Shown piece after piece: positions 1-34,565 of a stretch of 34,565 nucleotides of DNA (position 1 is its first letter; every line of letters begins with the position of its first letter). The stretch is taken from positions 1 through 34,565 of the IMG/VR virus record IMGVR_UViG_3300025141_000375; one strand, given 5' to 3'. The position numbers and the translations under genes were made by a program. The notes beneath the pieces are model-generated. The model saw nothing but the letters and a program-made list of their open reading frames with translations, made no database searches and was not told the DNA's origin. The DNA is from a virus.

Positions 1-2339
1 ATACAAAATTTTGATTCGCCTGAATAACTATGATTGTCATCTTTGACATATGAATCAACACCATATCTTGTATAAATTTGACTCAATGTTGATTTTATAT
101 CCTTGTTAACAACGTTCATTAAAGACTGACGTAAGGAATCAGAAGTAAATGCATCTTTTTTTATTAAAGCATCACGCCCGTATGCTAGGCCCGCTTTGTC
201 AATTTTGCCTAATGCAAATTGTTCTTGAAGTTTTTTCTCAGCATTTATATTATTTACTATACTATCAAATGCAACTTTATTATTTGGATCAGCGTTTAAA
301 AACATTTCAATTGCATCAAAATTTCTTTCATCTTCACCAATTTCTTCATCATAATAATCAAGAACTAATTGATCTGTAATACTTTTGATAGCATTAATCA
401 ATTTATATTCTGAGTTTAACCCGTAGTGTTTATAAACTGGATTTCTAATAATCTTAGATTCTAATCTTTTCATAAATTTTGCAACAGACATATTATTCAA
501 GCTAGAAGTATTTGATTGATCGTCACTTTTAAATACATGTTTCAACTCTTCAATACAAATAGGAAATGATGCTGTGGTGTGTATATAACCGCCGGCGCTA
601 CTCTGATTCATAGGATAGAAAAACATTTGAACTTCATCAAATTGATGTGTTGCTTGAATTGGAAATGCAACAAATGACATCAAAACGCTCCCTAATGATG
701 TAAATGCAGGAATATCATCAGGAATGCTAGCATTTTCTACTGCTATCATATAAGATGCATCGCTACCATTTAATAAAAAGGGATCTATTTGATTAACACC
801 AAACCTTGGAAGTTCATCAAATTTATCGGAAATTGCATCTTTCACATCATTTGATTGCTGTGTATCTAATGTTTTTACAAAATTCTTTAAAGCCCTGGTT
901 ACACTAGCTTTGTCACCCTTGGTAATGTCTTCAACTATACTGGTATAATCTGACCTTCTCATTAAAGTATTTGCACCCGCTGCATTAGAAATTTTAAGCG
1001 ATTTTTCAGGAATTATATTTGCAGCCCCAATTGCTTCTGTTTGCTCTTCCTTTAATATCTCAATTGCATCTTTTATTTGATTTTTGAAAACGTTTGCCTG
1101 GACATAGTGACCTGATGCAACAGAAGCTAAAATTGAATCTGACCCTCCCATCATTGCTAGGTCAACATTAATATCAACATGCCCACCATCTGTAAATGAA
1201 AAAGAACTACCCTTGACAATAAATACCCCTTTATCTCTAAGACTATTTAAGAATTTACCTACAGTATTATTACTAGTCATTCCTCCTTGCGGGTGTGACC
1301 AGCCATATTCTATTATAACTCTTGATCTAGCAAACTGTTTAGGAGTAATCAAAGGAGCAATATCCCTTAGTCTAGATCGATCATGCAATGTCATACTTAT
1401 TTTAGCATTTTTACTACAAAAAAGACCGACACCTAATCCAGCAATAGATATATCACAATTTTTCAATGTTAAAAGAGTATTGTTCGGTTCTAGGATGCTT
1501 TTATCTTGTTTTCTTATATTAGAATTTGATAAAGTCTGAGGTGACAGGAACAACTCCATTCCATGCGTATCATATAGTTCTTCTTCTTCATTATTGTCAT
1601 TAAAAGGATTAATTGTGTCTATTGCTTTAGATACAAAATTTTTATTTGATTTTTGTTGTATAAATCTAAATTGGACCTCATGACCTAAAGATTTTTTGCT
1701 TGTATCATTTTTTGGTACTAAAATTTTAACATCAAGATAAGGAGCACACAAAGACATATCTACGTTTGATATACAGTTAAAAAATAAACTTAGTGCATCA
1801 CCATATCTTTTTGCCAATGAAAGTGTGTGGCGTTTAAATTCAACAGCGCCTAAAGATGGATTGATTATATTTTGTTTGTCAAAATCGTAACCATCATAAT
1901 TTCCAACACGAAGACCATTCTCTTTTACTGTCTGTTTTATATTTTTGCTTTTTCTAAACCCAACTTTTTGTGCTGAATCGTGATAAAAATAAAATGGTTC
2001 ATTTTCAATATCGCTGTTAGATATAATTTCACCTGCCTCACTACCTAAGGCATCTTTTATTCCTGTAATTATCGCTGATGTCTCTAAAGCTTTTCCTCGC
2101 ATCATGTCGTTTAAATAGTATCCACCAGATATTGTGCCTATTAGCTTATTAAGTATTCTGGCATCTGAGTCTGAAAGCGAATTGCTAATTTTTTTACCTA
2201 TATCAAAGTTTCCCAAGCCAACGGTTTGAGCCGTCAATTTATCAAAATCTGAATCAAAACCTGACAATACTTTTTTAAACTCATCAATTGATGATTCATA
2301 AGCTATATCTGCTATATTTGTTAAAGTTTTACTAGACAT
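1..2339 (-). CDS. Large baseplate/tail structural protein, 3' end beyond window
   Basis: The frame is open from an ATG at 2337-2339 to the left edge, giving 779 codons with no stop, so the C-terminus lies outside the window. It starts 5 nt after the LysM wedge gene stop with no evident Shine-Dalgarno, so translation is probably coupled. The protein begins MSSKTLTNIADIAY. Its middle has a beta-rich part with the segments LHDRSRLRDIAPL and IEYGWSHPQGG. This kind of segment is, from memory, found in large virion proteins of marine myoviruses. Position after a tape measure, a tail/baseplate protein and a gp53-like wedge protein indicates a baseplate hub or wedge component. I cannot assign it to gp6, gp27 or another named T4 protein. 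The CDS is certain and the role is inferred from context. Confidence 0.75.
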   Translation of the reverse strand, partial: MSSKTLTNIADIAYESSIDEFKKVLSGFDSDFDKLTAQTVGLGNFDIGKKISNSLSDSDARILNKLIGTISGGYYLNDMMRGKALETSAIITGIKDALGSEAGEIISNSDIENEPFYFYHDSAQKVGFRKSKNIKQTVKENGLRVGNYDGYDFDKQNIINPSLGAVEFKRHTLSLAKRYGDALSLFFNCISNVDMSLCAPYLDVKILVPKNDTSKKSLGHEVQFRFIQQKSNKNFVSKAIDTINPFNDNNEEEELYDTHGMELFLSPQTLSNSNIRKQDKSILEPNNTLLTLKNCDISIAGLGVGLFCSKNAKISMTLHDRSRLRDIAPLITPKQFARSRVIIEYGWSHPQGGMTSNNTVGKFLNSLRDKGVFIVKGSSFSFTDGGHVDINVDLAMMGGSDSILASVASGHYVQANVFKNQIKDAIEILKEEQTEAIGAANIIPEKSLKISNAAGANTLMRRSDYTSIVEDITKGDKASVTRALKNFVKTLDTQQSNDVKDAISDKFDELPRFGVNQIDPFLLNGSDASYMIAVENASIPDDIPAFTSLGSVLMSFVAFPIQATHQFDEVQMFFYPMNQSSAGGYIHTTASFPICIEELKHVFKSDDQSNTSSLNNMSVAKFMKRLESKIIRNPVYKHYGLNSEYKLINAIKSITDQLVLDYYDEEIGEDERNFDAIEMFLNADPNNKVAFDSIVNNINAEKKLQEQFALGKIDKAGLAYGRDALIKKDAFTSDSLRQSLMNVVNKDIKSTLSQIYTRYGVDSYVKDDNHSYSGESKFC

Positions 2340-2344
2340 ATTTT

Positions 2345-2635
2345 TTAAACAATGTTGTAGATTTCATCAGGATTAGTAGGTATTCTTATTGTTGTACCTG
2401 CTGGGCACTGCAATGCCCAACCAATTCCTGACGCAGAAGCTATTATCCACCAAAGCGATGCATCACCATATTCTATACCTGCAACATGATCTAGTCTTTG
2501 ATTTTCTGACAAAATTGAAACTTTACAGTTAATTGCACCTGCCTCACATGCTAGATAGATTCTTCTAGATAGTTTGTTGGTGCCAAAACTCTTTCCTTTG
2601 TTAACTATAGATGTCGTTATATATCTTGTAGTCAT
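2345..2635 (-). CDS. gp53-like / tail protein X-like LysM baseplate wedge protein
   Basis: A 96-residue protein whose second half is a LysM-type fold signature: RLDHVAGIEYGDASLWWIIA, followed by a Gly-Ile pair and the terminal PAGTTIRIP. Established knowledge: this pattern (RLD-IA-YGD--WWIIA--N-----PG--LRIP) occurs in the LysM domain of T4 gp53 and in tail protein X of P2-like phages, which sit at the baseplate/hub interface. The ATG overlaps the stop of the upstream 1167-codon gene by 4 nt (ATGA), and a GGAAG purine stretch lies just upstream. The position between two large tail proteins agrees. It is shorter than T4 gp53 (196 aa), so it is essentially the LysM module plus a short N-terminal arm. 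Confidence 0.8.
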   Translation of the reverse strand: MTTRYITTSIVNKGKSFGTNKLSRRIYLACEAGAINCKVSILSENQRLDHVAGIEYGDASLWWIIASASGIGWALQCPAGTTIRIPTNPDEIYNIV

Positions 2636-5600
2636 TTAATCTTCCTTTGTATTATACCTTCTTGTGAATTAAATTGATCTTCTGCTTCTTGCATTCTATC
2701 ATTAGGGTCACCTGATACTTCTTTCATTATCTTTCCAACATTGTATAGTGGTGCTCTATTGTAACCACTGTGATCTAAACCAGGAGGTATATCATGAATT
2801 ACACTAAGTGTCAAACTAATATCTACACCCATAGGTGCTCTACTATTGAATTCTGTTTCCCACCCATAATCATCATTGAGCCAATTAAATGTGACACCGC
2901 CTAGAGTTCCTGCCAGACCTCTACCCATATTAGTTTCAAATGCTCTTGTTACAGGATTGTAAAAAGAATTCATAAAAGCTTCGGGGCCATTAACTGCTGT
3001 ATTGAAGGCATTTGAAGCAATTTTACCTACTAAATTTTTATCATTTGCTTGATTTGATTTTGATGACTTAGTTAACCATTCCCCTACACCTACGTCACCT
3101 TTGCTTATTTGCTTACCATAGGTTTGATCGTATATATCTTTATAATCAGGTATTATATCGCTATGTGATACTTTAAACTTTTTACCTACAATACTACCTA
3201 GAAATGCATCTATAACCTCTAGTTTATATTCTGTGTACTTATTGTACTTGGCATTTCCAGATACATTTGCAGTTACAAAATGAGACTCTGCGTTTTTAAT
3301 TTCTCTTCCAATTACCTTGCATAGTATGTTTCTATTAAATAAATATTTTTCCCCATCTGTATCTATTAGAAATTTTTCAGGACTTGATTTCATAAAGACC
3401 ATGTCATTAGGAAAATAACCTTTTTTTGAATCTTGCTGTGATTCAGCGAAAAGAGAAGGATCTATAAGTTTGTTAATGATATCATTAATAACAATTGGGT
3501 TGACAAAACCATTGATTAATCCTGCTGCTTGATCTTCAATTATTTTACTAGAAATTTGATCAACTGCTGTATTGACAAAATCTGATTTAAGAAAAGTGTT
3601 ATTTAATCCTTTTAGACCTGCGCTTGTCATAGAAGTTTTACCTATGGGAGATCCATATTTTGAAGCAAATATATTTAAAAGTGCATCTCTAACATTAAGC
3701 CTACCAACCCCGGGTATATCTAAGCCTATACCTGACAAATTTGTTAGAGCAGAAGCAGTATCTAAAATTTGTGAAAAGCCATCATTCCCATCGAATGAAG
3801 GTCTAAGATTTGTACCTAAATCACCAGCGCCAAAAATTCTACTTAAGTTAAATTTTGAATAGTTTGATTTAATTACATCTCCTATTCTTACCCTAACTAG
3901 AGGTGTTGCTCCTATGACTTGACTAAATGGTTGCTTGAATACTGCAGAAGTTGCGCTTTCAAGCATTGCAACATCAAAAGGAGCATTACTTTTTCTAATT
4001 GTATCTCCGTCTGTATACTGCGGATAGAATAAAGTAACTAGTTTATTTATTTTATACCACATTTCATCAAAGTCTTGCGGGTTTGTTGCTATTAGTTTAA
4101 AAGCAAACGATACTGTTCTAGATGTTTTTCCATAAGTCTTAATAGGATCTAGTCGTCCATAACCAGTCGACTCGTTATACGATGGATTAATTGCGTCAGA
4201 TAGTGTTGTTAAAAAGCCATGAAATGCAATTATCTCATTTGTTCGCAAGTCTGTAATATAAAATGGCAAATATTCTGCTTCATATCTGTCTTCCATTTCT
4301 TTTAAAACTTCAATGGGTATTCTATTATAGCTTCCTTGAAGCCCAACGGCAGTATAAGTTTTATTTGCTAAACTACTACCTAACATACCTCTTGAAGGAT
4401 TTGCGCCTTTAGAAATAGTATTCATATCCAATGAAGCACCTACTACATTTAAAGGTAATATGTAAGCAGAAGGAAGATTCATACCAGAAAAAGAAAGATT
4501 AGTTTTATTTATTGCACCTGATCTAGACTTCATGACACGCGTGCCAGGTATAGTAGGTAATGAATCAACATCTCTAGGATTTGTAGCAATTTCATTGCCT
4601 GTTTTTCCCATATTTGCAGTCAAATGTACATCGCCCACTGTTGCTATTGCATTCATAAATCTTAACAAAGCACTATTTTTAACTTTATCAACAAAAAGAA
4701 TGGTATTCTCAAGAAAAGTTGCACTTTCATCACTAGAGAAAGGAGAACTCAAGACACCCTTTGATCGCTTAAGAACAGATATAAAAATTGACATCCAATA
4801 ATGTGAGTCTGTTGTAAGAATTTTACTGGCATTTTTGTCATTAATTTCATTTTTAGAATTGACTCGTGAGGTAAAAAGAACACGAATTCCCATATCAACA
4901 CAATCGTAGTAACTATGAATAGTTTTTACAAATAATTTCTTCTTTAAAAAATCTACATTATGAAGCACATCTGGTTTATACTTACCTTTTACTCTACTAT
5001 CAGTTTTATCAGAAAATATTTCTTCTAGTGCATTACCATTTTTCTTTCTACTTTTGACACCAATAGTCTCAATTTGATCGAAAGCAATCAATATTGCTTT
5101 TTTAATTGCTACTAGTGCTATAGCAGCATGATTTCTAAGAATATCGTAATTTTTATCAAAGTGATTAATTTCTTGATTATAAAATGTACCAAATTTTTCT
5201 GATCTTTCGCTAGGTGAAGCTTCACCCTTACCTAGGCGCGCAGAATTTCCTTCATTGTCAGCAGGAAAACCAAATGAGTTTTTTGCTTTAACTGATTCAT
5301 TAGATATATTGTTAATACCTGCTTGTGATAATATACTATTAGCATTTAATATATCAAATTGTTCCGGATCTATACTATCTAAAATATTATCGCTACTATC
5401 CCACCCACCGGCTTTTAATAGTAATGACTTACCTATATTTTTAAGACTATCTAAATTAGTTATGAATTTTGATCGATCAAAATCACCAAAATCATTTTGT
5501 ACTTGCATTGTACCGTGTTCATTGACTCCGGCTTCAAAATCTTGACTAGAAATATTGTTGGGTTTGAAAACTTTTAATTTATTAGTAGGGCTAAATCTAT

Positions 5601-6135
5601 TATTTCTAACTAATAAACCTTGCGAAGCTTGCACAATCGGATTATCTTCACCCTCAGGATTGATCACTATGCTGTTACTATTACTAATAGACTGCCCGGC
5701 AATACCCTTCAATGGTTCAGACTTGCTACCATCGCCAATTTTATCAATTAAGCTTATGACATCACCCTCAAAATATTCACTATTACTATATTGTGACATC
5801 AAACCTGATTCTACTGATCCTTGCGCTAAAAAGGGATCTCCGGAATCTTCAGGATTTGAGTGTGGATAATTTCCCCTTATAGGTGAAACACTTTTAAAAT
5901 TTCCCTGTTTTATTCCTTGTTTATTTTTAGAAGTAATGAAATTAATATAATCACCTAACATCCCCTTTGTTCCGTCATTAAAATCGAGCAAAGACTCACC
6001 AGATTCTAAATCTAGACCTAGGTCATCACCTTCGTTGATTAAAGCTTCATTAGAATCGATACCAAAAGTCAATGAATCTTGCGGGATTCCTTTGATATTA
6101 TTTAAAAAATCTTTAAGTGTCTTTCTTGTCGACAT
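2632..6135 (-). CDS. Large tail/baseplate structural protein (1167 aa)
   Basis: Starts at ATG 6135 with AAGG about 9 nt upstream, overlapping the previous small gene by 23 nt. The N-terminal ~300 residues are Ser/Asn/Asp-rich and look poorly ordered. Residues ~625-710 hold a compact domain with FYITDLRTNEIIAFHGFL, then a GRLDPIKTYGKTSRTVSFAF strand pair and MWYKINKLVTLFYPQY. From memory this pattern is characteristic of tail-tube-associated or baseplate proteins of contractile phages. The C-terminal ~400 residues carry no motif I recognise. The place between tape measure and LysM wedge gene fits a tube-initiation or baseplate hub component, a gp48/gp54-type role. That assignment is inference; only 'tail structural' is well supported. 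Confidence 0.7.
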   Translation of the reverse strand: MSTRKTLKDFLNNIKGIPQDSLTFGIDSNEALINEGDDLGLDLESGESLLDFNDGTKGMLGDYINFITSKNKQGIKQGNFKSVSPIRGNYPHSNPEDSGDPFLAQGSVESGLMSQYSNSEYFEGDVISLIDKIGDGSKSEPLKGIAGQSISNSNSIVINPEGEDNPIVQASQGLLVRNNRFSPTNKLKVFKPNNISSQDFEAGVNEHGTMQVQNDFGDFDRSKFITNLDSLKNIGKSLLLKAGGWDSSDNILDSIDPEQFDILNANSILSQAGINNISNESVKAKNSFGFPADNEGNSARLGKGEASPSERSEKFGTFYNQEINHFDKNYDILRNHAAIALVAIKKAILIAFDQIETIGVKSRKKNGNALEEIFSDKTDSRVKGKYKPDVLHNVDFLKKKLFVKTIHSYYDCVDMGIRVLFTSRVNSKNEINDKNASKILTTDSHYWMSIFISVLKRSKGVLSSPFSSDESATFLENTILFVDKVKNSALLRFMNAIATVGDVHLTANMGKTGNEIATNPRDVDSLPTIPGTRVMKSRSGAINKTNLSFSGMNLPSAYILPLNVVGASLDMNTISKGANPSRGMLGSSLANKTYTAVGLQGSYNRIPIEVLKEMEDRYEAEYLPFYITDLRTNEIIAFHGFLTTLSDAINPSYNESTGYGRLDPIKTYGKTSRTVSFAFKLIATNPQDFDEMWYKINKLVTLFYPQYTDGDTIRKSNAPFDVAMLESATSAVFKQPFSQVIGATPLVRVRIGDVIKSNYSKFNLSRIFGAGDLGTNLRPSFDGNDGFSQILDTASALTNLSGIGLDIPGVGRLNVRDALLNIFASKYGSPIGKTSMTSAGLKGLNNTFLKSDFVNTAVDQISSKIIEDQAAGLINGFVNPIVINDIINKLIDPSLFAESQQDSKKGYFPNDMVFMKSSPEKFLIDTDGEKYLFNRNILCKVIGREIKNAESHFVTANVSGNAKYNKYTEYKLEVIDAFLGSIVGKKFKVSHSDIIPDYKDIYDQTYGKQISKGDVGVGEWLTKSSKSNQANDKNLVGKIASNAFNTAVNGPEAFMNSFYNPVTRAFETNMGRGLAGTLGGVTFNWLNDDYGWETEFNSRAPMGVDISLTLSVIHDIPPGLDHSGYNRAPLYNVGKIMKEVSGDPNDRMQEAEDQFNSQEGIIQRKIK

Positions 6136-6340
6136 TATTGCTGCCTTCTTTTATTAATTTATTAGTATAATTATTCAAAACTTCACTATTAACTATTGTA
6201 TCACTAGATTTTGCATTACAATAAACGTCACCAATAAAACTATAAATTAAATTTAGCAATTCATCATCAACACTATTTATGTCTATGCCTAAACTTTTTA
6301 ACTCTAATTCTATTTCTAATTGCTCTTTTTTATTTTTCAC
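6113..6340 (-). CDS. Small uncharacterised protein between tape measure and baseplate gene
   Basis: 75 codons starting with GTG at 6338-6340, preceded by GGAGGG 8 nt upstream inside the last codons of the tape-measure gene. The spacing from that stop is 2 nt, and the 3' end overlaps the next gene by 23 nt, so all three are translationally linked. The product is charged and mainly helical: a Lys/Glu-rich N-terminus (KKEQLEIELELKSLG), a short hydrophobic helix (LLNLIYSFIGDVY) and a polar tail. I do not recognise a family. Its location suggests a small tail-assembly factor, but this rests on position alone. Confidence 0.65.
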   Translation of the reverse strand: MKNKKEQLEIELELKSLGIDINSVDDELLNLIYSFIGDVYCNAKSSDTIVNSEVLNNYTNKLIKEGSNNVDKKDT

Positions 6341-6342
6341 TA

Positions 6343-8268
6343 TTAGGGCCCTCCTGCAGCGGCACCGACTCCAATAGACGTAACAACGCCCTCCGAATTA
6401 ATTACTCCTGTAACACCTGAGCCTCCCCCTGCTAACTCTTTGGCTCTTTTATGCGCTGCTTCAGCTTGAATCACGCCTTCAACCGCAGCATGTTCCTTAC
6501 CTTTTTCATGCGAAGCATTTGAGTAAGCAGTACCTGCTACTTGAGCGTTTTGCAATGTTTTCTCCATATCAATATCACTTTGCTTAGTAGTAATACCCTC
6601 AAGCTTATTTTTTAAATTTTCTAATTTCTCAGCAGCACTATCATAGCCTTCGTTTATTGCACCATACAATTCAGTTGTTATTGATTGTTGTGCTCTTGAT
6701 GCCATCGTTCCTATAGCTACACCTGTCTCTCTCATTTCTCTTCTAAGCTGTTCAGTATGCCTAACCATTTTTGACCCTATACCAAAACTAGATGTTTTAT
6801 CAATCTTAGCTTGGAGCTCTGCACCAGTTTGTGAAAAAGAAAGAGCACTCTCTTTCATAAGTTTAAAAGCATCTTCTTCTGGCATATCTTCTTGAGCAGC
6901 TTTTAAATCTTCAAGTGATGTTATATCCTGATCAAAATCAAAAAGCCTAGCAGCTTCCTCTATTCCAATACCTAATTGTCCTGCTAAGAGCTTTTGCTGT
7001 GCAAGATTCATGTCTTCAAATGCTAAACCTTGCTCCTCAAACTGAGATCTCATTGTCATTAAAAACTCTTCTTGATCTGTATTTGCTAACATCATCATTT
7101 CCATAGCATCAACATTCAAACCAAACGCTGCAGTCAGGTTACCAACTGCACTGGCCGCTGTGTCAAAATCTGAAAATTTACTAATTAACTTTCCTAATGT
7201 ATCTGCTCTAATTCCTACTTCTGCTAATTGTGCTGCTATTCTTGAAGCCTCTTCATCCAAAACATTACCAAAATTTTGTACATCAGCTTTGATATCAGCA
7301 AAATTTTCAAATATAATTTTTCCTGATACACCTGTTGCTTCTTGAGCTGACATAGAAAATTTCACAATATCTTTAAAATTTTGTATTGAAGCCTTGCCTG
7401 TTTGATCAATTGATCTAGAAATGATTTTTGCTATCTGATCTGACTCAGCACCCATACTTTGTGCAATTGTTTCTAATTCGAGCATGGCTGTGCCTTCTTT
7501 AAAAGCACCTGTAAATTTCTCTTGATATGTGAAGGCAAACTCTTTTTGCAAGTTTAAAAATCTTGTAGCAGCATCGGCAGGATCCTTGACAATTCTAAGA
7601 TACTCATTTGCTTGATTTTTTAAAACTTCAACAGAACCATCTGGAAGTATTTCAGGGAACATAGAGCTATCAGCTCTAAGTATAGGGTTGTCTCTTAATT
7701 CCTCATTTGTCATAAGAACAGACTTACCGATATTTTCATAAGCCTCTATAGCATCACGTGACATTCCAATGCTAGATTCTTTCATTAAATCTGCTGTGCC
7801 GCCAAAACTCTTCTGTACATATTCAAAATATTCTTGGTGTGCGCCTCCAAGATTGTTTAGTAATTTTTCAACGCCCTTATAACCATCATGTAGCTTGTTA
7901 AAAGTCTCTGCGCCTATATTTGTAGCTTTTTTAAGTTTTGTGACAAATGTTTCATCTAAACCTAATTGCTGAAGTTTTGCTGTATCAAGAGATAATATTG
8001 TCTCAATATTAAGATCCTGACCTTCTCCTAAAGCTTGTGTATTTAACTTAAGTTGTTCGTCAAGTTCTTTCTGAGTCTTCGTGTTCTGCTTGACGTCTTC
8101 TGACTTAAGCTTACCCGGGTCTTTTTTATTAAATTCAGCTAGTTCTGTTAATACTAAGCCGAACCAACTTGATCCTTCGTAGCCTTTGTAGGCATTAAAA
8201 GCTTCAGTAACAGCTGTATTAAACGTACTTGATGTGCCTGTTTTTAAGTCATTAAATGTACCGCTCAT
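6343..8268 (-). CDS. Tail tape measure protein (T4 gp29-like role)
   Basis: A 641-residue, almost wholly alpha-helical protein lying after the tube gene and the gp26-type tail-assembly gene, the usual tape-measure position. The centre has Ala/Gln/Glu-rich helical runs and the segment AVGNLTAAFGLNVDAMEMM typical of tape measures of T4-like marine phages. The C-terminus turns Gly/Ala/Ser-rich (GGGSGVTGVINSEG). ATG 8268 has AGGGTGA upstream. Length fits T4 gp29 (590 aa); using the general rule of about 0.15 nm of tail per residue, the tail would be near 95 nm, which is a prediction only. There is no obvious transmembrane segment or lytic domain. Confidence 0.75.
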   Translation of the reverse strand: MSGTFNDLKTGTSSTFNTAVTEAFNAYKGYEGSSWFGLVLTELAEFNKKDPGKLKSEDVKQNTKTQKELDEQLKLNTQALGEGQDLNIETILSLDTAKLQQLGLDETFVTKLKKATNIGAETFNKLHDGYKGVEKLLNNLGGAHQEYFEYVQKSFGGTADLMKESSIGMSRDAIEAYENIGKSVLMTNEELRDNPILRADSSMFPEILPDGSVEVLKNQANEYLRIVKDPADAATRFLNLQKEFAFTYQEKFTGAFKEGTAMLELETIAQSMGAESDQIAKIISRSIDQTGKASIQNFKDIVKFSMSAQEATGVSGKIIFENFADIKADVQNFGNVLDEEASRIAAQLAEVGIRADTLGKLISKFSDFDTAASAVGNLTAAFGLNVDAMEMMMLANTDQEEFLMTMRSQFEEQGLAFEDMNLAQQKLLAGQLGIGIEEAARLFDFDQDITSLEDLKAAQEDMPEEDAFKLMKESALSFSQTGAELQAKIDKTSSFGIGSKMVRHTEQLRREMRETGVAIGTMASRAQQSITTELYGAINEGYDSAAEKLENLKNKLEGITTKQSDIDMEKTLQNAQVAGTAYSNASHEKGKEHAAVEGVIQAEAAHKRAKELAGGGSGVTGVINSEGVVTSIGVGAAAGGP

Positions 8269-8312
8269 AAAATGTCACCCTTTTCATTTATGCCTATAAT
8301 ATATATATCATC

Positions 8313-8328
8313 TCTAGAAACTTCTAGA
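8313..8328. repeat. Perfect 6-bp inverted repeat hairpin (TCTAGA-AACT-TCTAGA)
   Basis: A perfect stem with a 4-base loop lies exactly at the last codons and stop (TAG, 8314-8316) of the frameshift-frame reading frame, 45 nt before the tape-measure ATG. There is no T-run directly after it on either strand, so it is not a typical intrinsic terminator. It could stabilise the mRNA 3' end or modulate tape-measure translation. Function unknown. Confidence 0.35.
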
Positions 8329-8523
8329 CGACTTATTGCTTTGTGAATCTGTCATCTTCTTACGATGTTCAGCTTCATCATTAAGTGATTTAATATATCT
8401 ATCGATATACCAACTTCTATATCTTACAGGCATTTTTCTTACATCAGAGTATGAAATTCCCAGGTGTTTCATGAGTGCATATGACTCTTCAAGAAAGGAT
8501 TTTTTTATGCTGTCAGGCAGGCC
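8314..8523 (-). CDS. Out-of-frame 69-codon extension of the gp26-type tail gene
   Basis: After the T-run at 8524-8531, the frame shifted by +1 (equivalently -2) stays open for 69 codons from GGC (8521-8523) to TAG (8314-8316). It encodes GLPDSIKKSFLEESYALMKH, then LGISYSDVRKMPVRYRSWYI, then a charged tail. It looks like real protein: the SY-DV--MPV--R-WYI pattern is similar to the small helical proteins that accompany tail assembly chaperones. Directly upstream in this frame is a TAG stop, and no ATG/GTG/TTG start exists before the internal ATG at 8470-8472. So either ribosomes shift frame at T8, or an ATT start (AGGAAGAA precedes it) or the internal ATG (52 aa) is used. A homopolymer sequencing error that hides a fused gene is the other possibility. 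Confidence 0.6.
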   Translation of the reverse strand, partial: GLPDSIKKSFLEESYALMKHLGISYSDVRKMPVRYRSWYIDRYIKSLNDEAEHRKKMTDSQSNKSSRSF

Positions 8524-9328
8524 AAAAAAAATTTCTTCCTATTGGAAGTGGTATCTGCGACTCGTGAGAGCAATATTTGCATTTATAGTGGACTTCCGTT
8601 TCTATTTTAGGTTCTAGTTCTGATACGTAATTTCTAAATTTTTTTGAATCATATGCCGGCATAATACTTATAAATTTTTTAATTTTATTTCTATCAGTAA
8701 TACCATCTATAGACAAGACTCGTTTAAATATTCTAGAAGTCACTCTTCCTGTATTTGCCTCACCTAGCATTTTGGACATATTTTCTATTTCACCATCAAT
8801 TTGATTCTCGTCTTCTGAATTAAAAAATCTAAAATGAACTATCTTTTTTGAAACAGGCAGTCTAAATTCAAAAATATTCTTACCAGGTTCAATAGGCTCA
8901 ATGTTTAACTGCTTAACTTCAAGCTCACTTAAGTTAAAATTATGATCGCAAGACTTTCCACATGCATTACAAGAAACTTCAGCATTATAATCAGCACCAT
9001 ATCCAGTTACTCTTATCGAAATAAGTAAAGCATTTCTGTCACCAAGTAAAAGCTGGCCTATGTCTTTCAAAGAAGCACCTGTGCATGATGCTATCAAATG
9101 ATCTATTGCTGACCCTTCTTTACTATATGCTCGAGATGACAGTATGTCTTCCTCTCTTGCTGTCATGGCTTTGATTTGAATTAAACTTTTATTATAGAAA
9201 AAAGAATCAGGAGAGTATAACAACCCTCCTGATGGTAGTGGAACCGATTCAATAGGCACTTCCCAACCTAAAGCACTTTCGTTAATATCATTGAGCGGCT
9301 TGTAAGAACCTTCTGGTAACTGTGACAT
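8513..9328 (-). CDS. gp26-type baseplate hub / tail-assembly protein with zinc ribbon
   Basis: 271 residues in the zero frame. The N-terminal region VPLPSGGLLYSP ... KAMTAREEDIL matches the T4 gp26-like baseplate family (Pfam 'T4_baseplate'), often annotated as baseplate hub assembly chaperone. Two CxxC knuckles, Cys120-Asn-Ala-Cys123 and Cys250-Lys-Tyr-Cys253, form a probable split zinc ribbon. The protein ends NFFWPA, and the codons for NFF run through an eight-T homopolymer. The gene sits between tail tube and tape measure, the classic position of tail assembly chaperones. It has GAGG upstream of ATG 9328. It may exist in two forms: 271 aa, and about 337 aa if frameshifting joins it to the 69-codon extension at 8314-8523. 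Confidence 0.75.
   Translation of the reverse strand: MSQLPEGSYKPLNDINESALGWEVPIESVPLPSGGLLYSPDSFFYNKSLIQIKAMTAREEDILSSRAYSKEGSAIDHLIASCTGASLKDIGQLLLGDRNALLISIRVTGYGADYNAEVSCNACGKSCDHNFNLSELEVKQLNIEPIEPGKNIFEFRLPVSKKIVHFRFFNSEDENQIDGEIENMSKMLGEANTGRVTSRIFKRVLSIDGITDRNKIKKFISIMPAYDSKKFRNYVSELEPKIETEVHYKCKYCSHESQIPLPIGRNFFWPA
8524..8531 (-). other. Candidate ribosomal slippery site (T8)
   Basis: In the minus-strand mRNA the zero frame reads AAT TTT TTT TGG, then CCT GCC TGA. Phe codons in a U8 run allow slippage. A +1 or -2 shift here enters the 69-codon open frame, whereas a -1 shift meets TAA after six codons. No strong stimulatory stem is obvious just downstream. Confidence 0.45.
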
Positions 9329-9377
9329 TTATACCTCTATTTTTATATAAGTATAATACAGTACAAAAAGTTGTAAA

Positions 9378-9872
9378 TTAAAATTGTAAGATGCAGTTGT
9401 CTAATTCTATTGCAAGTGTAATATCATGAGGAGTTCCATCATCATCATAATTCAACTGATTAAAATCAACGCCTGTTAAAAAAGCTCCTTTAATATCCCA
9501 AAGCTCTACAACTGTTCCAACCGGATCTAGAATTTTTATTTGTATATCACGCTTATAAAAGTCAGCGTAACCTGCTCTACCGCTTACAGACTCATGATGT
9601 GTTCTTATCCACTCCATTACTTGCTGAGCACCACTAGGGGCAATAGGATCATAAAGCGTAACACTAATTCCTCCCCATGTTCCTCGAGCACCAGCAATTC
9701 TTCTGTAGCTATTCATAAATTTAAACTCTTTAGAACCTATATTCCACTTTGGACGTCCTGTGGTTTTAACAAGAAATGCATCAATTCCTTCGATAGCCAA
9801 GACAAATCTATTTTGTCTTTTTGGTTCAAATTTATTGGGAAGCATATCTGCAACTGAAAGTGTTTCTGCCAT
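9378..9872 (-). CDS. gp19: Tail tube protein (T4 gp19-like)
   Basis: 164 residues, the same size as T4 gp19 (163). It begins MAETLSVADMLPNKFEPKRQ and has the typical series RFVLAIEGIDAFLVKTTGRP, GTWGGISVTLYDPIAPSGAQ, QVMEWIRTHHE, and a C-terminal hydrophobic strand ending CILQF, all features of the Phage_T4_gp19 family. The protein polymerises as stacked hexamers forming the inner tail tube through which DNA passes. It follows the two sheath genes with a 31-nt gap and an AGGAG ribosome-binding site 8 nt before ATG 9872. It is followed by the gp26-type gene after a 49-nt spacer. Confidence 0.93.
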   Translation of the reverse strand: MAETLSVADMLPNKFEPKRQNRFVLAIEGIDAFLVKTTGRPKWNIGSKEFKFMNSYRRIAGARGTWGGISVTLYDPIAPSGAQQVMEWIRTHHESVSGRAGYADFYKRDIQIKILDPVGTVVELWDIKGAFLTGVDFNQLNYDDDGTPHDITLAIELDNCILQF

Positions 9873-9903
9873 TTTTTTCTCCTATATTTAATATATATTC
9901 ATT

Positions 9904-12864
9904 TTAGATATTTGCGCCGGCATTTGTTACAACAAAGTCTAGAGCAATAAACTCAACAGTACGTGTAGGTTGTAAGAATATCTTACCTCTAATTGTATTA
10001 TTTTCAACATCGGCTTGAGTCGTTGTACTTGTATCTATTATTACTTTATATCTATCAACGCCTCCTTGCTCTTGAACTCTCTGCATAATAGGATTAACTA
10101 GGCTGCTAAATTTATCAAGAGTTTCCTGCCTATTTGGTTCAAACAATAATGAATTAGCAACTTGTCTAACAGATCTTCTAACATTAATTAAAAGCCTTCT
10201 AACATTTATTCTATCTAACGATGAAGCATTTGCTTGCAACGTCTTTTGCCCATAAACAACTACACCTGTTCCTGGAAATGATGTCAGCGGATTAATATCT
10301 ACATCATACAAGTCATCTAAATTCTTTCTAGATAGTCGAACATTAGCTCCTTCAACTGCATTGAGAGCCCCTCTCGTAAATCCTGCAGGAGCAAACCAGG
10401 GATGCGCAATTGCATCGTTTAAAGAGAAAGCGCCCAATACTGCAGCAGTTGAGGGTGCGACAACTAGATTATCTGTAGTTGGATCTCTTAAAACAACATC
10501 AGGAAAATAAGCAGCTGCAAATGAACTATCCAAACCTCTATTCTTAAATCTCTGAACTGTATTTTTAACATCAACCAAATCACTTGAACCGGTCATGACA
10601 TTATTCGAACTATTAACTTGCTCTATATCCATCAAGTATAATGCATCAAATCTATTCTCAATAGCAGATATTGCGTAGTCAGTTACAGTTGGAACTCTAA
10701 TTCCAGGAATTGCCAAAAGTTTTATGTCTACTTCTGATTTAACGCCCATTACATCAATTGCTTTTCTATATGCTGCTGCTGTTGACCCATTAACACCACC
10801 TTGATCTGATTCATTGTCAATTTCTCGTTTGATAGCATTGTTCTTTAATTCTCTTTTATCTGTATTGAATACATCAGTTCCATCCCAGCCTCCTTGCAAG
10901 AAGAAAGAGAATTTAGCAAATCTTCTATTACCCGGAGTTTCTAAGTCTGATGCTCGAAAGTATCTTGTTTTATTATCATCATTTTTTGCATCTAAATTTA
11001 AACTAGCATTTCTAATATATGAAGCAGAATGCCATTGTTCAACATCTGCTGCTAAGTTACTACCATCAGAGCCTGCTGATCCTGTACGAACTCTAACATG
11101 TTCTAAGTTGAATAGATTATAGCCTATTGTATCTGAAGCTTCATAAAAATTTCTTCCATCTTTTCTGTGACTAGGGAAAAACTTGACATAAGAATTAAAG
11201 CTTTCATTAAATAGAGACGGCTTATTAGGTTGATCAATCGTATCAGAGTCATTAAATTGCATGCCCCAATATAGATTATTTGCAACTCGCTTTTTAGTTC
11301 CTGTCCCTAAAGCAATTGTTTGTCTAAAAGGTATCGGAGGCTGTAAAACTGTTCTATGAAAATCAATTCCTGTATGTTCTGTTGGTACGTAAGGATTATT
11401 TAAAATTGAACCTGAAGATACGACTTGAAGTGGTCCTCTAAAACCAAAAGGTACTAATTCTTTAGATAAAACACCGTTATTTAAATCATCAGTAGTTTCA
11501 ACCCTTATATATCTTGATTTAACTGGGTGATTACCTGTTATATTTATTTTTTGCGACAAGGTATCCTTATCAAAATCAAAATAAGTATGCATATCACCTA
11601 TAGCTCGAGCGATATATCTATCTGAATCAGGATTTAAATCAATTCCTCTGAAAGATTCAAATACAACTTTTTTCTCATCACTATCATAAAAGTCTCGCAA
11701 TACTAAATCAAATGTTGGATATGTTGAAGCATTAATTCTTGTAATATTCTCTATTGATATTTTATATCTAGTATTAATTGCTGCACCTGCAGAAAGAGCA
11801 TGTATCTTAAATAAACTAGTATTTGGTGATTGTGATATGACAAAAGGTGAGGATGCATACTTAAATCTATCTCTAAAATCTTCATAAAGCGGAACTGTAC
11901 TAGATGGCGATGACGCACTTCTTCCTAGCGAAGATGTTAACAAAAATGAGCTACCTTCATGCGTTGTACCTGCAGCAGCAGTAATGTTACTGTTAATAAT
12001 ACCTGAACCTGTAACGCTGGCATAAGCTGGCGCAATATTGTAATATGTATATAGTAAATGACCTGATTGTTCGAACTTATCCGGATCTGTATTTAATTTA
12101 TTTGCAAAATAGTTCGGTGAAGTTTTGTTAAAAGAAGCAGTGATGACGTTAGGGTACGTTGAAGTGTTTTTATGTCCGTTAAGCAACATAATAAAATTTT
12201 GGTTACTAGTCTCAACAGATCCGGTAAAGAACCCTTTTCTTCCTACTAGTTTAGATGAATCTTCGATAGCAGTTACTGCAGATGATGGTGCTTGTTGTAG
12301 AGAAGCTTCACCCAAGTGTAACACAACTCCACTTGGAGCCATCAAGACACCTCTAAGTATTGCTGATCCTGTCGTATTGCTTTGTATACCTGCAGTACTA
12401 AATATTGTAGATCCTGCAGATTCTGACATGAAGCAACCTAAGAAATAAGTCCTTCCTTTAATTTGAGGTTGACCGGTAGCGCTATATGCAAAAGTATTAT
12501 TTAGTACGTTACCATCATTTTGAATTAATTGGTCACCTACAAAAAATCCAGCACGATTAACGACTCCTGTTGATGTTGATCTTTTTTTACCGTCGCCTAT
12601 ACCTAAAACTCTTATAAAAGTACAAGATTGCGCACTTTGCAACCATTGACTTACAGCTAGCGGGCCAAATTTAGAACCATCAGAAGCTCCGAATATATTT
12701 TGAAATTCTGTAAAATTTGAAATTGTCACAGGTACAAAAGCAGGCCCTTCATTTGATGTTCCAATAACACCTGCGGGTATACCTACTGGAGCAGTCTGTG
12801 TTGGGAAGGAAAGATCTATTTCTCTAGAACTAACTCCTGCACTTTTAAATATTAATTCTGCCAT
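9904..12864 (-). CDS. gp18: Tail sheath protein, second paralogue (gp18-like, 986 aa)
   Basis: N-terminus FKSAGVSSREIDLS and GIPAGVIGTSNEGPAFVPVT are the sheath hallmark (phage sheath N-terminal domain). The last ~250 residues contain FAAAYFPDVV, the APAGFTRGALN segment, VVYGQKTLQANASSLDRINV and the terminal RTVEFIALDFVVTNAG, the sheath C-terminal domain that builds the contractile core. T4 gp18 is 659 aa; here about 300 extra residues lie in the middle, probably surface-exposed insertion domains. It starts at ATG 12864 with GGAG 9 nt upstream, 33 nt after the stop of its paralogue. The same two terminal domains are found in the neighbouring gene, so this is a tandem duplication. Confidence 0.92.
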   Translation of the reverse strand: MAELIFKSAGVSSREIDLSFPTQTAPVGIPAGVIGTSNEGPAFVPVTISNFTEFQNIFGASDGSKFGPLAVSQWLQSAQSCTFIRVLGIGDGKKRSTSTGVVNRAGFFVGDQLIQNDGNVLNNTFAYSATGQPQIKGRTYFLGCFMSESAGSTIFSTAGIQSNTTGSAILRGVLMAPSGVVLHLGEASLQQAPSSAVTAIEDSSKLVGRKGFFTGSVETSNQNFIMLLNGHKNTSTYPNVITASFNKTSPNYFANKLNTDPDKFEQSGHLLYTYYNIAPAYASVTGSGIINSNITAAAGTTHEGSSFLLTSSLGRSASSPSSTVPLYEDFRDRFKYASSPFVISQSPNTSLFKIHALSAGAAINTRYKISIENITRINASTYPTFDLVLRDFYDSDEKKVVFESFRGIDLNPDSDRYIARAIGDMHTYFDFDKDTLSQKINITGNHPVKSRYIRVETTDDLNNGVLSKELVPFGFRGPLQVVSSGSILNNPYVPTEHTGIDFHRTVLQPPIPFRQTIALGTGTKKRVANNLYWGMQFNDSDTIDQPNKPSLFNESFNSYVKFFPSHRKDGRNFYEASDTIGYNLFNLEHVRVRTGSAGSDGSNLAADVEQWHSASYIRNASLNLDAKNDDNKTRYFRASDLETPGNRRFAKFSFFLQGGWDGTDVFNTDKRELKNNAIKREIDNESDQGGVNGSTAAAYRKAIDVMGVKSEVDIKLLAIPGIRVPTVTDYAISAIENRFDALYLMDIEQVNSSNNVMTGSSDLVDVKNTVQRFKNRGLDSSFAAAYFPDVVLRDPTTDNLVVAPSTAAVLGAFSLNDAIAHPWFAPAGFTRGALNAVEGANVRLSRKNLDDLYDVDINPLTSFPGTGVVVYGQKTLQANASSLDRINVRRLLINVRRSVRQVANSLLFEPNRQETLDKFSSLVNPIMQRVQEQGGVDRYKVIIDTSTTTQADVENNTIRGKIFLQPTRTVEFIALDFVVTNAGANI

Positions 12865-12897
12865 TTGTTATATCTCCGTTTATTCTTAATTATCTGA

Positions 12898-15800
12898 TTA
12901 CTCAAAACTTACACCTGAATTTGTTATAATAAAATCAACAGCTATAAATTCTACTGCTCTAGTCGGAACTAAAACAATTCTGCCATTTAATCTATTTTGT
13001 TCTGCATCCTGGGGTGTGTTATTAGATGCATCCATAATAACTCTAAATGATTCAATGCCTTGTTGACTTTGTATTGATGCTAAAAGTGGATTAACTTGAG
13101 AAATAAATCTGTTACGTGTTGCTTGATTATTCTGTTCAAAAACAAGTTGGTTAGCTATTCCCTCTACTAGTCTTCTTACTTCCAGTAACATTCTTCTAAC
13201 ATTGACTCGATCTAGCGATGACTTAGCAAATTGTAATGTTTTTTGCCCAAATATTACATACCCGCTATTAGGAAAACTAGCAATCGGATTTAGCCTTGCT
13301 TCATAAAGCTTGTCGCGATCTCCTGCTGTTAGCCTTGCTTGCGTTTGTTTAACAAAGTCGAGTGATCCTCTATTAAATCCAGCCGGTGCAAACCAGGGAA
13401 ATGAAACAGAGTCACTAAAACTTAAAGCACCTAGTGCAGCTATTGATGCAGGGACTACAACCATTCTGCCTGTATTTTTATCCTGAATTGTAACATTAGG
13501 AAAATATGCAGCTGCAAAAGAACTATCTAATCCTCGAGCATCAAATCGCTCAGATGTCTCTCTAATACTCGGGATAATACTTTGCCCATCATATATTCTT
13601 GTACCGTCATCATCAAAATTTGCAATATCAATAACGGCGATAGCTTTACCAAACTCTTCAGTTTTTTCTATTAGATGATCTGTAATAAATTCGTCTCTCT
13701 GGCCGGGTACAGATACAATATTAACATTAGAATTCATAGGATCAGTAATTATATCAATCGCAGTTCTGTATGACTTGATTATGTTATTACTCAACCCTGT
13801 ACCAACTGTAAAATCAGAAGATAACCCTAATCTACTTTCACCATCACCCGAAGCTTTTCCTCCGGTATCAGTAGAACTAGATCGATCACTCATCTTGCGC
13901 ATATCCGTGTCAAAGATATTTAATCCATCGAAACCACCATAAAATACATTTGTAAACTTATTATAAGCTGTAAATCTATTAAAATATTTAGCACTAGTAT
14001 CTTTAACTAATGTTGCTAATGTAATTCTATTACTATAGTCTCCAGAAGTTATTAAGTTGTCAACAGGGTCTGGGATACCATTTCTAATATAAACTGCTTC
14101 TAGTATATGATCAGCAGCAGATCCTGTAATTTGTGCTGATACAGTTCCTGCATTTGAAAATGCAACACGTGCTAATGTAAACTTATTATTATTAAAAGTA
14201 TCAGATTTTGACCCAGTTGTCAAAACATCTAATTTTTGTATACCACTAAACTTAATATAGTTATCAGTAACTTCATTAATTAAACCACCTGCGTTAGTAT
14301 GTAAAGCTGCCTGTGACAAACTTGATGTTAAAGGTAGTCTTGTTGTCTTAACACCCCAATAAATTCTAGAATCTGCAACTTCAGAGTTTCCTGCATCTCC
14401 AAAGTACCCGCCGCTAGCATTAACTGCTCCTCTTGTTGCTTTTATAGTAAAAGGTAATGGGGGTATAATCGATCCTGACATTGCAACAACAGCATCTAAA
14501 TCATCAACATCGTTACTTCCAGACAAAAATCCTCCTAGAAATGTTGAACTAGTACTTACAGGTTCGTCTTTAAGTGTGCCATTAGTAATTAAAGCAGGAA
14601 TTCCTCTAAAACCAAAAGGCAGTGCAGCCTTGGGTATGTTTCCTGCATTATCAAAAGCAGAATTCATAATAACTCTAATATAGTTAGACTTATTTGAAAA
14701 TTTTCCTGTCTTAACTAATCTACGTTCTGAATCACTAAGCGCATCAAAATTAAAGAAAATTTTCTCATCTCCGATCTTTTTAGCTATGTAATTTTCGTCA
14801 TTTGGATTTAAATTTAAATTTGTAAATTGCTCGATAATTTGTGTAGATTTATCTATATCCCTATATCTTCTAACTTCTATAGAAAATGTTCCATAAGGGT
14901 TGAGTGGATCTGTTGATCTTCTTATGCTGCTTACTGAAATTTTAAATTCATATTGAGTCTTAGCTCCATCATCTAAAGTTTCAAAGTGAAATAAGTCGTA
15001 TTCTTTATCACCAAAAGGTTGAGAAATAAAACTGGTGGTTCTAGAGTTTGAGTATCTAGTATCAAACTTACCATAATTATTTCTTCTTGCTTCTGTCGAT
15101 CCTGAAAGAAGTCCTACTGTGCCTTGAGTAGCAATATATTTAACTCTTACGATTTCATCCTCAACTGGATAATGAAGATAAAGTAAATGTTCTTTTGATT
15201 GAAAATTTCTATGATCTGTATTTAGTACTTTACTAATATAATAATCACTGCTTGGGTTTAGTGATGCAGTATAAATTTCAATTCCTTCGTAACCTTCTTC
15301 AGTATTGAAACCTGCACCTGCTGATGAAGAAATTACTAATTTAAAAGTACCCTGCTTTTTTGAATTATCGTAAGCTGATATTGACCCAGTAAATGATTGA
15401 TTAGATAATCCTGCAATATGTGAGTATGAAGCATGTGTATCTAGTATTTCCATTCTAGATCCGGATGCCATAAAAATAACACCTCTTACCATGTTAGCTT
15501 GGCCGGTTCCGAAGGAATCGTTATCAGTAAAGATAGGGTAAGATAATGATTCTTGACCACCTTCGTGTATTTCATGATTTGCAACAAGAAACTGTACACA
15601 ACCTGCATGTGAATGATTTGCTGTGGATCCATGATTACTTGCATCAGATCCTTTTATAATAAAACCTGCATTTTTTACAGTTCCGTTTGTTTTTGTTGTA
15701 TCTATTTCTGCTTGTGTTGAATTCGCTCCTGCACCAAGTACTCTAACATAGGTTGCAGCAGTTCTATTTTTAAGAAACTCATTGACCATGTATGGCCCAA

Positions 15801-15993
15801 ACATTTCGTGATCTAGATCACCGAACTTATCAATAAACTCAGACATTGATCCAACAGTAATAGGAATAAACGCAGGCCCTCTTTTTGAAGTACCTACAAT
15901 ACCTGCAGGAATTCCTAAAGTTTGCTGTGACCTAGTAGATAGATCAATTTCTTTTTCAAAAAAACCTGGAGATTTAAATGTTTGTTCAGCCAT
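12898..15993 (-). CDS. gp18: Tail sheath protein, first paralogue (gp18-like, 1031 aa)
   Basis: N-terminal KSPGFFEKEIDLS and LGIPAGIVGTSKRGPAFIPI, and C-terminal FAAAYFPNVT, GYVIFGQKTLQFAKSSLDRV and RAVEFIAVDFIITNSGVSF, all identify a contractile tail sheath protein. Both conserved end domains align well with the following gene while the middle (roughly residues 100-650) is divergent and long. AGGAG lies 7 nt before ATG 15993. It is the first gene after the gp15-like terminator, as gp18 is in T4. Two intact sheath genes suggest either a sheath built of two subunit types or alternative sheaths; neither copy has a stop or frameshift. Confidence 0.92.
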   Translation of the reverse strand: MAEQTFKSPGFFEKEIDLSTRSQQTLGIPAGIVGTSKRGPAFIPITVGSMSEFIDKFGDLDHEMFGPYMVNEFLKNRTAATYVRVLGAGANSTQAEIDTTKTNGTVKNAGFIIKGSDASNHGSTANHSHAGCVQFLVANHEIHEGGQESLSYPIFTDNDSFGTGQANMVRGVIFMASGSRMEILDTHASYSHIAGLSNQSFTGSISAYDNSKKQGTFKLVISSSAGAGFNTEEGYEGIEIYTASLNPSSDYYISKVLNTDHRNFQSKEHLLYLHYPVEDEIVRVKYIATQGTVGLLSGSTEARRNNYGKFDTRYSNSRTTSFISQPFGDKEYDLFHFETLDDGAKTQYEFKISVSSIRRSTDPLNPYGTFSIEVRRYRDIDKSTQIIEQFTNLNLNPNDENYIAKKIGDEKIFFNFDALSDSERRLVKTGKFSNKSNYIRVIMNSAFDNAGNIPKAALPFGFRGIPALITNGTLKDEPVSTSSTFLGGFLSGSNDVDDLDAVVAMSGSIIPPLPFTIKATRGAVNASGGYFGDAGNSEVADSRIYWGVKTTRLPLTSSLSQAALHTNAGGLINEVTDNYIKFSGIQKLDVLTTGSKSDTFNNNKFTLARVAFSNAGTVSAQITGSAADHILEAVYIRNGIPDPVDNLITSGDYSNRITLATLVKDTSAKYFNRFTAYNKFTNVFYGGFDGLNIFDTDMRKMSDRSSSTDTGGKASGDGESRLGLSSDFTVGTGLSNNIIKSYRTAIDIITDPMNSNVNIVSVPGQRDEFITDHLIEKTEEFGKAIAVIDIANFDDDGTRIYDGQSIIPSIRETSERFDARGLDSSFAAAYFPNVTIQDKNTGRMVVVPASIAALGALSFSDSVSFPWFAPAGFNRGSLDFVKQTQARLTAGDRDKLYEARLNPIASFPNSGYVIFGQKTLQFAKSSLDRVNVRRMLLEVRRLVEGIANQLVFEQNNQATRNRFISQVNPLLASIQSQQGIESFRVIMDASNNTPQDAEQNRLNGRIVLVPTRAVEFIAVDFIITNSGVSFE

Positions 15994-16052
15994 TGAACAC
16001 TCCTTGTACTATATATATTCTGTTATAAGTATCATTTTGCGAAGTAAAAATC

Positions 16053-17231
16053 TTATTCATATTGCGTTTCAATTTTTTTAATTATTAGACTGCTAACAAC
16101 TGTTTCACCACTTCTTTGATCTGAAGTTATTATTTTTGAAAAATTTACTTCTTTATTACCAGTAAAAGGATTTTCTATTGTTACAGCAACACATATATCT
16201 TCTGAGTCGGTTTCGCTAGAAGCGTTAATATCACTTAATATCATAGAATTGATATCTCTTTTATTATCTATTCCAGTTTCTCTTTTAACAATTTGTTGAC
16301 TAGCGTCATTGTAACCAAATTCCAAAATAGGCGCAGATACAAAGCTTCTAATTTGATTGGGAATTCCTGGTACATCTACATTTAACAAGTATCCTGAAAC
16401 CTGAAAATTAATCGTTGTTTTGATAATTCTTTCTGAGTCAGTATAGTTATCAAAATTATAATTAGAAGAAAATGAAGTTCCTGATTTGGCAACATACTCA
16501 TAACCTTTTTCAGAAATAATTAAAAATTCTTCTGATTGCCCAAGCATACTAGAGAGAAAAGCTTCTTGAACTTCATTCATTTGTGTCATATACTGTGTCC
16601 AAAATGTTACATCATAATCAACTGTAACAAGTGTAGGATACGGGATTTGTATAATCTCAAAAATATTATTTCCTAAGCTTTTATTAGATAAAGATATTAA
16701 TCCACCGGACTTAGAGAATTTCAAGCCATTTGTTTGTCTTCTTGTTGCTATAGTTCCAGGCAAAGCATCATTACCTGGAGATATATCTTGACTCATAAAA
16801 TTATCACGAGATGCTACATTATCTTGATTTTTAATACCAGCTTTGTTAATTAAATTTTGATAATCGCGATCAGACGGAAATAACTTCTTTTTAATTATAT
16901 AACCACTTTGATCTCTAGTTGTTATTGCTGACCCCCTGCCACCCTGACCTTGACTAAAATCAACTTTACCTCTTGCAATTGAGATGATTGGTAGTATAAG
17001 TGCATTATTATCATCTCTAATTGGATCCTTCCTCCTTGTAAGTGCAAATCTTTCGCCTGATGCAAAAACAACAGGAATTTTACTTAATTCATTATTACTT
17101 ACAACTTGAAAAGATATATCATTGTTGAAAAGTTTATATATTGCCCTATCTATATCTTCTATACCTGCAGAGGGAATTTTATAATCATTTGTAACCGGTC
17201 TGTTATAATTTTTAAAATCAATTTTTTTCAT
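16053..17231 (-). CDS. Tail terminator / sheath stabiliser (T4 gp15-like)
   Basis: 392 residues with the pattern of gp15-like tail completion proteins: ALILPIISIARGKVDF near residue 80, and later IPYPTLVTVDYDVTFWTQYM followed by an EVQEAFLSSMLG helix. In T4, gp15 caps the tube and sheath at the head-proximal end. The location directly upstream of the sheath genes and downstream of two other neck proteins supports the role (T4 order 13-14-15 then 18-19). It is longer than T4 gp15 (272 aa), with a Ser/Asn/Gln-rich insertion around residues 95-170. Spacing to the upstream stop is 5 nt; the ribosome-binding site is weak (GAG), suggesting coupled translation. Confidence 0.7.
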   Translation of the reverse strand: MKKIDFKNYNRPVTNDYKIPSAGIEDIDRAIYKLFNNDISFQVVSNNELSKIPVVFASGERFALTRRKDPIRDDNNALILPIISIARGKVDFSQGQGGRGSAITTRDQSGYIIKKKLFPSDRDYQNLINKAGIKNQDNVASRDNFMSQDISPGNDALPGTIATRRQTNGLKFSKSGGLISLSNKSLGNNIFEIIQIPYPTLVTVDYDVTFWTQYMTQMNEVQEAFLSSMLGQSEEFLIISEKGYEYVAKSGTSFSSNYNFDNYTDSERIIKTTINFQVSGYLLNVDVPGIPNQIRSFVSAPILEFGYNDASQQIVKRETGIDNKRDINSMILSDINASSETDSEDICVAVTIENPFTGNKEVNFSKIITSDQRSGETVVSSLIIKKIETQYE

Positions 17232-17236
17232 AATTA

Positions 17237-17896
17237 TTACTCGTCATAAAATCCATTTCCGGCTTTGTTAGATCCTTTAGATGACACTTCTTTTGGGCCA
17301 GTTATGGGTTTATCTAAGACACCAAGTTTTCTTAACTCTCTTACGTCACCTGTCTTACCTAGTGCGTTATCAGAATATCCTCTTTGCTGATAAAAAGTAT
17401 CTTGTGTAGAATTTTCACCTATATTTTCTTCGCTAGTAGGACCAAATACCTTGCTTATAAACTGGCCTTTTCTTGCTTGCTTACCTGTAATAGTTGTGTA
17501 ACCATTATACTCAATTTGTCCAAATAAAGTTGTTGTATCAGGCGCTTTGATTACTTCAAAAAACTTATCACCAAAAGAGAAAAAATCACCTTCAAATAGC
17601 TCAATTTTCTTATCAATTAAGTCCCGGGACTGGATGTATGCCTCTATTGATGAGTATTCTTCACTACCGAATCTATCAGTTGTTACTTCTTGAGGCATAT
17701 ACTTAACCAAAGCATCAATTTCAATAGGATTGTCAAATATCTTATCTTTTGATTCTTCATAGACATCATGAACTTTTGATTTAATTTCTGATATTGGAAA
17801 ATAATATATTTTTTGGCCAACAACATCTTTAACTAGTTCTTTTGCGACGTCATTTAAAAAGTTAATTTCTCTAGGAGTTATAAAAAGTCTAGCCAT
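17237..17896 (-). CDS. Neck protein, gp14-like head closure
   Basis: 219 residues. Segments GQKIYYFPISE, DRFGSEEYSSIEAYI, LFEGDFFSFGDKFFEVIK and TLFGQIEYNGY resemble the T4 gp14 neck protein layout, in which a tyrosine-rich YYVP strand is followed by a 'GD--YFP---FEI' barrel. gp14 joins the gp13 ring to seal the filled head and bind the tail. The C-terminal ~60 residues are Gly/Ser/Lys-rich and probably flexible. The gene is 6 nt from both neighbours' ends, in the conserved neck order. The similarity is judged by eye and is moderate. Confidence 0.65.
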   Translation of the reverse strand: MARLFITPREINFLNDVAKELVKDVVGQKIYYFPISEIKSKVHDVYEESKDKIFDNPIEIDALVKYMPQEVTTDRFGSEEYSSIEAYIQSRDLIDKKIELFEGDFFSFGDKFFEVIKAPDTTTLFGQIEYNGYTTITGKQARKGQFISKVFGPTSEENIGENSTQDTFYQQRGYSDNALGKTGDVRELRKLGVLDKPITGPKEVSSKGSNKAGNGFYDE

Positions 17897-17902
17897 AATA
17901 GT

Positions 17903-19108
17903 TTATCCAAAAAAGATTGCGTTACCGTTAGGTATAGGTATATATTTAAGTTGTTTCTGTAAATTTTCTGCGCGAGTTGCGCTTTTCTCAATAAGTGAAT
18001 CATAAGTTAAAGTTTCAAGCATTTCTTTCAATGTGGTTACTAGTTTTTCTTTATCAGAACGACCTTCACTTATTAAATCTTTACCATCTAATGAAACATC
18101 GCTACCAGGAACAGGAATCGACCCAAATTTACTTCTTACGCGTCCTAGAGTTTCCATTGATAATGCTAGTGTGTATTGTCTTATCCACTGTTTCCCTATT
18201 GAATTAATTTTATTATAATTTAAGTTATTATAGGGAATATTGCTTAAGTCAGATACACCGTATATAGAGTTATCTTCATAAGATGGATTCAAAGGATCAG
18301 GATAGTGTCTAACTCGTACCCATAATTTTTTACCTTCTAGTTGACCTGTTGGTGTTGGGAATATTCTTATTTTAGTACCTACTACCTCATAAGAATAGTT
18401 TGACCTACGCAATCTATTAGATGTGTCTAACTGTCCGGCTCGAAGAATATCTTCGAAAACAGGCAAAACATAAAAAATAGTTTCAGGTGTAAATGATTCA
18501 AAACTAAATTCATTATTTAAGTAGTTAATAGCAGAAGTTGTATCAAAAAATCTATAAGCAGCTTGTGGATCAAAATGATATACTTCGGAAATTTTCATTT
18601 TACCTCTTATATGGTAAGTACCATCTGAAGATGTTACTGCATTTGAGCCTAATGAAAATAACGCTGTACCACTTTCATTTTTAAGTTCTGTATACAAATC
18701 ATAATCTTGTTTGCCACTTGTAAGTGTTATAGACCCGCTAATAAAGTTGTATGAGCCTCCAATATTTGCTTCCATAGCATAAGGTTCAGCAAATCTTTGA
18801 AGATATTCTAAGTTCTGTCTTGGTAGTTTTTGTTGAACATCTGAACCGGTTGAGTAACCCAAATAGTTTAAAAGTTCTGACTTAGCTTGATATTGATGAA
18901 GTATGGCCCCGTACTCCATAGTAGCTTCTTCAAAACTAGAAAATATCATCTTTTTTGTAAGCTCAACACTTAAAATATCATCGCCAAGCTTTCTTTTTAT
19001 AAATACAACCATTTGATCAGCTTCAGTTTGAAAATCACTAAAGTTATCAAATGCTCCAAAAGGTGTAGGGTTTTGACTACTACCACTCATTTCTAAAAAA
19101 GTTGCCAT
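17903..19108 (-). CDS. Neck protein, gp13-like head completion
   Basis: 401 residues starting MATFLEMSGSSQNPTPFGAF at ATG 19108. It has acidic/helical N-terminal repeats, an aromatic-rich middle (KISEVYHFDPQAAYRFFDTT), a beta part with KIRIFPTPTGQLEGKKLWVR, and a C-terminal helical part GKQWIRQYTLALSMETLGRV. Position as the first of three neck genes before the sheath genes fits T4 gp13. The role is inferred mainly from gene order; the protein is clearly a virion-type protein. GGAG stands 9 nt upstream, directly after a TATAAATA late-promoter match, so this gene probably opens the tail transcription unit. Confidence 0.62.
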   Translation of the reverse strand: MATFLEMSGSSQNPTPFGAFDNFSDFQTEADQMVVFIKRKLGDDILSVELTKKMIFSSFEEATMEYGAILHQYQAKSELLNYLGYSTGSDVQQKLPRQNLEYLQRFAEPYAMEANIGGSYNFISGSITLTSGKQDYDLYTELKNESGTALFSLGSNAVTSSDGTYHIRGKMKISEVYHFDPQAAYRFFDTTSAINYLNNEFSFESFTPETIFYVLPVFEDILRAGQLDTSNRLRRSNYSYEVVGTKIRIFPTPTGQLEGKKLWVRVRHYPDPLNPSYEDNSIYGVSDLSNIPYNNLNYNKINSIGKQWIRQYTLALSMETLGRVRSKFGSIPVPGSDVSLDGKDLISEGRSDKEKLVTTLKEMLETLTYDSLIEKSATRAENLQKQLKYIPIPNGNAIFFG

Positions 19109-19126
19109 AATATTACGCTCCTCATC

Positions 19127-19134
19127 TATTTATA
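19127..19134 (-). promoter_or_regulatory. Late-promoter match TATAAATA before the neck/tail module
   Basis: The minus strand carries an exact match to the T4 late promoter -10 element in the 105-nt gap before the neck gene. With T4 spacing the transcript would start near 19121, giving a ~13-nt leader that begins with the GGAG ribosome-binding site. AT-rich 8-mers are common here, so chance is possible; the intergenic location supports it. Confidence 0.5.
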
Positions 19135-19213
19135 TATATAACACGCAACTTCAAGCAACCCAATATAGATATCGTTTTAAAGTTTAAATTTCCCAATTTT
19201 AAAATATTTAAAA

Positions 19214-19501
19214 CTAGTTTAATCCACCATCTACAATATATTGAATAAGTTTTTCGCCTGGCGACATATTATCATCATACATGGATATAATTTCTTGATG
19301 TTCGTTTTGTACATATGCATCAATATCACCTCCGAACCTTTTTGCCATTTTTTGCGCAAGTTCAATTGCTTCATCATATGAATCATAGCTATTTATACTT
19401 TCTGGTATTTCTTCTGGTGATATTGGATCTTTTTCTAAACTTACCTCAGGAACATCATCACTATAGGTCATTTCATATAATCTTTTGTATTTTTTACTCA
19501 T
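19214..19501 (-). CDS. Small acidic uncharacterised protein
   Basis: 95 residues, strongly acidic, starting MSKKYKRLYEMTYSDDVPEV. The centre is a predicted helix (YDEAIELAQKMAKRFGGDID) and the C-terminus reads GEKLIQYIVDGGLN. The ATG overlaps the end of the lipoprotein thioredoxin gene by 8 nt, with AGGAG 8 nt upstream, so the two are co-translated. The form (short acidic protein with one amphipathic helix) could be a regulator or a small inhibitor, but no family is recognised. It ends the accessory island. Confidence 0.6.
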   Translation of the reverse strand: MSKKYKRLYEMTYSDDVPEVSLEKDPISPEEIPESINSYDSYDEAIELAQKMAKRFGGDIDAYVQNEHQEIISMYDDNMSPGEKLIQYIVDGGLN

Positions 19502-20051
19502 TTAACATCTCCTCAATGTGTGCCTCAATAGACTCTGAACTAAATCCTTCCTGCATACTAATTATTCTCATATTTTCGTCAATAAAATAAAAAGTAGGTA
19601 ATGATGTCATATAAAACCCATCAGCTGTTCCAATTGGACTAGGCGTCAATATTGATCGATCACCACCCCATACAGGAGCTGTCGTGATATCATTTTGTGA
19701 TTTCCAGTTTTTTAAATCTTGTATGCTCGGCGGATTTCCGCTTGTATTTTCAAAAAGAAGTGTCAGGTATTGTAAGTTATATTCGCTATAATCATCTTGT
19801 ACTTGTTGTACTTCTTGCGCGGCCATACGACAAGGCCCACACCATGCTGCAGATATATCTAAAATGAACGGCATGCCTTCTAAATCGTAAAGACTAGTAA
19901 TAACACCATCACTGTTAAAAGATTCAAAATTACATGGTCTATGATCCTCTATGTGTATACATTTTTCTATCTCTTGCACAATAATGTTTGGGTTAATAGA
20001 GTCATCAACAATAGGTTGATCACAAGCTAATAAACTTAATAAAAATAACAC
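19494..20051 (-). CDS. Lipoprotein with thioredoxin/TlpA-like domain
   Basis: 185 residues from a GTG start at 20051 with a strong AGGAGG site; a TAG lies in frame three codons upstream, so no longer start is possible. The N-terminus MLFLLSLLAC is a very short leader with a lipobox (L-L-A-Cys10). Asp at +2 (Cys-Asp) is the inner-membrane retention signal in E. coli. The rest is a thioredoxin fold: FILDISAAWCGPCRM with redox pair Cys71/Cys74, and the cis-proline loop at TSLPTFYFID (Pro152). A second Cys pair (31 and 40) may form a disulfide. Predicted role: a membrane-anchored, periplasm-facing thiol-disulfide oxidoreductase. It lies between a structural-type protein and a small acidic protein. 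A cellular-style redoxin in a late region suggests capture from a host. Confidence 0.85.
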   Translation of the reverse strand: MLFLLSLLACDQPIVDDSINPNIIVQEIEKCIHIEDHRPCNFESFNSDGVITSLYDLEGMPFILDISAAWCGPCRMAAQEVQQVQDDYSEYNLQYLTLLFENTSGNPPSIQDLKNWKSQNDITTAPVWGGDRSILTPSPIGTADGFYMTSLPTFYFIDENMRIISMQEGFSSESIEAHIEEMLNE

Positions 20052-20060
20052 AAATTCCTC

Positions 20061-21233
20061 CTAACTTAATAATTTTTCTATTAACAAACTTAAATCTTTT
20101 TTTGTAATTGTGACTATGCTTTCTTCTAAATCAGTAGCTTTTTTCACAGTTTTAGTTGCACCTTGCACGTCTTTCTTAATTCTATCAACGTCTCTTGAAA
20201 ATTTCGTAAGTACTTCTCCATCAGGACCCTTAATTGTCTTAAGACCGCCGATTTTTGTTTCATCACCAAAATTAATATAACTAGCTGCCTTTGTTCCTGC
20301 TTTCGTTGCTAGATTAGTTGATTTAGTTTTTGAAGTCTTTCCTTTATTTCTACCTGTAACAGTAAATTGTATACCCCCACCTATCTCTTGTGCATTTTCT
20401 GGACTTAAGTTTGTATACACAAAAGTATTTACATTGGCAGTACTTCCCGTACCTCCTAGTAAATTTACTACTTTGTTGTCTTCTAAGGTTTTAGCAAAAT
20501 TTAACCTAATCTCAGTACTTTTATCTTTACCATAATTAACTGCAGCTGAATAAGACTTCTTATCGCTTGTTTTGAATTGTGACTTAATTCCCACACTTGA
20601 CTTCGTCATGTCTTTTGGAACGTTAATATCAAATCCAAAATTAAACTTACCTAATATCTCATCATTACTGGTAAGCGTATTACCTGATTTATTGTAAGAA
20701 AAAGAATATTTTTTATCTGGATTGACTTGTACTTCTAAATTATTCTTTTTACCTTGCTTGTCTGTAAAACTTAAGCTAAAAGGATTATTATAGATGTTTT
20801 TAAGATCTGCAACGTTTCCTGATATTTTTGCATCAAAAGATCTCGAAGGATCTCCTAATTTAATTTTCAAGTTAGCATCTAAATCACCTGTAACATCTAT
20901 TACACCTGATAATCCGGTTGCTTTATAGGTTATTTTACCGATTGCTTGCGGATTTGTAAGATTAGACATGTCTATGTCGCTTTTTAATTTTGCATTATTC
21001 TTAACTGTTTTTACAGCAGATATAGAATCGTTATAGACTTTAATACCTGTTGCAATAACATCAGCTATAGCTTTACTATTAAAGTCTCCATTGCCTGGCT
21101 TTCCTGCCTGTATAGCATATAGATCGCTACTGTCACCGTTATAAAACTGTGCATTCCCAGCACCTCCAAAGCGCGGATCCGCAGCTGTGTCTTCATTTAA
21201 ATAATCTACAAGCTTATATCTGTAATGTTTCAT
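20061..21233 (-). CDS. Beta-rich repetitive protein of unknown function (390 aa)
   Basis: The start chosen is ATG 21233 (MKHYRYKLVDYLNE), with AGAGGGAT directly upstream; an ATG nine codons earlier lacks a good site. After a Gly-rich linker the protein is made of many short beta-strand units rich in Lys/Asn/Ser/Thr (for example KLGDPSRSFDAKISGNVADL and VGIKSQFKTSDKKSYSAAVN), suggesting a repetitive beta structure. The last residues ITKKDLSLLIEKLLS form an amphipathic helix that resembles the N-termini of two head-module proteins. The short basic N-terminus ending L-N-E|D loosely resembles T4 capsid-targeting leaders. A virion or internal-head protein is possible; no family recognised. Confidence 0.65.
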   Translation of the reverse strand: MKHYRYKLVDYLNEDTAADPRFGGAGNAQFYNGDSSDLYAIQAGKPGNGDFNSKAIADVIATGIKVYNDSISAVKTVKNNAKLKSDIDMSNLTNPQAIGKITYKATGLSGVIDVTGDLDANLKIKLGDPSRSFDAKISGNVADLKNIYNNPFSLSFTDKQGKKNNLEVQVNPDKKYSFSYNKSGNTLTSNDEILGKFNFGFDINVPKDMTKSSVGIKSQFKTSDKKSYSAAVNYGKDKSTEIRLNFAKTLEDNKVVNLLGGTGSTANVNTFVYTNLSPENAQEIGGGIQFTVTGRNKGKTSKTKSTNLATKAGTKAASYINFGDETKIGGLKTIKGPDGEVLTKFSRDVDRIKKDVQGATKTVKKATDLEESIVTITKKDLSLLIEKLLS

Positions 21234-21260
21234 GATCCCTCTACGTATATAAATATACAC

Positions 21261-21296
21261 AGAAAAAAGAAAAGGCCAACCAAATTGGTCGACCTT
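21261..21296 (-). terminator. Rho-independent terminator, minus strand
   Basis: The minus-strand RNA forms a 10-bp stem (AAGGUCGACC with GGUUGGCCUU, including two G-U pairs) and a 5-base loop, followed by a U-rich tract (complement of 21262-21271). The two wobble pairs become A-C mismatches in plus-strand RNA, so the signal is directional. It ends transcription after the 71-residue gene. Confidence 0.75.
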
Positions 21297-21322
21297 CGCT
21301 AATTGAGTTTATCTTCTTGTTT

Positions 21323-21538
21323 TTACTTAGTCTGTACAAACTTATAAAGTTTTTCAGCTTCAGCAATAATTGCTTCTGTTGTTGGGGGGTCTGGCCATGT
21401 CACAGTTTTGGGGTTAACCATATCACGATCACATAAGTATCGCAATCTTTCATAACTTTGATGATATCTCTTTTCTAATATTCCTTCTGCCTGACTTAAA
21501 AGTCCTGCCCTTAGAGAAAATGGGCTACTATCGCTCAT
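21323..21538 (-). CDS. Small uncharacterised protein (71 aa)
   Basis: Starts at ATG 21538 with AGGAGGAG 3-8 nt upstream, a very strong site. Sequence MSDSSPFSLRAGLLSQAEGI continues as a helical, Arg/Tyr-rich stretch (EKRYHQSYERLRYLCDRD) and a second helix TTEAIIAEAEKLYKFVQ. From memory, similar short proteins occur in T4-like marine phages, but I cannot name a function. It is alone between two terminators, with a TATAAATA match upstream, so it could form its own small transcription unit. Confidence 0.7.
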   Translation of the reverse strand: MSDSSPFSLRAGLLSQAEGILEKRYHQSYERLRYLCDRDMVNPKTVTWPDPPTTEAIIAEAEKLYKFVQTK

Positions 21539-21620
21539 AACTCCTCCTTTTTGTGTATGTTATATGTGTGTGATGACACCTTATGTGTCTTTGTAATTAT
21601 ATATTAAATGAATATTATGT

Positions 21621-21648
21621 AAATAAAAAGACACCCATAAGAGTGTCT
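21621..21648 (-). terminator. Rho-independent terminator after paralogue pair
   Basis: Minus-strand AGACAC (21648-21643), an 8-base loop and GTGTCT (21634-21629), followed by TTTTATTT. It lies 31 nt after the stop of the second 208-residue paralogue. The plus strand has no T-run after the stem, so it acts on leftward transcription. Confidence 0.7.
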
Positions 21649-21655
21649 ATTTATA
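21648..21655 (-). promoter_or_regulatory. TATAAATA late-promoter match abutting the terminator
   Basis: An exact TATAAATA on the minus strand, sharing one base with the 5' arm of the terminator at 21621-21648. With T4 late spacing (+1 six bases after the element), the start would be at 21642, just past the 5' arm, so the new transcript could not form the hairpin. It would serve the 71-residue gene. Chance occurrence cannot be excluded. Confidence 0.4.
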
Positions 21656-21678
21656 ATATCATTTAAAAAATTTAATTT

Positions 21679-22305
21679 TTATGATGTAGCAGTTGTAAAT
21701 GCACCAGTTGATCCGTTGCCTTCAGATATATTAAATACCCTAACAAGCCATTGACCCTCTGTTTGACAATAGAAATGAATTACTGAACCTATTCCTAAAA
21801 AATTAGTATTAGCTGCTGCGGCTGTGTAAACCAATTTAATTGCTGTTGGAGCTGCATCTGTACCATCAGTTGCAATAGAATCAGGAACATTGTTATAAAG
21901 AGGTCCTATGACTTGCTTAGCAAAAACTGCATTACTACCACGTTGAACTTCTTTAGCTGATCCTCTAGCAGCAATTGTAACTGCGCCTGTTTGATCTATA
22001 TCCCCAGTAATACGTACTGCAACATGAGTATCAGCACTAGCTGCAGGTAGATAGATACTAGTAACAGCCGAACCATCGCCGGCGAAAGTATGTATTCCAC
22101 CGGCAGTAAGTGTAGCAAGTAATATTTCACCAGAAGTCGGTGATCCACTAACATCAGCATCATTACCCTCACTTTGTGTAATTGCCACTGCAGTCTCAGT
22201 TAAATTTGATGCGTTACCTGTAAGAAAATCAGTATAGTTTAAGAAGAAACCTTTTCCTGCCTCTTCATATAAACCTTTTGACGTTGTATACTTTACTTTA
22301 GGCAT
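21679..22305 (-). CDS. Beta-rich putative virion decoration/fibre protein, copy 2
   Basis: 208 residues, starting MPKVKYTTSKGLYEEAGKGF at ATG 22305 with GGAG upstream, 1 nt after the stop of its paralogue. By eye about half of the residues are shared with copy 1, with both ends most conserved: the N-terminal MPKVKYTTS-GL, and the C-terminal SVIHFYCQTEGQWLVRVFNI. The middle differs. It is rich in Ala/Thr/Gly, with few charges and no signal peptide, a composition typical of abundant virion surface proteins such as head decoration or short fibre proteins. No family recognised. A terminator follows 31 nt after the stop. Confidence 0.65.
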   Translation of the reverse strand: MPKVKYTTSKGLYEEAGKGFFLNYTDFLTGNASNLTETAVAITQSEGNDADVSGSPTSGEILLATLTAGGIHTFAGDGSAVTSIYLPAASADTHVAVRITGDIDQTGAVTIAARGSAKEVQRGSNAVFAKQVIGPLYNNVPDSIATDGTDAAPTAIKLVYTAAAANTNFLGIGSVIHFYCQTEGQWLVRVFNISEGNGSTGAFTTATS

Positions 22306-22306
22306 A

Positions 22307-22933
22307 TTAGTCTCCTACTGTAGCTGTAAATGCGCCTACATCACCATCGCCTTGTGCAATGTTAAAAACTTTAACAAGCCACTGGCCTTCTTTCTGACAA
22401 TAGAAATGAATTACTGAATTCTGTCCAATAAAATCATCACTTGTTGCAGGAGTAAAAGTAAGCTTATTTGCAGTTGGTGCTGCATCAGTTCCATTTGTTA
22501 CTATTGATTCAGGTAAATTATTGAAAAGAGGACCTATAACTTGCTTTGCATAAACTGCAGAGTTACCACGCGTAACTTCAGTAGCTGATCCTGTTGTGAC
22601 TATATTAAGTGCGTTTGTAGCACTAAAATTAGACATTGCAAATCTTAAAGCTAAATGTGTATCAGCGTTTGCTGCAGGTAGATAAACAGAAGCTGCAGCG
22701 GTAGCTCCAGCATATGCACATGTATTTACAGCACTTCCTGAAAGTGTTACTGATAAAATGTTTGCAGCTGTTGGTGTTGCTTCTGCCAATCTAGCTTGAG
22801 CCTCCAGTATTGCCAGACCGGTCTCAGTTAAATTTGCTGTGTTTCCTGCTAAAAAGTCAAGATGATTAAGTGATATACCTTTACCTGCAACTTGATGCAA
22901 GCCTCTTGAGGTTGTATATTTTACTTTAGGCAT
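22307..22933 (-). CDS. Beta-rich putative virion decoration/fibre protein, copy 1
   Basis: The start at ATG 22933 (MPKVKYTTSRGLHQVAGKGI) is preferred to the ATG four codons upstream, because the in-between codons themselves form the GGAGG site and the resulting 208-residue product matches its neighbour exactly in length and N-terminus. Shared core: YAKQVIGPLFNNLPESIVTN, GTDAAPTA-KL, and SVIHFYCQKEGQWLVKVFNI. Ala/Thr/Asn-rich, beta-predicted, non-secreted. It likely arose by tandem duplication followed by divergence of the central domain. Preceded by a 100-nt leader with a promoter-like element. Probable virion protein; exact role unknown. Confidence 0.65.
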   Translation of the reverse strand: MPKVKYTTSRGLHQVAGKGISLNHLDFLAGNTANLTETGLAILEAQARLAEATPTAANILSVTLSGSAVNTCAYAGATAAASVYLPAANADTHLALRFAMSNFSATNALNIVTTGSATEVTRGNSAVYAKQVIGPLFNNLPESIVTNGTDAAPTANKLTFTPATSDDFIGQNSVIHFYCQKEGQWLVKVFNIAQGDGDVGAFTATVGD

Positions 22934-22945
22934 AATTTCCTCCAT

Positions 22946-23046
22946 GAAATTTGAGATTATATGTCCACATGATTCCGATACGACGGTGGGTTCGCCTTTA
23001 TGCTATTGTGCCGGGCCTGTTTATATATATAGTCTTAAAAATGAAA
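22946..23046 (-). promoter_or_regulatory. Promoter-like element and GC-rich leader before paralogue pair
   Basis: This gap is unusually GC-rich in its middle (22985-23018). The minus strand has TATATAAA (23027-23020), one step from the T4 late element; initiation near 23014 would give an ~80-nt leader. The leader can form a small CCG/CGG hairpin. It is not a tRNA and I see no known riboswitch. Confidence 0.35.
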
Positions 23047-23331
23047 CTACTTTATTCTTCTTAAATTTTTTCTAAAATTCTGATAATCCTTATGTGCTTC
23101 TACACAATTGATTAGTTTATCTAATTTTGGATCATCTACTTCATTTTTATTTGATAAAGATTTGATTGCTTCATCTAATCTTGCTATAATCTTCTCAAGA
23201 TTATTGACTTGATTTTTAAGTGAGTTAACTTGTGATTTCTGTGATGCTATATTTTTTTCTAAAGTTGCAATCTTTTTTGAACTATCTTCTACGTCTTCGT
23301 TCTTGACAACTGCTTTTTTCTTAAATGCCAT
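23047..23331 (-). CDS. Small coiled-coil protein
   Basis: 94 residues, start ATG 23331 with AAAGGAG upstream. A basic N-terminus (MAFKKKAVVK) is followed by a heptad-patterned coiled coil from about residue 20 to 62 (IATLEKNIASQKSQVNSLKN and on through QVNNLEKIIARLDEAIKSL), then a short C-terminal helix with one Cys and a basic end (FRKNLRRIK). It could trimerise or dimerise. It lies between the dUTPase and the putative decoration proteins. Function unknown. Confidence 0.65.
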   Translation of the reverse strand: MAFKKKAVVKNEDVEDSSKKIATLEKNIASQKSQVNSLKNQVNNLEKIIARLDEAIKSLSNKNEVDDPKLDKLINCVEAHKDYQNFRKNLRRIK

Positions 23332-23388
23332 TTTTTATTCTCCTTTGAAATGTCTTGAATATAATTATGTACCTATAACTGTTTTTTC

Positions 23389-23811
23389 TTAACTGTTTCC
23401 TGTTGATCCAAAACCACCAGCTCCACGTACTGTATCGCTAAGTTGATCTACTTCATCAAATTCTATTTGTGGATACGGTAAGATCATTAGCTGTCCTACT
23501 CTTTCGTTAATACTGTAATAACCCCTACCGTCTTCTTTAGATAATTTAATCATTAACTCACCACGATATCCACTGTCGATAACACCAACGCTATTTCTAA
23601 AGCTGTGCCCTGTTTTTGCAATTGAAGAACGTGGGAATAGCAAACCTACATGGCCTTCTGGTATCTCCATTGCAAACCCTAACCCAATCACCACATTGTC
23701 GTTGTCATCTGGTATTGTTGAAAATGCATACACATCAGCACAAGCATCACCCGGGTGTGCATATTTTGGAGGTGTAGCATCCGGATACAACATCTTAATT
23801 TTTACTTTCAT
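23389..23811 (-). CDS. dut: dUTP pyrophosphatase (dUTPase)
   Basis: 140 residues with all five motifs of homotrimeric dUTPases in order: motif I HPGDACADVYA (19-29), motif II PRSSIAKTG (60-68), motif III NSVGVIDSGYRGEL (73-86, with Asp79 the probable catalytic base and Tyr82 in the uracil pocket), motif IV ERVGQLMILP (103-112) and the C-terminal Gly-rich motif V RGAGGFGSTG (129-138) that closes over the phosphates. It hydrolyses dUTP to dUMP and pyrophosphate, keeping uracil out of phage DNA and supplying dTMP precursor. Start ATG 23811 has AAAGGAG. Full length and apparently active. It is a nucleotide-metabolism gene placed among structural genes. Confidence 0.95.
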   Translation of the reverse strand: MKVKIKMLYPDATPPKYAHPGDACADVYAFSTIPDDNDNVVIGLGFAMEIPEGHVGLLFPRSSIAKTGHSFRNSVGVIDSGYRGELMIKLSKEDGRGYYSINERVGQLMILPYPQIEFDEVDQLSDTVRGAGGFGSTGNS

Positions 23812-23834
23812 ATAAGCTCCTTTAATATGTGCTT

Positions 23835-23874
23835 ATTATAACAGGTTAAGTGAGTATATACACAAGTTTTGTGT
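23835..23874 (-). promoter_or_regulatory. Possible sigma70-type promoter with inverted repeat before dUTPase
   Basis: Minus strand TATAAT (23840-23835) lies 19 bp after TTGTGT (23865-23860). The latter is one arm of a perfect inverted repeat ACACAA-AAC-TTGTGT (23874-23860). The spacer is longer than ideal. The repeat over the -35 position could be an operator or just a hairpin. It would drive dut about 24 nt downstream. Confidence 0.4.
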
Positions 23875-23900
23875 AAACGTTTCACCATAAGCAACCTCGT

Positions 23901-24491
23901 TTACTTAACGCCTAAATATAAACTCATTGCTGCTTGGTTAACCATATGCATATCAATAAGAGGTGCTACATCTTCACACACACCAGTTGCTTTTTCTTCT
24001 ATCTTTTGACTATAAGCACCTTTCGGACCATTACCACGTATATTTGTCTCTTTTTGTAATACATCACACTTTTCTTCTTTGTATTTGGTATGTGTAGCTG
24101 ACCCAATTATCATACCTCTATTATTATATAACGTCAATACAAGCATAGCAACATCAGGAGTTTCATCAATGAATGTTGTCAATGTCCAGTTCCCATTTTC
24201 AATTCCGCAATACAAAGGATCATCTTCATAATTACATTCTGTTAAACTTTTTATATTAATACCTGCATATACGTATATATCATCATGACCTTTCAAGAAT
24301 GTACTATTTGCGTGTCTAGGTAAAATAGAAAGTACAAGAGGATCCAACACAGCACTTCTATTGCTTACATGTCCATAAACAGGATCTGCTATATAAATAA
24401 CTGGGCCTATTAATGTTTGATCATTTTCATGAATTTGCGTAGATTCATGAGGGTGTGCTAGACACAGTGACAGTAGCATGCTTAAGATCAT
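23901..24491 (-). CDS. Exported protein of unknown function
   Basis: The ATG at 24491 has a good AGGAG site 6 nt upstream and gives 196 residues starting MILSMLLSLCLA|HPHES, a short hydrophobic leader with an A-x-A-like cleavage site. A TTG 13 codons upstream (24530) would add a basic KRIK region making a classical leader but has no ribosome-binding site. The mature part has Cys residues in an extracytoplasmic pattern (CNYEDDPLYCGIENGNWTLT, later EEKCDV and VCEDVAP), a beta segment DVAMLVLTLYNN and a C-terminal helix. It is not a lipoprotein (Leu at -1 of the Cys). A periplasmic or secreted factor; no family recognised. It is transcribed away from the nuclease gene next to it. Confidence 0.6.
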   Translation of the reverse strand: MILSMLLSLCLAHPHESTQIHENDQTLIGPVIYIADPVYGHVSNRSAVLDPLVLSILPRHANSTFLKGHDDIYVYAGINIKSLTECNYEDDPLYCGIENGNWTLTTFIDETPDVAMLVLTLYNNRGMIIGSATHTKYKEEKCDVLQKETNIRGNGPKGAYSQKIEEKATGVCEDVAPLIDMHMVNQAAMSLYLGVK

Positions 24492-24547
24492 ATAAACTCC
24501 TATACAAATTATTTTAATTCTTTTGATCAAAATGTTAATCTAGATGA

Positions 24548-24553
24548 TATAAT
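24548..24553 (+). promoter_or_regulatory. TATAAT element just before the plus-strand nuclease gene
   Basis: TATAAT ends 5 nt before ATG 24559, with TTGATC 19 bp further upstream (24523-24528). If functional, the mRNA would be nearly leaderless. This matches the absence of a Shine-Dalgarno before the gene. Weak evidence in AT-rich DNA. Confidence 0.3.
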
Positions 24554-24558
24554 AAAAT

Positions 24559-24858
24559 ATGCGCGGAAAAAATCTTTATATTATTCAGTCAGACGTTACC
24601 GGTGATCTTAAAATAGGTCGTAGTAATAATGCGCTTAAGCGTCTTAAAGAATTACAAGTTGGATCCCATACTAAACTAAAACTCTTATGTGAAATTTCAA
24701 ATATGGGACATATAGAAAAAAGATTACATCATAAATTATCAGATTATAAAATAAGAAAAAGATCTGAATGGTTCTCTTTTGATTGTGCGGGTAATTTACC
24801 AGATTGGTTGTGTGAATCAATTGATTGGGATATTGCAAATATCTGGTGGGAAAAATAA
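24559..24858 (+). CDS. GIY-YIG family nuclease (T5orf172/MUG113-like)
   Basis: 99 residues, the only plus-strand gene. It carries the T5orf172/MUG113 version of the GIY-YIG fold: NLYIIQSDVTGDLKIGRSNN (Tyr7, Gly20, Arg21), then a helix RLKELQVGS and the metal-site region HIEKRLHHKLSDY with Glu53 and His57, ending RSEWFSF (70-72 EWF). It is a minimal stand-alone domain. Such genes are common as small mobile or selfish genes in phages and may nick DNA or have lost activity. It sits between the capsid gene and an exported-protein gene, in opposite orientation, and shares a bidirectional terminator with the capsid gene, consistent with insertion into the structural cluster. No Shine-Dalgarno is visible. 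Confidence 0.85.
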   Translation: MRGKNLYIIQSDVTGDLKIGRSNNALKRLKELQVGSHTKLKLLCEISNMGHIEKRLHHKLSDYKIRKRSEWFSFDCAGNLPDWLCESIDWDIANIWWEK

Positions 24859-24862
24859 AAAA

Positions 24863-24881
24863 GGCACCTCTAAGAGGTGCC
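24863..24881. terminator. Bidirectional terminator between capsid gene and GIY-YIG gene
   Basis: Perfect 7-bp stem GGCACCT / AGGTGCC with a 5-base loop, flanked by an A-run on the left (24851-24862) and a T-run on the right (24884-24889). It therefore works for the plus-strand nuclease gene and for leftward transcription from the major capsid gene, which ends 46 nt away. Confidence 0.88.
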
Positions 24882-24926
24882 AATTTTTTAACAAAACTCA
24901 ACTGAATATGTATTTAAATCTATAGA

Positions 24927-26873
24927 TTAAATAACATCCATATCGAGACATGTTACTGTTCCGTAGAAGTCAGATCTAACCATCTTCTTACCGTAACGAG
25001 TCATTACACCTTTTCTAGGTGTGAAGTCCTCAGGAGCGAAGATTGTAGGAGTAACTATAAGCGGAACGTAAGGAGCATAAACGTATCCTGTTTCAAGATA
25101 TGATCCACCTTTATAACCTACAAGGATCTTATTTCTTGGGAAGTAAGGATCTTTGTAAACAGTGAATCTGTTTGAAAGAGAACCGATAGATTGTGCACCA
25201 ATATTAAATTCAGGACCGGTTTGACCTTGACCATCAATTTTAATAGAAGGCTTGTAAAGAACAGAAGCTTCAAAAACAGTAGCTACTTCAGGAGAGCAAA
25301 CTATAAAGTTAGCAGATCCACGAAGTGTTTTTCTGTGAATTTCATTAGCTACATCAATAATGGTTTCAACAAGAGTCTCATACCACTCACGAACTGTTCC
25401 ATGGAAAGCAGGTCCAAGCGTAGAAGAAGCTAAAGCTCCGCTTCGCTTATTAACAAATTTTCCAGGTGAACGAGACCAATAAAAATTAGCGCCTTTTGCT
25501 TCAACAAGAAGATCGTTAAGAATTTCGCGATCAATTTCTAATGCAATTTGCTCAGAAAGAATCTGGGTTAATTCAACCTCAGCGTCCAAAGAGTGATATG
25601 CATTAAGATCTTGAGCGAGTTCTGGTGACCAACGAGCTCTTAACTTACGTGTCTGAGCTGTTACCGCGATCGATTCGATCTTGATGTCGATTTCAGGGAT
25701 TACTGGCGTATTATTTGCATCAAAGTTTGATTCAAATCCAGGAATAACAAGGGTTGCACCTTCGTTACCACCTGATGTTGTTCTAACTGAAAATGAGTCT
25801 GACTTAGGCGCTATAAGAGATAATAGAACAGCTACTGCAGCACCACCATCATTTGTTCCAGATCCACGAAGAACAACCCTCAAGTGGTCTCCTGTAACAC
25901 TTTTAGTAAATGTGGTTCCGTTCCAGGTACCAACAGCATTAAGACGTCTAAGGTTATAAACACCCGTTCCTTGCTGCCAAGCATTACCTTGTTCATCCGG
26001 ATCCAAGTCACCTGACGCGTCTCTATCCCAACAGGTAAAACCATCTTGTGCAGCAACTGTTCCATCTGTTATACTAATAAGACCCCATGCTTTAGCTTGA
26101 GTCTTATCAACATTCATACTTGTACCAATATTGATAAATAACACCTGATATGAAGTACCATACTGTGTAGCATCTGTAACTAATTGAGGATCTGCTTCGA
26201 CAAGCGTAATATTCTTATCAACTGTAAGATCAAGTGTCGCGCCTGCTGTCCAAGTTCCAGCAGAGTTATAAGCTCCAAGAGATGATCCATCAAAGTTTGA
26301 CCATTGATTAGTTTGATGCTCAGTGTTTGCGCTACCATCAGTTCCACTGTGTACGAGTGAGTACCCAGATCCAGCTAAGTCATACATACCGCCAACAGCA
26401 TCTACACCTGTTCTGATTGATCTACCACTTGGTGAACCATAAAGTGAGTCACCTTGTTTATATGTAGCAGAATCGGAAGCTAAATCATCATTCCCATCAC
26501 CAACATCATGACCAATATCTGATCCATAAGAATAATCAAGATAGAAAAGAAGTCCGGACGGAAGAGACATAGGCTGAATCGATACTAAATCATTAGCAAT
26601 TAATCCTCCAAAAACTCTTCTTACAATTGGAAATGCAATATTTGTAAAACCATCAATAGCACCTGAACCTCCAGATCCAAGTGTATTAGCTTCTCTCAAA
26701 AGTTGAGCAGCTTGGTTTTCAAGTAATTGTGACATAGTCTCACGACTGTAGTCATTCATCCCGCGAAGCAAACCTGTACGATTCCACTTCTCCATTAAAC
26801 GATTTCGTTCAGCACCGACCTTTCTTTCACGAATTCCTTCGGTAAGCTGATTCATAGTAATATTTCGTGCCAT
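24927..26873 (-). CDS. gp23: Major capsid protein (T4 gp23-like)
   Basis: 648 residues (T4 gp23 is 521). The N-terminal helical scaffold-like part runs to a probable gp21 cut at Leu59-Arg-Glu61|Ala62 (QLLREANTLG), very near the T4 site at Glu65. Then come GFTNIAFPIVRRVFGGLIAN and LPSGLLFYLDYSYGS, both typical of gp23. The conserved C-terminal core includes KLRARWSPELAQDLNAYHSL, SEQIALEIDREIL, and ANFIVCSPEVATVFE. An extra region (about residues 110-375) is Gly/Ser/Asp-rich and contains a canonical EF-hand loop, DRDASGDLDPDE at 283-294. AGGAG lies 8 nt before ATG 26873; the scaffold gene is 36 nt upstream. It forms the hexameric shell of the head after proteolytic maturation. Confidence 0.95.
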   Translation of the reverse strand: MARNITMNQLTEGIRERKVGAERNRLMEKWNRTGLLRGMNDYSRETMSQLLENQAAQLLREANTLGSGGSGAIDGFTNIAFPIVRRVFGGLIANDLVSIQPMSLPSGLLFYLDYSYGSDIGHDVGDGNDDLASDSATYKQGDSLYGSPSGRSIRTGVDAVGGMYDLAGSGYSLVHSGTDGSANTEHQTNQWSNFDGSSLGAYNSAGTWTAGATLDLTVDKNITLVEADPQLVTDATQYGTSYQVLFINIGTSMNVDKTQAKAWGLISITDGTVAAQDGFTCWDRDASGDLDPDEQGNAWQQGTGVYNLRRLNAVGTWNGTTFTKSVTGDHLRVVLRGSGTNDGGAAVAVLLSLIAPKSDSFSVRTTSGGNEGATLVIPGFESNFDANNTPVIPEIDIKIESIAVTAQTRKLRARWSPELAQDLNAYHSLDAEVELTQILSEQIALEIDREILNDLLVEAKGANFYWSRSPGKFVNKRSGALASSTLGPAFHGTVREWYETLVETIIDVANEIHRKTLRGSANFIVCSPEVATVFEASVLYKPSIKIDGQGQTGPEFNIGAQSIGSLSNRFTVYKDPYFPRNKILVGYKGGSYLETGYVYAPYVPLIVTPTIFAPEDFTPRKGVMTRYGKKMVRSDFYGTVTCLDMDVI

Positions 26874-26909
26874 TTTTTTCTCCTTGTATAATAGCAGTTA
26901 ATTGTGTTT

Positions 26910-28250
26910 TTATTTAAGTCCTGCAAGTTTTGCCCAACGATCAAGCTCTCCAGATGCCTGCATAGATCCACCTGATCTAGTAGCTCTAGAAGAACCACCA
27001 ATAATCTTTGACTCGTTTAAAGTCTTTGTAGATCTAGAAGTGCTAGAAGAACCAAAAGATTCAGTCAAACTCTTGTATAGAACTTTTGCTTCTCTAAGAT
27101 CCTTAGCTTCGTCTAATGCTTGAACGATAGATCGTTTTTGCGACTCACTAATTGTCTTGTTTTGAAGCAATTTATTTACATAGAGTAACTTAGCATTAAA
27201 AAGATTAAGTTCCTCTAACTGCTCACGAAGTGTATTAACAGCACTTCTGTATTTTGTCAGCTTATTTTGCAAAGCACCATTTTGGTGTCTCTGATTACGC
27301 AAAGCATGTTTCATCTCTGCAAGTACATCCTTTCCAGGTTTTCCGCCACCGAAGTCGCCGCCCTTAGAATTAGCAGAACCCTTACCACCAAAGTGAGCTT
27401 CATAATCCTTGGAAATTCCTCCAGATTGATTAGCTAGCCCTTTTTCTTTAGCTTCGTTAACTCTGCTTCTGATATTTCTTAATTCATTTCTTAGCATTCT
27501 TGGATCTATTTCAAAGACTTCCTCTAGAGGTTCAGGTTCTTCACCTTCATCTTCTTCCATTTCAGCTTCCAATTCTTCAACTGGTTCTTCAATATCTAAA
27601 TCAGCACCACCAATTTCTAGACCTAGGTCAGCAATTAATTCTTCGATTTGTGCCTCAATATCATCCTTAGATACCATATTTTCACCGGCTTCCATGTCGG
27701 CTTCAGGTTCTTCACCTTCAGCGCCCATGATAGGATCATCCAAATCTGGCATCTCCATATCTACTTCGTCATCCAGAGCCTCTTTTAGGAGCCCTAGATC
27801 AATTTCATAATATTTTTCATTTCCTGACATAATAGTATTCTCCTTTCTTTTATTATATAGGCTTCTGCTTTCTATTTTATCTACAGATTCATTAATTTTT
27901 TGTGTCATATTAAAAAGTTTACTTCTTTCATGACTGTTTAATCTATTCATAGCTTCGCTTAAAGCCATCTTCATAACCTCTTCTGAACGAGTCGGTATGT
28001 TATCTTCGCCTATCAAGTTTAATAGTGCATTGACCGCAGTTTCATCTAATTCTACTGAGTCTTCTTTTTCTGTTTCTTCTTCTTTTTCTGTTTCTTCTGT
28101 TTCTTCTGTTTCTTCAAAGATTTGTGACTCTATAAATTCTTTAATTTTCGGTGTCACAGCTTCCAATATAGCTTTTTTAGCATTTTCTTCTGCAACTTCT
28201 CTAATTTTTCGTGCATCTGCTATAGCCTGTTCATACAAATTGTTGGTCAT
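26910..28250 (-). CDS. gp22: Prohead scaffold core protein (T4 gp22-like)
   Basis: 446 residues from ATG 28250 (GGAG 6 nt upstream; an ATG 11 codons earlier has a weaker site). Very acidic and helical, with Glu/Asp-rich stretches, a Gly-rich linker near residues 290-315 (HFGGKGSANSKGGDFGGGKP) and a coiled coil near 320-370. It contains at least five (L/I)-x-E|A sites (ILEA, LSEA, LKEA, LDEA, LREA) plus two L-x-E|S, the recognition pattern of gp21, as expected for a core protein destroyed during maturation. T4 gp22 is 269 aa, so this one is enlarged. The place immediately before the capsid gene is diagnostic of gp22. Identity is by position, composition and cleavage sites more than by sequence. 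Confidence 0.85.
   Translation of the reverse strand: MTNNLYEQAIADARKIREVAEENAKKAILEAVTPKIKEFIESQIFEETEETEETEKEEETEKEDSVELDETAVNALLNLIGEDNIPTRSEEVMKMALSEAMNRLNSHERSKLFNMTQKINESVDKIESRSLYNKRKENTIMSGNEKYYEIDLGLLKEALDDEVDMEMPDLDDPIMGAEGEEPEADMEAGENMVSKDDIEAQIEELIADLGLEIGGADLDIEEPVEELEAEMEEDEGEEPEPLEEVFEIDPRMLRNELRNIRSRVNEAKEKGLANQSGGISKDYEAHFGGKGSANSKGGDFGGGKPGKDVLAEMKHALRNQRHQNGALQNKLTKYRSAVNTLREQLEELNLFNAKLLYVNKLLQNKTISESQKRSIVQALDEAKDLREAKVLYKSLTESFGSSSTSRSTKTLNESKIIGGSSRATRSGGSMQASGELDRWAKLAGLK
28060..28116. repeat. Short tandem repeat (9-bp TTTCTTCTG units) in scaffold gene
   Basis: Imperfect and perfect copies of a CTT/CTG-rich 9-mer encode the Glu-Thr repeat EETEETEETEKEEETEKE of the scaffold protein. 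Such runs vary in copy number by slippage and would change the length of the acidic linker in steps of three residues without breaking the frame. Confidence 0.7.
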
Positions 28251-28304
28251 GTATTGCTCCAATAATATATTCTTATTATACATATCTTCTTAGTTTTTAA
28301 TTAT

Positions 28305-28892
28305 TTATTTTTTATTTAGATGCTTTATAATATTTTTAATTTTTTTCATTCTTTTTTGGTGTTTTAGAAATGATCTTTCCATAGGATCCTCATATTCACT
28401 ATCAAAGTATAGATGATTATCTGAATCATAATCAATTGGTGCTCTACTTGTACCATATTGTGTGCCTATGTATCTGTAATTACCTGTTGTTCTAAATGCT
28501 TGGCCGGAACCTCCGCCGCCAACAGGTGGACCGTCAAATTTTCTTTGTCTATAAGGTGATATACCTTTTGTTATCGGGTTGGTGTGTTTTTCATTTAAAG
28601 CACCTGTTTGTCTCATATTACCGCTAGTATGACCAACATCCGATCTCTTTATATCAATAGAGTAAACAGGCTGGTGTAATTTTTTAAATACAGCATCTAA
28701 CGTATCATAGTCTAAATATATGTCTTCTAGATCGTCATCATCTTCAAGATCATGATCTTTATAATTGATATATAAAGGTCTTTCATCACCACTAGTTAAT
28801 CCTAAAGTTTTATTAGGGTTCAGCGTAATACCCGCTCCAGGGCGGGTATCATAATTATTAAGTCGATAATACTCAAAAATTAAATCAAACAC
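28305..28892 (-). CDS. Uncharacterised head-module protein (195 aa)
   Basis: Starts with GTG at 28890-28892, whose G overlaps the upstream TAG stop (TAGTG); GGGA lies 7 nt upstream. The protein has an N-terminal aromatic stretch, an acidic block (DLEDDDDLEDIYLDYDTLDA), a Gly-rich loop (GPPVGGGGSGQAF), an Asp/Tyr-rich segment and a very basic C-terminus (KHQKRMKKIKNIIKHLNKK). Alternating acidic and basic ends suggest binding to other head or core proteins or to DNA. No family recognised. The location between protease and scaffold genes suggests a prohead role. Confidence 0.65.
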   Translation of the reverse strand: MFDLIFEYYRLNNYDTRPGAGITLNPNKTLGLTSGDERPLYINYKDHDLEDDDDLEDIYLDYDTLDAVFKKLHQPVYSIDIKRSDVGHTSGNMRQTGALNEKHTNPITKGISPYRQRKFDGPPVGGGGSGQAFRTTGNYRYIGTQYGTSRAPIDYDSDNHLYFDSEYEDPMERSFLKHQKRMKKIKNIIKHLNKK

Positions 28893-29386
28893 TAGCTTTT
28901 CCCATCAGAACCTTCATATGACCTTCCGGATATGTATTTACCAATCTTAAGACTAGCTATGTTCTTTGATGTTTTTTGGGGTGAAACAGTTCCGCCCAAG
29001 CCTGTACCAAAATTACTTATATATTCAACTGATTTAATCTCACCATCATACGCAGGTTGAGTTACTGCGTTAGTACTCCCTTCGCCAGGAGAGGTAATGT
29101 TAGGTGTGTATGGTGAAGATGGTAAACCTTCGCCACCTGTCTTGACATCATCCAAGTTAGGCGAATTATCATAGTTCATACTGAAGTTTGCAACGCCGTT
29201 TATCGTCAGACCTTCCTTGTCCATGACCTCATCTTGATAAAAATTAAGACGTTCATTGTCAGTAATTTTACCAGAATGAATAGGGGAATCAGGAAAAGCT
29301 TTTTTTAAATTTGCAGAATTGCTAGTTCCCTTGCTTTTACTAACTGTATTTGAATATTCTACCAAGTTTTGCTTTAAAGAAGACAT
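28892..29386 (-). CDS. Uncharacterised head-module protein (164 aa)
   Basis: Begins MSSLKQNLVEYSNTVSKSKG at ATG 29386, 1 nt after the upstream gene, and ends in TAG overlapping the next GTG start. Mostly polar, Ser/Gly/Asn/Pro-rich, with low hydrophobicity and the segments GKITDNERLNFYQDEVMDKE and GLGGTVSPQKTSKN. It looks largely extended or disordered, as small internal or core proteins often are. No ribosome-binding site is obvious, so translation is probably coupled. Function unknown. Confidence 0.6.
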   Translation of the reverse strand: MSSLKQNLVEYSNTVSKSKGTSNSANLKKAFPDSPIHSGKITDNERLNFYQDEVMDKEGLTINGVANFSMNYDNSPNLDDVKTGGEGLPSSPYTPNITSPGEGSTNAVTQPAYDGEIKSVEYISNFGTGLGGTVSPQKTSKNIASLKIGKYISGRSYEGSDGKS

Positions 29387-29387
29387 A

Positions 29388-29621
29388 TTACTTTACTCTT
29401 TTAGCTAATAATTTTTTAAGTCTTCTTCTTTTTTCTCTTAACTTTTTTAGTTTAACCAGTTCTTTTACTTCCATCAATGCTATTTTTGTAATAGCATCAA
29501 TACCCTTTTCGATTGTATTACTTTTATTAGAAGTTTTTTTTCTATTCATTCTAATTTTTGCTTTTTCTTCTCTAATGATTTTTTTTAGAACTTTAGGTGT
29601 AAGTTTTTTAACTCTAGACAT
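29388..29621 (-). CDS. Small highly basic helical protein, possible prohead core component
   Basis: 77 residues with about one third Lys/Arg, starting MSRVKKLTPKVLKKIIREEK and ending in a Lys/Arg/Leu helix (KLKKLREKRRRLKKLLAKRV). AGGAGG lies 5 nt before ATG 29621. T4 has small core proteins (gp67, gp68) near this point between portal and scaffold; charge and size are compatible with a core or DNA-condensing protein but no homology can be claimed. Its N-terminal LT-x3-LKKIIREE motif resembles that of the next upstream gene product. Confidence 0.6.
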   Translation of the reverse strand: MSRVKKLTPKVLKKIIREEKAKIRMNRKKTSNKSNTIEKGIDAITKIALMEVKELVKLKKLREKRRRLKKLLAKRVK

Positions 29622-29679
29622 GTTAGCCTCCTTTTAGCCAATTAACAAATTATAATTATCTTGTAAATCAAAAAAAAAC

Positions 29680-30174
29680 TTATTTTTTAATAGAAGGCGC
29701 AAAAGCTAAAGAAGCCCACTTACTAGCTGATTCTGCAAATAATTCAGTAGGATCAGAACTATCAACAATTTTTGAGGCCTCGTCTCCTCCTGCAAGTACA
29801 GACAAACCTCTTCTAGATTCAGCAGAAACTTGGCTTTGGAGCGTAGTACCTGCAGTATCTTTAAATATTTCTGTCATAACAGGGTCATTTGTCAGACTAG
29901 TTACAGCTTTATTTGTATTAGCTATAAATCTTTCATTTATGCTATTTCTAGATTCATTATCATATATCGATTCATTATGATTAGTTTGAACTGACTGCAT
30001 AGATTGTGGGTATTTATTTTTTCTTTTAATATTTTCTTTAAAGATTTGCTTACCTCTGTCTACCATGTCTTTGTCATGATTGACGCTATCTTTGCGAAAA
30101 AAGCTCTCAGAAAATATTTCAACAATACATTCTTTAACTATTTCTTTAAGAATGCTTTTCGATAATTTTGCCAT
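29680..30174 (-). CDS. Uncharacterised head-module protein (164 aa)
   Basis: Starts directly after the protease stop (TAA then ATG), with AGGTGG upstream inside the protease gene. The N-terminal helix MAKLSKSILKEIVKECIVEI carries the LSK-x2-LKEIVKE motif shared with the neighbouring basic protein. The rest is a polar, Asn/Ser-rich region and a C-terminal Ala/Ser-rich helix (FAESASKWASLAFAPSIKK). Probably a small virion or core protein; no family recognised. Confidence 0.62.
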   Translation of the reverse strand: MAKLSKSILKEIVKECIVEIFSESFFRKDSVNHDKDMVDRGKQIFKENIKRKNKYPQSMQSVQTNHNESIYDNESRNSINERFIANTNKAVTSLTNDPVMTEIFKDTAGTTLQSQVSAESRRGLSVLAGGDEASKIVDSSDPTELFAESASKWASLAFAPSIKK

Positions 30175-30777
30175 TTACCACCTCAGGATATCATTAAATA
30201 TTCTATCAATTTTATCAGAATTGTTAAAATATTTACCGGCTTCACTCTTGTTGATTTCCTTACCTTCTCTCAGCATAAAAGCACCTGGTGTTGAAGGCTC
30301 TGAAACCATATCAAAACAAATTAATTGAAAATCATCTTGGACTATTTGTGTATCACCTTGACGTTTTGTTGAACCAACACCTCTAGAAGATATACCTAGT
30401 GTAACACCACTTTCGATTAAAGATTGAATTATTTTTCCACTTGGTGTATCGAGAATTTCTATAGTACCGTAAACATCTTCACCTTGCATTCTTGCCTCTC
30501 TAACAATGTGAGATGCATTTTTAAGTTCAACAACTGAAGATTCAGGATGATCACATTCACCTAGCGCTCTATTTTCTTGTATAAGTTTTTGATAATTTAC
30601 TACTTCTCTCTCAAGTATAGATTGAGGATAGATTCTTCCATTTTGATTTAGTGTATTAGCTCTTTGTATTATACCCCTAAGCATCATTTTGCCATGCCTA
30701 TCTCTTTCCTCAAGAAGAAGTTTTTTATCATAATTAATTGGCGTCCACTCTTGAAGTAGCTTGACTTTTTCACTCAT
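30175..30777 (-). CDS. gp21: Prohead core protease (T4 gp21-like, peptidase S80/U9)
   Basis: 200 residues with the gp21 hallmarks: MLRGIIQRANTLNQNGRIYP, then GECDHP with catalytic His77, then the GISSRGVGS segment (128-136) with the nucleophilic Ser at 130/131, and DFQLICFDMVSEPSTPGAFM. This serine protease sits inside the prohead and cuts scaffold, core and capsid proteins after (L/I)-x-E, also processing itself. AAGGAG lies upstream of ATG 30777; the start overlaps the previous gene by 8 nt. T4 gp21 is 212 aa, so this is full length. Candidate substrates with matching sites (capsid and scaffold) are encoded next door. Confidence 0.95.
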   Translation of the reverse strand: MSEKVKLLQEWTPINYDKKLLLEERDRHGKMMLRGIIQRANTLNQNGRIYPQSILEREVVNYQKLIQENRALGECDHPESSVVELKNASHIVREARMQGEDVYGTIEILDTPSGKIIQSLIESGVTLGISSRGVGSTKRQGDTQIVQDDFQLICFDMVSEPSTPGAFMLREGKEINKSEAGKYFNNSDKIDRIFNDILRW

Positions 30778-31612
30778 TTGAATCTCCTTTGATCAATTGA
30801 TCCTTAAGCTTAGATAATGTCATATATTTTATAATCGTATTATCGTCCTGAGATTGTATGCTTAATTCATTTATCTTTTGATAAACAGCATCAATCTTAG
30901 ACAAAAGTATGTTATTTTTTGTCTTTTTACTAAACTGTTCTACCTCTAGTAGTGTTTTTTGTTTAACATTACTTAGATACTCTTTTAATGTTTTATCATT
31001 ATTGCAGTATAATGCATAATTTTTCAATATATCTTTTTGTTCCTCTGTTAACGTATTGATATATTTTTTATTGATATTTTCTGTCATAATTTTCAAAACT
31101 AATGCATCAGATCGCTCATCAAATTCAATTTTTTTTGTTTCTTTACTTTCAAGCAAGTGTTCAACTATATCTCTTTCATAAGATATGACTTTAGAAAAAT
31201 TTGCACGATCACCTGCAGACCATTCATTGATTAAAGTTTGAATTGTTGCATAAGTTTTAAAATTAGGCACACGTATGTTATAAAAGTTATTTTTGCCTAA
31301 TTGATAGTTAATGTCTTTTATTAAAAGTGACTTTTCTTTCATTAATTTAGTTTTATCAAAGTTTCTTGACGCAGTTTTTGCTTCTGCTAACACACCTGCA
31401 GCTATGTGTGTTCCACTAACTGTTGAATTGGCTAGTGCATTTAAAAGTCGAAATTCTTTATAAAGCTCAGTATTTTTATTATATCTGCGCTCGACAATAC
31501 TTAAAGCTTTTTTGGCATCTTTGTGTCGATTATCTATAACAGATTCAGTAATGTAATTCATTAGCATTTCATAGACAATACCTACATTCCTTTTTTTGTT
31601 ATGTTTCGTCAT
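30770..31612 (-). CDS. Uncharacterised protein between portal and protease (280 aa)
   Basis: The start at ATG 31612 (MTKHNKKRNVGIVYEMLMNY) has AAGGAG 7 nt upstream and overlaps the portal stop by 14 nt; an earlier ATG lies deep in the portal gene and lacks a site. The protein is Lys-rich and almost fully helical, with segments RHKDAKKALSIVERRYNKNT and TLLEVEQFSKKTKNNILLSK. One L-A-E|A and one L-L-E|S occur, so it could be a gp21 substrate and thus a core protein. In T4 this slot holds gp67/gp68 prohead core proteins. A similar role is inferred by position only. Confidence 0.65.
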   Translation of the reverse strand: MTKHNKKRNVGIVYEMLMNYITESVIDNRHKDAKKALSIVERRYNKNTELYKEFRLLNALANSTVSGTHIAAGVLAEAKTASRNFDKTKLMKEKSLLIKDINYQLGKNNFYNIRVPNFKTYATIQTLINEWSAGDRANFSKVISYERDIVEHLLESKETKKIEFDERSDALVLKIMTENINKKYINTLTEEQKDILKNYALYCNNDKTLKEYLSNVKQKTLLEVEQFSKKTKNNILLSKIDAVYQKINELSIQSQDDNTIIKYMTLSKLKDQLIKGDSNE

Positions 31613-34565
31613 TATTTTCTCCTTGATCTTTATTTTCAAAAATAACATGGGGTACTGAATTTTTATGATCTTCTAGTGATCTAAGTGCTGACTGTATTCT
31701 CCCAGTCATCCTGCCTTGTTGAGACATCTTATAATCTAAGTATTCATCAATATTAAATTCATCCAAATTATGTTCATTTACATTTGAATATTTATAAGAG
31801 CTCTTTAGGTCAGATAACTCTCTTTTCATACCTGTTGGATCATCTTTATTCCCTTTATTTTTACCTGCAATATTCAGCTGATCTGTTCCGGTCAATTCTT
31901 TTGTTTGTCTTTTACGTTGCTTTTCTTTTCTTTCATCATCCATTTCTTCTTGAAATTCTTCTGATTTTGTTTTTTTCCTTTCTTCATCTTCTGAAAGTAT
32001 AGAAGTTAATTTTTTAATTTTATTAGCAACTCTAATTGGCGATTCATCGTCATCAAGTTTAAGTTCTGCTAATGTTTCGCCTCCTGTATCTTCTATAGGC
32101 GACTCGTCTGGCGAATCTACTGGTTCTGAACCAAACATATCGTCACCGGGTATGTCATCTGCGGCGCCAAACATATCGCCACCGGCCATTCCGTCATCAG
32201 TTAATGCCCCTTCTTCTGCAGGCGAATCAATCTGTACTGCTTCTAATTCTAAATCAAATAACTTGTCTTTCTTTAAACCGTTCTTGATACTGTCTATTTC
32301 TTCATCTGTTAATCTAAGAATATTTTTTTGCAACCATCGTCTATCAGTTGTATTTGCTACACCTGCAACTGTTCCTGCAGTAGTAAACCTTTTTTCTATA
32401 AGCTCAAGTTTTTGAAGCTGTGCAATTGTAGATGGTGTAGATAAACTGATATCAAAATCTAAAAGGTCTTCTCCGCTGTAACCATTACAATATAGGTGTA
32501 TGATTGCAAGTTTGTTCATTTCAGCTAATACAGTCCTTTGTATCCTAGCTATTGTTCTTGCAAATCTAATATCTTGTTGTGAAAGTGTTGCTTTACTACC
32601 CAATCCCTCCTCATACCCCAAATAAGCCTTTGGAACCTTTAAAGCAGCAAATAATTTTTTTTGTATATACTCGACGTCTGTTGTATCACCTGATATTGAT
32701 TGCCCTTCTACACTCTCAATTCTTGTACCACTCTCACCTCCTCTAACTGGAATAAAATAATCTTCATCAATAGACAAGGGATTATATCTCAAATCTACAC
32801 GCCCAGTGGTTCTATCTACAACAGATGATTTTTTTAATGATGTCTGAGCTTGCTCCATGTAGTTTGCTATCTCTTCTGGCGGGACATTACCAACGTCGAT
32901 ATAAAATGCCCTTCTAGCAGGTGCACGAACAATTCTAAAAACCATCATTGCGTCTTCTAGTAAAATTAACTGCCTCCATATCCTACGAGCTGGTTCTAAA
33001 ATTGAAGAACCGTACGGTAAAAATGCGTCATTACCCAACAATCTCATATGTGATACTTGCCAGTTTTCTAATACTTTATTTCCTTGTGTTACCCATCTAA
33101 ATCTTACAGCCATTGGGTCTTTTGGATCAAAACCTTCTTCACGTTCAACTTCTGATATGGGAAGTGGAAAGGCATTAATCACACCATACTCTGGACTTAC
33201 ATCGTTAAATAGAAAGAAGTCTCCATATTTGACAAGATTTCGTGTCCAAGCAGTTAAGTTAAATTCTACATTAAGCGTATCATAAAACATGTCTTCAAGA
33301 AGCTTTCTGATTTGTGTATTTTCTGAATAAACATGTAAAACTTTCCCATGCTCATCTGCTGCAACTGTCTCTTCAGCATATATATCTAAAGCACCTGCAA
33401 TTTCAGGTGTATTATGTGAAATAACGCTATCAGTTGCAAAGTTTTTATAACCATCAACTGTTAGATCGTAAAGATCAATGACTTTAAATGGTTCAATAGA
33501 CACAACTTTATGATTATTGTAGTTCGCTGAATATTCAGTAAAATTCTTATATCCGTTTGACTTAAGTCTATTAGAAAGCTTAGCAGATGATGTATTTAAT
33601 TTTTTTAACAAAGATGTCTTAGTCATGCCAACAGTGTATGCATTACATATTTTTTGGAACGTCAATGTCCTATCGTATCTCGGGTTTTTATTTCCGACAT
33701 TATTCCACCCATTATTTTTCCAGTCGGAGGAATACGTTTTTGCGAATAATTCAAAATTAGAAAATCCTTTTTTAGCTAATCTTCTTTTTATCACGTTCGG
33801 GTCTGTATCTAATCTCCTGCAAAGATGATATAAATTGTATCCTTCGTTTTCGCAAAGATTTAAGATTCTTCCAAAAGTAATGTCCTTTCTTTCTGCAGGA
33901 TTATTTTCTGACATAAATTTTGATTGTTTGATTTTAAAGTCATTAATCCACTCACTATTGTTAACCTTATCCCACTTTTTACCATTTAGTATTTCAGAGT
34001 GATATCGAAGATGAGCTTTAGCATCCATAATCCTCAAATTAGAAGGACTGTTGTCATTTCTTTGAAAGTTGATATGATGAACATGTTCTGTTTCCAAAAC
34101 TTTTCTACCTGCTACCCATTCTGCAATGATCTTATGCTCTGTATTCCATCCATTCTTAAGCTTTGATGATGTGCGATCCATGTTATAAACCCACTGATAA
34201 CCTTTTTCATCTTTTTTATCAAAAAGATTTCTTCTGTAAAAAGGCATAAGTGCATCGCCTACGCTTAATTCTTCTATATTCTTATAAGTTCCGTCTCTAA
34301 GCATAAGCTTGTGATTTGATGTTCCAATTATTTCTTTACCACTATCAAACGTAACCTTATACGACATGTCTGTCCTAGTTTTTCTAGCTTGTTTTCCTAA
34401 TGCTGGAACTATTTGCTTTTTTTGATGATCATACGCATAAACAACAAAAGTTTCATTGACGTCGTATTCTTCTGACAATTGTTTAATCGTCTTATAGCCA
34501 CCCGGAATTGCGATCTTAGTGTCTCCATGCAAGCAATATTCCATTTCACTAAAATCACTATACCT
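31599..34565 (-). CDS. gp20: Portal protein (T4 gp20-like), 5' end beyond window, with intein
   Basis: The frame is open through the right edge (RYSDFSEMEY is encoded by the last 30 bases), so the true start is outside the window. An intein (33411-34535) interrupts it; removing it joins SEMEY to TPEIAGALDIYAEETVAADE, the usual gp20 N-terminal core. Further gp20 features: LVKYGDFFLFNDVSPEYG, QLILLEDAMMVFRIVRAPAR and AFYIDVGNVPPEE, then YLGYEEGLGSKATLSQQDIR. The C-terminal ~150 residues form an acidic/charged tail with repeated GDMFG/DDMFG motifs. The protein forms the dodecameric ring at the head vertex for DNA entry and exit and starts prohead assembly. The C-extein part is 603 residues; T4 gp20 is 524 in total, so this portal is enlarged. 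Confidence 0.95.
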   Translation of the reverse strand, partial: RYSDFSEMEYCLHGDTKIAIPGGYKTIKQLSEEYDVNETFVVYAYDHQKKQIVPALGKQARKTRTDMSYKVTFDSGKEIIGTSNHKLMLRDGTYKNIEELSVGDALMPFYRRNLFDKKDEKGYQWVYNMDRTSSKLKNGWNTEHKIIAEWVAGRKVLETEHVHHINFQRNDNSPSNLRIMDAKAHLRYHSEILNGKKWDKVNNSEWINDFKIKQSKFMSENNPAERKDITFGRILNLCENEGYNLYHLCRRLDTDPNVIKRRLAKKGFSNFELFAKTYSSDWKNNGWNNVGNKNPRYDRTLTFQKICNAYTVGMTKTSLLKKLNTSSAKLSNRLKSNGYKNFTEYSANYNNHKVVSIEPFKVIDLYDLTVDGYKNFATDSVISHNTPEIAGALDIYAEETVAADEHGKVLHVYSENTQIRKLLEDMFYDTLNVEFNLTAWTRNLVKYGDFFLFNDVSPEYGVINAFPLPISEVEREEGFDPKDPMAVRFRWVTQGNKVLENWQVSHMRLLGNDAFLPYGSSILEPARRIWRQLILLEDAMMVFRIVRAPARRAFYIDVGNVPPEEIANYMEQAQTSLKKSSVVDRTTGRVDLRYNPLSIDEDYFIPVRGGESGTRIESVEGQSISGDTTDVEYIQKKLFAALKVPKAYLGYEEGLGSKATLSQQDIRFARTIARIQRTVLAEMNKLAIIHLYCNGYSGEDLLDFDISLSTPSTIAQLQKLELIEKRFTTAGTVAGVANTTDRRWLQKNILRLTDEEIDSIKNGLKKDKLFDLELEAVQIDSPAEEGALTDDGMAGGDMFGAADDIPGDDMFGSEPVDSPDESPIEDTGGETLAELKLDDDESPIRVANKIKKLTSILSEDEERKKTKSEEFQEEMDDERKEKQRKRQTKELTGTDQLNIAGKNKGNKDDPTGMKRELSDLKSSYKYSNVNEHNLDEFNIDEYLDYKMSQQGRMTGRIQSALRSLEDHKNSVPHVIFENKDQGENNDET
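33411..34535 (-). other. HNH-endonuclease intein in portal protein (375 aa)
   Basis: A complete class 1 intein. Block A starts at Cys1 (CLHGDTKIAIPGG), block B is GTSNH (71-75, with Thr72 and His75), block F is VIDLYDLTV (352-360), block G is VISHN (371-375) with the terminal His-Asn, and +1 is Thr. All splicing residues are present, so it should splice. The inserted domain is an HNH homing nuclease: EHVHHINFQRNDNSPSNLRI (His153/His154, Asn166) and HLRYH (175-179). After it come two related DNA-binding units, residues ~209-268 and ~281-339, each with an NP motif (ENNPAERKD, NKNPRYDR) then a helix-turn-helix-like part, NUMOD-like. It sits in the conserved portal core next to PEIAGALDIYAEE. Confidence 0.93.

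Follow-up and report, generated by a model that had tools for sequence, protein, structure and literature searches.

The window, meaning the whole stretch of DNA analysed here, is a 34,565-base virus fragment from IMG/VR and carries a gp26-type locus on its minus strand. The features of this locus and of other genes in the window are as follows.

9904-12864 and 12898-15993, minus strand: tandem, very long tail sheath-like genes of 986 and 1031 aa, with sheath domains near the C-termini
9378..9872, minus strand: tail tube (gp19-like), upstream neighbour; Pfam PF06841, E=8.7e-4, below the curated cut-off
8513..9328, minus strand: short-form gene, gp26-type (PF12322, T4_baseplate), 271 aa, ending RNFFWPA-stop; from ORF, Pfam and PHROG
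8535..8548, minus strand: hairpin CUUCC-AAUA-GGAAG, candidate 5' stimulator, ending 7 nt before the P-site codon; from folding
8531-8524, minus strand: run of eight T (T8); from sequence
8522..8530, minus strand: predicted shift site UUU_UUU_UGG, inside the T8 run; from sequence and 156 +1 relatives
8527-8525, minus strand: P-site UUU, predicted to re-pair with UUU at 8526-8524, with the A-site UGG at 8524-8522; from sequence
8513..8515, minus strand: zero-frame stop UGA, the third codon beyond the A-site codon; from sequence
8314..8523, minus strand: +1-frame extension GLPDSIKKSF...SSRSF-stop, 69 codons plus stop; conserved in 156 relatives
8314..9328, minus strand: the whole unit as a +1 fusion, the predicted long chaperone of 337 aa; AlphaFold2 model
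6343..8268, minus strand: probable tape measure, downstream neighbour, 641 aa; by position, with no Pfam match
19494-20051, minus strand: thioredoxin/AhpC-TSA-like protein with motif WCGPC, among virion genes
31599-34544, minus strand: T4-type portal (Portal_T4, E 9e-67); from Pfam

The original prediction had placed the gene and its extension between tube and tape measure. This placement holds: in annotated relatives the tube lies in the same place, upstream of the gp26-type gene, and the phages immuto and LIS04 have an annotated tape measure at the same position. Two side observations concern more distant genes. The portal gene contains an intein near its start (Intein_splicing, E 6e-15) with an HNH endonuclease-like stretch, and the N-terminus of the thioredoxin-like protein resembles a lipoprotein signal.

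Pfam PF12322 matches residues 49-268 of the 271-aa ORF (E=1.2e-18), the PHROG search returned phrog_150 'baseplate hub' (E=3.6e-21), and the alignment of relatives with the 271-aa protein runs to its last residues. On the minus strand the 3' end of this ORF reads AGA AAT TTT TTT TGG CCT GCC TGA, and the sequence at 8531-8513 confirms the earlier description of a zero frame that ends NFFWPA-stop after T8. The frame one base ahead reads FFGLPDSIKKSFLEESYALMKHLGISYSDVRKMPVRYRSWYIDRY... and stays open until the TAG at 8316-8314, in agreement with the 69-codon extension originally reported. Its first ATG is at about the 18th codon past the shift, within the conserved domain, and the claim that no ordinary start precedes it was borne out. 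The canonical −1 arrangement, an X_XXY_YYZ heptamer with an extension in the −1 frame, does not describe the window, where the extension lies in the +1 frame; at the site in L001, a second assembly of the same virus that may come from the same sample, the −1 frame shuts two codons beyond the zero-frame stop. Searching the region against phage records with blastn gave no match, and searches of Pfam, PHROGs and NCBIfam with the extension gave nothing reliable. The +1-frame extension of a relative, L006, has a weak Pfam match to DUF6760 (E 0.086), a possible link to similar domains elsewhere.

We modelled the 337-residue fusion with AlphaFold2 from 79 standard-code alignment rows comprising the window and fetched loci. 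The model has a mean pLDDT of 91.2 and a pTM of 0.83, and the extension is predicted to form three helices (274-289, 293-298 and 301-331) with pLDDT of 81-95, falling to 74 at the very end. Matches of the model in BFVD are gp26-type proteins, the best being that of SP-15 (3e-19). Foldseek against the PDB yielded nothing significant; its highest-probability match there was the HK97 tail assembly chaperone 2ob9 (0.30, TM 0.48 to target, E 2.6), a resemblance between model and structure that is only a hint. An HMM search with the fusion profile against the PDB returned none.

Conservation of the slip site and direction of the shift

We compared the site with nine relatives of 42-100% identity. 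All nine have the zero-frame sequence XXX TTT TTT TGG CC, and all nine have a zero-frame stop a few codons on and a homologous peptide in the +1 frame. The run in the window is T8, as against T7 in diverged relatives, because the preceding codon is AAT. A profile scan supplied 80 further loci, taken from at least 598 matches. Among the first 86 relatives examined, the extension in the +1 frame spans 48-119 codons, with a median of 83, and the −1 frame is usually shut within about 12 codons; an open +1 extension of this kind is far beyond chance expectation. The zero-frame stop in these 86 loci falls 2-6 codons past the P-site codon.

The codon choice at the site is restricted. The P-site codon in the 86 loci is TTT in 75 and CTT in 11, and never TTC or another Leu codon, and the A-site codon is TGG in 82. 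P-site Phe is therefore encoded by UUU in 75/75, against 70% UUU and 30% UUC elsewhere in the same genes (p ~2e-12, uncorrected for relatedness), and P-site Leu by CUU in 11/11, against 26% CTT among Leu codons elsewhere (p ~3e-7, likewise uncorrected for relatedness). Around the P-site codon, positions −3, −2 and +1 to +7 are invariant, and positions −1 and 0 are only T or C. Synonymous constraint around the site, proposed earlier as a check, is among the highest in the gene: over 135 conserved degenerate codon columns, the Pro after the site ranks first and the P-site Phe third. Information by codon phase changes across the site from {.58, 1.01,.20} to {.35,.59,.87}, i.e. a frame switch. The CCU after UGG was considered as an RNA signal and rejected, as dual-frame coding (Pro in frame 0, Leu in frame +1) accounts for it.

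In a non-redundant tally of 240 relatives, 156 loci are +1, 77 are −1, with a canonical −1 heptamer before the extension, and 7 are unresolved, the last being contig ends, L016, L094 and one odd locus. The tally took only sites able to re-pair, and an unfiltered listing agrees. In 156/156 +1 loci the P-site codon re-pairs one base forward (UUU to UUU, CUU to UUU or UUU to UUC), the base after it being U apart from a few UUU_C. The A-site codon is UGG in most and UAC in 16. The CUU_UGG variant is represented by 14 non-redundant loci and UUC_UUU_UGG by several. Among named phages, Mel-JY01 has TTT TTT TGG, Flavobacterium immuto TTT CTT TGG, SP-15 TTT TTT CAC and Streptococcus GXN1 TTC TTT CGT. 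The 156 +1 loci answer the original question whether relatives keep the T-run and the out-of-frame ORF: the phase of the run and the out-of-frame peptide are both conserved.

Such conservation bears directly on two simpler explanations. One is a homopolymer error of sequencing or assembly in a single continuous gene, which would fit a junction that falls in a homopolymer, but the same phase recurs in more than 150 contigs, non-homopolymer variants among them, with conserved zero-frame stops. Because L001 also has T8 and diverged relatives keep the phase with T7, we exclude such an error, to which we give a negligible probability and which had originally been named as a possible refutation.

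The other is that the extension belongs to a small gene of its own, with a separate start, and is never fused. Annotation speaks for it, since Mel-JY01 and SP-15 list the extension as a hypothetical gene in its own right, and in OLIVR5 and phiM9 the small ORF that corresponds to it is annotated 'baseplate hub assembly catalyst'. Against it, the conserved domain begins at the slip site, the first ATG of the extension is usually at codon 13-34 (86 loci) and so within this domain, and the same two parts are fused in frame in T4 gp51 and in the second L094 copy. An independent start before the conserved domain, originally named as a possible refutation, is missing from nearly all relatives' extensions, and we regard a separate gene as highly improbable. 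A fused extension would account for a domain that databases list as separate hypothetical genes or omit.

The direction of the shift was less obvious, as the plain T8 of the window taken alone also permits a −2 shift or polymerase slippage. A −2 ribosomal shift, with precedent in phage Mu (PMC5009743), would give the identical final frame with one extra Phe, and the window's P-site UUU can indeed re-pair two bases back within T8. In CUU_UGG and UUC_UUU_UGG relatives, however, no such pairing is available, and −2 is therefore out at those loci; for the family we consider it very unlikely. The original prediction had left the direction as '+1/−2', of which the +1 half stands and the −2 half falls with the CTT TGG and TTC TTT TGG relatives.

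Slippage of the polymerase deserves somewhat more weight, although we still find it improbable. Here a hairpin-dependent event would drop one U, and part of the mRNA would already be in the fused frame. The conserved hairpin a few nt before the U-run resembles an intrinsic terminator, a one-base deletion yields the correct frame, and the T8 of the window allows forward realignment; there is also a precedent in Roseiflexus IS630 at T5C5, as PMC5009743 relates in its account of Penno 2015. By the same account, however, an rC:dA mismatch in forward realignment is not tolerated, and exactly this mismatch would be needed at the 14 non-redundant UUU CUU UGG loci and at several UUC UUU UGG loci. Moreover, the P-site codon is invariant at its third base, as is the base that follows it, while the base before the codon may be C, as a rule of codon-anticodon pairing would predict. 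In addition, two lineages have moved to ribosomal −1 heptamers. Since CUU_UGG and UUC_UUU_UGG break the homopolymer and would require the mismatch, +1 ribosomal frameshifting is the best supported reading of these sequences, and we infer that the slippage is ribosomal. Counted against the +1 reading is the A site of the window, which holds the sense codon UGG, unlike the UGA of prfB.

Taken together, the evidence makes it very probable that the locus specifies a short and a long tail assembly chaperone of the gp26/gp51 type, the long one made through a +1 slip at UUU_UUU_UGG. Normal translation, by most ribosomes, would give the 271-aa short form, like T4 gp26. A minority would pause with tRNA-Phe in the P site and UGG waiting in the A site, slip forward one base from UUU to UUU, and then read GGC CUG..., producing the 337-aa long form, whose added C-terminal helical domain would correspond to that of T4 gp51. 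The analogy with lambda gpG/gpGT suggests that the tape measure may be coated or bound by the short form, and that the domain added in the rarer long form may recruit the tube. The sequence tests thus support the original proposal of a programmed frameshift that makes two chaperones from a gp26-type gene. What appears to be new is the +1 class, together with the 5' hairpin and the switching of direction; that gp26-type genes are chaperones had been published in 2022. With the +1 reading, the gp26-type chaperone family would gain a +1 class, whose site is represented by more than 150 natural variants.

Among known +1 systems, the closest site is that of prfB (RF2), CUU_UGA, which shares the P-site YUU followed by U and differs from CUU_UGG by one base; there, UGA stands in the A site with an SD 3 nt upstream, whereas here we find a sense codon and an RNA hairpin. 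Structural genes of other long-tailed viruses also use +1 shifts, namely those of the HSTV-2 myovirus (a probable +1 tail frameshift) and of Listeria PSA, A118 and A500; in PSA, A118 and A500, unlike here, the shift occurs at CCC and the genes encode tail tube or capsid proteins (PMC5009743).

A candidate hairpin upstream of the slip site

The hairpin of the window has a folding energy of −5.7 kcal/mol (z −2.68). We examined the same region across the family against synonymous-codon randomisations. In 81 +1 loci, the 33 nt from −36 to −3 fold better than the randomisations with a mean z of −1.24; per locus, z is below −1 in 47 and above +1 in 3. Nine control windows farther upstream in these loci gave z of −0.32 to +0.12. 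Stems of at least 7 bp occur in 10 loci versus 1.2 expected. The signal recurred in 69 +1 loci outside the discovery set, with a z of −1.51 (47 below −1, 4 above +1), and five windows farther upstream in this set lie between −0.15 and +0.07. By contrast, 64 cyanophage-type −1 loci show no 5' hairpin signal in the same region (z −0.16). Sequence and register of the hairpin vary across loci, and some loci are without one. RNAalifold found no consensus structure in the ungapped region because the positions of the arms vary.

Signals other than the hairpin are distributed differently between the two classes. Downstream structure in the first +1 set is weak (z −0.66 versus −0.3 in control regions), and 3' structure reaches −1.83 in cyanophage-type −1 loci versus −1.09 in the new +1 set. 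In the cyanophage-type −1 loci, an SD-like motif precedes the A-site codon by about 15-19 nt in 69/79. At the +1 sites a prfB-type SD is not what we found, the SD-like motifs being placed at −33 to −30, with hardly any at −8 to −3.

We propose that the hairpin acts as a +1 stimulator: refolding behind the ribosome and adjoining the E site, it might block backward movement or push the ribosome forward. On 70S ribosomes, engineered upstream hairpins adjoining the E site raise +1 and dampen −1 frameshifting (PMC6321510; reviewed in PMC5009743). The SARS-CoV attenuator constructs are of this kind (PMC6321510, PMC3639245); their +1 tests were made in synthetic constructs, whereas here the candidate hairpin is natural and conserved, a case for which we found no report in the open-access literature. 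The more general proposal, to which we give an even chance, is that a natural conserved hairpin by the E site stimulates +1 shifting at the sense-codon site YUU_UGG without a stop codon or prfB-type SD in a large group of mostly uncultured phages, that the −1 relatives rely instead on an upstream SD and 3' structure, and that the same fusion has been rebuilt at least by +1, by −1 and by duplication. These loci would make it testable how a hairpin behind the ribosome sets the direction of frameshifting, a question previously confined to synthetic constructs.

An SD-like GAGG/GGAG at −33 to −28 (e.g. in L008, L009 and L049) was found in 56/81 +1 loci versus 26 expected from codon choice, and the excess was seen again in the 69-locus set; the motif is absent from the window. 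At this distance it is beyond the reach of known frameshift stimulation; it adjoins the 5' side of the hairpin, whose folding might shorten its effective distance. We considered whether the conserved GAGG near −31 might initiate an independent gene in the +1 frame and rejected this, since the columns at start-codon spacing can hardly be starts.

Relation to T4 gp26/gp51 and other solutions in the family

T4 gp26 and gp51 are the tail assembly chaperones of T4 (Vladimirov, Gautam and Davidson 2022, Virology 566:9-15, as cited in PMC10885494 and PMC12846349). Of the two, gp26 is the short form, and gp51 is a full-length PF12322 protein (E 4e-52) with an added C-terminal part. The extension of the +1 loci is homologous to that of the cyanophages (Prob 95, E 2.8e-8), which in turn matches the C-terminus of T4 gp51 (Prob 94, E 1.2e-7). 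Compared directly, the +1 extension and the gp51 C-terminus gave no significant match, so the link runs through the cyanophages. A combined extension profile scored 31 against the gp51 C-terminus, and none of 30 column shuffles scored above 14.3; with the profile of the whole fusion, the alignment to gp51 was collinear (Prob 72, E 3e-5). From the homology of the gp51 C-terminus with the extension it follows that in T4 two separate genes encode the short form and the long form. In keeping with this, PMC10885494, citing Vladimirov, Gautam and Davidson 2022, describes some T4-like phages with one short and one long gene.

The T4 pair therefore shares with the window the PF12322 domain, the same C-terminal addition on the long form, and short and long isoforms, but T4 uses two genes on opposite strands where the window has one gene with a +1 shift. 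T4 is described as the exception to the G/GT rule (PMC5009743). The lambda type, meaning gpG/gpGT and other G/GT tail assembly chaperone frameshifts, in the account of PMC5009743 and Xu et al. 2004, resembles the present locus in lying between tube and tape measure and in having a short and a frameshifted long form; it differs in shifting −1 at a heptamer rather than +1 at YUU_UGG, and the likeness is one without shown sequence homology.

Other members of the family appear to use −1. Of 80 cyanophage-type relatives, 79 have a complete gene, which ends T_TTT_TT[C/T/A] in 79/79 cases, and the homologous extension stays open for at least 40 codons in the −1 frame in 77/79, being cut short in 2. 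L104, L107 and L108-L187 are such cyanophage-type gp26 genes with a conserved U_UUU_UUZ −1 site; in S-BM3 and DSL-LC03, the extension is not annotated as its own gene. The extension likewise follows poly-T sites in the −1 frame in Rhizobium OLIVR5, phiM9 and Atu_ph04, in the jumbo phages RaK2, Munch and Atu_ph07, and in LR756511. PMC12846349, citing the 2022 work, mentions poly-T −1 signals in T4-like TAC-N genes. The −1 genes of cyanophages, Rhizobium phages and Klebsiella jumbo phages have a homologous gene and extension; what distinguishes the cyanophage type from the +1 loci is U_UUU_UUZ, the SD-like element, the stronger 3' structure and the lack of a 5' hairpin signal.

On a 205-row tree, the +1 label requires 6 changes, and the starred branches force at least 4. 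Three departures (L019, a seven-row clade and L094) are nested within +1 branches. L019 and the seven-row clade (SH-aLRT 99) have switched to −1 inside the +1 clade; in the latter, A_AAT_TTC lies one codon upstream and the old P-site codon is mostly TTC. The direction of the shift would thus have changed in these lineages while the product was kept, and the family, as its sequences read, uses +1, −1 or gene duplication branch by branch.

Duplication is represented by L094. Its first gp26-like copy, with the ending FFWPES-stop, lacks a slip site; it overlaps a second, tandem gp26-like copy (3249-4139, plus strand) that carries the extension as an in-frame fusion. To judge from these two copies, frameshifting in L094 is replaced by tandem duplication, as in T4 with gp26/gp51, and the T4-like two-gene solution was apparently reached again in this lineage.
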